DNA of 64,000 bases from Anaerolineae bacterium (lineage in GTDB: Bacteria; Chloroflexota; Anaerolineae; B4-G1; DUEL01). Position 1 is the stretch's first letter. Each line of letters starts with the position of its first letter. The stretch is taken from NCBI GenBank assembly GCA_016931695.1, contig JAFGEI010000023.1, positions 69,328-133,327 of the forward strand, read 5' to 3'. Both the position numbers and the translations under genes were made by a program. Shown here piece after piece: positions 1 to 64,000 of the stretch. The notes under the pieces are model-generated. The model was not told the origin of the DNA. It ran no database searches and worked only from the letters and a program-made list of their open reading frames with translations.

Positions 1-2
1 AA

Positions 3-383
3 CAGGAACGCATCGTGCTGGTGAGCGATTTCCCGGCGGAGGAAAAGGCGGAACTGTTCGCCGCCTGCGACGTTCTTGTCCTTCCCTCCAGCCACGAGGC
101 GTTCGGCATCGTCTTTGTCGAGGCCTGGGCCGCCGGCAAGCCGGTCATCGGCTCGCGCATCGGCGCCATCCCCACGGTGATCGACGAGGGCGTGGACGGC
201 TTGCTGGTGCGCTACGGCGACGCCGGCGACCTGGCCCGCGCCATCGCCGAGCTGCTGGCCGATCCCGAACGGCGGGCGCGGATGGGCGAGGCCGGCCGGC
301 AGAAGGTGCTGCGCCGCTACACCTGGGACGTGATCACGCGGCGCTTTCGCGACGTCTACCTCCAGGCAATCCGTAGCGGCTGA
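3..383 (+). CDS. Glycosyltransferase family 4 (GT-B), C-terminal part only; start lies upstream of the window
   Basis: Frame is open from base 3; contains the GT4 C-terminal pattern PSSHEAFGIVFVEAWAAGKPVIGSRIGAIPTVI. Confidence 0.85.
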   Translation, partial: QERIVLVSDFPAEEKAELFAACDVLVLPSSHEAFGIVFVEAWAAGKPVIGSRIGAIPTVIDEGVDGLLVRYGDAGDLARAIAELLADPERRARMGEAGRQKVLRRYTWDVITRRFRDVYLQAIRSG

Positions 384-433
384 TGCAGTGAGGGGGGCAT
401 TTGTCGTTGGGGGTAACGACAAAAACCAGCCAC

Positions 434-502
434 GAATTCACGCCAATTGCCACGAATTTCGCCTCAATTCGTGTGAATTCGCGTTAATTCGTGGCCGATT
501 TT
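434..502. repeat. Dispersed 'aattcgtgtgaattcgtggc'-type repeat block
   Basis: Tandem variants of cacgaatt/aattcgtg; the same motif recurs at 5231-5252 (gattcgtgtgaattcgtggc). Confidence 0.6.
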
Positions 503-509
503 CTGCCGC

Positions 510-681
510 TTGGTTAGTTTGACAATGGCACATTTCAGTAGATTGCTCTGCCAAGCACGGGGAAGGGGGGAAAGGGGGGTTTCGCAGGCGGCGAAGCCGC
601 CTGCGAAACCCCCCTTTCCCCCTTCTCCCACTGCAGTAGAGCATCCAATGTTGAAGTGTGCCATTGTCGAGTTAGACCAAC
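510..681. repeat. Palindromic MITE-like element with a 27-bp perfect hairpin core
   Basis: Outer imperfect inverted repeats (ttggttagtttgacaatggcac / gtgccattgtcgagttagaccaa) around a perfect 27-bp stem 566-592/596-622 with loop gaa. Confidence 0.7.
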
Positions 682-732
682 ACTCAAGAGGGTGACAAAT
701 TTGGATCTACTGAGACTATCAAAAAGCAAAAA

Positions 733-761
733 TTGATCTTTCGATCGACTTGTGATACACT
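733..761 (+). promoter_or_regulatory. Sigma70-type promoter TTGATC-N17-TACACT
   Basis: Upstream of the 850 CDS; consensus-like boxes with 17-nt spacing. Confidence 0.5.
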
Positions 762-849
762 GTCCTTACATTCTCCCCGCTCGACAACCACGTTACTTCC
801 GCTTCATTCGGCCAAGGGATTGTTCGTCTGCAAAACAAGGAGGTGAATC

Positions 850-3800
850 ATGCTACGCCAGGTTCGGAACTCGACTGTTTTGTTGATCCTGTTGCTCGCC
901 CTGCTCTTTGGCAGCGCCTTTTCCCTGTCCGCCCAGGAGCCGGGCGTCGCGGCCAAGATCGACCCGCACTTGATGCAAGCGCTCGTGACGGAAGGCGCGT
1001 CCGACCTGATCGTGCGCTTTGCCGCGCAGGCCGACCTTTCCCCCGCCTACTCCATGGACTGGGAGGCCCGCGGCCGCTTTGTCTACCAGGCCCTGCAGCG
1101 GACCGCCGACCAGGCCCAGGCCCGCGCCCGCGCCCTGCTCGACGCGGACGGGCTGGCCCACGCCACTTTTGTCGCCGGCAACGAGCTCTACGTCTGGGCC
1201 GGCGACCTGGAGGCGGCGAGGGCGCTGGCCGCCCTGCCGGAGGTCGACACTATCCGCGCGCCGCGCACGTTTGCCATCGCGCCCGTCGTACAAGGCCCCA
1301 CGCTGCCAGCGCCCGACACCCTGGCCTGGGGCATTGTCGACGCCGGCGCCGACCAGTTTTGGGCCCAGTTCGGCTTCAAGGGCGAGGGCACGGTCGTCGC
1401 CAACATCGACACCGGGGTGGAATGGACCCACGACGCCCTGGTCGGCACCTACCGCTGCGCTGACGACCCGGGCAATCCGATCTGCTGGGAGGACCCTTCC
1501 GACATCTGCGGCGGTGAGCCGTGCGACAACAACGGGCACGGCACGCATACGATGGGCACCATCACCGCCTCCGACGACCCCTCCCTCACCTGGCAGGCGG
1601 GAATGGCGCCCAACTCGCTCTGGATCGCCTGCAAGGGCTGCGAGTCGAGCTTCTGCTCCGAGTTTGCCCTCAACGCCTGCGCCGACTGGGTGCTGGCTCC
1701 GGGCGGCGACCCGCTCTACCGCCCCCACGTGGTCAACAATTCCTGGGGCGGTGCGGGGTGCGACACCTGGTACCAGGCCAAGGTGCAGGCCTGGCAGGCA
1801 GCGGGCATCTTTCCCACCTTTAGCGCTGGCGGCGGCGGCTCTGGTTGTGCAACCCTCGGTTCGCCCGGCGACTACCAAGAGTCCTTTGACGTCGTGGCGC
1901 ACGATTCCAATCGTTGGATTGGTTCCTTTTCCTCCCGCGGCCCCTCCTGCTTTGGCCACGATCCCTACACCAAGCCCAACATCTCTGCCCCCGGGGTGCA
2001 GATCTGCTCGACGGTGCCGGGCAACGGCTGGAACTGCGGTTACAGCGGCACCTCGATGTCGGCGCCCCACGCCGCCGGGGCGGCGGCGCTGCTCTGGTCG
2101 TGCAACCCCGGCCTCGTTGGCCAGGTCTATGCCACTTTCGAGGCGTTGCAAAATACGGCCGATGCCCCGCCGGAAGGTAACTGCGGCGCCCCCCCCGACG
2201 GCGAGGGAAATTACACCTACGGCTACGGCTATCTCAACGTCCTCGCCGCCGGCCAGGTCTACTGCGGCATCGCCCAGTTCGGCTACCTGGACGGCTATGT
2301 CTACGATCTGGACGACGATCTGGCGGTGCCCTGTACCGACGCCGTGGTGCGCGTCGAGCCCGGCAGCCTCGACGTCCCCGTCGACGCCAACGGCTATTAC
2401 TGGGCCCAGCTCATCACGGGCACCTACGAGGTCACGGCGACGGCCCCCGGCTACTCGGTCGACGGTCCGTACGTGATCGAGATCGTGGATAATATGACCA
2501 CCACGCAGGACTTTTTTTTCACCCGGCCCTTCATCGCGGTCACGCCAGGCGAATTTATCTCGGTCGAGGTGCCGGTCGGCGACCCGGTGACCTATACCAT
2601 GACCATCAGCAACTGGGGCGGCCTGCCGCTCGACTTTGAGATCGTGGAGCTGACCGGCACACTCCAGCCGCTGGTCATCGGGCCCACCGCCTATGGCATC
2701 GATCCTTTCATCGACCAGGAGCTCGCGGCCTCGGCCGACGGCAGGGCCGACGTGTTCATCGCCTTTGGCGGTTCCGTCGACCTGACCCCGGCGACGGCGA
2801 TGGACGACCCGGCCCGCGGCCAGTGGGTCTATGACACCCTGCTGGCCCGCGCCGACGCCACCCAGGCCCGCGTGCGCGGCTGGCTGCAGGCGCGCAGCAT
2901 CGACTACCGGGTGATGCTGGTCAACAATTCGATCTTTGCCCGCCTGAGCGCCGGTGAGATGGACGAACTACTCGCCTTGCCCGAGGTCGTCGGCTTCCGC
3001 GGCAACCACGTCTACCACGTCGATCCCATCGTCGCGGACACGGTCGAGCCGGACAGCGGCGTCAACGCCCTCGCCTGGGGGATCGAGCAGGTTGGCGCCA
3101 ACCTGGTCTGGCAGGATTTCGGCGTCCGCGGCCAGGGCACGATCGTGGCCAACATCGACACCGGCGTCGAGTGGGACCACGACGCCCTGATCGGCACCTA
3201 CGGCTGTCCCGGCGACCCCGGCAACAACGCCTGCTGGGAGGACCCCTCCAACATCTGCGGCGGCACGCCCTGCGATAACAACGGGCACGGCACGCACACC
3301 ATGGGCACCATGACCGCCTTCGATGACCCCGGCTTCACCTGGCAAGCCGGCATGGCGCCGGACTCGACGTGGATCGCCTGCAAGGGCTGCGAGTCGAGCT
3401 CCTGCTCCGAGTACGCACTGACCGCTTGCGGCGACTGGGCCCTGGCCCCCGGCGGCGACCCGGCCAACCGCCCGCACGTGATCAACAACTCCTGGGGCGG
3501 CGGCTCCTGCAACACCTGGTACCTGCCCTACGTGCTGGCCTGGCGCGCGTCGGGCATCTTTCCCGCCTTTGCGCCCGGCGGCGGCGGCCCGGGCTGCGGC
3601 ACGGTCGGCAGCCCCGGCGACTATCCCGAGTCCTTTGCTACCGGCGCCACGGACCAGAACGACGTCGTGGGCTCCTTTTCCAGCCGCGGCCCCTCCTGCT
3701 GGGATGGAATCAAGCCTGACGTGACCGCGCCGGGCATCAACATCTGTTCTACCGTGCCCGGCAACGGCTGGAGCTGCGGCTACAGCGGCACCTCGACGTC

Positions 3801-5154
3801 GAGCCCGCACAGCGCCGGCCTGGCCGCGCTGGTGATGAGCGCCAACCCGGCCCTGGCCCGCGACGTCCCGGCCGTCGAACAGATCGTCAAGGACACCGCC
3901 CTCTGCATCGAAGACCTGCAGTGCGGCGGCGAGCCCTGCCCCGGCTGCAACAACGTCTATGGCTGTGGCCGCATCGACGCCTATGCCGCGGTCGAAGCGG
4001 CCCTGGGGCCCACCGGCCTGCCGTGGACCTGGCAGGTGCCCGTCAGCGGCACGATCGATCCGTACGACCATTGGAACGTCGACGTTGCCTTCTGGTGCAG
4101 CGCCACCGGCGAGCTGAGCGGCACGCTCGAAATCCGGCACAACGATCCCTGCCAGGAACCGCTCCACCTTCCGTTGCTCGTTCACTGCGCGGGGCCGGAC
4201 GAGGTGGATTGGGAGTGGCTAAAGTGGGTCTGGATCGACGGCGCCGGCCCCTACGACCCCTCCATGAGCCCCTTCGTGGTCGAACCGGGCGCCGTCGTCG
4301 AGATTGCCGACCAGGTCTGGGTCAGTTCCACCAGTCTCATCACCTTCACCCTCAGCGAGATGTGGGGCGACTCGCTGGAGTTGATCGGCTACGAAGTGAC
4401 CGCCGGCACGGTCACGACCGGCGCCACCTGGCTCGACTGGTACGGCGTCGACCTGTCCAGCGGCTGGTACGCCCTCACCAAGACCTTTGGGGTCGCGGAC
4501 GTGCCGTGGTGGTACACGGACGTCGTCAGCGAGTATCTCTGGATCGAGGATACTTTCCCGCAGCCCGATCCGGTCTATCTCGAGTTCGAGCACCCGTGTG
4601 AGGAGATCACCGACATCGCCATCGCCGGCCCGACCAGCGGCTTTACCGGCACCGTCTACACTTTCGACACCAATTACCTGCCGCCGACGGCGACCCTGCC
4701 GGTCGACTACCTGTGGGACGACGGCGGAACGGCGGACTATTCGACGCGCACCTGGGCGCTGCCCGGCATCTACACCCTGACCGTCGAGGCCTTTAACTGC
4801 GCGGCGGGCTGGGCCTCTTCCTTCCACGTCATCGAGATCGCCCCGCTCTCGGACTGCACGCCGGTCTCGGGCACCGCCTTTGTCTACGAGCCGGCGATGC
4901 CGTACGCGGGCGACCCGGTAACCTTTACCGCCAGCGTGGTCGAGGGCGACGCGCCGACGTTCAGCTGGGATTTTGGCGACGGCTTGGGCGGCGTGGGGAT
5001 AACCGTCACGCACGTTTTTACGCCTGCCGGTGCCTACACCGTCACCCTGACGGCGGAGAACGCATGCGGCACCGAGCGCGTGTCGGACGTCATCGCGGTC
5101 AGCAAGTACGGAGCGGTGCGCACCGTCTACCTGCCGCTGATCCGGCGGGAATAG
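850..5154 (+). CDS. Secreted S8 (subtilisin-like) serine peptidase with two tandem prodomain+catalytic modules and PKD-like repeats; C-terminal VYLPLIRRE tail
   Basis: Signal peptide; two full sets of catalytic motifs: NIDTGVEW/NNGHGTH/NNSWGG/GTSMSAPH and NIDTGVEW/NNGHGTH/NNSWGG/GTSTSSPH; PKD motif SWDFGDG. Confidence 0.93.
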   Translation: MLRQVRNSTVLLILLLALLFGSAFSLSAQEPGVAAKIDPHLMQALVTEGASDLIVRFAAQADLSPAYSMDWEARGRFVYQALQRTADQAQARARALLDADGLAHATFVAGNELYVWAGDLEAARALAALPEVDTIRAPRTFAIAPVVQGPTLPAPDTLAWGIVDAGADQFWAQFGFKGEGTVVANIDTGVEWTHDALVGTYRCADDPGNPICWEDPSDICGGEPCDNNGHGTHTMGTITASDDPSLTWQAGMAPNSLWIACKGCESSFCSEFALNACADWVLAPGGDPLYRPHVVNNSWGGAGCDTWYQAKVQAWQAAGIFPTFSAGGGGSGCATLGSPGDYQESFDVVAHDSNRWIGSFSSRGPSCFGHDPYTKPNISAPGVQICSTVPGNGWNCGYSGTSMSAPHAAGAAALLWSCNPGLVGQVYATFEALQNTADAPPEGNCGAPPDGEGNYTYGYGYLNVLAAGQVYCGIAQFGYLDGYVYDLDDDLAVPCTDAVVRVEPGSLDVPVDANGYYWAQLITGTYEVTATAPGYSVDGPYVIEIVDNMTTTQDFFFTRPFIAVTPGEFISVEVPVGDPVTYTMTISNWGGLPLDFEIVELTGTLQPLVIGPTAYGIDPFIDQELAASADGRADVFIAFGGSVDLTPATAMDDPARGQWVYDTLLARADATQARVRGWLQARSIDYRVMLVNNSIFARLSAGEMDELLALPEVVGFRGNHVYHVDPIVADTVEPDSGVNALAWGIEQVGANLVWQDFGVRGQGTIVANIDTGVEWDHDALIGTYGCPGDPGNNACWEDPSNICGGTPCDNNGHGTHTMGTMTAFDDPGFTWQAGMAPDSTWIACKGCESSSCSEYALTACGDWALAPGGDPANRPHVINNSWGGGSCNTWYLPYVLAWRASGIFPAFAPGGGGPGCGTVGSPGDYPESFATGATDQNDVVGSFSSRGPSCWDGIKPDVTAPGINICSTVPGNGWSCGYSGTSTSSPHSAGLAALVMSANPALARDVPAVEQIVKDTALCIEDLQCGGEPCPGCNNVYGCGRIDAYAAVEAALGPTGLPWTWQVPVSGTIDPYDHWNVDVAFWCSATGELSGTLEIRHNDPCQEPLHLPLLVHCAGPDEVDWEWLKWVWIDGAGPYDPSMSPFVVEPGAVVEIADQVWVSSTSLITFTLSEMWGDSLELIGYEVTAGTVTTGATWLDWYGVDLSSGWYALTKTFGVADVPWWYTDVVSEYLWIEDTFPQPDPVYLEFEHPCEEITDIAIAGPTSGFTGTVYTFDTNYLPPTATLPVDYLWDDGGTADYSTRTWALPGIYTLTVEAFNCAAGWASSFHVIEIAPLSDCTPVSGTAFVYEPAMPYAGDPVTFTASVVEGDAPTFSWDFGDGLGGVGITVTHVFTPAGAYTVTLTAENACGTERVSDVIAVSKYGAVRTVYLPLIRRE

Positions 5155-5190
5155 CCGCAACCTGCCCCGCCAGGGGCAAAACGGATTCAC

Positions 5191-5225
5191 GGTGCGGCGC
5201 CCCGGGCGGGGTGCCGCACCTTTTT
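5191..5225 (+). terminator. Rho-independent terminator
   Basis: ggtgcggcgcccc...ggggtgccgcacc hairpin followed by ttttt, just after the stop at 5154. Confidence 0.75.
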
Positions 5226-5303
5226 GTGCCGATTCGTGTGAATTCGTGGCGAGAAATCAGGCGCTGTCCCCCGCAACAACTACATCCCGAGGGTGTCCAC
5301 AGG

Positions 5304-5332
5304 TTGACCGATGGTCTCATTGGTGATACACT
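5304..5332 (+). promoter_or_regulatory. Sigma70-type promoter TTGACC-N17-TACACT
   Basis: Upstream of the 5472 CDS; shares -10 context gtgatacactg with the 733-761 promoter. Confidence 0.5.
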
Positions 5333-5471
5333 GGCCCATGCATTGCGTCGGACAGGAGTGTCGCTGGCTGTCCAATTTGCGATCGTGACCGCGCTGTTTC
5401 CGGCCGCCGTCCCGGTTGTGGCCTCTGGTTGATTGGCGGCTTGACAGTGGCAGGTTAAAAGGAGGTGGGCA

Positions 5472-8400
5472 ATGTCGCGGCGAAAGGGTCATTTGTTATT
5501 TACGATTCTGCTGCCGTTTCTGATTGCAGCAGTATTTGCGCCAGCAAGGCTCGTCGCCCAGGAGCCGCCGCAAAAAAGCGGCCCCAACTGCGGCCTCCTG
5601 GACGACCCCGCCGTCCGCGGCGTCATGTCGGCTGCGTTCGAGACCATGTTGTTGGAAGAATGCGGCCACATGCCAAAGCGGCCCGCGTTCCCCATCACCA
5701 CCGTGGCCCCTGCCGTCGCGCCGCCGACCGGCAAAGACGTCCGCGTCAACGGGGTCGATCCCATCTACTACAGCACCACCCAGAGCGAGACCAGCATCGC
5801 CGTCAACGAGGACAATGGCACCATCTGCATCACCTACAACGACTCTTACCACCGCCACGCGGAGAACAATGGCATCTCGGGCTTTAGCCGCTCCACCGAC
5901 GGCGGCCTGACCTTTGACGACCGCGGCGCCGTTCCGGATGGGGACGGTGGGCGCAGCCGCGGCGATCCCAGCGTCGTCTGGCGGCGGGCCGACGGGCGAT
6001 TCTACTATGCCTCGCTCAACGTCGCCGGGCTGGGACTGTGGCGCTCGACCGACGACTGCGCCACCTTCGAGTGGTTTGCCCAGATTCACAGCAGCGGCGG
6101 CGACGACAAAGAGTTTATGGCCGTCGACAACAATCCCGCCTCCCCCTACTATGGTCGCTTCTACGTCGCCTGGGCGGATTACGACCAGCCGAGCCGCATC
6201 CGCGTCGCCTATTCCGACGACGGCGTGAACTGGAGCAGCCCGGTCGGCCTGAGTGATCCCTACTACAACGCCCAGGGGGCGTGGCCGGCCACCGCCCCCA
6301 ACGGCGACGTCTACGTCGCCTGGCTGCGCTGGCACGCTTACCCCTACGGCACTATCGACGTCCGCATCGCCCGCTCCACCGACGGCGGCGACAGCTTTGC
6401 CCGCGTCGCCTACCCCATGGCGGGCCAGGTGACGCCCTTTGACGCCGCCGCCAGCGCCGACTGCGGGCGCCCGGCCCTCAATGGCCGCATCCGCTACTAT
6501 GCCATGCCCCAGCTCGTGGTCGGGCCCGACGGCTGCCTGCACGCCATCTATTCCTACGACCCCGATGGGGCAAACACGGGCGACGTGGTGAGCGCCTACT
6601 ACCGCCGCTCCTGCGACAACGGCGCTGCCTGGGACGCCGAGGTGCAGCTCAACGACGACGGTACGCTGACCGACCAGTTTTTCCCCGCCCTCACCGTCAC
6701 CGCCGACAACGTCGTCGCCGCTTCGTGGTACGACCGGCGCCTCGATCCGGTGGGGAACTGGTATTTCGATCGGTATTGGACCGTTTCCTACGACGGGGGC
6801 GCGACGTGGGAGCCCAACGAGCGCGTCTCGGACGTCTCCTCACCGGTCTATATCACCCCCTACCTCTCCGCCTGTTACCACGGCGATTACGACCAGATGG
6901 CCTACGACGGCGACGTCGTCTACCACCTCTGGTCCGACGACCGCGTCTGGTTCAACGGCCACTATGATCCCGACATCTGGTTCGACCGCGCCTCGGTGGC
7001 GCCCGATTTCACCCTGGGGGTCGAACCGGACAGGTACGACCTGTGCCGCGAGGCGGCGGCGAGCGGGCAGGTCGCGGTTGGCGCGGTCAACGGCTACGAC
7101 CAGCCGGTGACGCTCAGCGACAGCGGCCGCCCGGCAGGGGTCGACGCCGCCTTCACCGTCAACCCCGTCGATCCGCTGCCCGGCAGCTCCACCTACGTCG
7201 TCACCGCCACCGCCAGCGCGCCGGTCGGCGTCCACACCTGGATTGTCAGCGGCGACAGCCCCACCCGTACCCACGCGGCGACGGTCACGCTGGTGGTCAA
7301 CGAAGCCGCGCCGCTCAGCCCGACGCTGCTCAGCCCGCCGGACGGCGACGACGGCGTGCCCTACCGGGACATTCCCTTTCGCTGGGCCGGCCTGCCCACG
7401 GCGACCGCGTACCGGCTGCAGGTCGACGACGACCCGGCCTTTGGCTCGCCCGAGGCGGACGTGACCGGCATTCTCACCACCGGCTACGACCTGCCCGGCC
7501 CGCTGGCCCCCGCCGCGGCCTACTACTGGCGGGTGGGAGCGTCCAACGGCTGCGGCGCGGGCCCCTTTTCCGCCCCCTTCTCCTTCCGCACCCAGGGCCG
7601 CTGCATCCTCCTGGTCGACGATGACGACGACGATCCCGACGCCCGCCCCTACTATGAAGCCGCCCTGCGCAGCCTGGGTTATTCCTACGACGTCTTTGAC
7701 GTCGGCGGGGGCGGCGGCGACGGGCCGGCCCTGGCCGAGCTGTGGGATTACCCCATGCTGATCTGGTTCTCGGGCGACAAGTGGAGCGACGTGGGCGAGG
7801 CCGGCCCCAACCCGGCCGACGAGATTGCCCTGGCTGCCTACCTCGACGGCGGCGGGCGCCTCTTTCTCTCCAGCCAGTCCTACCTGTACGACTTTGGCCT
7901 GACCCCCTTCGGGCAGGAATACTTTGGCATCAGCTCCTACGTCCTCGGCGCGGGAAACGCCGGGGCCAAGAGCGGCGTGTGGGGCGATCCCGTCGGCGGC
8001 GGCCTGGGCCCCTACCCGCTGACCTACCCCAGCGGCTTTGTCGATCACGGCGACATCGTCCATCCCGACGAGACGGCCTCCGTCGCCTTCAAGAGCGAGG
8101 CCGGCAACGAGCTGGACATCGACAAGGACGGCGGGGTCTGGCGGACTGTCTTTTTCGGCACCTCGTGGGTGCCGGTCGCCGTCGAGGACCCGGCCAGCGG
8201 GCAAGAGGTGCTGGAGCGCATCGTCGACTGGTTCGGCGGCTGCAGCTGCGCGCCGGTGACGTCGACGCTGATCGCCTGGCAGCCGCTCACCCCCACCGCC
8301 GGCTATGTGGTCACTTTTACCGCCGCAGCGACGGGGACTGGCCCGTTCCGCTTTGCCTGGGACCTGGGGGACGGTTCGAGCGGCAGCGGCGCGCTGGTGA

Positions 8401-8804
8401 CCCACACCTATGCCCTCAGCGGCAGCTACAGCATCGTGCTGACGGCGACGAACCCCTGCGGCGGGCAAGTGACCGGCGCTTCCCTGGCCGTGCGCCCACC
8501 CTGCCAGCCGGTGAGCGGGGCCGGGTTCGCCTGGCAGCCGCTCACGCCGACGGTGGGGGCGGTGGTCACCTTCACCGCTGCCGCCACCGGCACCCCGCCC
8601 ATCGACTATGCCTGGGCCTGGGGCGACGGCGCGGTGGGGGTGGGGGCAGTAGCCACCCATGCCTACGCTCTCAGCGACACCTACAGCGTAGTGCTGACGG
8701 CGACGAACACGTGCGGCGTCGACGTGGTGGTGGAGAATGTGGTTGTCAAATCACCGGCATACCGGCTCTACCTGCCGCTGTTGCTGAAAGAGTACGGCGA
8801 TTGA
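5472..8804 (+). CDS. Secreted BNR/sialidase-like beta-propeller protein with PKD domains; C-terminal LYLPLLLKEYGD tail
   Basis: Signal peptide; S.DGG repeats (SRSTDGGLTF, ARSTDGGDSF, SYDGGATW); PKD motifs AWDLGDGSSG and AWAWGDGAVG. Confidence 0.8.
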   Translation: MSRRKGHLLFTILLPFLIAAVFAPARLVAQEPPQKSGPNCGLLDDPAVRGVMSAAFETMLLEECGHMPKRPAFPITTVAPAVAPPTGKDVRVNGVDPIYYSTTQSETSIAVNEDNGTICITYNDSYHRHAENNGISGFSRSTDGGLTFDDRGAVPDGDGGRSRGDPSVVWRRADGRFYYASLNVAGLGLWRSTDDCATFEWFAQIHSSGGDDKEFMAVDNNPASPYYGRFYVAWADYDQPSRIRVAYSDDGVNWSSPVGLSDPYYNAQGAWPATAPNGDVYVAWLRWHAYPYGTIDVRIARSTDGGDSFARVAYPMAGQVTPFDAAASADCGRPALNGRIRYYAMPQLVVGPDGCLHAIYSYDPDGANTGDVVSAYYRRSCDNGAAWDAEVQLNDDGTLTDQFFPALTVTADNVVAASWYDRRLDPVGNWYFDRYWTVSYDGGATWEPNERVSDVSSPVYITPYLSACYHGDYDQMAYDGDVVYHLWSDDRVWFNGHYDPDIWFDRASVAPDFTLGVEPDRYDLCREAAASGQVAVGAVNGYDQPVTLSDSGRPAGVDAAFTVNPVDPLPGSSTYVVTATASAPVGVHTWIVSGDSPTRTHAATVTLVVNEAAPLSPTLLSPPDGDDGVPYRDIPFRWAGLPTATAYRLQVDDDPAFGSPEADVTGILTTGYDLPGPLAPAAAYYWRVGASNGCGAGPFSAPFSFRTQGRCILLVDDDDDDPDARPYYEAALRSLGYSYDVFDVGGGGGDGPALAELWDYPMLIWFSGDKWSDVGEAGPNPADEIALAAYLDGGGRLFLSSQSYLYDFGLTPFGQEYFGISSYVLGAGNAGAKSGVWGDPVGGGLGPYPLTYPSGFVDHGDIVHPDETASVAFKSEAGNELDIDKDGGVWRTVFFGTSWVPVAVEDPASGQEVLERIVDWFGGCSCAPVTSTLIAWQPLTPTAGYVVTFTAAATGTGPFRFAWDLGDGSSGSGALVTHTYALSGSYSIVLTATNPCGGQVTGASLAVRPPCQPVSGAGFAWQPLTPTVGAVVTFTAAATGTPPIDYAWAWGDGAVGVGAVATHAYALSDTYSVVLTATNTCGVDVVVENVVVKSPAYRLYLPLLLKEYGD

Positions 8805-8823
8805 CCCCATAGGAGGAGGCGCT

Positions 8824-9513
8824 ATGGATTGCCTGATCCGGTGCGAGAATATCCACAAATCATTTCTGATGGGCAAGGAGGCGGTGCAGGCGCTGCGGGG
8901 CATCGACATCGAGGTCATGCGCGGCGAGATGGTCTGCCTGATGGGGCCCAGCGGTTCCGGCAAGACGACGCTGCTCAACATCATCGGCGGGTTAGAGGAG
9001 CCGAGCCGCGGCCACGTCATCGTCGACGGGGAGAACGTGGTGGCCCTCTCGGAGGATCGCCTCTCCCGGCTGCGGCTGACCAAGATGGGGTTTATCTTTC
9101 AGAACTATAACCTGCTGGCCAACTTTACCGCGTTGGAGAACGTCGAGGTGCCGATGGCGCTGGTCGGGGTGGGGTGGCGGGAGCGCCGCCGCCGGGCCGA
9201 GGAGCTGTTGAAGCGGATCGGCCTGGACGATCGGGCCAGGCACTACCCCAGCGAACTCTCCGGCGGGCAGCAGCAGCGGGTCGCCATCGCTCGCGCCCTG
9301 GCCAACGCCCCCCCCATCCTCATTGGCGACGAGATCACCGGCGAACTCGACTCGGAGACTGGGTTTGAGATCATGGACATTGTTGCGCAGCTCAACAAAG
9401 AACAGGGGATGACGATCATCTATGTCACCCACGACCCCCGTATGGCCAAATTCGGGCAGCGACTGATCCAATTGCGTGACGGGCGTATCGTCGAGGATAG
9501 TGAGACGTCGTGA
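8824..9513 (+). CDS. ABC transporter ATP-binding protein (MacB/LolD type)
   Basis: Walker A GPSGSGKTT, signature LSGGQQQRVAIARAL, Walker B ILIGDEITGELDS. Confidence 0.95.
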   Translation: MDCLIRCENIHKSFLMGKEAVQALRGIDIEVMRGEMVCLMGPSGSGKTTLLNIIGGLEEPSRGHVIVDGENVVALSEDRLSRLRLTKMGFIFQNYNLLANFTALENVEVPMALVGVGWRERRRRAEELLKRIGLDDRARHYPSELSGGQQQRVAIARALANAPPILIGDEITGELDSETGFEIMDIVAQLNKEQGMTIIYVTHDPRMAKFGQRLIQLRDGRIVEDSETS

Positions 9514-12356
9514 TCGTACAATACGTTCTCAAAAGTTTTGGACGGCACAAGGCCCGTTTGGCGATCATGATCCTGGCCCTGTTGGTGGTGACGGCGATGC
9601 TGGTCACCCTCAACAACGGCGTCGAGTCGCTGCAGCGGCAGGTCGTCGAGCTGGTGGAGCGGTTCGCCGGCGAGCACGACGTGGCCGTCACCCGCGCGGA
9701 GACGAGCCCCGACCAGTACGTCGACGTCGAGCGCGTGGGGACGCTCCTTCTCGCCGCCGATCCTGCGGTGGCCGCGGTCTATCCCCGTTTCCACGCCGTG
9801 GTCGAGCTCCAGCACGAAGCCGGCAGCGGCAACGCCTCGCTGGTCGCCCGCGCGCCCGACGACGACCTGGGACAGGTAACGGTGTTGGAGGGGGCGTACG
9901 ATGTCCAGGGCGATCAGGTCGTCGTCCTGCGGGTCACGGCGGACACGTTTGGCATCGAGGTTGGCGACGAGATCGACCTGAGCTATATCCTGCCGGTCTC
10001 GCGCCTGCCGGGGCAGATGCCGCTGGAGAATGCCAGCGTGGGGCGGGTCACGCGCCGCTTCCGGGTCAGTGGGATTGCGCTGGCGACGGGGTTGGGCGGC
10101 GTCGAGCAAAACGGCATTCTCGCTGGCGTCGAGACGGTCCAGGACTGGCTCGGCCTGCCCGGCCGGGCCGAGCGGTTGGTGATCGTGCTGGACGAATCGG
10201 TCTATGGTTCGGTCAACACCCAGGCTTCCCTCTTTCGCGTGCGGCGTATCGCCGAGCGGCTGTACGATGCGCTGGGCGGCGAGGCGGAGACGTACGCGTT
10301 CAGTTTGGCCAAGGCCCAAAACCTCGACATGAGCGACGTCGCCTTTGCCGTGCTGCGCTCGGTCAGCGCGGTGTACGGCTTGTTGGTGATGGGGGTCGTC
10401 GGCTTGCTGGTCTATTCGCTCATCAACACCAATGTCGACGAGCGGCGTCGTGACCTGGCTTTCCTGCGTATCTTGGGGGCCAAGCAACGGCATCTCTTTG
10501 GCCTGGTGTTTGTCGAGGTCGCAGTTATCGGTGTGATCGGCGTGGGGCTGGGTATCTTGCTGGGCCAGGCGCTCAGTGCCTGGGTTGTCTCCCCCATCGC
10601 CAACTATATGATCGTCCAGCTGGGGGAGGGCAGCGAGGAGTTGGGGATCGATTTTCAAATGACCGTCACCATCGTCGCCATGACTCGTGCCGGACTGATC
10701 GCAGCGCTGATCCTGGTTCTATCCGCCATCGCCCCCGCGCGCAAGGCCGCACTGACCAAGGTTCGCTACGCCATCAACCCTGGCTCGGCCGACAACATCC
10801 AGATCGAGGACCTGGCCCGGCTGCGCTCGCGCAAATTTGACTTTCGCATCGTCATCGCCGGGATCGTGCTGACGGTGATGTGGGGCCTGATTTTTGTCGG
10901 GACCAACTTTCTCTTTGTGCAGGGGAACGAGGCCGTCATCAGCGTCTTTATGTTCAGCGGCCTGGCGCTGCTGGTGGTCGGGGTGAGTCTTCTTTTCTAT
11001 GCTTTGACCGTGCCCTTTGAGCGTATTCTCATCGTTATCAGCCGCTTCCTGATGCCCAAACTTGCTTTCTTTGCCGGTCCCAATCTCTTGCGCGCCAAGC
11101 AGCGCAACACGGTCATCTCGTTGATGGTCGTGTTCAGCGCCACGCTGCCCACTTTTCTGGGGACGATGGCGGCGTTGGAGCAGAGGAACTATGACGTCGA
11201 CGCCCGCTTTCGCAGCGGCGCGCCGGTCACGGTGCGCTTGAGTCGTTGGTGGGGTGGGGATGACTTTTTTGCCCCCAGCGGCGACAACTTTTGCCTCAGC
11301 GATCTGGCGGCATTCGATTCCGTCGCCGGGGTCGATCGCGTGGTGGGCTTGACGGCTTCCTACCGCGCCCAGGCGACCAACAAGGTCGAACTGCGGCAGA
11401 CGGGCATCCAGATTCAAGGCATCACCGCCTCGCTGGACGGCGTCGTCTACGACGACCTGACCGAGTACGATGCCGGCGGGCCCCAGGCTTTCGACGTGAT
11501 CCTCGCCGAACCGGACACCATCATTGTCGGGGCAGGGTACGCCGAGTTTATGGACCTGGCGATGGGCGAAACGATGCGCGTGCAGGGGGAGGGGCTGGAT
11601 CACTGGGTCGACCTGCGCGTGGTGGGGCTGGTGGAGCGGATGGCCGGCTTCGAAGGCTTTGCTCGCAACGAGAGCTTTGTCCGTTGGGGCGAGTCCGTCG
11701 GGCTGGTATCTTTGGACACCTACATCCGTCTGACCACGGATCCCAACGTGCAGCAAGTCTGCCTGCTCGGCGTCTGCTCGGCCGACGAACGGGAGCAGCC
11801 ACTGATTACCCGCGTCATGGTCACCACCGTCGATGGCGCCGACGAAGCCGAGATCGTCCGCAATCTGCGCGAGGTCTTTTCCGACCGTTCCAGCATATGG
11901 GTCCAGTCGACCGAAGAGGACATCCGCACCACGGAGCAGTCGATGCGGACGATGCGCGTGTTGATGCTCGTTCTCACCGTGCTGTCGTTCATCACCAGTA
12001 TTTTTGGCGTCTTTGCCGTCGTCTATGTGGCCGTCTACGTCCGCCGGCTGGAGATCGGCATGCTCAAGGCGATTGGCATGCAGCGGCGCGAGCTGGTGGG
12101 GGCCTTTGCCCTCGAGTCGGTGATGATGACGGTCAGCGCCTCTTTGGCCGGCGTGACGGCGGGGACGGTGCTGGGCTATGTCTTTTACATCAGCAACAAC
12201 ATGATGCGGGATATGCCAACGCAGCTGACCTTTGATTGGCTGACCACGTTGGCGATCCTGGCGATGGTCGTCCTGGCCAGCGTTTTCAGCGCATCGCTGG
12301 CGGCGCGGGGTGTCGTGCGGCGCAAGGTGACGGGGATTCTGCGCGAGGCCTGGTAG
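9510..12356 (+). CDS. FtsX-like ABC transporter permease
   Basis: Overlaps the ABC ATPase by 4 nt; large protein with FtsX-type TM segments (RRDLAFLRILGAKQRHLF; RRLEIGMLKAIGMQRRELV). Confidence 0.9.
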   Translation: MIVQYVLKSFGRHKARLAIMILALLVVTAMLVTLNNGVESLQRQVVELVERFAGEHDVAVTRAETSPDQYVDVERVGTLLLAADPAVAAVYPRFHAVVELQHEAGSGNASLVARAPDDDLGQVTVLEGAYDVQGDQVVVLRVTADTFGIEVGDEIDLSYILPVSRLPGQMPLENASVGRVTRRFRVSGIALATGLGGVEQNGILAGVETVQDWLGLPGRAERLVIVLDESVYGSVNTQASLFRVRRIAERLYDALGGEAETYAFSLAKAQNLDMSDVAFAVLRSVSAVYGLLVMGVVGLLVYSLINTNVDERRRDLAFLRILGAKQRHLFGLVFVEVAVIGVIGVGLGILLGQALSAWVVSPIANYMIVQLGEGSEELGIDFQMTVTIVAMTRAGLIAALILVLSAIAPARKAALTKVRYAINPGSADNIQIEDLARLRSRKFDFRIVIAGIVLTVMWGLIFVGTNFLFVQGNEAVISVFMFSGLALLVVGVSLLFYALTVPFERILIVISRFLMPKLAFFAGPNLLRAKQRNTVISLMVVFSATLPTFLGTMAALEQRNYDVDARFRSGAPVTVRLSRWWGGDDFFAPSGDNFCLSDLAAFDSVAGVDRVVGLTASYRAQATNKVELRQTGIQIQGITASLDGVVYDDLTEYDAGGPQAFDVILAEPDTIIVGAGYAEFMDLAMGETMRVQGEGLDHWVDLRVVGLVERMAGFEGFARNESFVRWGESVGLVSLDTYIRLTTDPNVQQVCLLGVCSADEREQPLITRVMVTTVDGADEAEIVRNLREVFSDRSSIWVQSTEEDIRTTEQSMRTMRVLMLVLTVLSFITSIFGVFAVVYVAVYVRRLEIGMLKAIGMQRRELVGAFALESVMMTVSASLAGVTAGTVLGYVFYISNNMMRDMPTQLTFDWLTTLAILAMVVLASVFSASLAARGVVRRKVTGILREAW

Positions 12357-12384
12357 ATATCTGGTTGCGACGGGAGGTTGCGTT

Positions 12385-13569
12385 ATGGACAAGATCTGTA
12401 AAAGAGCCTTTGTCATTGGGATCGTCGTGGTTTTCGCCCTCGCCTTTGCGGCTTGTTCGGGCCCAGGCGACATTTCCACAGAGGAAACGCAGACAGATGA
12501 TCAGGGCCCGCCGCAGCCGACACTGCCCCCGTCGACTCAGGCCGGTCGGGCGGTGGTGGCCGACGGACAGCTGGTCTCTGCATATCCCAGCCTGCCCCTG
12601 GGCTTTGGCGGCGGGGTCGGCGGCCAGGTGCTGACCGTCACCGTCGGGGTGGGGGACGTGGTGGCGGCGGGGGAGCGGCTGGCACTGCTCGACGACGCCG
12701 ACCTGCAGCGCGCCGTGCTCGACGCCCAGGTCGCCCTCGACCGGGCCGAGGTGGACCATGAACGGGCGCTGAGCCAGTGGGAGCAGGACCTGGTCGAGGC
12801 GGAAGAGAACCTGGCGGCGGCGGAGCGATCTCTCACCACCGCGCGCCTACAGTATTCGACCACCGGCCTCGAGGAGGCCCGCACCGCCCTGCAGCTGGCC
12901 CAGCAGGCGGAGGCGAACGCCGAAGAGGCCTACCAGCGGGCGCTGAACTCGTGGCCGCCCATCCCCTCCGACCCCTACTATGACAGCTGGCAGCGGGCCA
13001 TCCGCGAGCGGGAGCTGGCCGAGATGCGCCTGGCGGATGCCCAGGACGCCAACAGCGCCAGCTACCTGGAACTGGCAGCGCGGGAGGAGGACGTGGCCCG
13101 CGCCGGGCGCGCGCTGGCAGCGCTGCAGGCCGGCATCGCCCCGACGTACGAGCGGGCGGTAGCGGATGCCCGCCAGCGCCTGGCGGACGCCCAGGACGCC
13201 CTCGGCTACGCCGAGCTTGTTGCGCCGTGGCCGGCAATGATCCTCTCCATCGACGTCGCACCGGCGACCAGCGTCGGACCTGGCACCCCCGTGGTCACGC
13301 TGCTGAACGTGGCGGAGGAACTATGCTTTGTCACCCAGAACCTGAACGAGCAGCACGTCGGTTACATCCAGCCGGGCCAGCGGGCCGTGGTCACCCTGCG
13401 GGCCTATGCCAGCACGCCGCTGGAGGGGATGGTGGAAGCGCTAGTGCCGCAAGAAGGGCGCGACGTGGCCGACAGTCGCTTTGTCGTCCACGTACGGCTC
13501 GCTCCGACCGAGTTGAACCTGCTGCCGGGGCTCACTGGGCGCGTCGAGATCGTGACCGGGGAAGAATAG
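12385..13569 (+). CDS. HlyD/MacA-type membrane fusion lipoprotein
   Basis: Lipobox-like AFAACSGPG; biotinyl-lipoyl-like GGQVLTVTVGVGDVVAAGERLALLDD; coiled coil; ABC/FtsX upstream. Confidence 0.85.
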   Translation: MDKICKRAFVIGIVVVFALAFAACSGPGDISTEETQTDDQGPPQPTLPPSTQAGRAVVADGQLVSAYPSLPLGFGGGVGGQVLTVTVGVGDVVAAGERLALLDDADLQRAVLDAQVALDRAEVDHERALSQWEQDLVEAEENLAAAERSLTTARLQYSTTGLEEARTALQLAQQAEANAEEAYQRALNSWPPIPSDPYYDSWQRAIRERELAEMRLADAQDANSASYLELAAREEDVARAGRALAALQAGIAPTYERAVADARQRLADAQDALGYAELVAPWPAMILSIDVAPATSVGPGTPVVTLLNVAEELCFVTQNLNEQHVGYIQPGQRAVVTLRAYASTPLEGMVEALVPQEGRDVADSRFVVHVRLAPTELNLLPGLTGRVEIVTGEE

Positions 13570-13618
13570 CCGCTGCAGGACCGGGCGGGCAACCGGGCAC
13601 TTTTGATTACGCCCTGCG

Positions 13619-13647
13619 TTGCCATCTCTTTTCCTCTGTGTTAGAAT
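13619..13647 (+). promoter_or_regulatory. Sigma70-type promoter TTGCCA-N17-TAGAAT
   Basis: About 80 bp upstream of the radical SAM gene. Confidence 0.4.
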
Positions 13648-13726
13648 GTGCGCGTTGCCCTATGTCACGCAGTGGGGGCATGATAACGACTCGGTCAGCT
13701 CGCGCCGTCGGCGTTACGGGTGAAAA

Positions 13727-14767
13727 ATGTTCGGCCTGCTACGCAAGATCAACCTGAAGGCAATCGAGAACCTGCAAAGCCTGGGGGTTCCCAACCTGAT
13801 CCGCCACCTGGGGGGCTGGAGCCCGTTCCCCGTCGGCGTCGTCTTTTTGCTTACCTTGCGCTGCAACATGAAGTGCGACATGTGCCTCCTGGTTGAGGTG
13901 CGCAAGGACCATACCGAGGAATTGGCCCTCGACGAGCTCAAGGGCGTGGTCGATGACCTGGCTGCTTCATTTCTCTTCAAGCCCTTCATCCACCTGATCG
14001 GCGGCGAGCCGCTGCTGCGCCGCGACCTGCTGCCGCTGGTCGCCTACATCAAGGAGCGCCGCTTCAACTGCTCGCTGACGACGAACGGGTTTCTGCTGGA
14101 ACGCCACGCCGCAGAGCTGGTGCGGTTGGGGTTGGACCGCATCCACGTCTCCATCGACGGCCCGCCCGAGGTGCACGACGTGGAACGCCAGGTACCCGGC
14201 GCCCACGACCGCGCCGTCGCCGGCATCCAGGCCCTGGTCGCTGCCCGCCAGCGGCTGGGCTCGGACCGCCCGGCCATCACCATCAACACCGTCGTCACCG
14301 GCGAGAGCCTGCCGCACCTGGAGCGGATGATTCCCATTGCCCAGACCGCCGGCGCCGACGCGCTGACCTACCAGCACCTCGTTTTCGACGACTGCAGCGC
14401 GCACGATGCCAGCACTCTGGACGTGGAGCAACTGCTGGCGACGATTCCGCGCCTGAAACAGCAGGCCCGGGCGGCGGGGCTGCCGATCACCTTCTTCCCG
14501 CACATGAAGGATGACACGCTGCGCCGCTATTACCAGGGCCGCGAGGAAGAGTTGAACCGCATGTGCGTCTTTCCCTGGTACGTGGTGCGCGTCGACCTGG
14601 AGGGGAACATAACCCCCTGCCGCGGCTTTGTGGTCGATAACGTGCGGACGAAAAACGTCTCCTTCCGCCAGGTGTGGAACAGCCCGCGCTTCCGGCAGTA
14701 CCGCCGGGACCTGGCCCGCCAGGGCGTCTTTGACGACTGCGGGCGCTGCTGCCACCGCCAGTTCTGA
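13727..14767 (+). CDS. Radical SAM protein with SPASM-like C-terminus
   Basis: [10 protein letters not shown] (CxxxCxxC), [26 protein letters not shown] near the C-terminus. Confidence 0.88.
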
Positions 14768-14778
14768 GAATCTTGAAC

Positions 14779-15771
14779 ATGAAACTGATCGTCCAAATCC
14801 CCTGTTACAACGAAGAAGCGACCTTGCCTGAGACGGTGCGGGACCTTCCCACGGCGATAGCGGGCATCGACGTGATCGAACTGCTGGTGGTGGATGACGG
14901 CAGCAGCGACCGCACAGCCGAGATCGCGCGAGAACTGGGGATCCATCACGTCGTGCGCTTTGCCCACAACCGCGGCCTGGCCTCCGCCTTCCTCGCCGGC
15001 CTGGAGGCGGCGCTGCAGGCCGGCGCCGACATCGTCGTCAATACCGACGCCGACAACCAGTACTGCGGTGGCGACATCCTGCGGCTGGTCGAGCCGATCC
15101 TGGAGGGGCGGGCCGACATCGTCGTCGGCGACCGCGGCGTCATGGCCCTGGAACACTTTTCCCCCTTCAAGCGGCTGCTGCAGCGGCTTGGGAGCTGGGT
15201 CGTGGGGCGGGCCGCCGGCATCCCCATCCCCGACGCCACCAGCGGTTTTCGCGCCTTTACCCGCGAGGCCGCCCTGCGGCTCACCGTGCTCAGCGATTAC
15301 ACCTATACCCTGGAGACGCTGATCCAGGCCGGCGCCCGCCGTATGGCGGTCACTTATGTGCCCGTCCGCACCAACCCCCGCACCCGCAGCTCGCGCCTGA
15401 TCCGCAGCATTCCCTCGTTCATCACCATCTCGGCCGTGACCATCATCCGCTTTTACATCATGTACCGCCCCCTGCGGGTCTTTGCCACCATCGGCGGGCT
15501 GTTTGTTGCCGGTGGGGTGGCGCTGGGCCTGCGCTTTCTCTACTTTTATTGGCTGACCGAAGGGACGGCCGGGCGCATCCAGTCGCTGATCCTGGCGGCG
15601 ATCCTCACCATTGTCGGCTTCCAGGTCTGCCTCATCGGCCTCATCGCCGACCTGGTGCGCATGAACCGCAAGATGCTGGAAGAGATCACGATCCGCGTGC
15701 GCCGGATGGAGCTGGAAGACGGGAATTCGAACACGGATGGTAACTGCTCAGGCTACCTTCCCGAAAGCTGA
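14779..15771 (+). CDS. Glycosyltransferase family 2 (dolichol-phosphate mannosyltransferase-like) with C-terminal TM helices; final residues encoded by a MITE-like insertion
   Basis: [35 protein letters not shown]; stop codon lies inside the repeat beginning at 15740. Confidence 0.9.
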
Positions 15772-15881
15772 AAATCGCCTGCTCAACTCGTCGAAACCTG
15801 TGCCCCGTGCGTTCTGGTGTGAAATGAGCGCCAGTGGAGCTTTCGGGAAGGTACGTTGCGGGTAGGGCTGTGAGCAGTTAC
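15740..15881. mobile_element. MITE-like element A, GTAACTGCTC family (TSD-like CACGGATG/CACGGACG)
   Basis: TIRs gtaactgctcaggctaccttcccgaaagct / agctttcgggaaggtacg...gagcagttac; flanking 8-mers 15732-15739 and 15882-15889 match 7/8. Confidence 0.75.
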
Positions 15882-15921
15882 CACGGACGAGCGCGGATGA
15901 GTACAACACTTTGGACTTGGA

Positions 15922-16692
15922 ATGAATCAAGAGGCAAACATTTATATTGAGGGGATTCCGAATACTATCCGCCAGGACGTACCCCGCTACTACCAGCAGG
16001 TCTCGAGCGTCGACCGCCGCCTGCTGGCCGGCGAACCGCTGGCGGGGCGGCGCATCCTCAACGTCGGCAGCGGCCGCTACCTCTTTTCCGATGTCTATTT
16101 CGCCCGCCGGGGCGCCAGCGGCACCTGTTTGGACCTCGACCCGGCCGAAATCGCGGCCGCCCGGCAGCGCCTGGCCGCGACGCGCACGGCGGAGGGATGG
16201 GACGTTCCGCTCTCCTTCACCGTGGGCGACGGCGCGCAACTTCCCTTTGGCGACGCGACCTTTGATTACGCCATCTCTTTCTCTGCCATCGAGCACATTC
16301 CCGCCGCCGCCGATCGCCGGCGGGCGATCCGCGAGATGGCGCGGGTGCTGAAAGCGGGCGGCAAGCTGGTCATCACCGTCCCCAACCGGCTAAACGTCCC
16401 CGCCGGCATCCTGGCCCGCTCCTGGTCGCGCAGGATGGCGACCTACGAATACCGCTACCGTCCGCGCGAGCTGCGGGACCTGCTCGCGGCGAGCGGGTTG
16501 ACCGTCGAGCGCTTTGATGCCGAATCCCTCTACCTGATCGACTTTCCCCTCGTCGCCAGCCGCCTGCCCTGGCTCCAAAAGCTGCCGCTCTCGCTTTTCG
16601 CTCCCCTCTCCTGGGGGCTGCGCCGGCTCAACTCTGCCCGCTGGCTCAAACCGCTGGGGATGAGGATGGGCTTTCGGGCGGTCAAGCGGTGA
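15922..16692 (+). CDS. Class I SAM-dependent methyltransferase
   Basis: ILNVGSGRY, LDLDPAEI, DYAISFSAIEHIP, LKAGGKLVITVPN. Confidence 0.88.
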   Translation: MNQEANIYIEGIPNTIRQDVPRYYQQVSSVDRRLLAGEPLAGRRILNVGSGRYLFSDVYFARRGASGTCLDLDPAEIAAARQRLAATRTAEGWDVPLSFTVGDGAQLPFGDATFDYAISFSAIEHIPAAADRRRAIREMARVLKAGGKLVITVPNRLNVPAGILARSWSRRMATYEYRYRPRELRDLLAASGLTVERFDAESLYLIDFPLVASRLPWLQKLPLSLFAPLSWGLRRLNSARWLKPLGMRMGFRAVKR

Positions 16693-18587
16693 TCCCCCCG
16701 CTGCTCGGAAACCTCCGCCTGGCCATGGTGCTGGCAGCGATGCTGACCCTGCCTGGCTGGGCCGCCCTGACCCTGGGGAACCGCTGGCGCCAGTGGTCGG
16801 GGCTGCAGCGATGGGTCGTCGCGGTCGGGATCAGCATTGCCTTTTACCCGGTTCTCTTTTACCTCCTGCGCGCCCTGCTCCCCTTTCTCACCGTCGGGCC
16901 CTACAAGATGGGAGCGCTGCTGGTCGCGTGCGCGGCCTGGAGCGGGTGGCGCCTGCGCGGTCACTGGAAAGAGCTGCTGGCCTTTGACCGCTGGGAATGG
17001 CTGGCCCTCGCCGTCGTCGGCATGACCCTCTTTACCCGCTTTTGGATGATCCGCGACCAACCCTATCCGGCCTGGGCCGACTCGCTGCACCATGCCCAGT
17101 TGACCCACCTGACGGCGCTGCAGGGCCAGTTGCCCACCACGACCGAGCCCTACTTTCCCATTCCCCTGGGCCAGTATCACCTCGGGCTGTACGCCCTCTC
17201 GGCCACGGCCGAGTGGTTGGGCCAGGTGCCGGCTCACCAGGCGCTGCTCTGGACGGCGCAGGCGCTGAACGGGCTGTGCGGCCTGGGCGTCTACCTGGTG
17301 CTGGACCGCCGGGTAGGGCGGCGGGGGGCGGTGGTTGGAGCGGCGATTGTCGGCCTGATCTCTCACCAGCCCGCTTTTTACGTCAACTGGGGTCGCTTTA
17401 CCCAGGTCTCCAGCCAGACCATCCTGCTGATCGCCTGGCTGGTGACGTGGCAGGCGGTCGCTCGCTGGCGGCAGCCGTGGCGCAGTCACCGGGCCGAGAT
17501 CCTCTGGAACACGGCCATCGCTGCGCTGCTGAGCGGCGGCACTCTGCTGCTCCACTTGCGCGTGGCTGCCTTTTACCTGCCCTTGCTCGCCCTCAGCGTC
17601 GCCTGGGAGCTGCAAAAGGGACTCGGCTTGCGCCAGTTCGGGCGCTTGCTGGGCGGCGTCGCCGCCGTCGGCCTGCTCACCCTCTTGCTCGTCGCCCCGT
17701 CGCTCTGGCCCGGGCTGCAGAACTATTACACGTCCCGCGCACAGGTCGCCGCCGCCGGCGGCGAAACCCCCGAGACCGTGCGCCTCTACTACGAGTTCCC
17801 CTGGCACACCGTGCCCTACCTGGTCGCGCGCCCGGCGCTGCTCGCCTTGGCCGCGGCCGGGGCCGTCGTCGGCCTGCTGCGGCGCAACAAGTTGACGATC
17901 TCCGCCCTGGCCTGGAGCGCCGCTCTCTACCTGCTGGGAAACACCTACCGCGCCGGCCTGCCGCTGCTCAACGTCACCAACCTGGGGGCGATCCTGATCA
18001 TGCTCTACCTGCCCATCGGGCTGGTGACCGGCGCCGCGGTCGAGGAGGGGCTGCGCTGGCTCGCTCCCGCCAGGCAGCGGCAGGCGGAGCGGCTGGTCGT
18101 CGCCCTGGTGCTGATCGGCGCCTTTGTCGGCAGCCACTGGCTCGTCCTGCAGGTCGAGCCCTACCGCTATTTTGTCACCGCGGAGGACGTGGCGGCGATG
18201 GACTGGATCCGCAGCAACACGCCGCCGGACGCGCTGTTTGCCGTCAACACCTACTTTTGGCTGCCCGATGCCCCTCACGGCACCGACGCCGGTTACTGGA
18301 TTCCCTACCTGGCCGGGCGCCAGATGACCAGCGGCACCATGCTGCTCCACTTTGCCGACCCGGCCTACATCGACCAGATCGTCGCGCTCTCCCAGGCGGT
18401 AGAGCGGCTGGAGGTCGACAACAGCGCCATTCCCGCCCTGCGCGAGATGGGGGTCGATTACATCTATGTCGGCCGCGTGGGCGATTTCTCCGGGCCGGGG
18501 CTGGACGCGGCACGGCTGAGCGGGGCCGAGGGGGTGACTCTGGTCTATCAGCAGGGCGGCGTCTCGATTTTGCGCATCGAGCCATGA
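16689..18587 (+). CDS. Multi-pass membrane protein, GT-C/ArnT-like topology
   Basis: Many hydrophobic segments; GTG start overlaps the preceding stop; sits among glycosyltransferases. Confidence 0.75.
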   Translation: MIPPLLGNLRLAMVLAAMLTLPGWAALTLGNRWRQWSGLQRWVVAVGISIAFYPVLFYLLRALLPFLTVGPYKMGALLVACAAWSGWRLRGHWKELLAFDRWEWLALAVVGMTLFTRFWMIRDQPYPAWADSLHHAQLTHLTALQGQLPTTTEPYFPIPLGQYHLGLYALSATAEWLGQVPAHQALLWTAQALNGLCGLGVYLVLDRRVGRRGAVVGAAIVGLISHQPAFYVNWGRFTQVSSQTILLIAWLVTWQAVARWRQPWRSHRAEILWNTAIAALLSGGTLLLHLRVAAFYLPLLALSVAWELQKGLGLRQFGRLLGGVAAVGLLTLLLVAPSLWPGLQNYYTSRAQVAAAGGETPETVRLYYEFPWHTVPYLVARPALLALAAAGAVVGLLRRNKLTISALAWSAALYLLGNTYRAGLPLLNVTNLGAILIMLYLPIGLVTGAAVEEGLRWLAPARQRQAERLVVALVLIGAFVGSHWLVLQVEPYRYFVTAEDVAAMDWIRSNTPPDALFAVNTYFWLPDAPHGTDAGYWIPYLAGRQMTSGTMLLHFADPAYIDQIVALSQAVERLEVDNSAIPALREMGVDYIYVGRVGDFSGPGLDAARLSGAEGVTLVYQQGGVSILRIEP

Positions 18588-19654
18588 TCCGACTGCTGTT
18601 CCTTTCTGGCCGCGAGAGCGGGTACATCCGCAACCGCGTCCTGCTCAACGCCCTGCGGCAGCAGTTTGAGGTCACACTGCTGACGCCGGAGCGCGGCGGC
18701 ATCACTGCCCGCACCGTGGGCGGGCTGGCCCGCTTCGTCGCCCGCCGCCCCCGGTACGACCTCTGCATCGCCGGTTTCTACGGCCAGATGATCGCCATCG
18801 GCCTCTCGCTGCTGCAGCGCCAGCCGCTGCTTCTCGACGCCTTTGTCTCCACCTATGACACCCTCTGCGAGGACCGGCGGCGCTTTGGCCCCCGCTCGCC
18901 CGCCGGGCGGCTGGCCCGCTGGCTCGACGTGCATGGCTGCCGCGTCGCCGCGCGGGTGCTCACCGACACCGCGGCCCACGCGCAGTACTTTGAGACCCTG
19001 GGCGTGGCGCGCGAAAAGCTGTTCCCGCTCTACGTCGGCTGCGACGAGACGCTCTTTTATCCGCGGCCAGCGCCGCCAGCCGTCGCAGCCCGCTTCGAGG
19101 TCTTTACCTATGGTTCCTTCCTGCCGCTGCACGGCGTCGAGGTCGTCGTGCAGGCGGCGGCCCGGCTGCGTGACCGGCCCGAGATCCACTTTACCATCGG
19201 CGGAGACGGCACGCGCCGGCCGGCGGTGGAACGCGAAATCGCCGCCCTGGGCCTCGACAACGTCGACCTGGTCGGCTGGATCCCTTTCGCGCAGCTGCCG
19301 GATTGGATTGCCAGCGCCGACCTCTGCCTGGGCGGCCACTTTTCCTGCATCGCCAAGGCGCAGCGGGTGATCGCCACCAAGACCTTCCAGTTCGTCGCCA
19401 TGCAGCGGCCGACGGTGGTGGGCGACAACCCCGCCACGCGGGAGCTGTTCGTCCCCGGCGAGCACGTCTGGGCCGTGCCGATGGGCGACGCGGCTGCGCT
19501 GGCCGAAGCGGTGCGCCGCCTGGCCGGCGACCCGCCGCTGCGCCGCCGCCTGGCCCAGGGGGGATACCAGCGCTTTCGGGAACGGCTCGCCACGCCGGTC
19601 CTGGCCGGGCAGCTCGCCCGCATCGTGGAGGAGACGTGCGCGTCGGCCTGGTGA
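18584..19654 (+). CDS. Glycosyltransferase family 4
   Basis: ATG overlaps the upstream TGA; GT-B features FTYGSFLPLHGVEVVVQAA, FTIGGDG, GWIPFAQLPDWIASADLCLGG. Confidence 0.88.
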   Translation: MIRLLFLSGRESGYIRNRVLLNALRQQFEVTLLTPERGGITARTVGGLARFVARRPRYDLCIAGFYGQMIAIGLSLLQRQPLLLDAFVSTYDTLCEDRRRFGPRSPAGRLARWLDVHGCRVAARVLTDTAAHAQYFETLGVAREKLFPLYVGCDETLFYPRPAPPAVAARFEVFTYGSFLPLHGVEVVVQAAARLRDRPEIHFTIGGDGTRRPAVEREIAALGLDNVDLVGWIPFAQLPDWIASADLCLGGHFSCIAKAQRVIATKTFQFVAMQRPTVVGDNPATRELFVPGEHVWAVPMGDAAALAEAVRRLAGDPPLRRRLAQGGYQRFRERLATPVLAGQLARIVEETCASAW

Positions 19655-20853
19655 CACTCGATTTCCCCCCTTTCCGCTCCTCCGGCCTGACCGTCTATGC
19701 CGAGAGCGTCGCCTACGGGCTGGCCCGGCGCGGCCACGCGGTGACGGTCGTCGCCGCCCGGCGGCCCGAGAGCGACCGCGTGCCCGTCCCGCCGCGGCCG
19801 GAACCGCTCGCTGTCGTCCGCCTGCCCGTCGGCCGCGCCGACTGGATCGGCCTCGGCTGGCAGGCGGCGCGCTACCTGCGCGCCCACGGCCGCGATTTCG
19901 ACGTGGTCCATTTTGTCGACGTCCACTTTGCCTACGCCTGCCGCGGCCCCTACGTCGCCTCCGCCTTCCAGTCCTTCCGCCAGCGGCTGACCAGTCACCG
20001 CGGCGGCCCCTACTGCACCACCTGGCGCGATTGTCTCTTGCGCCGCATTTACTACACCGCCGCGCGCTGGCTGCTGGAGCGGCCCGCCGTGCGGCGGGCG
20101 CGCTGGCTCGTCGCCGCCAGCGAGTCGACCCGGCAAGAGTTCATCACCCACTATGGCGCGGACCCGGCGCGGACCCAGCGAGTCTACCTGGGCGTCGATC
20201 CGCACCGCTTCGACGGGCTGGCGCCCCGGGCCGCGGCGCGGCGGCAGTTGGGGCTGCCCCTCGACGAGCCGCTGCTGCTGTTCGTCGGCTTTGCCAACCC
20301 GCGCAAGGGGCTCGAATACCTGGCCGAGGCGCTGCGGATGATGCGCACGCCGGTCCACCTGGCCGTCGTCGGCAAGTGGGCGCCGGGCTACCGCGAGCGC
20401 CTGGCCGCCGCCCTGGGCGAGCGGGGCGCAGCGCTCCACGCCCCCGGCTACGTGCCCGATGCCGACCTGCTGCTCTACTATGCCGCCGCCGACCTGTTCG
20501 TGCTGCCGACGCTGCTGGAAGGGTTTGGCATCCCGCTGGTGGAGGCGATGGCGGCGGGGCTGCCGGTGGTGACTACCACCGGCGGCTCGGCGGGGGAGGT
20601 CGCCGGCGAGGGCGGGCTGGCGGTCCCGCCCGGCGACGGGGCGGCGCTGGCTGCCGCCCTGGAGCGGGTGCTGAACGACCCCGGCCTGGCAGAGCAGCTG
20701 GCGCGGGCCGGCCAGAGTCGCGCCCGCACCCTGTTCGACGAATCGCGCACCGCCGCCGAGATCGAGGCGGTTTACCAAAAGGTCACACAAGACCGGGGGG
20801 GTGGGCCAGAATTCAACCCTGGCCCACCCGCCAGAGGTACGGCGCCGCCGTAG
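19636..20853 (+). CDS. Glycosyltransferase family 4
   Basis: GTG start VRVGLVTLDFPPF; LLFVGFANPRKGLEYLAEAL; PTLLEGFGIPLVEAMAAGLPVVTT. Confidence 0.92.
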   Translation: MRVGLVTLDFPPFRSSGLTVYAESVAYGLARRGHAVTVVAARRPESDRVPVPPRPEPLAVVRLPVGRADWIGLGWQAARYLRAHGRDFDVVHFVDVHFAYACRGPYVASAFQSFRQRLTSHRGGPYCTTWRDCLLRRIYYTAARWLLERPAVRRARWLVAASESTRQEFITHYGADPARTQRVYLGVDPHRFDGLAPRAAARRQLGLPLDEPLLLFVGFANPRKGLEYLAEALRMMRTPVHLAVVGKWAPGYRERLAAALGERGAALHAPGYVPDADLLLYYAAADLFVLPTLLEGFGIPLVEAMAAGLPVVTTTGGSAGEVAGEGGLAVPPGDGAALAAALERVLNDPGLAEQLARAGQSRARTLFDESRTAAEIEAVYQKVTQDRGGGPEFNPGPPARGTAPP

Positions 20854-20859
20854 CCCTAC

Positions 20860-20888
20860 TTGACCCCCACCCCAGGGCAAGTTATAAT
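20860..20888 (+). promoter_or_regulatory. Sigma70-type promoter TTGACC-N17-TATAAT
   Basis: -10 box ends 13 nt before ATG 20902, implying a near-leaderless transcript. Confidence 0.6.
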
Positions 20889-20901
20889 CTCAATCTACGA
20901 T

Positions 20902-21828
20902 ATGGAAACCGTCAATTGCGATCTCTGCGGCGCCGACGACGCCGAGTTCTTGTTCGCGGAACGGGACCTCTTGCACCGCCTGGAGGGAACGTTTCGCCTC
21001 GTCCGCTGCCGCCAGTGCGGGTTGATGTACATCAACCCCCGCCCGACCCGCGCCGAGATCGGCCGCTACTACCCCGGCGATTACTGCGCCTACGAGGCTC
21101 TCTACGACCATCCCTCCCGGCTGGTGCGCGCCGACCACCGCTACGGCGTGAGCAAGCGGGCGCGGGCTGTCGTCGCCCGGCTGGAAAAGAACAGCGGCCG
21201 CCTGCTCGACGTGGGCTGCTCGACCGGCGGCTTTCTCGACGAGATGCGCCGCCGGGGCGACTGGGAGCCGTACGGGGTGGAGGTGGACGCCGAGGCGGCG
21301 CGCTACGGCCGGGAGCGGCTGGGGCTAGAGGTCTTTGCCGGCACCCTGCACGAGGCCGCTTATGCGGACGATTTTTTCGACCTCGTCACCCTGTGGAACG
21401 TGCTGGAACACCTTCACCGCCCCCAGGCCACGCTGGTCGAGATTGCCCGCGTCATCCGGCCCGGCGGGCTGCTGGTCGTCGCCGTGCCCAATCCCGACTG
21501 CGTCGAGGCGCGTCTCTTTGGCCCCTATTGGGCCGGCTGGGACGCTCCGCGCCACCTCTACGTCTACCCTCGCCCGGTCCTGGAGCGGGCGCTGGCCCAG
21601 GCGGGTTTCGGCGTCACCGAGGTGGCGACCTTCACCGGCCGCCACCAGGTCCTCGCCCTCAGCCTGGGCAACTGGGTGGACGACCGGGTGCGCAGCGAGC
21701 GGTGGCGGCGCTGGCTCAAGCGGGCAGCGCGCTCCCTGCCGGCCCGCCTGCTGACGCTGCCCTATTACGCCGTCGCCGACCACTGGAACCGCAGTTCGGT
21801 GGTCACGGTTTTCGCCCGGCGGCAGTAA
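20902..21828 (+). CDS. Methyltransferase with N-terminal zinc ribbon (Methyltransf_23-like)
   Basis: CDLCGADD...CRQCGLMYINPRPT, LLDVGCSTGGFLDEM, LWNVLEHLHRP. Confidence 0.9.
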   Translation: METVNCDLCGADDAEFLFAERDLLHRLEGTFRLVRCRQCGLMYINPRPTRAEIGRYYPGDYCAYEALYDHPSRLVRADHRYGVSKRARAVVARLEKNSGRLLDVGCSTGGFLDEMRRRGDWEPYGVEVDAEAARYGRERLGLEVFAGTLHEAAYADDFFDLVTLWNVLEHLHRPQATLVEIARVIRPGGLLVVAVPNPDCVEARLFGPYWAGWDAPRHLYVYPRPVLERALAQAGFGVTEVATFTGRHQVLALSLGNWVDDRVRSERWRRWLKRAARSLPARLLTLPYYAVADHWNRSSVVTVFARRQ

Positions 21829-21843
21829 AAGGTTGGAAAAGGG

Positions 21844-22590
21844 ATGAAAGCTGTGCTCGAAATCCGCCACGACGAGGGCGCCACCACCCGCTGGAGCCAG
21901 GGCGTTTACGAAGAGATCTATACCAGCAAAGAGATCCGCCACATTGACTCGTTTTACCGCTGGCTGTTGGAGCGGCTCGATCCCCGGCCCGGCCGCCGCC
22001 TGCTCGACATCTCCTGCGGCGTCGGCTCGCTGCCGCGGCTGGCGGCGGAAAGGGGCCTGCAGGCCTGCGGCGTCGATTTCTCCCTCCAGGCGCTGCGCGT
22101 CGCGCGGCAGGAGGCCCCGGCAGTCCGCCTGGCGGTGGGGGACGGCGAGCGCCTCCCTTACCCCGACGCCAGCTTTGACTATATCACCCACATCGGCAGC
22201 CTGGAACATTACGAGCACCCGCTGGACGGGGCGCGCGAGATCGCCCGGCTGCTCAAGCCCGGCGGCCGCGCCTGCGTCTTGCTGCCCAATACCTTTGGCA
22301 TCCTGGGCAACATCTGGCACGCGCTGCGCACCGGGCGCACCTTCGACGATGGCCAGCCAATCCAGCGCTATGCCGCGCGGCTCGAGTGGCAGGAGCTGTT
22401 GACGGCCGGCGGGCTGCAGGTGGTGCAGACGCTGGGACACGAGCACGCCTGGCCCCGCAGCCTGGCCGACGCCGGCTGGTACCTGCGGCACCTCCGCCCC
22501 CTGCTGCGGATGCTGCTCTCTCCTTGCATCCCCCTCAACTGGGCCAACTATTTCGTCTACCTCTGCCGCCGGGCGGGCGATGGCAGCTGA
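21844..22590 (+). CDS. Class I SAM-dependent methyltransferase
   Basis: LLDISCGVGSLPRLA, VDFSLQAL, YITHIGSLEHYEHP. Confidence 0.88.
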   Translation: MKAVLEIRHDEGATTRWSQGVYEEIYTSKEIRHIDSFYRWLLERLDPRPGRRLLDISCGVGSLPRLAAERGLQACGVDFSLQALRVARQEAPAVRLAVGDGERLPYPDASFDYITHIGSLEHYEHPLDGAREIARLLKPGGRACVLLPNTFGILGNIWHALRTGRTFDDGQPIQRYAARLEWQELLTAGGLQVVQTLGHEHAWPRSLADAGWYLRHLRPLLRMLLSPCIPLNWANYFVYLCRRAGDGS

Positions 22591-24415
22591 GTTGTTCGAG
22601 CGGCTGCGCGCCATTTCCCGGCGGCCCCTGCTGCGGGCAATCGTCGGCACCGCGGTCGTGCTGCTCTCTTTCGGCTACCTCGGCTTTTTGCTGTTCCGCA
22701 ACTGGGACGAACTGCTGGCTTACGAGTGGCACGTCGTCCCCGGCCAGATCGCCCTGGCCTTTTGCTACTACTCGCTGGCCCTGCTCTTTGCCGTGCTGGC
22801 CTGGAGCCGGGTGGCGGGCCGGCTGACCCCCGTCAAAAGCCTGCGCAAGCACATGAAGTATTACATCTACACCAACCTGCTCCGCCGGCTGCCCGCGCCG
22901 CTGCTCAACTTTTTCGGCCGCGCCTACTTTTACCAGCAGGAGGGAATCGCCGGGCGGGTGATGGTGGCGGTCAGCTTGCTGGAGTGGATGCTGGTCGTCC
23001 TCTCGGGCATCGTCGTCTATTTGCTGACGATGCCCTTCCTGCCCCTGCCGGCGCTCTGGCGCAGCCCGTGGCTCCCGGCCGTCATCCTGCTCGTCGGCGC
23101 GCTGCTGGTCCGCCCACGGACCGTGCAGTCCGTCCTGCGCCTGCTCGGCAAGGAAGGCGCGCCATTGGACTTTGGCTACGGCGATCTTTTGGGCTGGCTG
23201 GCCCTCTACGCGCTGGTGTGGATCGCCGGCGGGCTGGTACTCTACGCGGTCATCAACAGTCTCTATCCCCTCCCGCTGTCCCAACTGCCGGCGGTGATGG
23301 GCATCTGGGCCCTCTCTGGCCTGGTGCCGACGTTGATCCTCATCACGCCGGTGGGATTTGGCTTGAAAGAAGTGACGATGGGTGTTTTGTTGAGCTACCT
23401 GATCCCCCCCTCGCTGGCTGTCGTCGTCGCGCTGCTGATGCGGGTCGAGCTGATCCTGTTCGAGTTGATCTGGGGCGGCGTCGCCCTGCTGCTGCGACCG
23501 GCCCCCGCTCCCCCCACTCCCCCACCCCCCACCGGGGTGGAGACGGTGGCCAAGGAAACGGTCCACTGTCCCCTCTGCCACGCGGATCAAACCACTCCCC
23601 TCTTCGAGACCCCGGGGCAGGCTCTGCAGACGCTGTACGCTGACGGCAAGCCGATCGCGGTGCAGGATGCGGGGCGCATCGTCCGCTGCCAGGGCTGTGG
23701 GCTGGTCTATGTCAATCCGCGCGTCGCCAGCGCGCCGGGGCTGAGCAGCTATACGTTGGAACAGGAGCAGGCCTACTTTGACGCGACCCGCGCCGCGCGC
23801 CAGGGAGCCTACGCCGAGCTGCTGCTGCAACTGCAGCGCCGCCTGGGCCACCCCGGACGCCTGCTCGACGTCGGCTTTGGCGATGGGCTGCTGCTGGCGC
23901 TGGCCCGCGACGACGGCTGGGACACTGCTGGCGTCGAGGTCAGCCGCGCCCTGGTCGAACGCGCCCGCTCCACCTACGGCCTGGAGCGGCTCTTTCACGG
24001 CCCGTTGCAGCGGGCGGACTATCCGGACGCCTGCTTCGACGCCGTTGTGCTGGTCAACGTCATCGAGCACCTGCGCGACCCGGCGGCGGTGATGGCCGAG
24101 GTCGCCCGGCTGCTCGCGCCGGGAGGGATCGCCGCCATCCACACGGTGAACGTCGACAGTCTGGCTGCCCGCCTGCAGGGGGTCCGCTGGCATCACTTTG
24201 AGCCGCACGAGCATTTCTTCTACTTTGACCGCCGGACGCTTGGCGCCATTGTCAGCCAGGCCGGGCTGACGCCAATTGAGTGGTTCAGACTCTGGTCCCC
24301 CAGGCCGCTGAAGCGGGGGCTGATCCGCCTGGCGCACTGCCTGGGCCTGTACTGGGACAACGGGCTAGGGCTCCTGGCGCGGAAACCAGCAGCAGGCGCT
24401 CGTAAAAATCTATAA
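22580..24415 (+). CDS. Fusion: N-terminal LPG synthase/flippase-like TM region (UPF0104/AglD type) plus C-terminal zinc-ribbon methyltransferase
   Basis: About 300 aa with multiple TM helices, linker PAPAPPTPPPPTG, then CPLCHADQ...CQGCGLVYVNPRV, LLDVGFGDGLLLALA, VLVNVIEHLRDP in one frame. Confidence 0.85.
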   Translation: MAAELFERLRAISRRPLLRAIVGTAVVLLSFGYLGFLLFRNWDELLAYEWHVVPGQIALAFCYYSLALLFAVLAWSRVAGRLTPVKSLRKHMKYYIYTNLLRRLPAPLLNFFGRAYFYQQEGIAGRVMVAVSLLEWMLVVLSGIVVYLLTMPFLPLPALWRSPWLPAVILLVGALLVRPRTVQSVLRLLGKEGAPLDFGYGDLLGWLALYALVWIAGGLVLYAVINSLYPLPLSQLPAVMGIWALSGLVPTLILITPVGFGLKEVTMGVLLSYLIPPSLAVVVALLMRVELILFELIWGGVALLLRPAPAPPTPPPPTGVETVAKETVHCPLCHADQTTPLFETPGQALQTLYADGKPIAVQDAGRIVRCQGCGLVYVNPRVASAPGLSSYTLEQEQAYFDATRAARQGAYAELLLQLQRRLGHPGRLLDVGFGDGLLLALARDDGWDTAGVEVSRALVERARSTYGLERLFHGPLQRADYPDACFDAVVLVNVIEHLRDPAAVMAEVARLLAPGGIAAIHTVNVDSLAARLQGVRWHHFEPHEHFFYFDRRTLGAIVSQAGLTPIEWFRLWSPRPLKRGLIRLAHCLGLYWDNGLGLLARKPAAGARKNL

Positions 24416-24423
24416 AACCCTGC

Positions 24424-24452
24424 TTGACAGGATCGCCAACTTGGGCTATATT
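24424..24452 (+). promoter_or_regulatory. Sigma70-type promoter TTGACA-N17-TATATT
   Basis: Upstream of the SLT gene with a structured leader of about 85 nt. Confidence 0.6.
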
Positions 24453-24540
24453 GGTGCGCTGTGCCCCTGTGACGCCGGGAGAGGGAACGCTCCCCCGGCG
24501 GTTCCGAGAGGGATCAAGCATCAGAGGAGAAGAGATACCG

Positions 24541-25410
24541 ATGCATCCAGCCAAGTGGGGCGGGGTCGTCGCCCTGGTCATTGCAGCAATCCTGCTATCC
24601 ACACAGCCTGTTGCGGCCCAAGCGCCAATCGAATCACCTCCTGGCGATTTTCAATTGTCCCCCTACTGGGGGCCAGAGATCCAACGGTGGGAGTCCCTCA
24701 TCATCGAGCACGCCACCTACCGCGGCCTCGACCCGGACCTGGTCGCGGCGCTGATCTGGAAAGAGTCGCGCGGCGACGCCGGCGCCTGCGGCCCGGCGGG
24801 GGCGGTCGGCCTGATGATGATCATGCCCAGGGAAGCAGGATTTACCTGGCGCCCGACGATCGCGGAGCTGGAGGACCCCTGGACGAACCTGTTTTGGGGC
24901 TGCCGCGTGCTGGCGACCGTGATCCGCGAGTCGGGGGGCGACCTCTACAACGCCCTGGCTGCTTACAACGGCGGATGGGAGCAGATTCACTATCGCGGGC
25001 CGAACCGGTTTGCGACTGACATCCTCTCCGACTATGCCCGCGCCATAGCCATGCGCCACGACCTGTCCCAAGAGGGACACTGGGTGGCGACCGTGGCGGC
25101 AATCGACGAGCACTGCCGGGCCGTGCTGACGGTGGTGGGCCCGCAACGCCCGCTGACCCGCTACACCGTCCGCCCCGTGGCCGCCCACATCCCCGACGCG
25201 ACGACCGACGGCCTGCCGGTGGCGACCGCCTTTTCTCCCCCCGACGGATGGGGGAGAGACACGATGGTAGGAATTTGGCTCTGGCTCGACGGCCGGATCA
25301 TTGGCGAGCCGGCTTTGCCGCCCTCTCCTGCCTCTGCACCCCCCATTGTGCGCTTTGAACCGGGCGCGATCTGGAGCGTATTGGGCGACTCGGCGCGCAG
25401 CATCTTGTAA
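24541..25410 (+). CDS. Lytic transglycosylase (SLT domain), secreted
   Basis: Signal peptide; LDPDLVAALIWKESRGDAGACGPAGAVGLMMIMP, LYNALAAYNGG. Confidence 0.88.
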   Translation: MHPAKWGGVVALVIAAILLSTQPVAAQAPIESPPGDFQLSPYWGPEIQRWESLIIEHATYRGLDPDLVAALIWKESRGDAGACGPAGAVGLMMIMPREAGFTWRPTIAELEDPWTNLFWGCRVLATVIRESGGDLYNALAAYNGGWEQIHYRGPNRFATDILSDYARAIAMRHDLSQEGHWVATVAAIDEHCRAVLTVVGPQRPLTRYTVRPVAAHIPDATTDGLPVATAFSPPDGWGRDTMVGIWLWLDGRIIGEPALPPSPASAPPIVRFEPGAIWSVLGDSARSIL

Positions 25411-25497
25411 TACCTGGCACGTCCAATTGGCGGCGGCGGCAGTGCCCTGGGGCAGCTCGCGCCGCTGTTGTGTATCACCCGACAAGTGAGCAACACG

Positions 25498-26769
25498 ATG
25501 AAAGCTGACCTGCTTGTCCATTCTGCTGCGCAACTGTGCGTCATCCCGCCCCACGATGACGGCCCACAACGGGGGCGCAGCCTGGGCGACCTGGGGCTGA
25601 TCGAGGATGGAGCGGTGGCCTGCGTCGATGGGCGCATCGCCGCCGTGGGCCCGACGGCCGAGATTCGCGCCGACTGGTGGGCGGCGGTCGAGATCGACGC
25701 TGCGGGCTGCGTGGTCTGCCCCGGCTTTGTCGACCCCCACACCCACGTGGTCTGGGCCGGCGACCGGGCCGACGAGTTCGCCCTGCGCATCGGCGGGGCG
25801 ACCTACCAGGAGATCATGGCCCGGGGCGGGGGGATCATGTCGACGGTGCGCGCCACCCGCGCCGCTTCGCCCACCCAACTGCTCGCCGCCTCCCGCCCCC
25901 GGCTGGAGCGCATGCTGGCCCACGGCACGACGACGGTCGAGGTCAAGACGGGGTACGGCCTGACCGTCGCCGATGAACTCAAGATGCTGCAGGTCATTGC
26001 CGCCCTGGAAATGAGCCATCCCATCAGCCTGGTCCCCACTTTTCTGGGCGCGCACGCCATCCCGGCGGAATACCAGGGCGATCCGGACGGCTACGTCGAC
26101 CTGGTCGTCCAAGAGATGCTGCCAGCCATCGACGCGCACGAGATGCGCCCCTTTGCTCACCTGCCTACCCCGCTCTACTGCGACGTCTTTTGCGACCAGG
26201 GCGCGTTCACCCTGGAGCAGTCTCGCCGGATCTTGGAGGCTGCCCGCGGGTTGGGGCTGGGGCTCAAAATCCACGCCGACGAGTTCGCCAACCTCGGCGG
26301 GGCGGCGCTGGCAATCGAATGGGGCGCCGCATCGGCCGACCACCTGGTCTGCACCCCGGCGGAAGAAATCCAACAGTTCGGCAGCTGCGATACCGTCGCC
26401 GTCTCCCTGCCGGCAACACCCTTTGGCCTCGGCCACTGCACCTACAGCCCGGCCGGCGCCATCCTCGACGCCGGGGGCATCCTGGCCCTGGCATCTGATT
26501 GCAATCCCGGCACCGCCTGGTGCGAGTCCATGCCGTTTGTCATCGCCCTGGCCTGCCGCTACCTGCGCATCACGCCGGCCCAGGCGCTGGTCGCAGCGAC
26601 GCTGAACAGCGCCCACGCGGTGGGACTGGGCAACGAGGTGGGCAGCCTGCAGGAGGGGCGGGCGGCTGACGTGCTCGTCGTCGACCTGCCCAGCGTGGAA
26701 CACTTGGGCTATCGCTTTGGGACCCGCCCTGTCAAGCGGGTGGTCAAGGGAGGCCGGGTCGTCGTATGA
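25498..26769 (+). CDS. hutI: Imidazolonepropionase
   Basis: VDPHTHVVWAGDRADEFALRIGGATYQEI, EVKTGYGL, HADEF, SDCNPGT. Confidence 0.95.
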   Translation: MKADLLVHSAAQLCVIPPHDDGPQRGRSLGDLGLIEDGAVACVDGRIAAVGPTAEIRADWWAAVEIDAAGCVVCPGFVDPHTHVVWAGDRADEFALRIGGATYQEIMARGGGIMSTVRATRAASPTQLLAASRPRLERMLAHGTTTVEVKTGYGLTVADELKMLQVIAALEMSHPISLVPTFLGAHAIPAEYQGDPDGYVDLVVQEMLPAIDAHEMRPFAHLPTPLYCDVFCDQGAFTLEQSRRILEAARGLGLGLKIHADEFANLGGAALAIEWGAASADHLVCTPAEEIQQFGSCDTVAVSLPATPFGLGHCTYSPAGAILDAGGILALASDCNPGTAWCESMPFVIALACRYLRITPAQALVAATLNSAHAVGLGNEVGSLQEGRAADVLVVDLPSVEHLGYRFGTRPVKRVVKGGRVVV

Positions 26770-27515
26770 CCTCTTCCCCTCTGGTCAGGCGCGGCGGCAA
26801 TATCCTCGTCTTGGCCGGCCTGGCGCTGCTCGTCGCCAGCGCACTGCTCGCCGGCCCTTCGCTGGTGCCCTACGTCACCAGCCGCCTGCAGCTCGTCCCG
26901 GCTCAGAATGCAGCGCCCGCAGCGGCTCCCGCTGCTGACGAAACAGGCCCGCTGTTGGCGGCGACCGACGTTCCCTTCGCCCCGGCTGGGGTCAGCTCGA
27001 CGGCGACCGTTCCCCGCCCGGTCGCGACGGCGGTTTTCCGCTCCCCCACGCGCATCGTGCTGCCGGCGGTCGGCGTCGACGCCGTCGTGGTACCCAGCAG
27101 CTGGGAGCTGGTCGACGTCGACGGCTCCACCCAGCGGATGTGGACGGTGCCGGAAGCCCGTCTCGCCGGCTGGCACGAGGACTCGGCCCCGCTGGGCATT
27201 CCCGGCAACACGGTCATCAGCGGGCACAATTGGCCGCAGGATGCCGCGTTTCGTGATCTCTACCTGACCGAGCCGGGCGACCCGGTTATTCTCTACGCCG
27301 GCGGTACGCCGTTTGTCTACCGGGTGGCGCGGGTGCTGCTGCTGCCGGAAGCGGGACAGCCGCTGCAGGTGCGGCAGGAAAACGCCCGCTACATTCAACC
27401 GACCAGCGACGAGCGGGTCACGCTGGTGACCTGCCACCCATACGGCCAGTTGACCCACCGCCTCATCGTGATCGCCCGGCCTGTCGACGTCGTACTGCCG
27501 GAGCAACTGCCTTGA
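26766..27515 (+). CDS. Sortase family protein (class D/E-like)
   Basis: N-terminal TM; NTVISGHNWPQ catalytic His, VTLVTCHPYG (TLxTC), HRLIVIARP. Confidence 0.88.
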   Translation: MTSSPLVRRGGNILVLAGLALLVASALLAGPSLVPYVTSRLQLVPAQNAAPAAAPAADETGPLLAATDVPFAPAGVSSTATVPRPVATAVFRSPTRIVLPAVGVDAVVVPSSWELVDVDGSTQRMWTVPEARLAGWHEDSAPLGIPGNTVISGHNWPQDAAFRDLYLTEPGDPVILYAGGTPFVYRVARVLLLPEAGQPLQVRQENARYIQPTSDERVTLVTCHPYGQLTHRLIVIARPVDVVLPEQLP

Positions 27516-27567
27516 TTGCCCGCACCCCGCTCCGTTGTCACAGCGGTTTTACCCAGGAGGTTTGACA

Positions 27568-28080
27568 ATGTTTGACACTCTGCTTTCTCACCCGTTTGTC
27601 GTCAGCGTGCGCCGCAACCACGCCCTGGAACACGCCACGATCCACATGCTGAGCCGGCGGCCCCAGGGGGTGCAGGTTGTGGGCCGTTCGACGTGGAAAG
27701 GGTTTATCCTCTATGGCGATCTGCCGACGGCGGACGTGCGGCGGGCAGCACAACAAGCTCTGCAGCAGCTGCGCGCCGGCCAGCAGGGACTGGCGGTTCA
27801 TCCGGCCTGCGGCACCAACTTTGTCGCCGGGGGGCTGCTGGCTGGGCTGGGCGCTTTTGCCGTGCTCACCCCGCGCCGCCGCAGCCTGGGCGAATGGCTG
27901 GGCCGTTTTCCCACCGTGGTGCTCGTCGTCACCCTGGGACTGATCCTGGGGCAGCGGCTCGGCGCGCTGCTGCAGGCCCGCGTGACGACCGAGCCGCGGA
28001 TCGGCGACCTGCAGATCGTCGACGTGACCCGCGAAGAGCGGGGGGCACTGGTGCTACACCACGTGCGGACCAGCGTATGA
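27568..28080 (+). CDS. Small membrane protein of the DUF6391-like 'NHALEHATI' family
   Basis: VRRNHALEHATIHML motif, two hydrophobic segments, RBS caggagg; family name recalled, not searched. Confidence 0.6.
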   Translation: MFDTLLSHPFVVSVRRNHALEHATIHMLSRRPQGVQVVGRSTWKGFILYGDLPTADVRRAAQQALQQLRAGQQGLAVHPACGTNFVAGGLLAGLGAFAVLTPRRRSLGEWLGRFPTVVLVVTLGLILGQRLGALLQARVTTEPRIGDLQIVDVTREERGALVLHHVRTSV

Positions 28081-29072
28081 GCCAGCCCAATCCGACCTTT
28101 TACATCTTTCACGGCAGCGACGAGTTCACCCGCTCCGAAACCGTAGCCGAGCTGGAGCGCCGCCTGGGGGCGCCAGAGACAGCCGATTTGAACACCACGT
28201 GGCTAGACGGTGACAAGATTACCTTTGCCGAACTCTGCCACGCTTGCGAGACGGTCCCCTTCCTGGCCGAGCGGCGAATGGTGTTGGTGACGGGGTTGTT
28301 GTCACGGCTTGAGCGGGGCAAGGGGGATCAGGGCCTGGTCGACGCATTGGCTGGCCTGCTCCCCGCTTTGCCCGAGACGACGCGATTGATCTTGATCGAA
28401 GAGAAAACCCTCTCCAACAACCATCCGATCGTGAAACTTGCCCAGGATCACGAGCGCGGTTACGTGCGACTGTTCGAACTGCCCAAGCGCCAGCACCTTC
28501 CCCGCTGGATTGTCCAGCGGGTGGAAAAAGAGGGAGGAGAGATCGAGCTGGCGGCAGCCCACCAGCTGGCCCAGGTGATTGGAGACGACCTGCGCCTCCT
28601 GGCCCAAGAGACCGGCAAGCTGGTCGCCTATGCAGGGGGAGAGCGGGCGATAACGGCCGCCGACGTCGCCCTGCTGGTTCCCTATATGCAAGAGGCGATC
28701 ATTTTCGATCTCGTTGATGCACTGGGGCAGCGCAATGGCCAGGTGGCATCCTCAACCCTGCAGCAGTTGTTGGACAAGGGGGAGAATCCGCAGGGGATTT
28801 TCCTCATGATCGTCCGCCAGTTTCGCCTGCTCATCCAAACCAAGGAATTGAGCCAGCAAGGCGAGAACCACGCCAGCATTGCGACCATCCTGGGGATTCA
28901 TCCTTTTCCGGCGCGAAAACTCTACGGGCAGGCGCAAAACTTTACCCCCGCTCAGCTGGAACGAATCTATCGCTACCTGCGCGAGACCGATCTGCAGATC
29001 AAGAGCGGCCAATTGGCTGCCGAGGTTGCCCTGGACCTGCTGGTGGCTGGGCTGGTGGGGGAGGATTCGTAG
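28077..29072 (+). CDS. holA: DNA polymerase III subunit delta
   Basis: FYIFHGSDEFTRSETVAELE, LAERRMVLVTGLLSR, C-terminal helical QNFTPAQLERIYRYLRETDLQIKSG; ATGA overlap with the upstream gene. Confidence 0.88.
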   Translation: MSQPNPTFYIFHGSDEFTRSETVAELERRLGAPETADLNTTWLDGDKITFAELCHACETVPFLAERRMVLVTGLLSRLERGKGDQGLVDALAGLLPALPETTRLILIEEKTLSNNHPIVKLAQDHERGYVRLFELPKRQHLPRWIVQRVEKEGGEIELAAAHQLAQVIGDDLRLLAQETGKLVAYAGGERAITAADVALLVPYMQEAIIFDLVDALGQRNGQVASSTLQQLLDKGENPQGIFLMIVRQFRLLIQTKELSQQGENHASIATILGIHPFPARKLYGQAQNFTPAQLERIYRYLRETDLQIKSGQLAAEVALDLLVAGLVGEDS

Positions 29073-29117
29073 GAGCGCGGCAGATTTCTGCCGTGTTGTC
29101 AACACAAAGCCGGGAGA

Positions 29118-29360
29118 CTACCTGACAGCCAGGTTGACCTCTTCCTCGCCAATCCAGAAATGATGCTTCAGGATCGACGACTTTGGGGCGATTTTGAGCC
29201 GTTCCAGGTGACAGGAATCTCCATCCAACATGGAAGGATGGACATAGCAAACATTGGGTTGTCGGCCAAATTTCTGCCGGTAATGCCGTGCAGCCCGCCC
29301 CACCTTTTGGGCCATATTGCGGCCCGGATCATTGTCGAACCAAAGCATGCCCACCTTCAT
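29118..29360 (-). CDS. Small conserved-looking hypothetical protein
   Basis: MKVGMLWFDNDPGRNMAQKVGRAARHYRQKFGRQPNVCYVHPSML; last gene of a compact minus-strand operon. Confidence 0.6.
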   Translation of the reverse strand: MKVGMLWFDNDPGRNMAQKVGRAARHYRQKFGRQPNVCYVHPSMLDGDSCHLERLKIAPKSSILKHHFWIGEEEVNLAVR

Positions 29361-29390
29361 CGCCGTCCTCCGCAACAAAAGCGCCGGCGC

Positions 29391-29705
29391 TCAGCCGAAC
29401 CTCGCGCGCGCGCTGCCCCGCATATGCCACGTGCCGGCTCGTGCGTCCTGGAACAAGTCAAAGGTTCCCTCCTGGCAGCGAACGCGGAAATAGTGCCCCG
29501 CCACCTGATTGCCCCAACGGCGGCGCGAGACGGTCCAGCAGCGCTCTACCGCCTGCACCCGGTATTCGCGACCACGCCAGACGAAAATGTGGGGAAAGTA
29601 CCCGTGCCGCCGCCGGCGCATCTGCACCGCATCGCCGCTCTTTTTTTGGCGCCGGCGGATCTCGCTGCCGGACCGCGGCCGTCTTGCCTCACTGGTAACT
29701 GCCAT
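29391..29705 (-). CDS. DUF6504-like small protein
   Basis: HIFVWRGREYRVQAVERCWTVSRRRWGNQVAGHYFRVRCQEGTFDLFQDARAGTW; start overlaps the upstream gene. Confidence 0.6.
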   Translation of the reverse strand: MAVTSEARRPRSGSEIRRRQKKSGDAVQMRRRRHGYFPHIFVWRGREYRVQAVERCWTVSRRRWGNQVAGHYFRVRCQEGTFDLFQDARAGTWHMRGSARARFG

Positions 29706-30114
29706 ATTGTCCCTCCTCGATTTCTCCCCCGACCACGCTGAACGCTCGCGGTGCCGATGGCACCGTCCAAGAAGCCGGAGCACCCACTTGATGAGCGTAG
29801 GGCACTCCTGGCACCATGGGCTGTTGAACTATGACGACCGGCGGATAGGTTCCTGGGGATGGGGGCAAAGATGCCTGCTCGTGCCGCCGCCGCGTCATCC
29901 AGACGATGAGCAAGCTGGTGGGAATGCTGGCCCCCACGCCACAGACCACCCCGGCGATCACCGCCATGGCCTCCTCGCCAAGCCGCTGCCCCACTACCGC
30001 AGCCAGTGTGACCGCAAAGGAAACGGCGACGACGCCGCCCAGGATGCGGAGCCGCGCTCCAATGCGCTGGTTGGACGAAGGTGTATAGTTTGGATACCCT
30101 TGCATGTCGCTCAT
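29689..30114 (-). CDS. Two-TM membrane protein with Pro-rich tail
   Basis: Two hydrophobic helices, WMTRRR, then a PPVVIVQQPMVPGVP tail; lies between the FtsK-like and DUF6504-like genes. Confidence 0.65.
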   Translation of the reverse strand: MSDMQGYPNYTPSSNQRIGARLRILGGVVAVSFAVTLAAVVGQRLGEEAMAVIAGVVCGVGASIPTSLLIVWMTRRRHEQASLPPSPGTYPPVVIVQQPMVPGVPYAHQVGAPASWTVPSAPRAFSVVGGEIEEGQYGSYQ

Positions 30115-30128
30115 CACAACTTGCTCGT

Positions 30129-31199
30129 CTATGCGAGCTCTGGAATTGCGGCAATGGAATAAGCCGACAAATCAGAGCTGGCGGTGGAAAGTTGTCCCTG
30201 GCGCAGCAGCTTGACGATTTCCGCCACCTCGCCGGGCTGGACAAAAGCGGCCTGGAAACGAAAGAGCTGGCCTTCCGCCACGGCGATGAAATCGCCGCGC
30301 CCCATCAGGCGCTCTGCCCCTGTCCCGCGCCATCCGCTTGCCACGCGGGCATCCTCGGCGCTGGTCACCTTGCCGACCAGGCGCACCGGAAAGTTTGCCT
30401 TCACCAGGCTCCCGATCACGGCAGCGGTCGGCTTTTGCGTCGCCGCCACGACGTGAATCCCTGCCTCCCGCCCGCGCTGCAGCAGCCGCGTCAGGCGCTG
30501 TTCTGCTTCCCTGCCTCCCACCATCATCAGGTCCGTGAGTTCGTCAATGACCACCACGACCGGCGGCGCGTTCAGCCCCTTCCGGTCGCGCTGCTCCATC
30601 AGCCGGACCAGGCTGCCCAGCGATTCCACGGCCTCTTCCACCCGGCTCACGACCGGGCGAGATAGCTGCGACAGTTCCGCCATGTCGGCAAAGGCCCGCC
30701 CCTTGGGATCGATCAACACCAGCAGCAGGTCCCCCCGCCTTGGATGGCGCAGTGCAAGGCTGAGGACCATGGTCCGCAGCAGCGCCGTCTTGCCCGATCC
30801 TGTCGTCCCAGCCACGAGGATGTGCGCGACGTCGGGCGAGGGAAGCCGGATCAGCAGGGGCGTCCCGTCGTCGGCCAGGCCGAGCACCGCCGTGACCGGG
30901 GGCACATCCCGCAGCCCTTCCAGCAGCGGGATCAAGTAGACGGGTTGTGGGTCCTGGCGCGGCACTTCGACCTGAACCGCCGCGCCCTGGCGGGCGACCC
31001 GCACGTTGGGTGCATCCAGCGCGGTAGCCAGTTCCTCGGAGAGGTTCCTGATCCTGGAAATGCGCGCGCCAAGGGCTGGCAGCACCTGGAAGCGGACCCA
31101 ACGCGGAGTGACCACGCCCCCCGTCACCCGCCCCGGCGCCTTGTGCTGTGCCAAAACAGCCTCGATGCGATCGGCCTGGAATTCGAGCACCTGCTTCAT
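30129..31199 (-). CDS. FtsK/SpoIIIE-type DNA translocase motor without its own TM domain
   Basis: Walker A LVAGTTGSGKTALLRTM, LIDPKGRAFADM, Walker B VVVVIDELTDLMM, HVVAATQKPTAAVIGSLVKANFPVRL. Confidence 0.9.
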   Translation of the reverse strand: MKQVLEFQADRIEAVLAQHKAPGRVTGGVVTPRWVRFQVLPALGARISRIRNLSEELATALDAPNVRVARQGAAVQVEVPRQDPQPVYLIPLLEGLRDVPPVTAVLGLADDGTPLLIRLPSPDVAHILVAGTTGSGKTALLRTMVLSLALRHPRRGDLLLVLIDPKGRAFADMAELSQLSRPVVSRVEEAVESLGSLVRLMEQRDRKGLNAPPVVVVIDELTDLMMVGGREAEQRLTRLLQRGREAGIHVVAATQKPTAAVIGSLVKANFPVRLVGKVTSAEDARVASGWRGTGAERLMGRGDFIAVAEGQLFRFQAAFVQPGEVAEIVKLLRQGQLSTASSDLSAYSIAAIPELA

Positions 31200-31232
31200 T
31201 TTTCTCCCCTCGGTAAGAATCATTGCCTGGTG

Positions 31233-31360
31233 GTAACTGCTCGGGCTGCTCGCTTGGAAGCTCTCCCGCCCAGGAAAAGGGAGAAATGTGGGCGCCGGCA
31301 CCCACGTCCTTGCCCTTTCCGGGCTTGAGGGCCTCCAGGCGCGACCCGACGAGTCGTTAC
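31233..31360. mobile_element. MITE-like element B, GTAACTGCTC family (degenerate TSD GCCTGGTG/GTCTGGCG)
   Basis: TIRs gtaactgctcgggctgctcgcttggaagc / ggcctccaggcgcgacccgacgagtcgttac. Confidence 0.65.
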
Positions 31361-31374
31361 GTCTGGCGCCGGTA

Positions 31375-31390
31375 TAGAACGTATGTTCTA
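31375..31390. promoter_or_regulatory. LexA/SOS-box-like operator TAGAAC-GTAT-GTTCTA
   Basis: Matches GAAC-N4-GTTC with 6-bp arms; directly downstream of the minus-strand -10 box. Confidence 0.65.
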
Positions 31391-31396
31391 GCCCTT

Positions 31397-31426
31397 ATCA
31401 TAGCACAGCATTGCCCTTCCTGTCAA
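31397..31426 (-). promoter_or_regulatory. Sigma70-type promoter TTGACA-N18-TATGAT for the FtsK-like operon
   Basis: On the minus strand: ttgaca (31426-31421), tatgat (31402-31397); operator covers about +1 to +16. Confidence 0.6.
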
Positions 31427-31467
31427 GCCACATATCCCCAAAAAATCGCCAATTTTATCCCAAAATC

Positions 31468-31609
31468 GCAACTGCTCGGCCATATGCTCGCGATGTGCTT
31501 TCCCGAAAGCTCCGGCGGTCCCGGTTTGTACCCGGTTGCTCGCTGCAGCGGATTTCGATCTGTCAGGCGAGCACCTTGTAGCTTTCGGGAACGTAGCCTG
31601 AGCAGTGAC
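31468..31609. mobile_element. MITE-like element C, degenerate GTAACTGCTC family member
   Basis: gcaactgctcggcc...ttcccgaaagct / agctttcgggaacgtagcctgagcagtgac; no recognisable TSD. Confidence 0.55.
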
Positions 31610-31666
31610 GTGTGTCGGTTGAAATTGCTCCGCTTGCGTGGGGATAGATCGGGGGTGTCGCGGCAA

Positions 31667-31695
31667 TTGGCTGAGCGGTTACATCATGCTATAAT
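31667..31695 (+). promoter_or_regulatory. Sigma70-type promoter TTGGCT-N17-TATAAT
   Basis: Upstream of the coiled-coil gene; spacer contains a TIR-like gagcggttac. Confidence 0.45.
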
Positions 31696-31742
31696 TGCTT
31701 CTTGGTGGCGCACGGTAAATTGGCAGTGGAGGGGGATTCCCA

Positions 31743-32951
31743 ATGACAATGGACATGACCCAGGCCAGCCAGATGCTCAAGTGGCTGGATGAAGAACGAC
31801 GGCGGGACAGGACGATCATTGCGACCCTGCAAGAGCGACTGGAAACCCAGTCCGAACAGCTCGAGCGGTTGGAACAGCGGTTTGCCGCGCTCCAAAAAAC
31901 CGTCACCGGCCTGGAGGCGCTGGTGGCACGGGCCAGCGAGTTCCCCCAAGTCATGGAAGAGTTCAAGGCCGACCTGACCCACTCCCTCGAACTGCGGGAC
32001 GAGCAGTACCGCAAGGGGCAGCGGGAGATGGAGCAGGGACACCAGTTGGACATTGGCGCGCTCAAGAACGAAATTACCCGCATGTCCGATGGACTACGCC
32101 CAGTTGCCCGATTGGACGAACGCATGACGATCATGCAGGCGGAGGAGCAGCGGCTGAACGAAATCCTGCAGCGACTCGACGCCACCGTATCCGACCTAAG
32201 CAAGCGGACCGAGGACCGCCTCCAATCCGTCACCTACCTGGAAGAGCAGCGGCGGGCCGACCACCAGCGCATCAACACCCTGGAGATCGAACTGCCAGAA
32301 GTGCGCAAGCGGATCGAGGCCTATAGCGCCAAGCTTCTCTTACTGGAAGATGCGACCCAAAAGCAGCGGGCGCGGTTGGAGGAGGGCCTCAAGCCGATCA
32401 AAGAGTTCGAACAGATCGTCCAAGATCTGCGCATATCCGACTTTCACCGCAACCAGGAAGTCAAGCAGTGGCTCGACCAGGCGGACAAGGTCCGCGTCGA
32501 GATGGAGCGACTGCGCGAAGAACGGCAGCGCTTTCTGTCCGATTACCGCGACGTCCAGGATGTGCTCAAGCGCCTGGAGACGTTCCAGACCCGCATAGAC
32601 GTGAGGCAAAACGAGGTCGCCGAGATGCAGCGGCTGGCAGAAGAGCGGGTCAAGCGGCAGTGGGAGGAATGGCAGAGCAAGCAGGAAAAGGAGCGCCACA
32701 ACTGGGAGGTCACAGTGGGGGAGCGGTGGCGCGAACAGGATCGGTTCAACAACCAGTACAAAAAACAGCTGGATTCGATCACCCCCGTGCTCAAGACCCA
32801 CAAGGAACAACTGGACGTGCTGTGGGACATCCTGCGCGCTGATGCAGCTCGCACGCTCAAGTCCGCCCAGGACAAGTACCAGCAACTTGTCAGCGACGTC
32901 GACCGGCAGCAGGCCATCCTCCGCGAGCAGCCCAAGGAAGGAAAGGCGTAA
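31743..32951 (+). CDS. Long coiled-coil protein of unknown function
   Basis: Heptad-rich helical sequence throughout; complete ORF directly upstream of selB. Confidence 0.8.
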   Translation: MTMDMTQASQMLKWLDEERRRDRTIIATLQERLETQSEQLERLEQRFAALQKTVTGLEALVARASEFPQVMEEFKADLTHSLELRDEQYRKGQREMEQGHQLDIGALKNEITRMSDGLRPVARLDERMTIMQAEEQRLNEILQRLDATVSDLSKRTEDRLQSVTYLEEQRRADHQRINTLEIELPEVRKRIEAYSAKLLLLEDATQKQRARLEEGLKPIKEFEQIVQDLRISDFHRNQEVKQWLDQADKVRVEMERLREERQRFLSDYRDVQDVLKRLETFQTRIDVRQNEVAEMQRLAEERVKRQWEEWQSKQEKERHNWEVTVGERWREQDRFNNQYKKQLDSITPVLKTHKEQLDVLWDILRADAARTLKSAQDKYQQLVSDVDRQQAILREQPKEGKA

Positions 32952-32952
32952 C

Positions 32953-34839
32953 GTGCGCGTCATTGGCACTGCCGGGCACGTAGACCACGGTAAGTCGACG
33001 CTGGTCGAGGCGCTGACCGGCATCAACCCCGACCGCCTGCGGGAAGAGCAGGAGCGGGAGATGACCATCGACCTGGGCTTTGCCTGGCTGACCCTGCCCA
33101 ACGGCGAAGCGGTCGGCATCGTCGACGTGCCCGGGCACCGCGACTTTATCGAGAACATGCTCGCCGGCGTGGGGGGGATCGACGCGGCGATTTTCGTCGT
33201 CGCCGCCGACGAGGGCGTGATGCCCCAGACCCGCGAGCACCTGGCGATCCTGGACCTGCTGCGGGTCCCCCGCGGCGTCGTCGCCCTGACCAAGGTCGAC
33301 CTGGTCGACGACCCCGAATGGCTGGAATTGGTCGAGGCGGACGTTTCCGAGACGTTGGAGAACACGGTCCTGCAGGACGCCCCGATCGTTCCCGTGTCGG
33401 CGCGCAGCGGGCAGGGTCTCGAGGCGCTGCAGCTGGCACTGCAACGGATGCTGCAGCAAGTCGCGCCGCGGCCCGACCACGGCAAGCCGCGCCTCTGGAT
33501 CGACCGCGTTTTCACCATCAGCGGCTTTGGCACCGTCGTGACCGGCACCTTGCTCGACGGCTGTTTCGAGGTGGGGCAAGAAGTCGTCGTGCTGCCGCAG
33601 GGGCTGCGCGCACGCATCCGCGGCCTGCAGACGCACAAGGCCAAGATTGAGCGCGCCGTGCCGGGCAGCCGCGTGTCGATCAACCTTTCCGGCATCTCCA
33701 AGAACGAGCTGGCGCGCGGAAACCTGGTCGCGCTGCCCGGCTGGCTGCAATCGACCATTCTCGCCGACGTGCAGTTGGATTATTTGTCGAGCGCGTCCCA
33801 TCCGCTCAAGCACAATGCGCGGCTGAAATTCTTTTGCGGCTCGGCGGAGGTGATCGCCCGGGCGCGGGTATTGGGCCAGGAATCGCTGATGCCAGGCACT
33901 TTGGGCTGGGTGCAGCTAGAGCTCAAGGCACCGCTGCCGCTGGTGCGCGGCGACCGCTTCATCGTCCGGCGTCCCTCTCCGCCCGCAACGTTGGGCGGCG
34001 GGACGGTGGTCGACCCCCATCCCGGCCGCAAGCACCGCCGCTTCCGGCCGGGGCTCATCACGCGCCTGGAGACGCTGGCGCGCGGCACCCCAGCCGAGAT
34101 CTTGTTGCAGTCGATGGAGCGGCAGGGCCCCCAGCCAGCCCGGCAACTGCTGGCGGGGTCCAGCCTGGGCGCCGAGGCGGCGGCGGCGCTGCAAGAGCTG
34201 CTGGCGGGCGGGGACGCCGTCGTTCTGAGCGCCGAGCAACAAGCGCGGGACAACCAGTTGGTCGCGGCACAAAGCTGGTGGGCGGCGACGACGACGCGCC
34301 TGGCGCAAGGGTTGGACAATTACCACCGCCAGTACCCCTTGCGGGCGGGGATGGAGCGCGAGCGGCTGCGCAGCGTCCTGCGGCTCGAACCCCGCGTCTT
34401 TAACGGCCTGATGGCGCGGGCCGTCGCCCAGGGCCGGATCGTCGACGAAGGGATCACGGTGCGGCTGCCCGGCCACGAGATTCGTTTCAGCCCGGCACAA
34501 GAGCAAGCGGTGCAAGAGCTGTTGGGCCGTTTCCGCCGTGCTCCGTACGCGCCGCCGTCGGTCAAGGAGAGCGCCGCCGCCGTCGGTGAGGATGTGCTGG
34601 GCGTCCTCCTCGCCCGCGGCGAGTTGACCCAGGTCTCGGCCGACGTGATCTTTCTCTCCACCACTTATGAGGAAATGGTCCGCCGGGTTCGCCGCCACAT
34701 CCAGCAGCAAGGCAGCATCACCCTGGGCCAGGCCCGCGACCTCTTCCGCACCAGCCGCAAGTACGCCCAGGGACTGTTAGAGCACCTGGACGAAACCGGC
34801 GTGACCCGGCGGGTGGGGGATGAGCGGGTGTTGGTTTAG
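32953..34839 (+). CDS. selB: Selenocysteine-specific translation elongation factor
   Basis: GTG start; IGTAGHVDHGKSTLVEALTG, ITIDLGF-type motif (MTIDLGFAWL), DVPGHRDFIENMLAG, C-terminal winged-helix region. Confidence 0.9.
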   Translation: MRVIGTAGHVDHGKSTLVEALTGINPDRLREEQEREMTIDLGFAWLTLPNGEAVGIVDVPGHRDFIENMLAGVGGIDAAIFVVAADEGVMPQTREHLAILDLLRVPRGVVALTKVDLVDDPEWLELVEADVSETLENTVLQDAPIVPVSARSGQGLEALQLALQRMLQQVAPRPDHGKPRLWIDRVFTISGFGTVVTGTLLDGCFEVGQEVVVLPQGLRARIRGLQTHKAKIERAVPGSRVSINLSGISKNELARGNLVALPGWLQSTILADVQLDYLSSASHPLKHNARLKFFCGSAEVIARARVLGQESLMPGTLGWVQLELKAPLPLVRGDRFIVRRPSPPATLGGGTVVDPHPGRKHRRFRPGLITRLETLARGTPAEILLQSMERQGPQPARQLLAGSSLGAEAAAALQELLAGGDAVVLSAEQQARDNQLVAAQSWWAATTTRLAQGLDNYHRQYPLRAGMERERLRSVLRLEPRVFNGLMARAVAQGRIVDEGITVRLPGHEIRFSPAQEQAVQELLGRFRRAPYAPPSVKESAAAVGEDVLGVLLARGELTQVSADVIFLSTTYEEMVRRVRRHIQQQGSITLGQARDLFRTSRKYAQGLLEHLDETGVTRRVGDERVLV

Positions 34840-36410
34840 CCTCGCCACTTCCATTCACCGGCGATCATTGTCCCCAGCACCGCCGTCTCGGCAATCGCCG
34901 CCGGGTCGCCGGTGAAAATGTCCCGCTCCAGCAGGACGAGGTCGCCCCGCTGCCCGGGCGCGAGCATCCCCAACCGCCGTTCCACCCCACCCGCATAGGC
35001 CGCGCCCCGCGTATAAGCCCGCACCGCCTCTTTGACCGCCAGGCACTGCTGCGGGCGCCAGCCCTGCGGCCCGCCGTAGCCATCGGGCCGGGCGCGGGTC
35101 ACGGCAGCGTGGATGCCGCGCAGTGGGGCCAGGTCCTCCACCGGGCAATCGGAGCCAAAGGCCAGCACGGTGCCCGCGTCCAGCAGGCTGCGCCAGGCAT
35201 AGGCCAGCGCCGAGCGCTCTCCCCAGTAGCGGTCGGCCATCAGCGCGTCCTGCGGCGCGTGGAGCGGCTGCATCGAGGCGACCACCCCCAGCGCCGCCAG
35301 CCGGCCCACATCGTCCTGGTGGAGGGCCTGCACGTGCTCGATGCGGTGGCGCAGCGCGGGGAGGCCGGCGGCCTGGACCGCTGCCAGCGCGTCCAGCACC
35401 ATGCGATTGGCCCGGTCGCCGATGGCGTGGACCGCCAGCGGCAGCCCGCCCGTGCTGGCCCGCTGCGCAATGTCGCCCAGCTCCTCCTCCTGGATGGTCA
35501 GGATGCCCAGGTTGTCCGGCTCTCCGACGTAAGGGGCAAGCATCGCCGCCGTGCGCGGGCCCAGCGCGCCGTCGGCGAACAGCTTGATGCCGCCGACCCG
35601 CAGCCAATCGTCGCCCAGGCCGGCGCGCAGGTTCAGCTCCAGGGCGGCATCCAGAACCTCGAGCGGCAGGTATTTGATCACCCGCAGCCCCAGCTCGCCG
35701 CGGGCATGCAGGCGCTGGTAGGCGTCAAAGGCAACGCCGCCGTCGACGTCGTGGATCGACGTCAGCCCCACGCGCCATGCCCGTTCGAAGCCGCTGCGGA
35801 GGGCCGCGGCGGCCGTCTCGGCGTCGGGTTGGGGGACGCAGTCCATGATCGACCCGATTGCCTCTTCCAGCACCAGCCCGCTCAGGCTGCCCCCCGCTGC
35901 CCGCTCAAAGCGCCCGCCCGGGGGATCAGGGGGGTCGGCCGGGATGCCGGCCCGCTCCAGCGCCAGGCTGTTGACCACCAGCGCGTGCCCGCTCTTGGCG
36001 AGCAACGCCACCGGGTGCTGCGGCGCGGCCGCATCCAGGTCTGCGGCGGTGGGAAAGCGCCCCTCCGGCCACAATTCCTGGTCCCAGCCCCGCCCCAGGA
36101 TCCATTCGCCGGGCGGCGTCTCGCGCACGCGCCGGGCGACCCGCGCCACCATCTCGGCCAGCGACGGCGCGGCGGTCAGGTCGATCTGCTGCAGCCCCAG
36201 GGCAAAGGAGACGAAATGGATGTGGCTGTCGGCCAGGCCCGGGACGACGCACCGCCCTTCCAGGTCCACCACCTCCGCGGCGGCAGGCGAATCCCGCAGC
36301 TCGTCGCCGCCGACGGCGCGCACCCAGCCGTCGCGGATGGCGACGGCAGTCGCCTGAGGCCGGTGGGGGTCCATTGTATAGATCGCGCCGTTGAACAGAA
36401 TCGTCTCCAT
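34836..36410 (-). CDS. Amidohydrolase, YtcJ-like
   Basis: METILFNGAIYTMDP, PGLADSHIHFVSFALGL, HAIGDRANRMVLDAL, FGSDCPVEDLAPLRGIHAAVTR. Confidence 0.9.
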   Translation of the reverse strand: METILFNGAIYTMDPHRPQATAVAIRDGWVRAVGGDELRDSPAAAEVVDLEGRCVVPGLADSHIHFVSFALGLQQIDLTAAPSLAEMVARVARRVRETPPGEWILGRGWDQELWPEGRFPTAADLDAAAPQHPVALLAKSGHALVVNSLALERAGIPADPPDPPGGRFERAAGGSLSGLVLEEAIGSIMDCVPQPDAETAAAALRSGFERAWRVGLTSIHDVDGGVAFDAYQRLHARGELGLRVIKYLPLEVLDAALELNLRAGLGDDWLRVGGIKLFADGALGPRTAAMLAPYVGEPDNLGILTIQEEELGDIAQRASTGGLPLAVHAIGDRANRMVLDALAAVQAAGLPALRHRIEHVQALHQDDVGRLAALGVVASMQPLHAPQDALMADRYWGERSALAYAWRSLLDAGTVLAFGSDCPVEDLAPLRGIHAAVTRARPDGYGGPQGWRPQQCLAVKEAVRAYTRGAAYAGGVERRLGMLAPGQRGDLVLLERDIFTGDPAAIAETAVLGTMIAGEWKWRG

Positions 36411-36430
36411 GCTTTGTCTCCTCACAATAA

Positions 36431-36482
36431 CAGTTTTAGGTTTTGGAACCTGAAACCTGGAACCTGGAGCCAAAAACCAGCA
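36431..36482. repeat. Short tandem/palindromic 'ggttccaggtttcaggttcc' repeat
   Basis: aggttttggaacctgaaacctggaacctggagccaaaaacc; supplies the MFS C-terminal tail FGSRFQVSGSKT. Confidence 0.55.
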
Positions 36483-37674
36483 TCATCCCGGCCGCCAGCA
36501 CGGCCATCGCTGCTCCAAAGTAAAAGGGCGCCGACGGCCCCCACCCCCTCCATCCGCCCAGGCCATCCCACAGCACACCGGCGATGAGCGAGGCGGGGAG
36601 ATCGATGATGCCCAGCACGGCGTTATACGTTCCATAGGCCGTTCCCCGCAGGTGCTCCGGCACAATGTCGGCGACCATCGCCTTGGTGGTCCCATAGGCC
36701 AGGCCATAGTAGACGCCGTAGAGCGCGTACAGCAGCCAGACGTGCCAGCCGCTCCGGGCCAGCGCCATCCCCAGGTAGGTCAGCGCGTAGACGAGCCAGC
36801 CGCCGACAATCACCCGGCGCCGCCCGACCCGGTCGGAAAAGGAACCGCCGGGCACAGAGAGCAGGGAATAGACCAGGTTGAACGTGACCAACATGCCCAA
36901 CACGCCGACGACGCTCAGGCCCCGCTCCTGGGCGCGCAGGACGAGAAAGGCGTCGGACGAGTTGCCCAGGTCGAACAGGCCGACGATGAGCATGAACAGG
37001 GCGAACCGTTTGCCCAGGCGACGAAACGAGATTCGCGGCCGCTCGCGGACCCCCTTGACCGGCACGTCCTGGGCAACGACGGCCAGCGAGATAACGGCCA
37101 GGAAGGCGGGGACGAGGCTGATCAGGACAATAGTCTGAAAAGTCGAGCGGTCCAACGCCGCCGCTCCTTGCTGGGCCAGCCAGACCGCGCCCAGGGCGAT
37201 GAGCAGCCCCAGCATGGCTCCGCCGGTGTCGGCCGCACGGTGAAAGCCAAAGGCGAGCCCCCGTTGCTCCTCTGCGATCGTGTCGGCGACCAGCGCGTCG
37301 CGGGGGGCGGTGCGAATCCCCTTGCCCACCCGGTCCGCCCAGCGCACGCTGGCGACGACGCCCCACGAGTTGGCCCAATAAAAGAAGGGCTTGACCAGGG
37401 CGGAAAGGCCATATCCGGCCACGGCGAGCCACTTGCGGGCCCGCAGCCGGTCCGAAAGCCAGCCGGAAAAGACCTTGATCAGGCTGGCGGTCGCCTCCGC
37501 CACCGCCTCGATGACGCCGATGACGTTGGCCCGGATTCCCAGCACGCTGGAGAGAAAGAGGGGCAAGATGGGAATGACCATTTCGCTGGAGACGTCCATG
37601 AGAAAACTGGTCAGGCTGACCGCCCAGATATTGCGCGGCAGGTTGCGCGGCCGTTTTGTCTCCGGTTGGGACAT
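36436..37674 (-). CDS. Major facilitator superfamily transporter
   Basis: 12-TM-like; WLSDRLRARKWLAVAGYGLSALVKPFFYW, DRVGKGIRTAPRDALVAD. Confidence 0.92.
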   Translation of the reverse strand: MSQPETKRPRNLPRNIWAVSLTSFLMDVSSEMVIPILPLFLSSVLGIRANVIGVIEAVAEATASLIKVFSGWLSDRLRARKWLAVAGYGLSALVKPFFYWANSWGVVASVRWADRVGKGIRTAPRDALVADTIAEEQRGLAFGFHRAADTGGAMLGLLIALGAVWLAQQGAAALDRSTFQTIVLISLVPAFLAVISLAVVAQDVPVKGVRERPRISFRRLGKRFALFMLIVGLFDLGNSSDAFLVLRAQERGLSVVGVLGMLVTFNLVYSLLSVPGGSFSDRVGRRRVIVGGWLVYALTYLGMALARSGWHVWLLYALYGVYYGLAYGTTKAMVADIVPEHLRGTAYGTYNAVLGIIDLPASLIAGVLWDGLGGWRGWGPSAPFYFGAAMAVLAAGMMLVFGSRFQVSGSKT

Positions 37675-37739
37675 GGGAACCTCCTATACGGTGATTTCTA
37701 CCGGGCTGCTTCTCGCAACTGCATCCCATTTTACTCCAC

Positions 37740-37768
37740 TTGACGGGGCTGAACAAACGTATTACACT
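37740..37768 (+). promoter_or_regulatory. Sigma70-type promoter TTGACG-N17-TACACT
   Basis: Upstream of the ECF sigma gene. Confidence 0.5.
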
Positions 37769-37813
37769 TCCAGGGTGGGAGAAGGACGGCCCGCTTTCTC
37801 GAGCAGGGAATCG

Positions 37814-38416
37814 ATGGACGAGGAACAGACGCTGATCCAGGCCGCCCAGCGCGGTCACATGGACGCCTTCAACGAGTTGGTGCTGATTTACCAGAACCAG
37901 GTCTATAACCTTGCCCACCGCATCATGGGCGATCCGGCCTCTGCCGCCGACGCCACCCAGGAGACCTTTATCGTCGCTTATCGCAAGATCGACACCTTTC
38001 GCGGCGGTTCCTTCCGTTCCTGGCTGCTGCGCATCGTCTCCAACCGCTGCTACGACGAACTGCGCCGCCGCAAGCGGCGCCCCACCACGGCCTGGGAGGA
38101 CTTGGGCGAGGTCGACGAGGACGCCAATCCGATTCTGGCCAACGGCGGCGAGTCCCCTGAAGCGACCGTCGGCCGCTGGGAGTTGGCCGAGTTCCTCCAA
38201 CAGGCAATCTCCACCCTGTCGCCCGAGCACCGGGTCGTGCTCGTCCTCTCCGACGTCGAGGGGCTGAGCTATGCCGAGATCGCCGCTGCCGTCGACGTCC
38301 CGGTGGGCACGGTGAAATCCCGCCTGGCCCGCGCGCGGGCCCACCTGCGCGACCGGCTGCAGGCCAAACGGGAACTTTTGCCCGCCGTCTATCGTCTTGT
38401 GGGTGAGGGACAATGA
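37814..38416 (+). CDS. ECF-type RNA polymerase sigma factor
   Basis: Sigma70 r2 DAFNELVLIYQNQVYNLAHRIMGD..DATQETFIVAY and r4 LSYAEIAAAVDVPVGTVKSRLARAR. Confidence 0.95.
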   Translation: MDEEQTLIQAAQRGHMDAFNELVLIYQNQVYNLAHRIMGDPASAADATQETFIVAYRKIDTFRGGSFRSWLLRIVSNRCYDELRRRKRRPTTAWEDLGEVDEDANPILANGGESPEATVGRWELAEFLQQAISTLSPEHRVVLVLSDVEGLSYAEIAAAVDVPVGTVKSRLARARAHLRDRLQAKRELLPAVYRLVGEGQ

Positions 38417-39255
38417 TGAGCAGGAAACGTGCCCAGGCGCGGATGGACGTACTTCTGTCCGCCTACCTGGACGGGGAACTGGCCCCGAGCGAGCGGGCCC
38501 GGCTGGAGGCCCAACTCGAAGCCGATCCCGCACTGCGGGAGCGGTTGGAGACGCTGCGCCAGGCGGTCGCCCTGGTGCGGGAAATGACCCCGCTCCCCGC
38601 CCCGCGCAACTTTTTCGTCAGCCCGGCGATGGTGGCTCCGGCTGCCCGGCCGCTCGCGGTGGCCCCGCGCTGGCTGGCCCCGGCCCTCAGCTTTGCCACC
38701 GCCGCCAGCGCCCTGCTCCTGGCCGTTGCCCTGGCCGGGGTCCTGCTGACCGGCCGGCTCACCGGCCAGGAGATGTTCGAGACGGCGCCGCCCGACGAAC
38801 CGTGGGACGTCCAGGCGCCGACGGAAATGGCCATCGCCGAAGCGCCGCTGGAGGAGGATGTGACGGCGGAGGCGGAGAACGACGCCTTCGGCGCAGCCAG
38901 CGGTGAGACGGAAGGCGGCGAGCAGGAGCGCGTTCCGCCGGCGGCCCCCGCCGAGGAGAGCGCACCCGGCACCGCAGCTTTCACCCCCACCGCTCCCTCG
39001 CCAATGGCCCCACCTGTCCCTGAAGCGTCCCCCTCTCCCCTGCCGGAACGCAGCGCCGACGCCACCGCCACGCCGCCCGCCCCCTACCCGGAGGTCACCC
39101 CCCTCGTCGCGGCGACTCCTACCGCCCCGGCAGCGGTGGGCGAGGCGCCTGGCACTCTGTTCGCCCTTCTTCGCCCGGCATCCGTCGGGCTGGCAGCGCT
39201 GACCCTGCTGCTGGCAGCGGCCAGCCTGCTGGCCTGGATCGCCCGCCGCCGGTAG
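38413..39255 (+). CDS. Anti-sigma factor-like membrane protein
   Basis: Overlaps the sigma gene; DVLLSAYLDGELAPSERARLEAQLEADPALRERLETLR; two TM segments separated by a Pro/Thr/Ala-rich loop. Confidence 0.85.
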   Translation: MMSRKRAQARMDVLLSAYLDGELAPSERARLEAQLEADPALRERLETLRQAVALVREMTPLPAPRNFFVSPAMVAPAARPLAVAPRWLAPALSFATAASALLLAVALAGVLLTGRLTGQEMFETAPPDEPWDVQAPTEMAIAEAPLEEDVTAEAENDAFGAASGETEGGEQERVPPAAPAEESAPGTAAFTPTAPSPMAPPVPEASPSPLPERSADATATPPAPYPEVTPLVAATPTAPAAVGEAPGTLFALLRPASVGLAALTLLLAAASLLAWIARRR

Positions 39256-39262
39256 GAGCGCC

Positions 39263-39769
39263 GTGGCCGATTACCTGGCGTTGAACTATTGCCCCCAGTG
39301 CGGCGCGGCGCTCGCGGACCAAGCCGCCTACGGTCGAGTACGACGATATTGCCCAGCCTGCAAACGGGTCGTCTTTCGCGACCCCAAGGCGGCGGCCGGC
39401 GTGGTCGTGGAACGGGACGGCCAGGCGCTGCTGGTCCGCCGATCGACCAAGCCCAGGCGGGGTTTGTGGAGTATCCCGGCCGGTTTTATCGAGTACGACG
39501 AGGCCCCCGCTGCCGCCGCTGTGCGGGAGTGCGCGGAAGAAACCGGGCTGAGGGTGAAACTGACGGCCCTGCTCGACGTCATTCCCGGCGAGGGGCTGCC
39601 GGGAGAGGCTTCGTTCCTGATCGTCTACCTTGGGCGCATCACCGGCGGGCAGCTGCAGGCCCAGGACGATGCCGAGCAGGCGGCTTTTTTCGACCCCGAC
39701 GACCTGCCGCCGCTGGCCTTTTCCGCCACCCACCGCGCGCTGGAGCGCTGGCGCGCCCGATCCCGCTGA
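39263..39769 (+). CDS. NUDIX hydrolase with N-terminal zinc ribbon
   Basis: CPQCG..CPAC; GFIEYDEAPAAAAVRECAEETGL. Confidence 0.92.
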   Translation: MADYLALNYCPQCGAALADQAAYGRVRRYCPACKRVVFRDPKAAAGVVVERDGQALLVRRSTKPRRGLWSIPAGFIEYDEAPAAAAVRECAEETGLRVKLTALLDVIPGEGLPGEASFLIVYLGRITGGQLQAQDDAEQAAFFDPDDLPPLAFSATHRALERWRARSR

Positions 39770-39826
39770 GCGGGACGCGCTGGCCCTCTCCGCCGCTGGC
39801 GGCCCTGGCCAGGACAAACGGGGCGG

Positions 39827-40255
39827 CTACCGCTCCCCGCCGGGCACTTTCCCTTCCAGGTCGGCGGCGCTAAAACTTTGCGGCAGCAGCAGGTCCAGCG
39901 TCGTCTCGCGAACATTCCCCGCCGCGTCGGCGATCAAGATCACCATGTCCCGGCTGAACTCGCGCAGCGTCTGGCGGCAGGCGCCGCAGGGGCTGCCGCC
40001 ATTCTCCGTGATCACTGCCAGGGCGACGAAATCCCGTTCCCCCTCCGAGACCGCCTTGACCACCGCGGCCCGTTCGGCGCAAATCGTGAGCGGATAAACG
40101 GCGTTCTCCACGTTGCCGGCGCTGTAAACCCGGCCCGAGCGGGCCAACAACGCCGCGCCGACCGGATAGCCTGAATAGGGGGCATAGGCGTGCTGCCGCG
40201 CCTGGCGGGCGCGTTCGACCAGTTGCTCGCGGTTGAACTCGCTAATCTTTTGCAT
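39827..40255 (-). CDS. cdd: Cytidine deaminase
   Basis: AYAPYSGYPVGAALL, NVENAVYPLTICAERAAV, PCGACRQTL. Confidence 0.95.
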   Translation of the reverse strand: MQKISEFNREQLVERARQARQHAYAPYSGYPVGAALLARSGRVYSAGNVENAVYPLTICAERAAVVKAVSEGERDFVALAVITENGGSPCGACRQTLREFSRDMVILIADAAGNVRETTLDLLLPQSFSAADLEGKVPGGER

Positions 40256-41552
40256 CACTTGTCTCCATGGGCTGCCGTCGTACACGAACCTGGCGAATCC
40301 GGCGGCCGGTCACGCTCAACACCTCGATCAGCAACCTGTCGATGTGCAGTTGTTCGCCCTCCGAAGGGACCTTGCCCAGGCTGCTATAGATCAGGCCGCC
40401 CAACGTGTCGCTGGACTTGGTCGGCAGGTCAATCCCCAGCAAGTTGTTCACGTCGTCCAGGTCCATGCGGGCGCCGAGGATATATTCATCCTCGCTGACT
40501 TGCACGAAAATCGGCTCCTCAACGTCATACTCGTCCTGGATCTCGCCCACAATTTCTTCCAGGATGTCCTCTACCGTCACCAGGCCCGCAGTGCCGCCGT
40601 ACTCGTCGATCACAATCGCTATGTGCACGCGCCGCTGCTGCATCTCGCGCAGCAGGTCGTCTACCTTTTTGGTCTCGGGAACAAAATAAGCCGGACGAAG
40701 CAACTCTTGCAGTACCGGCGCTGGCTCGCCGTTCTGCATACAACTCAGCAGGTCCTTGGCATAGAGCAATCCCTCGATGCGGTCGATCGTCTCGGCATAG
40801 ATGGGAATGCGGGAATGCCCCGCGCCAATCACGACGTCCAGCGCCTCCGGCAGCGGCGTGTTGACGTCCAGGGCGACGACGTCGATGCGCGGAACCATCA
40901 CCTCGCGGGCCAGGGTATCGCCAAACTGAAAAATGGAATAGATCATCTCTTTTTCATCCTCCTCGATGACCCCTTCCTCCTCCCCCGCATCCACCAGCAT
41001 GCGAATCTCTTCCTCGGTGATGAGCGAGAGACCGCTGAAAGGAATTCCCCCAAAGGGGGTCGCCAGGCGGTTGCTGAGCCAGACCATAAAGCGAACCAGG
41101 GGCCAGAGCGCCAGTTCCAATCCCCAGACGAACCAGGCCAGTTGGAGCGTCCACTTTTCAGCGTGGGCAGCGGCGATCGCCTCGGGCATCAACCGGCCCA
41201 GTATGACGTGGATCGAAGCGATGCCGCCGACGACAATGACCGTCGCCAGGATGCTCGCCCAGCCCAATACGTTGCTTTCTCCTCCCAACGCTTCGGTCAA
41301 TGGCCATATTACGCTCAGGCCGGCGATGACAGCAGCCAGAGTGACGAGCAAAGCCTTCCCCAGGTAGAGGGTGCCCAAAAGCCGGCTGGCGTCCTCCGCC
41401 AGGCGGATGGCCAACCCGGCGCCAGCGACCCCCTCCTCCGCCATCTGGCGCAGGCGACTCTGGCGAGCGCTGCCAAAGGCGGACTTGGCCGCTGCCAGCA
41501 GGCCATGCGCGGCGATCAGTATCAGGACCCCCAGCAATCCCAGCCAGTTCAT
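40242..41552 (-). CDS. Hemolysin family protein (CNNM plus CBS pair plus CorC_HlyC)
   Basis: REVMVPRIDVVALDVNTPLPEAL, IVIDEYGGTAGLVTVEDILEEIVGEIQDEYD. Confidence 0.93.
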   Translation of the reverse strand: MNWLGLLGVLILIAAHGLLAAAKSAFGSARQSRLRQMAEEGVAGAGLAIRLAEDASRLLGTLYLGKALLVTLAAVIAGLSVIWPLTEALGGESNVLGWASILATVIVVGGIASIHVILGRLMPEAIAAAHAEKWTLQLAWFVWGLELALWPLVRFMVWLSNRLATPFGGIPFSGLSLITEEEIRMLVDAGEEEGVIEEDEKEMIYSIFQFGDTLAREVMVPRIDVVALDVNTPLPEALDVVIGAGHSRIPIYAETIDRIEGLLYAKDLLSCMQNGEPAPVLQELLRPAYFVPETKKVDDLLREMQQRRVHIAIVIDEYGGTAGLVTVEDILEEIVGEIQDEYDVEEPIFVQVSEDEYILGARMDLDDVNNLLGIDLPTKSSDTLGGLIYSSLGKVPSEGEQLHIDRLLIEVLSVTGRRIRQVRVRRQPMETSDAKD

Positions 41553-41776
41553 CCATCGCACCGTCGTTATTCCTCCTCTTGCGGTGACAAAAAAACAGCC
41601 GTCACGCAGCCTAATCGTGGGCCCCAACGGCCTGGTCGAACATCATATACACCTGCTTTGGCAAATGCGCCATTGTCGAATCATTATACCATGATTGACA
41701 CCACTGCAAAAAGGCTATCTTTACCGGGCTGCATTTCAGTCCTGGGGCGAGTTTGTCCGCGCCTCCTCGGTTCGGC

Positions 41777-41822
41777 TGTCATTCTGAGCAGCCTGCCCCC
41801 GAGAAATTGGGGGGATCTCGCC
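41777..41822. repeat. gtcattctgagc...atctc REP-like repeat
   Basis: gtcattctgagcagcctgcccccgagaaattggggggatctcgcc; resembles commonly seen intergenic repeats. Confidence 0.5.
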
Positions 41823-41923
41823 AGGGCCCTTTCAAGGGTTATTTTCAGACGCAAAATCTGATCGTGCCCCGATTCAGTGTTGTTGAGAATTTTTAGCTTC
41901 GAAATCCCCATCCCCCATCTCTC

Positions 41924-41951
41924 TTGCCAACTTTTCCCTCTCAAGTACAAT
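41924..41951 (+). promoter_or_regulatory. Sigma70-type promoter TTGCCA-N16-TACAAT
   Basis: -10 ends 9 nt before ATG 41961: likely leaderless mRNA. Confidence 0.45.
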
Positions 41952-41960
41952 AGCTGTACA

Positions 41961-43433
41961 ATGAAAGACACTTACCGGTTGATCCTGGCCCTGATCGTCA
42001 CCGCCTACGTGTTGCTCGGCGGTCTCTACGCCGCCCTGACGCCCGCCTGGCAGGTGCCCGACGAACCGGCGCACTATAACTATGTCCGCGCCATCGCCGA
42101 GGAGGGCGCGTTCCCGGTGATGGAGCGCGGCGATTACGACCCGGCGTACCTGGAACAGTTGACCAGCCAGCAATTCCCCGCCGACATGCCGATCGACGCG
42201 ATTACCTACGAGGATCACCAGCCCCCGCTCTACTACTTGCTGGCGGCGCCGGTCTATATTCTCTTTGACGGCGCGCTGCTCCCGCTGCGCCTGGTTTCGG
42301 TGGCAGTTGGCGCGGCCCTGCTGGTCATCGTCTATGGCCTGACCCGCTCCCTCTTTCCCGCGCAGCCCTTCCTGGCGATTGCCGCTGCCGCGCTGGTCGC
42401 CTTTCTGCCGCAGCACATCGCCATGACGGCAGGGGTGGAGAACGACGCGCTGGCCGAACTGTGGATCGGCGCGGCGCTGTGGATGGCGGTTCGGTACGTC
42501 CAGAGGAAAAGCGGCGGGCGGCAGTTCCTCGTCGGCTGGGGGCTGACCCTGGGCTTGGGCATGCTGACCAAGGTGTCGACCTACGTCGTGCTGCCGGTAT
42601 CCCTGCTGGCGATATGGCTCCGCGCGCGGCGCGAGGAAGGCGGGCGTTCGCTGGGACAGTCGCTGCGGGCAGCAGCGCCCCGCTGGGCCTGGATGATGCT
42701 GGCGGTGGTCCTGTTGACCGCGCCCTGGTTCGCGCGCAGCATCTCCCTCTACGGCTGGAGCGATCCCATTGGGCAGGCGCGGCACAACAGCGTCGTGGTG
42801 GGACAGCTCACCACCGTCGATGCGCTGGCCCAGTACGGTTGGGGCTGGCTGCTGGGCCGCTTTGCCCACTTTACCTTCCAGAGCTTTTGGGGGCAGTTCG
42901 GATGGATGGGCGTGCCGCTCCAGCCGGCCATCTACGGGGTGCTGGCGATCCTGTCGCTGCTCTTGCTGGCCGGCGCGGCCGGCTGGTTGTTCGACCGCTG
43001 CCGCCCCCGGCTGGCCGCCGCGCAGCGCGACGGGCTGATCCTGCTGGCAACTTCTGCCGTTCTGACCCTGCTGCTCTACCTGGCCTACAACGTGACCTTT
43101 GTGCAGCACCAGGGACGATACCTCTTCCCGGCGCTGATCCCGCTGGCGGTCAGCGCGGCGCTGGGAATCGACTGGCTGCTGGCGCCCCGCACCGCCCGCC
43201 GGGCAGCGGCGGCGCTGGCCGCGCTGGGGATCGGCATGGCCGCCTGGGGAGTGGCGCGCGGCGACCTGCCTGTCCTGCCCATCAGGAGCGCGCTGGGGGC
43301 CGCGCTGCTGCTGGGGGTGGCCGCCTACTTTCCCCGCTGGGGGCGCGGGCTGGCGCTGGCGGCGCTGGCGACCGCCCTGGTCGCCCTCGACCTCTACGCC
43401 CTCTTTGGCGCAATCATCCCAGCGCTGACGTGA
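41961..43433 (+). CDS. Multi-pass membrane protein, DUF2142/GT39-like
   Basis: PAWQVPDEPAHYNYVRAIAEEG...YEDHQPPLYYLLAAP; multiple TM. Confidence 0.75.
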   Translation: MKDTYRLILALIVTAYVLLGGLYAALTPAWQVPDEPAHYNYVRAIAEEGAFPVMERGDYDPAYLEQLTSQQFPADMPIDAITYEDHQPPLYYLLAAPVYILFDGALLPLRLVSVAVGAALLVIVYGLTRSLFPAQPFLAIAAAALVAFLPQHIAMTAGVENDALAELWIGAALWMAVRYVQRKSGGRQFLVGWGLTLGLGMLTKVSTYVVLPVSLLAIWLRARREEGGRSLGQSLRAAAPRWAWMMLAVVLLTAPWFARSISLYGWSDPIGQARHNSVVVGQLTTVDALAQYGWGWLLGRFAHFTFQSFWGQFGWMGVPLQPAIYGVLAILSLLLLAGAAGWLFDRCRPRLAAAQRDGLILLATSAVLTLLLYLAYNVTFVQHQGRYLFPALIPLAVSAALGIDWLLAPRTARRAAAALAALGIGMAAWGVARGDLPVLPIRSALGAALLLGVAAYFPRWGRGLALAALATALVALDLYALFGAIIPALT

Positions 43434-45954
43434 CCAGTTCCAGCAGGCGCCGGGCTCGCCGTTTCGTGCCCGCTTCCTGCTCGCCGGCGGGCCCGACGCA
43501 GCCGGGGCAGCCGGCGGCGCAGGGGCAGGAGCGCGCCCGGTCGAGCGCCGCCGCCAGCAGCACCTCGAACAGCTCGTAGAGACGGTAGCAGAGCCCCGCT
43601 CCGCCGGGCGCCTGGTCGTAGAAAATGACCCGCGGCGGGCGTTCCGCCACCGTCGAGCCCAGGTCACCCGGGGCGCAAAAGAGGTGCAGCGGGGCCAGGT
43701 GGCGCAGCAGGTAGGCCGCGCCGGAGAGCGCGCTCCGCGTCCCCCGCCCCTGCTCCGCCCGCCGGTGGCAGGAAGGGCAGAGGGTGACCAGGTTGTCCAG
43801 CTCGTTTGCCAGCCGGTAAAAGTCGTTGACCCCGGGCAGGTAGCCAAAAGAGCGGAACGGGGCCAGGTGATGGATGTCGTGCTGGCGCTCCGGCCGCTCC
43901 GGCGCGCCGCAGTGCCGGCAGCGATAGCCGTCGCGGGCCCGCGCCGCGTCCCGCTGCCGGGGCCAGTCGGGGCCATAATCGACGGCAGGCTGGAGCACCC
44001 CTTCCTCCTGCATCCGTTCCAGCAGCGGTTCTCCCAGCTCGAACCACGCTCCCACCGTCTCCATGCGCTGCTGCGGCAGGTCGATCTCGCCCCAGTCCAG
44101 CACCTGGTGGCTGTAGCGGCGGATGCGCTGGTAGCCGGTGGCGCGGGTCGTCACCTCCAGCCGCCCCAGGCCGGCCGTCCAGCCCCCGCTGGCGCGGTGC
44201 GCGGCCACCTCCAGCACCTGCACCTCGGTCGTCGACCGGGCGCGGGTGTAGAAATCGACCTCTGCTGGCTGCACCCGCGCCAGCCCCGCCTCCCAATCGA
44301 GGTCAAGCACCAGGTACGTCGCCCCCTCGTGCGGGTAGACGGCGCCGGGATAGACGAGCAGCGGCGCGCTGGGCCGGTCGACCTGGCCGATCACCTGCGG
44401 CGGGTCGGCGCCGACGTCCTGGATCACCACCCCCTCCGGCGCGCTGCTGCGCAGGCCCGTCTCGCCGGCCGGATAGTCGGGGCCGATCCAGGTGAAGCGG
44501 CCGTCGCGGCGGTGCAGGCGGCCCTCTTCGACCAGCAGGTCGAGCAGCGCGGTGACGTCGGGCAGGTCGCCGAAGGATTCGCCGGCCTCGAAGGGCAGCT
44601 CGAAGGCGGCGCAGGCCAGGTGGCTGAAGAGAAGCGCCAGGTTGTCCGGGTCGAGCAACGCCTCCTCCACCGGCCGGCCGAAGAAATAGCGCGGGTGTGT
44701 GACCAGGTACTGGTCGAGGGGCGCCGGGCCGGCGATCAGGACTGCCAGCGACGCGCCGGCGCGCCGCCCGGCCCGCCCCGCCTGCTGCCAGGTGCTGGCG
44801 ATCGAGCCGGGATAGCCGACCATCACGCAGGCGGCCAGCTCGCCGACATCGACGCCCAACTCGAGGGCGTTGGTCGCCACTACCGCCCGCACCGTTCCCG
44901 CCCGCAGCCCTTGCTCGATCTGGCGCCGCTGGGCCGGCAGGTAGCCGCCGCGGTAGCCGCGCACCCGCTCCGGCGCCTCCCCGGCGGCGACGACGGCGTC
45001 CCGCAGGTAGCCCAGCAGGACCTCGACCGTCAGCCGGGCGCGGGCAAAGAGGATCGCCTGCACGTCCGCTTGCAGCAGGCGCGCGCCGATTCCCAGCGCC
45101 TCCAGCAGCGACGAGCGGCGGATCCCCAACTGTGGGTCGAGCAGGGGCGGGTTGTAGAGCAGGAAATGCTTCTCCCCCTGGGGCGAGCCGTCGCCGGTCA
45201 CCGCGCAGACCGGCGCCTCCAGCAGCCGTTCGGCCAGTTGCCGGGGATTGGCGATGGTCGCCGAGGCGCAGAACGCCTGCGGGGCGGCGCCGTAGAAGCG
45301 GCAGACCCGCCGCAGCCGGCGCAGGACGTTGGCGACGTGGCTGCCAAAGACGCCGCGGTAGGCGTGGGTCTCGTCCAGCACGATCCAGCGCAGGTTGGAG
45401 AAAAAACGCATCCAGCGCGTGTGGTGCGGCAGGATGCCGGCGTGCAACATGTCCGGGTTGGTGACCAGGAGGCGCGCCTGGTCGCGGATGGCGCGGCGGT
45501 GAGCGGCCGGCGTGTCGCCGTCGTAGGGGCGCAGGACGATGGAGGCCGGCAGGGCGTCGACGAGCGGTTCCAGGGCGGAAACCTGGTCGTGGGCCAGGGC
45601 CTTGGTCGGAAAGAGGTACAGCGCGCAGGCGTCGGGGTCGGCGAGCGCGGTGTTCAGGACGGGAACGTGGTAGGCCAGCGACTTGCCGGAGGCGGCGGGG
45701 GTCGCCAGCACGACGTTGCGCCCGTCCAGCGCCGCCGAGATCGCCGCCGCCTGGTGCTGGTACAGCGCCGCAATTCCCAGGCCGCGGAGCGCGGCAACCA
45801 GCCGCGGATCCAGGCCGGCGGGCCAGGCGGCGAACCGCGCCGGGCGGGCCGGGAGCCGCTCCCAGGCCGTCACGCAGCGCATGAATGGCGCGTCCGCCCG
45901 CAGGCGGGCCAACAATTCCGCGACGTCGCTCACAACACCTGCCCCCTGGCCCAT
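43414..45954 (-). CDS. DEAD/DEAH-box helicase of the MrfA/Hrq1 (DUF1998) type with an internal HNH-like motif
   Basis: LYQHQAAAISAALDGRNVVLATPAASGKSLAYHVPVL, VLDETHAYRG, TNALELGVDVGELAACVMVGYPGSIASTWQQAGRAGR, RDGYRCRHCG...HDIHHLAPF..ANELDNLVTLCPSCHRR, CPCAAGCPGCVGP. Confidence 0.88.
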   Translation of the reverse strand: MGQGAGVVSDVAELLARLRADAPFMRCVTAWERLPARPARFAAWPAGLDPRLVAALRGLGIAALYQHQAAAISAALDGRNVVLATPAASGKSLAYHVPVLNTALADPDACALYLFPTKALAHDQVSALEPLVDALPASIVLRPYDGDTPAAHRRAIRDQARLLVTNPDMLHAGILPHHTRWMRFFSNLRWIVLDETHAYRGVFGSHVANVLRRLRRVCRFYGAAPQAFCASATIANPRQLAERLLEAPVCAVTGDGSPQGEKHFLLYNPPLLDPQLGIRRSSLLEALGIGARLLQADVQAILFARARLTVEVLLGYLRDAVVAAGEAPERVRGYRGGYLPAQRRQIEQGLRAGTVRAVVATNALELGVDVGELAACVMVGYPGSIASTWQQAGRAGRRAGASLAVLIAGPAPLDQYLVTHPRYFFGRPVEEALLDPDNLALLFSHLACAAFELPFEAGESFGDLPDVTALLDLLVEEGRLHRRDGRFTWIGPDYPAGETGLRSSAPEGVVIQDVGADPPQVIGQVDRPSAPLLVYPGAVYPHEGATYLVLDLDWEAGLARVQPAEVDFYTRARSTTEVQVLEVAAHRASGGWTAGLGRLEVTTRATGYQRIRRYSHQVLDWGEIDLPQQRMETVGAWFELGEPLLERMQEEGVLQPAVDYGPDWPRQRDAARARDGYRCRHCGAPERPERQHDIHHLAPFRSFGYLPGVNDFYRLANELDNLVTLCPSCHRRAEQGRGTRSALSGAAYLLRHLAPLHLFCAPGDLGSTVAERPPRVIFYDQAPGGAGLCYRLYELFEVLLAAALDRARSCPCAAGCPGCVGPAGEQEAGTKRRARRLLELVTSALG

Positions 45955-46023
45955 TATAGCAGGAACTGCCCAGGCGGAATAGTCAGCGCAACTCTGCCGC
46001 ATCTCGGCCTCTCTCGACCTCAA

Positions 46024-46052
46024 TTGCACATGTGGCGAAATTTGAGTATACT
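46024..46052 (+). promoter_or_regulatory. Sigma70-type promoter TTGCAC-N17-TATACT
   Basis: Upstream of tldD. Confidence 0.5.
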
Positions 46053-46117
46053 ATCCGGGCTGCAACGGCTCGGGCCGCCTGGCCGTTACGGCCAATCGAG
46101 AAACCTGGAGGTGCATC

Positions 46118-47587
46118 TTGAGAGAACTGGCAGACCTGGCCCTGGACACTGCTCACGCCCGGGGCGCCACGTACAGCGACGTGCGCATCGTCCAGCGCCG
46201 CACGCAGCAAATCGCCACCCGCAACGGCGTCGTGCTCAACGCCAGCGACGCGCAAGAGCAGGGCTTTGGCGTCCGGGTGATCGCCGGCGGCGCGTGGGGC
46301 TTTTCTTCCAGCTCGCGGCTGAGCCGGCAGGAGGTCGAGCGGGTCGCCGCGGAGGCGGTCGAGATCGCCCGCGCCAGCGCGACGGTGGGCAAGGAACCGG
46401 TCGACCTCGGGCCGCCCGAGGTCCACGTCGACAGCTACCGCACGCCGCTGCAAATCGACCCCTTCACCATCCCCCTAGAGGAAAAGATGAGCCTGCTCCT
46501 GGCTGCCGACGCGGCCATGCAGCGGGTGAAAGGCATCAACGTCGCCCGCGCCTCGGCGGTGAGCTGGCAGGAAAACAAGACCTTTGCCAGCAGCGAGGGC
46601 TCCTGGATCGAGCAAGAACTGTGGGAGGTCGGCGGCGGGATCGTCGCCTACGCGATGGGAAACGGGGAGATGCAGCAGCGCTCCTACCCCAACTCTTTTG
46701 CCCGCGACCAGCGGACCGGCGGTTGGGAGATCATCCAGGAGATGGACCTGCCGGGCAACGGGGAGCGCGTCGCCAGCGAGGCCGTCGCCCTGCTCACCGC
46801 CGACCCGTGTCCCAGCCAGGTCACGACCCTCATCCTCGGCCCGACCCAGCTGGCGCTGCAAATCCACGAGTCGTGCGGGCACCCGACCGAACTCGACCGC
46901 GTCTTTGGCAGCGAGGCCGCCTACGCCGGCACCAGTTTCCTCACCCCCGACAAGCTGAACGAACTGCGCTACGGTTCCCCCATCGTCAACCTGACCGCCG
47001 ACGCCACGATCCCCGGCGGCCTGGGCACCTTTGGCTACGACGACGAAGGCGTGCCCGCCCAGCGCGTGCCGCTGGTCCGCGCGGGCATCTTTGTCGGTTA
47101 TCTGAGCTCGCGGGAGACCATGGTCCAGCTGGCAAAAACAAAGGGCCAGGACCCCGCCGCCGCCCGTTCCGGCGGCGCGATGCGCGCCGCGGGGTGGAAC
47201 CGCATCCCCCTGGTGCGGATGACCAACGTCAGCCTGGAGCCGGGGGAATGGACCCTGGAGGACCTGGTCGCCGACACCGACGCGGGGATTTACATGGAGA
47301 TGAACCGCAGTTGGTCGATCGACGACAAGCGGCTCAACTTTCAATTCGGCACCGAGGTCGCCCGCGAGATTCGCAACGGCAAGATGGGCCGGCTGCTCAA
47401 GAACGCCCTCTACACCGGCATGACGCCCCAGTTCTGGGGCGCGTGCGACGCGATTTGCAACGCCGATCACTGGCGGGTGTGGGGGACTCCGAACTGTGGC
47501 AAGGGGCAGCCCAGCCAGGTCGCGCACACGGGCCACGGCGCCGCCCCGGCCCGCTTCCGGAACATTCAAATTGGCAGCAAATTGTAA
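46118..47587 (+). CDS. tldD: TldD/PmbA family metallopeptidase, TldD-like
   Basis: HESCGHPTELDRVFGSEAAYAGTSFL (HExxxH), YDDEGVPAQRVPLVRAGIFVGYL; TTG start with good RBS. Confidence 0.88.
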   Translation: MRELADLALDTAHARGATYSDVRIVQRRTQQIATRNGVVLNASDAQEQGFGVRVIAGGAWGFSSSSRLSRQEVERVAAEAVEIARASATVGKEPVDLGPPEVHVDSYRTPLQIDPFTIPLEEKMSLLLAADAAMQRVKGINVARASAVSWQENKTFASSEGSWIEQELWEVGGGIVAYAMGNGEMQQRSYPNSFARDQRTGGWEIIQEMDLPGNGERVASEAVALLTADPCPSQVTTLILGPTQLALQIHESCGHPTELDRVFGSEAAYAGTSFLTPDKLNELRYGSPIVNLTADATIPGGLGTFGYDDEGVPAQRVPLVRAGIFVGYLSSRETMVQLAKTKGQDPAAARSGGAMRAAGWNRIPLVRMTNVSLEPGEWTLEDLVADTDAGIYMEMNRSWSIDDKRLNFQFGTEVAREIRNGKMGRLLKNALYTGMTPQFWGACDAICNADHWRVWGTPNCGKGQPSQVAHTGHGAAPARFRNIQIGSKL

Positions 47588-47607
47588 CCGCCGGGCAATT
47601 GGTCAAT

Positions 47608-47798
47608 CTCACATTTCACTCGCAGGTGTCATTGCGAGCCGCCGCGGGCGGCAGCCTGCCCCGAGCTTGCCTCGGGGAAGTAATCTCATGAACGCATTTT
47701 GGAGATTGCCCCCGATTTCTCGGGGCCGGGCTTTGGGCGCAGAGTTTATCCTGAGCGCAAGCAAAGGACGCCCGCGCAATGACAAGTGTGAAATTGTC
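47608..47798. repeat. REP/MITE-like element E ('gtcattgcgag...gcgcaatgac')
   Basis: Inverted ends caatctcaca...ggtgtcattgcgag / gcgcaatgacaagtgtgaaattg; internal taatctc/ggagattgc. Confidence 0.55.
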
Positions 47799-47891
47799 GT
47801 AACTGCTCAGGCTGCCCGCCTGGAAGCTCTCCCACATCCTCCCCTTTCCGGACTTGGGAGGGCTTCCAGGGGCAACCGGCTGAGCAGTTAC
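47799..47891. mobile_element. MITE-like element D, GTAACTGCTC family, perfect 8-bp TSD AAATTGTC
   Basis: TIRs gtaactgctcag / ctgagcagttac; aaattgtc at 47791-47798 and 47892-47899. Confidence 0.8.
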
Positions 47892-47917
47892 AAATTGTCA
47901 AGCCACTCAGCTTGCTC

Positions 47918-48014
47918 CCGCCGGATCAGTCCGGCGGCCTTGGCTTACCCGTGGGCGTCACATCACAGATCGAACGCCCACGCAGACGCGGTTGGCGCGG
48001 ACTGTTGTCCGCGC
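47918..48014 (+). other. Three consecutive perfect stem-loops upstream of the HTH-Sm operon
   Basis: ccgccgga-tcag-tccggcgg (47918-47937); cgtgggcgt-N15-acgcccacg (47950-47982); gcgcggac-tgtt-gtccgcgc (47995-48014). Confidence 0.6.
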
Positions 48015-48090
48015 TGAACAGACAGAGCGAGCAGTTACACCGTTGGCCCCTGAATGCGGACAACGGGTTATGGCATGAGGAGCAAAGAAA

Positions 48091-48816
48091 ATGACACAAG
48101 ACCTGTGGAAAATTCGCAAGCAAAAGGGCCTGAGCGTCCAGCAGCTGGCGGCCAGGAGCGGCGTCTCACCGGAGACGATCCAGGCGTACGAGCGGGGAGA
48201 GCGAGCCATATCTGCCAGCGACCGGCGCCAACTGGCGCGGGCGCTCTACGTGGGCGAGTGGGACATTGCCCTGCAATCGTCGCCCCCGCCGCCGCGGGAG
48301 AAGAAACCGCGCCCGCCGTCCAGTCCGCCCGCCCCGGCCGCGCCAAAAGCTCGGCCGCGACAAGAAAAGGAAAAACCCGCTGCGCCGCCCAAATCGCCAC
48401 CGATCAAGGATAGCCAGGTCGCCCACCTGCTTCAACTCGCCGCCCGCTTCGACGTCGACCGGGCGGCGCTGGAAGCCGAGATCGGCAAACCCCTCGAGCA
48501 GATGACCCAGGCGGAGGGGCGTCAGTGGAACGGCCACTATATGCGGCGCATGGCCGAGGAAAAGCCGAAACGGGTCATCGACCGCCGCCGCGCCTACCTG
48601 CCGGAGGGGGTGGACGGCTTTGAGATGAAATATCTCGACGAGGTTCAAGAGGCGGGCGACCGGCTGCTCTTTACCCTCTTCGACCGGCAGCAATTTGCCG
48701 GCACCCTGGTCGGCTACGGCCCCTACTCGATCACCATCTGCCAGGAGGACGGCGTCGAGGTCTCGCTCAACAAGCTCGCCATCGCCTACTACCGGCGGGC
48801 AGGAGGCGGCGGATGA
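48091..48816 (+). CDS. XRE-type HTH protein with Hfq/Sm-like C-terminal domain (paralog 1)
   Basis: HTH LWKIRKQKGLSVQQLAARSGVSPETIQAYERGER; C-term RLLFTLFDRQQFAGTLVGYGPYSITICQEDGVEVSLNKLAIAYY aligns by eye to Hfq [25 protein letters not shown]...YKHAIS. Confidence 0.78.
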   Translation: MTQDLWKIRKQKGLSVQQLAARSGVSPETIQAYERGERAISASDRRQLARALYVGEWDIALQSSPPPPREKKPRPPSSPPAPAAPKARPRQEKEKPAAPPKSPPIKDSQVAHLLQLAARFDVDRAALEAEIGKPLEQMTQAEGRQWNGHYMRRMAEEKPKRVIDRRRAYLPEGVDGFEMKYLDEVQEAGDRLLFTLFDRQQFAGTLVGYGPYSITICQEDGVEVSLNKLAIAYYRRAGGGG

Positions 48817-49217
48817 GCCTGGGCGACGAACTGCGCTACCTGCGCGCCTTCCACGGCGGCCTGACCCACCAGGAGATCGAACAGGCGCTCGAACTCCCCG
48901 CCGGAACGCTGTGGAGCATTGAGCAGCGCTACCGCCGGGTCGGTGAAGACGACGCGGTCCTGGGCCGCCTGGCGGATTACTACCAGGTCCCCCTGGCCGA
49001 GCTCCAATTTCACCGCGAGCGGTATCGCAAGGCGCTGAGCGCCGTCCTGCACCGCTCGCAGACGCAGCAGGAGGCCTGGGCTTACCAGGTGCGCACCGGC
49101 GAGACGCTGCGCGGCGTCGTCAAGTGGTGGGACCTGGGATCATTTGGGTTGGAAACCGAGGACGGACTGATCGTCGTACAACGGCACGCCGTCGTCGATT
49201 GGGAGGAAACAGCATGA
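48813..49217 (+). CDS. XRE-type HTH protein with Hfq/Sm-like C-terminal domain (paralog 2)
   Basis: HTH-like LGDELRYLRAFHGGLTHQEIEQALELPAGTLWSIEQRYR; C-term AYQVRTGETLRGVVKWWDLGSFGLETEDGLIVVQRHAVVDWE aligns by eye to Hfq; ATGA overlap. Confidence 0.75.
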   Translation: MSLGDELRYLRAFHGGLTHQEIEQALELPAGTLWSIEQRYRRVGEDDAVLGRLADYYQVPLAELQFHRERYRKALSAVLHRSQTQQEAWAYQVRTGETLRGVVKWWDLGSFGLETEDGLIVVQRHAVVDWEETA

Positions 49218-50575
49218 TCGGTAAAGCGGCGATGAACAAGATCGCCCAACGCCTGCTCGCCGCCGCCAAAGATGGGCAGACAGAAGTGGTGGTCTATTGT
49301 GTCGAGGAACGCCTGACGCGCTATGCCAACAACGTCATCCACCAGAACGTGGCCGAGGCCAACACGGCGATCGCGGTGCGAACGGCGCTCGGCAAGCGGG
49401 TCGGCGTGGCGACGACCAACGACGTGAGCGACGGCGGGCTGGCGCGGGCGGTCGAGGCCGCCCGCGGGAGCGCGCGGCTCCAGCCAGAGGACCCCGATTT
49501 TCCCGGCTTTCCGGAACCGGCAGCGGTGGAAGCGGTGGATGCATTCGACGAAGCGACCGCGGCCTACAGCCCCACCGACCGGGCCCACGACGTCGGCGTC
49601 GTCTGCCGCCGGGCCGAGGAAGCGAGCTGCATCGCCTCGGGCGCCTTTTGCACCGGCGTGCAAGAGATCGCCGTCGCCAACAGCCACGGCGTCTTTGCCT
49701 ACCACCCCTCCACCATCGCTGACCTGACCACCGTCGTGATGACCGGCGACAGCGCCGGATATTCTGCCGGGGCCCACTGGCAGGTGGCGCAGGTCGACGT
49801 GCCAGCGCTGGGCCAGGAGGCGATCGAACGCGCCCTCCGCGGGCGCAACCCGCAGTCGATTGCGCCCGGCGTCTACCCGGTGGTGCTGGAAGCGCACGCC
49901 GTGATCGACATCGTCGCCTTCATCAGCCAGATGGCGGGCGCGCTGGCGGTCGCCGAGGGGCGGAGCTGGATGGCCGGGCGCCAGGGGGAACAGCTGATGT
50001 CGCCCCTCGTCTCGATCCGCGACGACGGGCGGGACCCCGCCGGCCTGCCCTTTCCGTTCGATTTCGAGGGGACGCCGCGGCAGGCGGTCGACATTGTGCG
50101 CGACGGGGTCGTCGGCGACGCCGTCTACGACCGGCGCTGGGCGATCAAAGAGGGGAAGCAGAACACCGGCCACGCCCTGCCGGCGGCGCATCCGGCGTCG
50201 CCGTGGATCAGCGGCACCACCCTGGGCCCCATTCCCATGCACCCGGCGATGGAAACCGGCGCGCAGACCGTCCAGGAGATGATCGCCGCCACGGAGCGGG
50301 GCCTCTATGTGACCCGCTTTCACTACACCCGCGTCGTTCACCCCCGCGAAGCCGTCATCACCGGCATGACGCGGGACGGGCTGTTCCTGATCGAGAACGG
50401 CGAGATCACGACGCCGGTCAAGAACCTGCGCTTTACCCAGAGCTATGTGGAGGCGCTGCGGAACGTCGAGATGGTCGGGCGAGAGGCGTGTCGCGAGCGG
50501 CCCTTTTTCTCGATCGTCCGCGCGCCGGCGCTCAAGCTCTCGGCCTTTCAATTCACCGGCGCGACGACGTTCTAG
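49214..50575 (+). CDS. pmbA: TldD/PmbA family protein, PmbA/TldE-like
   Basis: Opening region ERLTRYANNVIHQNVAEANTAIAVRTALGKRVGVATTND; no HExxxH; ATGA overlap with HTH-Sm paralog 2. Confidence 0.85.
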   Translation: MIGKAAMNKIAQRLLAAAKDGQTEVVVYCVEERLTRYANNVIHQNVAEANTAIAVRTALGKRVGVATTNDVSDGGLARAVEAARGSARLQPEDPDFPGFPEPAAVEAVDAFDEATAAYSPTDRAHDVGVVCRRAEEASCIASGAFCTGVQEIAVANSHGVFAYHPSTIADLTTVVMTGDSAGYSAGAHWQVAQVDVPALGQEAIERALRGRNPQSIAPGVYPVVLEAHAVIDIVAFISQMAGALAVAEGRSWMAGRQGEQLMSPLVSIRDDGRDPAGLPFPFDFEGTPRQAVDIVRDGVVGDAVYDRRWAIKEGKQNTGHALPAAHPASPWISGTTLGPIPMHPAMETGAQTVQEMIAATERGLYVTRFHYTRVVHPREAVITGMTRDGLFLIENGEITTPVKNLRFTQSYVEALRNVEMVGREACRERPFFSIVRAPALKLSAFQFTGATTF

Positions 50576-51213
50576 CGACACTGCTGCTGCAGCGGCTTCC
50601 AACTGCGGCGGTGGATCGGCGACGGCCCCAACTGCGCCAGCGCCTCGCGGTGCTGGCGCGTTCCATATCCCTTGTGGCGGGCGAATCCATAGCCGACCAT
50701 GTCCTGGTCCAGCGCGATCATCAACCGGTCGCGCTCCACCTTGGCGACGATGCTGGCGGCGGCGACGCTCAGGCAGCGCACGTCCGCCTTGGGCAGCGCC
50801 CGCTGCGGCAGCTCGATCCCAGGCAGGCGCAGGTGATCCAGCAGCAGCGCGTCGACCTGCCCGCCCAGCCGCTCCACGGCGCGGGTCATCGCCCAGCGCG
50901 TCGCGGCGACGATGCCCGCCTCGTCCACTTCGCCCGGCGTCGCCCATCCGACCCCGATCCCTCGCGCGACCTGGCGGATGCGCTCCAGCAGCGCCGCCCG
51001 CTGCCGGGGAGATAACTGCTTCGAGTCCCGCACGCCAGCCAGGCAGTCGCACAGATCGGGCTGCTCCAGCGGCAGCACCACCGCCGCCGCGCAGACCGGC
51101 CCCGCCCACGCCCCGCGCCCGGCCTCGTCGATCCCGGCGACGCGACGGTGACCGGCGGAACAAAGGGCCAGTTCTTGGACCAGGTTCGGAAACGAATTAC
51201 GCGCGGCGGTCAT
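50572..51213 (-). CDS. rnhB: Ribonuclease HII
   Basis: VAGIDEAGRGAWAGPVCAAAVVL, DSKQLSPRQR, VAAASIVAKVERD. Confidence 0.95.
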   Translation of the reverse strand: MTAARNSFPNLVQELALCSAGHRRVAGIDEAGRGAWAGPVCAAAVVLPLEQPDLCDCLAGVRDSKQLSPRQRAALLERIRQVARGIGVGWATPGEVDEAGIVAATRWAMTRAVERLGGQVDALLLDHLRLPGIELPQRALPKADVRCLSVAAASIVAKVERDRLMIALDQDMVGYGFARHKGYGTRQHREALAQLGPSPIHRRSWKPLQQQCR

Positions 51214-51988
51214 ACACACCCCGCATATCGTTCCGCTTGACCCGGATCACCTCCCGCGCCATTTCGAGCGACTCGTGCAGGTACTTGGCCAATTCTCCCT
51301 GCTGGCTCTTGGTATCGCTGAGATCGCGGTTGTACCACTGGACGACGACCTCGCGGATGCGGCAGCCCAGCTTTTCGAACAGGTACAGCAATTCGACGTC
51401 ATAGGCCGACACCTTCCACCCCGTGGGCCGCTCCGCCACAAAATACTGCAGGTGGGGGAATGCCGCCAGCGCGGCCTCCCGGCGGCACGACTTGAAACCG
51501 CACTGGGTGTCGACAATGCCGCGCAGCAGGACCAGGCGGCGTAGGGAGAGAAAGATGAGGCTGCCCAATTTGCGGACGATCGAGTGTCCCTCGCGTGAAA
51601 TGCCCCGCGAGCCGATGACGACGTCGTATCCCTCGTCGTACCAGGGGAGCAGCTGGGTGACCTCGTGGATGGGCGTCGACTGGTCCATGTCGGTGAACAG
51701 GACGATCTCTCCGCGCGCCGCCTGGATCCCCTTCCAGACCCCGGCCGGCTTGCCGCCGTGGGGGATCTGGTACAGGGAAAAGCCTTCCTTGTCGCGGATC
51801 GACTCTTCGATCAGCCGATAGCTCTCGTCCGTGGAGCCATCGTCCACGACGATGACTTCCCAGGAAAAATCCTGTTGGCAGAGGTAGTGGTAGACTTCGT
51901 CCAACACGCCGCTCTCCAGGTTCTTTTGCTCATTCCAGCAGGGAATGACAACAGAGAGATAGGGGGTTTTGGGGGCTGCTGTATCCAA
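51197..51988 (-). CDS. Glycosyltransferase family 2 (dolichyl-phosphate sugar synthase-like)
   Basis: LSVVIPCWNEQKNL, VVDDGSTDESYRLI, FTDMDQSTPIHEV, DTQCGFKSCRREAA. Confidence 0.92.
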   Translation of the reverse strand: MDTAAPKTPYLSVVIPCWNEQKNLESGVLDEVYHYLCQQDFSWEVIVVDDGSTDESYRLIEESIRDKEGFSLYQIPHGGKPAGVWKGIQAARGEIVLFTDMDQSTPIHEVTQLLPWYDEGYDVVIGSRGISREGHSIVRKLGSLIFLSLRRLVLLRGIVDTQCGFKSCRREAALAAFPHLQYFVAERPTGWKVSAYDVELLYLFEKLGCRIREVVVQWYNRDLSDTKSQQGELAKYLHESLEMAREVIRVKRNDMRGVYDRRA

Positions 51989-52061
51989 TTCCGCTACTCC
52001 TCGCTTTCCGCCGTGAGAATCGCGTCGTTTGACGCGGCGCAGATGCTGCGCTGCAGCCGAC

Positions 52062-53606
52062 TCATTCCTGGCCCTCCTCCAATGGGGGAAGGGCTAGGTC
52101 GCCGCCGCAAATCAAGCGGGTCAACAGCTCGATCCGCCCGGCCAGCGGGGCGTCGTGTTCCAGGAAAGGCACGGCCTGTCGCGCCTGCTCGTACACGATC
52201 CGGGTCCCCTGGCCTAGCCGCGCCGTTTCGCCGATCAGCTCGCGCCGGAAATCGATCCCCTGCGCGGCACACAACAGCTCGATCGCCAAAATCCGCTCGA
52301 CGTTGTCCAATACGCGGTGACAGTGGTGAGCGGCCGTGGTCGCCATGCTGACGTGGTCCTCCATGTTGGCCGAAGTGGGAATGGTGTCGACCGTCGCCGG
52401 ATGGGCCCAGACCTTGTTCTCCGAAGCCAGGGCAGCCGCCGTGTAGTGGGCGATCATCAGCCCGCTTTCCACGCCGCCGTGGCGGGTCAGAAAGGCCGGC
52501 AGTCCGCGGCTGCAGCAGGCGTCCATCAGCGACGCGATGCGGCGTTCGCTGATGTTGCCCAGGTCCGCCAGCGCCAGGGCGACGTAATCCATCACCAGCC
52601 CGATCGGCTCGGCGTGGAAATTGCCGCCCGAGAGCACCATCGGCTCGCCACCTTGCTCAAAGATCAGCGGGTTGTCGGTCGCCGCGTTCAGCTCCACGGT
52701 GACCCGCTCCCGCGCCACGGCGACCGCATCGCGCACCGCGCCGTGCACCTGGGGCATACAGCGCAGGCTGTAGGGGTCCTGGATGTCGTGCGGATCGTAG
52801 CCGCGGACGAGGGTGCTGCCCGCCAGCAGCTGCCGCAGATTCGCAGCGCAAGCGGCCTGGTGTGGGTGGGGGCGGACGTCGTGGATGCGCGGGTCGAAAG
52901 CCAGCGTCGTGCCGCGCAGCGCTTCCAGGCTCAGCGCCCCGCTCACGTCGGCGACCCGCAGCACGTTTTCCGCCCGCAGCACTGCCATCACCGCCAGGGC
53001 CGTCGTCGTCGCCGTGCCGTTGAGCAGCGCCAGGCCTTCCTTCGCTTCCAACGCCAGCGGCGCGATGCCCGCGCGGGCCAGCGCTTCTGCGCCGGGAAGC
53101 CACTCTCCCTGGTAGAGGGCATCGCCCTCGCCGATCAACACCAGCGCCAGGTGGGCCAGGGGGGCCAGGTCGCCGCTGGCGCCCAACGACCCGACCGCGG
53201 GCACCACCGGGCAGACTCGCCGATTCAACAACTGCAGCAGCGTCTCCAGGACGATCACCCGCACCCCCGAGTATCCTTTTGCCAGCGTATTGGTCCGGAT
53301 GAGCATCGTCGCCCGCGTCAGCCGTTCGTCCAACGGCGGGCCGACCCCGGCGGCGTGGCTGCGCACCAGGTTGTGCTGCAAGTCGGCAATTTGCTGCGGC
53401 GGGATGATGCGGTCTTTGAAGGCGCCAAAGCCGGTGGTGATGCCATACGCGACCTCGCCGCGGGCCAAAAAGCGCAGCACCTGCTCCCGCGACCGCTCGA
53501 CGCATTGCCGCGCCTCGTCCGTCAGGGCCACGGCCGCGCCATCGGCCACGGCAGCAACCTGCGCCAAGGTCAAGTGATTTCCATCCAAATGAACCGTCTG
53601 GCTCAT
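52062..53606 (-). CDS. hutH: Histidine ammonia-lyase
   Basis: GSLGASGDLAPLAHLALVLIGEG (MIO ASG), YGITTGFGAFKD, QDPYSLRCMPQVHG. Confidence 0.96.
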   Translation of the reverse strand: MSQTVHLDGNHLTLAQVAAVADGAAVALTDEARQCVERSREQVLRFLARGEVAYGITTGFGAFKDRIIPPQQIADLQHNLVRSHAAGVGPPLDERLTRATMLIRTNTLAKGYSGVRVIVLETLLQLLNRRVCPVVPAVGSLGASGDLAPLAHLALVLIGEGDALYQGEWLPGAEALARAGIAPLALEAKEGLALLNGTATTTALAVMAVLRAENVLRVADVSGALSLEALRGTTLAFDPRIHDVRPHPHQAACAANLRQLLAGSTLVRGYDPHDIQDPYSLRCMPQVHGAVRDAVAVARERVTVELNAATDNPLIFEQGGEPMVLSGGNFHAEPIGLVMDYVALALADLGNISERRIASLMDACCSRGLPAFLTRHGGVESGLMIAHYTAAALASENKVWAHPATVDTIPTSANMEDHVSMATTAAHHCHRVLDNVERILAIELLCAAQGIDFRRELIGETARLGQGTRIVYEQARQAVPFLEHDAPLAGRIELLTRLICGGDLALPPLEEGQE

Positions 53607-53660
53607 CCTGCACCTCCGCGGGGGCATTATACTCCAGTCGTAACGACTCAGCCAGTCCAG

Positions 53661-53689
53661 TTGTCAATTCATCTTTTAACAGGTAAAAT
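53661..53689 (+). promoter_or_regulatory. Sigma70-type promoter TTGTCA-N17-TAAAAT
   Basis: Upstream of ppk1. Confidence 0.5.
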
Positions 53690-53723
53690 GGTGTGGGGGT
53701 GATCCTTCGCCCAGGAAAAGGTG

Positions 53724-55865
53724 ATGCCCAAGAACAAGAAATACCAACTGACCGTCGACGACATTGCCAACCTCGATGACCCGCGGCTCTACATCAACCG
53801 CGAGTTGAGCTGGATCCAATTCAACAAGCGGGTGCTGGAAGAGGCGCTGGACAAGCGTCACCCGTTGCTGGAGCGAGTCAAGTTCTTGTCCATCTTTTCC
53901 AGCAACCTGGACGAGTTTTTCATGATCCGCGTCTCGGGGCTTCGGCGCCAGCTGGCGGCCGGGGCGCTGGAGGCCCCGCCGGACGGGATGACTCCGGCGG
54001 AGCAGCTGGCCGCGATCCGCCGCAAGCTGATGCCCCTCCTGGCCAAACACGCTGGCTGTTGGTACAACGACCTGCGGCCCAAGCTGCAGGCGGAAGGGAT
54101 CAACGTCCTCAGCTATGACGAGCTAAAACGCAGGCAGCGCAAGCTGCTGCGCCGTCACTTTGAACAAGAGATCTATCCCTCCCTCACGCCGCTGGCCTTT
54201 GACCCCGGGCATCCCTTCCCCCACATCTCGAACCTGAGCATCAACCTGGCCGTCGTGGTCAATGATCCCCAATACGGCGAGCGGTTCGCCCGCCTCAAGG
54301 TGCCCGGCGTGTTTCCCCGCCTGCTGCGCATCCCCAGCGAGGAGACGGCCGAGGATTACGAGAGCCTGGGGCTGGCCCAGGTGATGACCAATAACTTTGT
54401 CTGGCTGGAAGAAGTCATCGCGGCCAATCTCGATCTGCTCTTTCCCGGCCTGGAGATCGTCGCCGCCTATCCCTTCCGCGTGACCCGCGACGCCGACCCC
54501 GAGATCGAGGAGGACGAGGCCTCGGACCTGCTCCTGGCCATCGAGGAGAGCGTGCGCATGCGCCACTTTGGCTCCGCCGTCCGGTTGGAGGTCGATACCG
54601 ACATGCCGGAGCGGGTGCGCAGCATCCTGATCAGCAACTTGCAGTTAGCGCCCTACCAGGTCTATACAGTACAGGCGCCGATCGGCAAGGCGGACCTGAT
54701 GGAGCTGACCAAGGTCAACCGTCCTGATCTGAAGGATGCGCCGTTTCTGCCAGCAGTCCCCCCGCCGCTGACCACCGAGGAGAGCATCTTTTCGGTCATC
54801 AAGCGCTACAACATCCTGCTCTACCATCCCTACGACAGCTTTGGCCCGGTGGTCGATTTCATCCGCGAGGCGGCGCGGGATCCCGACGTCCTGGCGATCA
54901 AGCAAACGCTCTACCGCGTCGGGCCCAACTCGCCGGTGGTAGCGGCGCTGATGGAGGCCCGCGAGAACGGCAAGCAGGTGGCGGTCTTGGTCGAGCTCAA
55001 GGCGCGTTTTGACGAGGAGAACAACATTGTCTGGGCGCGGGCGCTGGAGCGGGTGGGCGTTCACGTGGTCTATGGCCTGGTCGGGCTCAAGATCCACGCC
55101 AAGCTGCTGCTGGTCGTGCGGCGGGAACAGGATGGCATCGCGCGCTATGTGCACATGAGCACCGGGAACTATAACGCCGTCACCGCGCGTCTCTACAGCG
55201 ACATTGGCTTTTTCACCAGCGATCCTCACATCGGCGCCGACGTATCCGACCTGTTCAACGCCTTGACGGGCTACTCGACCAAGCAAGAGTACCGCAAGCT
55301 GCTGGTCGCCCCCGGCAAGATGCGCCAGAACTTGATCGATCGCATCGAGCGGGAAATCGAGCGGCAGCGGCAGCACGGTGACGGCTATCTCGCCTTCAAG
55401 ATGAACTCGCTGGTCGATAAAAAGTGCATCCAGGCGCTTTACCGCGCTTCGCAAGCGGGAGTCAAGACTGACCTCCAGGTGCGGGGAATTTGCTGCCTGC
55501 GCCCGGGTGTGCCGGGCGTGAGCGATAATATCACGGTGACGTCCATCGTGGGCCGTTTCCTCGAGCACCCGCGCATCTACTACTTCCGCAACGGGGGCGA
55601 GGACGAGGTCTTGTTGGGCAGCGCCGACCTGATGCCGCGCAACCTCGACCGGCGCATGGAGCAGCTCTTCCCCATCGAGGACCCCGGCCTGAAGGAATCC
55701 TTGTACCAGCACATCCTCCAGGTCCACCTGCGGGACAATATGCAGGCGCGGCGGTTGCTGCTGGACGGCAGCTACGAGCGGGTCCAACCGCCGGAGGGGG
55801 AACCGGAGCTCGATTCCCAGGCGTGGATGATCGAGCACCGCGGATTGTGGAATGAAGAGGATTAG
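53724..55865 (+). CDS. ppk1: Polyphosphate kinase 1
   Basis: YINRELSWIQFNKRVLEEALD, FFMIRVSGLRRQ, IKQTLYRVG, ARFDEENNI, HMSTGNYN. Confidence 0.96.
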   Translation: MPKNKKYQLTVDDIANLDDPRLYINRELSWIQFNKRVLEEALDKRHPLLERVKFLSIFSSNLDEFFMIRVSGLRRQLAAGALEAPPDGMTPAEQLAAIRRKLMPLLAKHAGCWYNDLRPKLQAEGINVLSYDELKRRQRKLLRRHFEQEIYPSLTPLAFDPGHPFPHISNLSINLAVVVNDPQYGERFARLKVPGVFPRLLRIPSEETAEDYESLGLAQVMTNNFVWLEEVIAANLDLLFPGLEIVAAYPFRVTRDADPEIEEDEASDLLLAIEESVRMRHFGSAVRLEVDTDMPERVRSILISNLQLAPYQVYTVQAPIGKADLMELTKVNRPDLKDAPFLPAVPPPLTTEESIFSVIKRYNILLYHPYDSFGPVVDFIREAARDPDVLAIKQTLYRVGPNSPVVAALMEARENGKQVAVLVELKARFDEENNIVWARALERVGVHVVYGLVGLKIHAKLLLVVRREQDGIARYVHMSTGNYNAVTARLYSDIGFFTSDPHIGADVSDLFNALTGYSTKQEYRKLLVAPGKMRQNLIDRIEREIERQRQHGDGYLAFKMNSLVDKKCIQALYRASQAGVKTDLQVRGICCLRPGVPGVSDNITVTSIVGRFLEHPRIYYFRNGGEDEVLLGSADLMPRNLDRRMEQLFPIEDPGLKESLYQHILQVHLRDNMQARRLLLDGSYERVQPPEGEPELDSQAWMIEHRGLWNEED

Positions 55866-55868
55866 CCA

Positions 55869-56600
55869 GTGCGGGTAGCGCTGATCGGCGACGTTCACGC
55901 AAACCTTCCTGCCCTGGAGGCGGTACTGGCCCACGCCAGCGAGCGAGGGAGCACGGCGATATGGAACGTCGGGGATATAGTGGGCTACGGCGCTTTCCCG
56001 GACGAGGTGGTCGGGCTCTTGCGCGAAAGGGATGCGCTGAGCATCGTGGGAAATTTCGATCTCAAGGTGCTGCAGTTCAAGAAGAAGAAAGAGAAATGGG
56101 AAAAGAAAAAGCCGCGCCCGCTCTATATCGCTTTTGAGTGGACGTACGACAACCTCTCCAAAAAAAACCGCAAGTACCTGCGCTTTCTCTCCCAGGAACT
56201 GCGGCTAAAGGTCAAGGGGCAGCGCATCCTATTGACCCACGGCAGCCCGGCATCGAACGAGGAAAAAATCACGGACGAGACACCCCAGGAACGCCTGCTC
56301 AAGCTGGCCAAGATCGCCGGGGCGGACGTGATTCTATGCGGTCACTCCCACCGGCCTGTCGTGCGCGAGGCAGACGACGCCCGGTTTGTGAACCCCGGCA
56401 GCGTCGGCCGGCCCGACGATGGCGATCCGCGCGCCTCCTACGCGCTGCTCGAGATCAAGGCCGGCCAAGTCGCCGTGCGGCATTATCGGTTAGAGTACGA
56501 CGTAGAACGAGCAGCGGCGGCGATCCGCGAACGCGGGCTGCCAGAGATTTTCGCCCAGATGATCCTCCAGGGACAGAGCCTGGAGGCCTTGCTCGGTTGA
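55869..56600 (+). CDS. Metallophosphoesterase (YfcE/calcineurin-like)
   Basis: GTG start; LIGDVHANLPALEAVL, NVGDIVGYG, GNFD, LTHGSP, CGHSHRPVV. Confidence 0.93.
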   Translation: MRVALIGDVHANLPALEAVLAHASERGSTAIWNVGDIVGYGAFPDEVVGLLRERDALSIVGNFDLKVLQFKKKKEKWEKKKPRPLYIAFEWTYDNLSKKNRKYLRFLSQELRLKVKGQRILLTHGSPASNEEKITDETPQERLLKLAKIAGADVILCGHSHRPVVREADDARFVNPGSVGRPDDGDPRASYALLEIKAGQVAVRHYRLEYDVERAAAAIRERGLPEIFAQMILQGQSLEALLG

Positions 56601-56675
56601 CGGGCGCCAGGCACGAGAACCTGGCACCCGTCACTGCAACGGAACGGAGCGACCGGAAAACTAGCCGGTCTTTCC
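56599..56675. terminator. Two hairpins between convergent genes; likely bidirectional terminator region
   Basis: gacgggcgccagg-N8-cctggcacccgtc and gaccggaaaactagccggtcttt. Confidence 0.6.
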
Positions 56676-57734
56676 TCCCTCCTCAGAAGCCTGGGCTTTT
56701 TGCGCTTTTTTCCCCTTGTCCGTCGGCACCGCGGCAGCCTCGGCGCTCACGGCGCCCTCTTTTTCCGGCTTGGCCCGTTTCTTGTCCTTCTTCTTGGCCT
56801 GGGCGGCCTGCTTCTTTTTCTTGCCCTTGCCGTCCGATTTGCCCTTGCCTTTCTTCTCGTCCTTTTTCTTCTTCTTTTGCTTCTTTTCCTTCTTCTCAAC
56901 TGGAGCAGCTATAACTGCTTCTTCGATCTCTTCCACTTTTTCGATTTTTTCCTCTTTCTTGTCCATCTTTTTCCCCTTTTTTTTGGATTGGGAGCTGGCT
57001 GCTCCCGGATCGAACGGCTGGTAGTCCAGCGTCCTGCTCAGCAGTTCGACCAGGGTGCGCAGCGTCTTTACCCGTGCAAACCACTTGTCGTTTCCCTCGA
57101 CAATCGTCCAGGGAGCGGTGAGGGTGCTGGTGCGGAGCAGCATGTCCCCCACCGCCTGTTCGTATTCTGCCCACTTGGTGCGGTTGCGCCAGTCTTCTTC
57201 GGTCAGTTTCCACGCCTTGTAGGCCGTCTGCTCCCGGTCTTGGAAGCGGCGCAGCTGTTCCTCGAAACTGATGTGAATCCAGAATTTGGCCAGGATTATG
57301 CCGTGGTCGGACAGTTGGCGTTCAAACTCGTTGACCTCGCGGTAGGCCCGCTTCCACTCCCCCTCGCTGCAGAATCCCTCCACGCGCTCCACCATGACCC
57401 GGCCGTACCAGCTGCGGTCAAAGATGAGCACCTGTTTTTCGTTCGGCGGCCGCAGGCGGCGCCAAAAGCGCCACAGGTAGTGATGGGTGCCATCCTCGCC
57501 CCGCGGGGCAGCGATGGAAAAGACTTCATAGCCGCGGGGGTCGAGCTTTTCGGTCACCCGCTTGATGTTGCCGCCCTTGCCGCCGGCGTCCCAGCCTTCG
57601 TACACAATGACCAGGCTGCGTTTCTGCACGTACAGTTGGTAGGCCAGTTCGCGCAATTGGATCTGGTAGCGGGCCAGGTTCCGAACGTATTCCTCTTTGG
57701 GCAGGCTTTTGTCCAGTTCGATCCTTTCTAGCAT
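56661..57734 (-). CDS. PPK2-family polyphosphate kinase-like protein with about 100-aa Lys/Glu-rich C-terminal tail
   Basis: VYEGWDAGGKGGNIKRVTEKLDPRGYEVFSIAAP, FDRSWYGRVMVERVEGF; tail KKEKKQKKKKKDEKKGKGKSDGKGKKKKQAAQAKKKDKK. Confidence 0.92.
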   Translation of the reverse strand: MLERIELDKSLPKEEYVRNLARYQIQLRELAYQLYVQKRSLVIVYEGWDAGGKGGNIKRVTEKLDPRGYEVFSIAAPRGEDGTHHYLWRFWRRLRPPNEKQVLIFDRSWYGRVMVERVEGFCSEGEWKRAYREVNEFERQLSDHGIILAKFWIHISFEEQLRRFQDREQTAYKAWKLTEEDWRNRTKWAEYEQAVGDMLLRTSTLTAPWTIVEGNDKWFARVKTLRTLVELLSRTLDYQPFDPGAASSQSKKKGKKMDKKEEKIEKVEEIEEAVIAAPVEKKEKKQKKKKKDEKKGKGKSDGKGKKKKQAAQAKKKDKKRAKPEKEGAVSAEAAAVPTDKGKKAQKAQASEEGGKTG

Positions 57735-58756
57735 GGTTCCTCCTCACCTTCTTGCGCGTCCACCGGTCCGGCCGGGGAAGGTAGAGGGTCTGCTACAGTG
57801 CCGATGTGCGCTCGAATCTGGGCCAGCCTTTGCGGCCCGATCCCGTCAAGCGCCAGCAGCGCCGCGTCGCCTTCGGCGAGTTTGGCCGCCACCGCTTGAA
57901 CGGTAGCCAGGCCAGCGTGCTCCAACAGCTGTCGCACCCGGCTGCTGAGGCCAGTATTGGAGAGGGGGATTCCCGCCGCGGGCGGAGCGTCCGCCGCTTC
58001 CTGCTCCGCCAGCTCGGGGGCGCGGTCGGCGGGCAGCGGCAGGCCGCGGGACTGCAGCGCTTCTTCCAGGCGATAGATGATGGTCTCGAACATCTTGACC
58101 CGCGCCCAGCGCCGGTCCGTCGCCTCGACGATGGTCCAACGCCCCCATTCCGTATCGGTGCGTTCCAGCATCTCTTCGACCGCGACAAAGTATTCGTGGT
58201 ACTTGCGGTGATGCTCCCAATCCTCGGGCTGGACGTGCCACGCTTTCAGCGGGTCCTTTTCCAACTTTTTGAACCGCTTTCGCTGTTCTCGCTTGCTGAT
58301 GTGGAGATAAAACTTGATGACGACGTAACCGTCGTCGGCAATGGTGCGCTCGAAATTGACAATGTCGCGATATCCCTGGCGCCAGGCGTGTTCTGGCGTC
58401 AGCTTTTCCACCCGCTCCACCAGCACCCGGCCGTACCAGCTGCGGTCAAAGATCGCCATCTCGCCATAGTTGGGCAGCTTGAGCCAAAAGCGCCACAGCC
58501 AGGGCATTTGCATCTCGTAGGTGCGCGGGGCCTGGATCGCATAGAGCTTGAAGCCGCGGGGATCGAGGCGCTGGGTGAGCAGGTTGATCGACGTTCCCTT
58601 GCCCGCCGCGTCCCAGCCCTCGAAGAGAATGACGGTTGGGATATTGGCGTCCCAGCACGCTTTTTGCAGGTCGTACAGCCGTTGCCGCAGTTGGGGCATG
58701 CGCGCCTGGAACTCTTTTTTCGACAGCTTTTTCGTCAGATCGATTTTTTCCAGCAT
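57728..58756 (-). CDS. PPK2-family polyphosphate kinase-like protein with C-terminal helix-hairpin-helix (RpoA-CTD-like) domain
   Basis: LFEGWDAAGKGTSINLLTQRLDPRGFKLYAIQAP, FDRSWYGRVLVERVEKL; C-term LSNTGLSSRVRQLLEHAGLATVQAVAAKLAEGDAALLALDGIGPQRLAQIRAHI. Confidence 0.9.
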   Translation of the reverse strand: MLEKIDLTKKLSKKEFQARMPQLRQRLYDLQKACWDANIPTVILFEGWDAAGKGTSINLLTQRLDPRGFKLYAIQAPRTYEMQMPWLWRFWLKLPNYGEMAIFDRSWYGRVLVERVEKLTPEHAWRQGYRDIVNFERTIADDGYVVIKFYLHISKREQRKRFKKLEKDPLKAWHVQPEDWEHHRKYHEYFVAVEEMLERTDTEWGRWTIVEATDRRWARVKMFETIIYRLEEALQSRGLPLPADRAPELAEQEAADAPPAAGIPLSNTGLSSRVRQLLEHAGLATVQAVAAKLAEGDAALLALDGIGPQRLAQIRAHIGTVADPLPSPAGPVDAQEGEEEPC

Positions 58757-58787
58757 TGTCCCTTCCCTGTCACTCCCGTTACCTTCC

Positions 58788-59450
58788 CTACGGCCGCCCG
58801 AGCGCCTCGCGCAGGTCGGTCGTGACGGCATCGATCGATTGATCGCCGTTGACCGTTACCAGCACCCCCTGCTGGCGGTAGTAATCGATCAGCGGGCTGG
58901 TCTGCTCCCAATAGACCTGCAGCCGTGTGCGCACCGTCTCGGGCAAGTCGTCGTCGCGCTGATAGAGTTTGCCGCCATCGTGGTCGCAGCGGCCTGGCTG
59001 TTGGGGCGGATTAAAGCGCACGTGGTACGACGCGCCGCACAACCGGCACAGCCGGCGCCCACTGACCCGCTCGACCAGCACGTCGTCGGGCACGGCAATG
59101 TAGGGCACTGCGCCGACCTGCTGTCCCCGCTCGGCCAGCGCCCGGTCCAGCGCCTGCGCCTGGGCAATGGTGCGGGGAAAGCCGTCGAGCAGGGCGCCGC
59201 CGGCGCAGTCGGGCTGGCTCAGCCGCTCCATTACCATGGCGATGGTGACGTCGTCGGGAACCAACTCGCCGCGATCCATATACTCCTTGGCCCTGCGGCC
59301 CAGCGGCGTCTCGTTTTTCAGGTTCTCGCGGAACAGGTCGCCGCTGGCAACGTGGGGCAGGCCGAGTATCTCGCGCAGCCGGGCCGCCTGCGTACCCTTG
59401 CCGGAAGCAGGGGGGCCGAGCAGAATGATGTATCGCGGTTTCGCCGACAT
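58788..59450 (-). CDS. adk: Adenylate kinase with zinc-finger LID
   Basis: IILLGPPASGKGTQAARL, GDLFREN, LLDGFPRTIAQAQALD, CRLCGASYH. Confidence 0.95.
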   Translation of the reverse strand: MSAKPRYIILLGPPASGKGTQAARLREILGLPHVASGDLFRENLKNETPLGRRAKEYMDRGELVPDDVTIAMVMERLSQPDCAGGALLDGFPRTIAQAQALDRALAERGQQVGAVPYIAVPDDVLVERVSGRRLCRLCGASYHVRFNPPQQPGRCDHDGGKLYQRDDDLPETVRTRLQVYWEQTSPLIDYYRQQGVLVTVNGDQSIDAVTTDLREALGRP

Positions 59451-59491
59451 TGTTTCTCCTTGCCCGGCGGACAGTTGGGCACGCACGCCGG

Positions 59492-61399
59492 TTATAATAG
59501 GCCGCGAATGGCCTGGGCGACCAATGGGCCGAGTTCAGCGCGAAATCCGGCCCAAAGTTGCGGAAAACTGGCGACCAGTTCCTGAGCCTCTCGCTGCCGC
59601 GTTTCCAGATAGGCAGTGACGCCGGGGGCAGTGACGGGCTGAGTGCTGGCGAGGGCCGCTGTTCCCCACTGCCACCTTCCCCAGGCCAGAAAATTGCTCA
59701 GCAGACCGCTGGCAACCACCGCGTCTTGCAGGTCGCCCAGGTGATCCTGCAGGGTTTTGAGCCGCTCGACGAGCTCCTCCGATTCCGGGCTCATCACTTC
59801 GCGGAAGAATTCGACGCTGTATCGCAGCCGTTTCGCGGCAATGCGCAGCTGGTGCAGACGTTCGCGGGGTGGGTCGGGACCGCTGACCCACTCGTCGTAG
59901 GCCTGCACGGCAGCCAGGCGCTGGTAGATCGCCACCGGGACGACGTGCCGCAGGCGGTGGGGCAGAGGCTCTCCCTGCGGCGAGAGGGGCGGCGTCACGT
60001 CTGCCGCTGGGGTTTGCAGAAAGGCGCGAAATTGTTCTTTGAAACGCGAATGTCTTGCGCCGTCCAGGTAGGCCAATAACTGTACTCGCGCCTGCCGGTA
60101 TTCCTCTTCCCACGCAGCCTGCAGCGGGGCCAATCCGGATCGTTGTTCGGGCGGCAGCGCAGAAAGGTAGGCCGCGCTCTTTTGCCAAAAGACGTCCAGG
60201 TCGCGCACGACACCCAGAACCCGCCCGGTGCGGCGCAGGTCGCGCAAGAAAGGCTTGAACCGCTTCTGTTCCAGGTAGCCGTCGAAAACGCGAAAGGCGG
60301 CGCGCAAGCGCCGCGTTGCCACCCGCATGTCGTGCAGCGCTTCGACGTCCTCTCCCGCGCGAACGCCCGGCTCGTGATAGAGCATGTGCTGAAGGTGAAA
60401 GAGGAACGTCTTGCGCGCCGCCTCGACCATCGAGTCGTCTCGCCTGACGCCCGGTTTTTTCGGCAGGAGGGCCGGTCGCTCCCTGCCAGCGGTGGAGGAG
60501 CGCGGAAGGGGCAAGGACGGCGCAGCAGGCAGGAAAAGCGCCGCCGCATATTGATCGACGATGCGGGCGGGAAAGATGTTCAAGCGTTCTTTGCGGAACG
60601 CAGCCAGCCAATAGCGCACCGTGCGGTCTGACAGGCCGGCATCGTGCCCCGCTGCGACCTGGGTCTTGCCCCGATCCAGGGCCAACAAGGCCCGCGCCCG
60701 CCGCCCATACGTGTCGTCCCGCGGGGCAATCTGCTCCAGGAAAACGGATTCCTGGACCGTCAGCAGGTTGCTCGCCAGGGTGGCCTCCAGAAAGGCCAGC
60801 GCCCGCTCGAATTTCGACCAGCGCTGCGGCTTTAGCCCCCACTCCTCCCCCAAGTAGGCGGCTATCATCTCCAGTTCTTTTTCCCGGCCCTGGGCAGTCA
60901 ATTCGATCTCGAGCTCCATGTAGGCTTGCTGGCGATCCTCGGCAGCCAGCTGAACCTGGTCCAGGCACAGGTCGGCAACCCATCGCTCTCCCGAGAACAG
61001 CAAGCGGCTGGTGCGGGTCTGTTGCATCGCCAGGAGGGGCATCAGGCTGTTCCCGCCGGCAAGCTCTTGCACCAGCTCCCGCACTGCAGAGGCGGGCCAC
61101 CGTGCCGGGTCCAACACGGGCGGGGCGGCGGGCAGCACGATTTCGAGCTCCTCGCGCCGGTGGATCACGTCCTGCGCAAGACGCAACTCTTTGATCGTCA
61201 GCAGCGATTGGTTCGCTTGTTCCCGCCAGCGACAGGCATAGCTGTTGGCCAGGATGTGGCGATCGACGGTATCGAGGTACGTATCTTTCATCTGCTGAGT
61301 GTGGGGCGCCGCGAGTCGAAAATCCAGCAGATGACTGATCGCTGCCAGACGGCGGAGAGCCTGGATATCCGGCAGGATAAACTTGGCTTCAATTTCCAT
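59492..61399 (-). CDS. CYTH domain - HTH - CHAD domain protein
   Basis: MEIEAKFILPD; central LLALDRGKTQVAAGHDAGLSDRTVRYWLAAFRKER (HTH); C-terminal CHAD VEALHDMRVATRRLRAAFRVFDGYL...LHQLRIAAKRLRYSVEFF. Confidence 0.88.
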   Translation of the reverse strand: MEIEAKFILPDIQALRRLAAISHLLDFRLAAPHTQQMKDTYLDTVDRHILANSYACRWREQANQSLLTIKELRLAQDVIHRREELEIVLPAAPPVLDPARWPASAVRELVQELAGGNSLMPLLAMQQTRTSRLLFSGERWVADLCLDQVQLAAEDRQQAYMELEIELTAQGREKELEMIAAYLGEEWGLKPQRWSKFERALAFLEATLASNLLTVQESVFLEQIAPRDDTYGRRARALLALDRGKTQVAAGHDAGLSDRTVRYWLAAFRKERLNIFPARIVDQYAAALFLPAAPSLPLPRSSTAGRERPALLPKKPGVRRDDSMVEAARKTFLFHLQHMLYHEPGVRAGEDVEALHDMRVATRRLRAAFRVFDGYLEQKRFKPFLRDLRRTGRVLGVVRDLDVFWQKSAAYLSALPPEQRSGLAPLQAAWEEEYRQARVQLLAYLDGARHSRFKEQFRAFLQTPAADVTPPLSPQGEPLPHRLRHVVPVAIYQRLAAVQAYDEWVSGPDPPRERLHQLRIAAKRLRYSVEFFREVMSPESEELVERLKTLQDHLGDLQDAVVASGLLSNFLAWGRWQWGTAALASTQPVTAPGVTAYLETRQREAQELVASFPQLWAGFRAELGPLVAQAIRGLL

Positions 61400-61456
61400 G
61401 GCTGGTGATATTATGGCATCAACCAGCTATTTTGTCCAGCGCGTTTCAGCGCAGAA

Positions 61457-62143
61457 TCAATACAGTGATTGTTTCTGCTGCCGCCTGCGGAGCACGTTGC
61501 GGGCGACGAATCCGACGACCAATCCCGCTACAAATCCGCCGATGTGGGCGAACCAGGCCACGCCGCCCCCCAGGTGCATTGACCCCAGGCTCAGAAAGCC
61601 GTTGAACAGCTGCAGGACGAACCAAAAACCGAGCACAATCAAGGCCGGCAGGCGGGCGACGCGCATGAAGAAAAAGCCCGGCACCAGCACCCGTACCGGT
61701 GCGGTGGGAAAGAGCACCAGGTAGATGCCCAACACCCCGGCCACGGCACCGCTGGCGCCGATGGCCGGGATTTCGGAAAAGGGATTGACGATCACCTGCG
61801 CCAATCCCGCGACGATGCCCGCTCCCAGGTAAAAGGCCCCAAACCACCACGGGCCGAGAATATCTTCGATGTTGTCGCCAAAAATCCAGAGATACAGCAT
61901 GTTGCCCAGGATGTGGCTCCATCCCCCGTGCAGGAACATCGAAGTGAGCAACGTCACCGAATAGAACGGGTAGTCGAACGGATTGCTGATGTAGGCCGGT
62001 ACGGCTCCCCACTCCAGAAAAAACTGGTCGATGTTGGAGCCCAACAACAGTTCGTACAAAAAGGCGACGACGTTGATACCGATCACGCTCCAGGTGACCG
62101 CCGGCAACCGCTGCCGGGGTAGTTCGTCAGCAATTGGTATCAT
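61457..62143 (-). CDS. Rhomboid family intramembrane serine protease
   Basis: HGGWSHILGNMLYLWIFGDNIED, GASGAVAGVLG, HIGGFVAGLV. Confidence 0.95.
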   Translation of the reverse strand: MIPIADELPRQRLPAVTWSVIGINVVAFLYELLLGSNIDQFFLEWGAVPAYISNPFDYPFYSVTLLTSMFLHGGWSHILGNMLYLWIFGDNIEDILGPWWFGAFYLGAGIVAGLAQVIVNPFSEIPAIGASGAVAGVLGIYLVLFPTAPVRVLVPGFFFMRVARLPALIVLGFWFVLQLFNGFLSLGSMHLGGGVAWFAHIGGFVAGLVVGFVARNVLRRRQQKQSLY

Positions 62144-62151
62144 GGCTCCTC

Positions 62152-62673
62152 CTAGCGCCGTCGGTCCGGTCGCAAATAGCCGCGCTGTACTGTTCGTGCT
62201 TCATACACCGTCACCATGGCCCGCTCGTCCGCCTTTTCGGCCAGACGGACGGCGTCAGAGACTCTCTTGCGCGGCACGATGGCCTCGATGATGCCCACCG
62301 GGCTTTCCTGGCCCCGTCCATAGATCTCGGTCACGCCAAAGCCCGCCTTGCGCAGTGCTGCGGCGACGGTCTCCCCATCGTTAATCGAGATGATCCGCAC
62401 CTCGGCATATCCCAACGCCAGGCGTTCCTCCAGTATCATCCCCACCCACGTTCCCAGGCCGTACCCGGCGACGTAAGCCGAGACGTACCACAGATTGTCC
62501 ATGTGGTTGACGACCTGGGCAATGGCGAGGATATAGACCAGGGCGCTCAGGCTCCCGGTAAGGATCGCCGGCAGCTTGCGTCCCTGCACGGTGAGGATGG
62601 TGCCCAGGGTGCTGATGGCGATGCCAAAGATCCGCAGGACCAGGATCAGCAGTGCTTGGATTACGATATCCAT
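62152..62673 (-). CDS. UPF0316/DUF2179-type membrane protein
   Basis: TM segments followed by a DUF2179-like domain VRIISINDGETVAAALRKAGFGVTEIYGRGQE. Confidence 0.75.
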   Translation of the reverse strand: MDIVIQALLILVLRIFGIAISTLGTILTVQGRKLPAILTGSLSALVYILAIAQVVNHMDNLWYVSAYVAGYGLGTWVGMILEERLALGYAEVRIISINDGETVAAALRKAGFGVTEIYGRGQESPVGIIEAIVPRKRVSDAVRLAEKADERAMVTVYEARTVQRGYLRPDRRR

Positions 62674-62748
62674 CATCTAGCTTGCCTCCTTCCGCTGCAT
62701 TATACCAGCCAGCGCAAGGGCGGCAAGCCGACGATGAACGGGTCGGGC

Positions 62749-63114
62749 TCAGTCCTCCTCCTTCACCAGGGCCGATAGGACGACCGTCACGATGCTGACG
62801 ATGAGCGCCCCCAGGAACGCCGCGCCAAAGCTTGTGACGTGGAAACCGATGCCCAACTGGTTGGCAATCCAGGCCGCCAGCCAGAGGCAGACCCCGTTGA
62901 CGACCAGGATAAACAGCCCCAGGGTCAGCAGGATCAGCGGGCAGGTCAGGAGCTTGAGCAGCGGGCGCACCAGCGCGTTCACCAGGCCCAGCACGACCGC
63001 CATCAGCGCATAGGCGATCCAGGCCGTCCCCGTGACCTGGATGCCAGGCACCAACCAGGCGGCGACAAAGAGCGCCAGCGCGGAAACGAACCAACGAATC
63101 AACAACTTGGTCAC
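62749..63114 (-). CDS. 4-TM phage-holin-family-like membrane protein
   Basis: GTG start; VTKLLIRWFVSALALFVAAWLVPGIQVTGTAWIAYALMAVVLGLVNALVRPLLKLLTCPLILLTLGLF. Confidence 0.8.
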   Translation of the reverse strand: MTKLLIRWFVSALALFVAAWLVPGIQVTGTAWIAYALMAVVLGLVNALVRPLLKLLTCPLILLTLGLFILVVNGVCLWLAAWIANQLGIGFHVTSFGAAFLGALIVSIVTVVLSALVKEED

Positions 63115-63229
63115 AGTACACCTCCTCGATGGACCAGGAACAAATACAGCTTTCTCCACGTCATGATAGCAGAGATCGAGCGGATTTGCCAAACATCCAG
63201 CTATCAACCCGCTGACGAGGAGGTGACAA

Positions 63230-64000
63230 ATGAAACGAGGAATCCTGTACGTCACGTTGACCATTGCCACGCTGCTCTCCGCCTGCAAGCCAGCCGGGCC
63301 GACGCCGACGCCCGGCCCGCCCCAACCCGTCGACGTGCGGCCTGGCGGCTTTGCCGCTTACGCGCCGGTGACGGTGGACGTGGCGCCAGACGCCCCCGCC
63401 TATACCCCGGACCTGGACCAGGTGAGCAATCCCGATGTCATAAGCGGCCTGAACGACGCCCAACGGGCAGCGCTCGAGGCCAACGGCTTTCTCGTCGTTC
63501 CCTGGGGCCGCGAGCAGGTCTACCAGATCTACCAGGACGCCACGGAACGGGGCGACCCGGTCTTGGTCACGACCGATTCGCTGTTGCACGCCTACCACAT
63601 TCTCTACGACTATGCCCTGCGAATGGCCGAGATGGAGCACCTGATCGCCGACCTGGAACGACTGACCGCGGCGATGCTGGCGGCGGCGGAGGCGGACTAT
63701 GCCAGCACCGCTGGCCCGACCCAGGAGGCAGCCTGGCAAAACCTGGCCTACTTTGCCGTGGCGGCCCGGCTGCTCGACCCACACGCCGACATCCCCGCCC
63801 CCGTGCGCGACGCGGTGGAGGCAGAGTTGGCACTGATCGCGGACCACCCGGGCTTGGATTTTTCGCCCATTTTCAACACCTACCGCTCAGACACCAGCCC
63901 TCGCGACTGCAAATATCGCTACTGCGAGGACTATAGCCAGTACGTCCCCCGCGGCCACTATACCCGCAACGAGGATTTCGAGCGCTACTTTCGGGCCATG
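63230..64000 (+). CDS. DUF3160-like lipoprotein, truncated by the window end (absent from the ORF track)
   Basis: RBS aggaggtgaca; MKRGILYVTLTIATLLSACKPAGPTPTPG lipobox; LVTTDSLLHAYHILYDYALRMAEM; frame open to 64000. Confidence 0.75.
   Translation, partial: MKRGILYVTLTIATLLSACKPAGPTPTPGPPQPVDVRPGGFAAYAPVTVDVAPDAPAYTPDLDQVSNPDVISGLNDAQRAALEANGFLVVPWGREQVYQIYQDATERGDPVLVTTDSLLHAYHILYDYALRMAEMEHLIADLERLTAAMLAAAEADYASTAGPTQEAAWQNLAYFAVAARLLDPHADIPAPVRDAVEAELALIADHPGLDFSPIFNTYRSDTSPRDCKYRYCEDYSQYVPRGHYTRNEDFERYFRAM

What the first reader, a model, noticed from the sequence alone, without database searches (positions are those of the whole stretch)
47791..47899. GTAACTGCTC MITE family: element D with perfect 8-bp target-site duplication
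SEEN: a 93-bp element with TIR GTAACTGCTCAG/CTGAGCAGTTAC, flanked by identical AAATTGTC. Related copies: A (15740-15881, TSD 7/8), B (31233-31360, 6/8), C (31468-31609, none). B and D share internal cctggaagctctccc; A and C share ttcccgaaagct, so at least two subfamilies. None is long enough to encode a transposase. INFERENCE: non-autonomous elements mobilised in trans by a transposase making 8-bp duplications.
Basis: seen in the sequence. Interest (0 to 1): 0.68.

Follow-up and report, generated by a model that had tools for sequence, protein, structure and literature searches.

The report
IS66-type miniature transposons in an Anaerolineae genome
The 93-bp element is one of roughly a hundred short, gene-less jumping DNA pieces in this Anaerolineae genome; they share their ends with IS66-family insertion sequences found in related bacteria, so they were most likely moved by an IS66 transposase that is no longer visible in this genome.

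Summary
Element D (47799-47891) has perfect 12-bp inverted ends (GTAACTGCTCAG) and a perfect 8-bp target-site duplication. The genome carries 97 exact copies of the end motif against 0 for the reversed control. Of 31 convergent end pairs picked without looking at the flanks, 16 have an 8/8 and 10 a 7/8 duplication; no other length gives a signal. Relatives lack the element at the D site (tldD-HTH gene pair in G005, G003) and the A site (G009). The transposase family can be named: IS66, single-ORF ISBst12-like group. G085 (same class) carries a 1560-bp IS66 with a 491-aa transposase and GTAACTGCTCAGGC at both ends, in one genome with 21 sampled miniature elements with these ends, 20 with perfect 8-bp duplications. 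A published, actively transposing IS66 (ISDge4) has one end GTAACTGCTCAGCA and an 8-bp repeat. No IS66 gene was found in the window's own assembly, so the mobiliser here is lost or unassembled, and its role here is inferred. A new member of a known kind (MITEs); the IS66 link and the spread over a class with changing interiors are mildly interesting.

The parts
47791..47798 (.). left copy of the 8-bp target-site duplication of element D (AAATTGTC)
47799..47891 (.). element D, 93-bp MITE with perfect 12-bp inverted ends; an internal-deletion form of the ~150-bp L066/L076 type
   Evidence: hairpin
47799..47810 (+). left terminal inverted repeat GTAACTGCTCAG
47880..47891 (-). right terminal inverted repeat GTAACTGCTCAG
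47892..47899 (.). right copy of the 8-bp target-site duplication of element D (AAATTGTC)
15740..15881 (.). element A, 142 bp, duplication 7/8 (CACGGATG/CACGGACG); inserted in the last codons of a glycosyltransferase gene
31233..31360 (.). element B, 128 bp, decayed right end, duplication 6/8; same type as D, L066 and L076
31468..31609 (.). element C, 142 bp, decayed ends, no duplication; shares internal stretches with A
31671..31682 (-). lone end motif GTAACCGCTCAG (one mismatch), no partner found
48027..48038 (-). decayed end motif GTAACTGCTCGC downstream of D

Best explanation
The GTAACTGCTCAG elements are MITEs (non-autonomous DNA transposons) of the IS66 insertion-sequence family. A single-ORF, ISBst12-like IS66 transposase (TnpC) recognises the 12-14-bp ends, cuts out or copies whatever lies between them, and joins it to an 8-bp staggered target cut; repair leaves the 8-bp duplication. 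Shown here: the family, its ends, its 8-bp duplications, sites without the element in relatives, and IS66 elements with the same ends in the same class, one of them sharing a genome with MITEs. Inferred: that an IS66 TnpC moved the copies in this particular genome (no IS66 gene is seen in it), the biochemical steps, and that the hairpin form is a by-product of origin or favours movement. D itself looks like a shortened copy (about 57 bp deleted) of a ~150-bp form, inserted between a tldD/pmbA-like peptidase gene and an HTH regulator gene.
For: 97 exact end motifs (58 + 39) in the genome against 0 for the control. TSD-blind set of 31 pairs: 16 at 8/8, 10 at 7/8, flank identity 0.88 at length 8 against 0.21-0.28 at lengths 4-7 and 9-12. 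The same in G005 (46 of 60 at 7/8 or better), G085 (20 of 21 at 8/8) and four further genomes (12 of 15 at 7/8 or better). Full-length IS66 L173/L321 in G085: 1560 bp, 491 aa, PF03050 E 4e-43, GTAACTGCTCAGGC at both ends; G313 carries a 1500-bp IS66-type element (487-aa frame, TnpC-relative hit) with GTAACTGCTCAG at both ends. In G023 a decayed TnpC C-terminus runs into CTGAGCAGTTAC. Six single-ORF IS66 of the class have perfect 8-bp duplications and variant ends GTAACTACTCAG, GTAACTATACAG, GTAACTACTAAG. A G027 MITE end and the G085 IS66 left end share the 20 bases GTAACTGCTCAGGCATAACC. ISDge4, an IS66 of the ISBst12 group that transposed in the laboratory, has one end GTAACTGCTCAGCA and an 8-bp repeat (PMC12898284). 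Empty sites: D locus tldD-HTH spacing 15 bp in G005 and 79 bp in G003 without any end motif, against about 507 bp here; A locus in G009 aligns across the junction.
Against: No IS66 transposase or TnpB in the own assembly, nor IS66 transposase in the MITE-rich relatives G005, G033 and G027; across relatives IS66 presence and MITE load do not go together (G032: 13 IS66 matches, no end motif). The shared identity with the autonomous element is short (12-14 bp, up to 20 in one case) and the interiors are not derived from IS66. The G085 IS66 copy itself has no duplication (5/8). One search had no positive control.
Confidence: 0.88

Rival explanations
1. The elements are MITEs, but of a different DDE transposase family (still undetected) that happens to make 8-bp duplications and share the GTAA start.
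For: IS66 genes are not found in this genome or in the MITE-rich relatives G005, G033 and G027.
Against: IS66 elements of the same class bear exactly these ends, one in the same genome as identical-ended MITEs; ISDge4 has the same 12-mer at one end and 8-bp repeats. Draft assemblies readily lose multicopy IS (general knowledge).
Confidence: 0.08
2. Convergent hairpins or REP-like repeats spread by recombination or by a REP-associated tyrosine transposase rather than by DDE transposition.
For: Elements are palindromic and most fold strongly; many partial or lone ends exist.
Against: Exact 8-bp duplications in about half to nearly all elements in several genomes, with no signal at any other length, and sites without the element in relatives. 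A transposase that leaves no duplication would not give this.
Confidence: 0.02
3. The elements have been co-opted as regulatory or transcript-ending hairpins and are kept by selection; mobility is only their past.
For: D lies between two genes; A supplies a new predicted C-terminus and stop codon to a glycosyltransferase gene.
Against: No element at the syntenic site in relatives, copies decay freely (B, C), and no Rfam family matches the window. Nothing here tests expression.
Confidence: 0.02

Closest known systems
ISDge4 (IS66 family, ISBst12 group, Deinococcus geothermalis; PMC12898284)
   Same: One end GTAACTGCTCAGCA, 8-bp direct repeat on insertion, single transposase ORF; transposition observed.
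   Different: Autonomous element with a 449-aa transposase; the present elements are 58-264 bp (most 125-154 bp) and carry no gene. Its other end is GTGACTACTCAGCA.
Full-length IS66 of G085 (L173/L321) and the IS66-type element of G313 (L335), same class
   Same: Same 12-14-bp ends; size and gene layout of ISBst12-like IS66; G085 also holds MITEs with these ends.
   Different: Autonomous; interior unrelated to the MITE interiors.
Chunjie MITE of Geobacter uraniireducens (described in the review PMC10969869)
   Same: Bacterial MITE family with conserved ends and direct repeats, about 38 full and 57 partial copies, 178-235 bp.
   Different: Different organism; its end sequence could not be compared because the original paper is not held.
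MITEPsy1 of Pseudomonas syringae (PMC3189936)
   Same: Short MITE (100 nt), mobility observed, thought to be moved by an IS with near-identical ends.
   Different: ISPsy2-like ends (IS5?) and 4-nt duplications.

Membership tests
MITE (miniature inverted-repeat transposable element) | short, no transposase gene | tested here: met
   58-264 bp; D is 93 bp
MITE (miniature inverted-repeat transposable element) | terminal inverted repeats | tested here: met
   12/12 in D; 97 exact motifs in the genome against 0 in the control
MITE (miniature inverted-repeat transposable element) | target-site duplication of fixed length | tested here: met
   8 bp only; 26 of 31 at 7/8 or better
MITE (miniature inverted-repeat transposable element) | multiple dispersed copies | tested here: met
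MITE (miniature inverted-repeat transposable element) | sites without the element in relatives | tested here: met
   cross-genus only: D locus in G005 and G003, A locus in G009
IS66 family (mobiliser) | ends starting GTAA shared with the autonomous IS | tested here: met
   GTAACTGCTCAG ends of IS66 in G085, G313 and G023; ISDge4
IS66 family (mobiliser) | 8-bp direct repeat | tested here: met
   six IS66 of the class with perfect 8-bp repeats; 8 bp for ISPpa5a and ISPpa7 in PMC3281130
IS66 family (mobiliser) | DDE_Tnp_IS66 transposase in the same genome | tested here: not met
   none in G000 with PF03050, PF05717 or a TnpC C-terminus query; draft assembly of 236 contigs, so absence is not proven. 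Met in G085
IS66 family (mobiliser) | movement of the mini-element by the IS66 transposase | not testable with these tools
   needs a transposition assay

The most novel reading that the evidence does not exclude
A single short IS66 end motif acts as a common currency across the class Anaerolineae: unrelated palindromic filler sequences were captured between the same ends independently in different genera and amplified to tens or hundreds of copies, in several genomes outliving the transposase itself. If so, IS66 TnpC needs little more than 12-14 bp at each end.
Probability: 0.4. Interest if true: 0.5.

Novelty: new member of a known kind. Interest (0 to 1): 0.35.

Why it matters
It ties an abundant repeat of Anaerolineae genomes to the IS66 family, for which my searches of the held papers showed no described MITE, and gives G085 as a genome where IS and MITEs coexist and can be tested. 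It also helps explain why such draft genomes are fragmented: 13 contigs of this assembly end inside a copy.

Tried and rejected
IS66 TnpC and TnpB searches of the own genome: none found. C-terminus and full TnpC protein searches of the own genome and MITE-rich relatives: none found (the latter without a positive control). Rfam: no match in the window. The L017 253-bp pair and the L340 655-bp pair have matching ends but no duplication and were not counted as single elements. RAYT/REP and plain-hairpin readings were rejected because of the 8-bp duplications. The original Chunjie paper is not held; one look-up in the Cardinium MITE paper failed on a short search term and was not repeated.

Full report
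Observation. Element D spans 47799-47891 with perfect GTAACTGCTCAG inverted ends and the 8-bp repeat AAATTGTC on both sides. In the window the motif at up to 2 mismatches occurs 13 times against 2.63 expected. The window's genome, a 3.87-Mb draft of 236 contigs, holds 97 exact motifs, 58 forward and 39 reverse, against 0 for the reversed control, and 190 against 7 at up to one mismatch.

Transposition signature. From the fetched stretches of the own genome I took, without looking at the flanks, the nearest convergent end pair 50-320 bp apart: 31 elements. Sixteen have an 8/8 and ten a 7/8 direct repeat. Mean flank identity is 0.88 at length 8 and 0.21-0.28 at lengths 4-7 and 9-12. The same holds in G005 (33 of 60 at 8/8, 13 at 7/8), G085 (20 of 21 at 8/8) and G033/G027/G015/G101 (9 of 15 at 8/8, 3 at 7/8). 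The organism is most likely an Anaerolineae: apart from a single Vibrio match, the only genome with the longer pattern GTAACTGCTCAGGCTGNNCGCC in the named collection is the Anaerolineae MAG Zod_Metabat.614, which from matching contig coordinates appears to be G005, a member of the window's own family (266 motifs); records of the window's own genome may be left out of that collection's answer.

Empty sites. Element D lies between a TldD/PmbA-like gene and an HTH gene. In G005 and G003 orthologues of the two genes stand 15 and 79 bp apart with no end motif in the interval, against about 507 bp in the window, which also holds a second repeat-like stretch upstream of D. Element A lies in the last codons of a family-2 glycosyltransferase gene and changes its predicted end from ...NTDERG* to ...[13 protein letters not shown]; the G009 orthologue ends ...DADERG* and its DNA aligns straight through the insertion point. 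These are cross-genus comparisons; an exact within-species empty site was not available.

Subfamilies. The sampled elements form one cluster of 18 (125-154 bp), one of 3 around D (87-94 bp), one of 3 (~152 bp, median identity 96%) and seven singletons. D aligns to L066 and L076 with about 57 internal bases missing, 98% identical over 63 bp to L066: a deletion derivative. D and four of the other six folded copies, among them A and C, fold far better than shuffles; the decayed copy B does not clearly. Own-genome copies have a median identity of 84% where they align over most of their length, G085 copies 94%, so the burst in G085 looks younger.

The mobiliser. No IS66 transposase is found in the own genome, although the same queries ring in other genomes. 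But IS66 elements with exactly these ends exist in the same class. G085:C31:32374-33933 is 1560 bp, encodes a 491-aa protein with PF03050 (E 4e-43), zf-IS66 and DUF6444, and has GTAACTGCTCAGGC at both ends. G313:C290 carries a 1500-bp element with a 487-aa frame and the same 12-mer at both ends. In G023 a decayed TnpC C-terminus runs directly into the motif. Other single-ORF IS66 of the class have the variant ends GTAACTACTCAG, GTAACTATACAG and GTAACTACTAAG with perfect 8-bp repeats. G085 also holds MITEs with the motif, and a G027 MITE end shares 20 bases with the G085 IS66 left end. Independently, ISDge4 of the IS66 family, seen to transpose in Deinococcus geothermalis, has one end GTAACTGCTCAGCA and an 8-bp repeat (PMC12898284). 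A full-text search for the 12-mer found that paper and two that by their titles are unrelated. I conclude that the elements are IS66-type MITEs; that IS66 moved those in this genome is inferred, since the transposase is missing here.

Limits. Nearly all the genomes compared are drafts, and multicopy IS are commonly lost from such assemblies (general knowledge); 13 own contigs end inside a copy. MITE load and IS66 presence do not go together across relatives, which fits loss of the transposase after a burst but is also what a different mobiliser would give. No function beyond mobility was tested.

Noticed in passing
L061:497-512 (own genome C173): A 16-bp remnant GTACCTGAGCAGTTAC flanked by a perfect 8-bp repeat TGGATTTG, sitting inside what looks like an A/C-type element: a nested insertion reduced to little more than one end.
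   Followed up: partly
G085 MITEs, e.g. L316:101-219: The interior is built from stretches like GTCATGCTGAGCGAAGCGAAGC / GTCATTCTGAGGAGCGG, which resemble a separate palindromic repeat seen in many genomes (recalled, not searched); the ends seem to have captured another repeat.
   Followed up: no
window 47620-47790: Directly upstream of D lies another repeat-like stretch (TCATTGCGAGCCGCC...GCAATGAC), different in sequence from the MITE.
   Followed up: no
L057:164-330 (own genome C169): A lone GTAACTGCTCAG end followed by an AT-rich stretch (CTTTGCATGGGATGGCTCAG...) similar at its start to the right end of the 264-bp element in L011; possibly the end of a longer, different element.
   Followed up: partly
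window 1316-3831: Long direct repeats (300 nt at 79%, 121 nt at 75%, spacing about 1745) inside the region of a large ORF, suggesting a tandem domain duplication.
   Followed up: no
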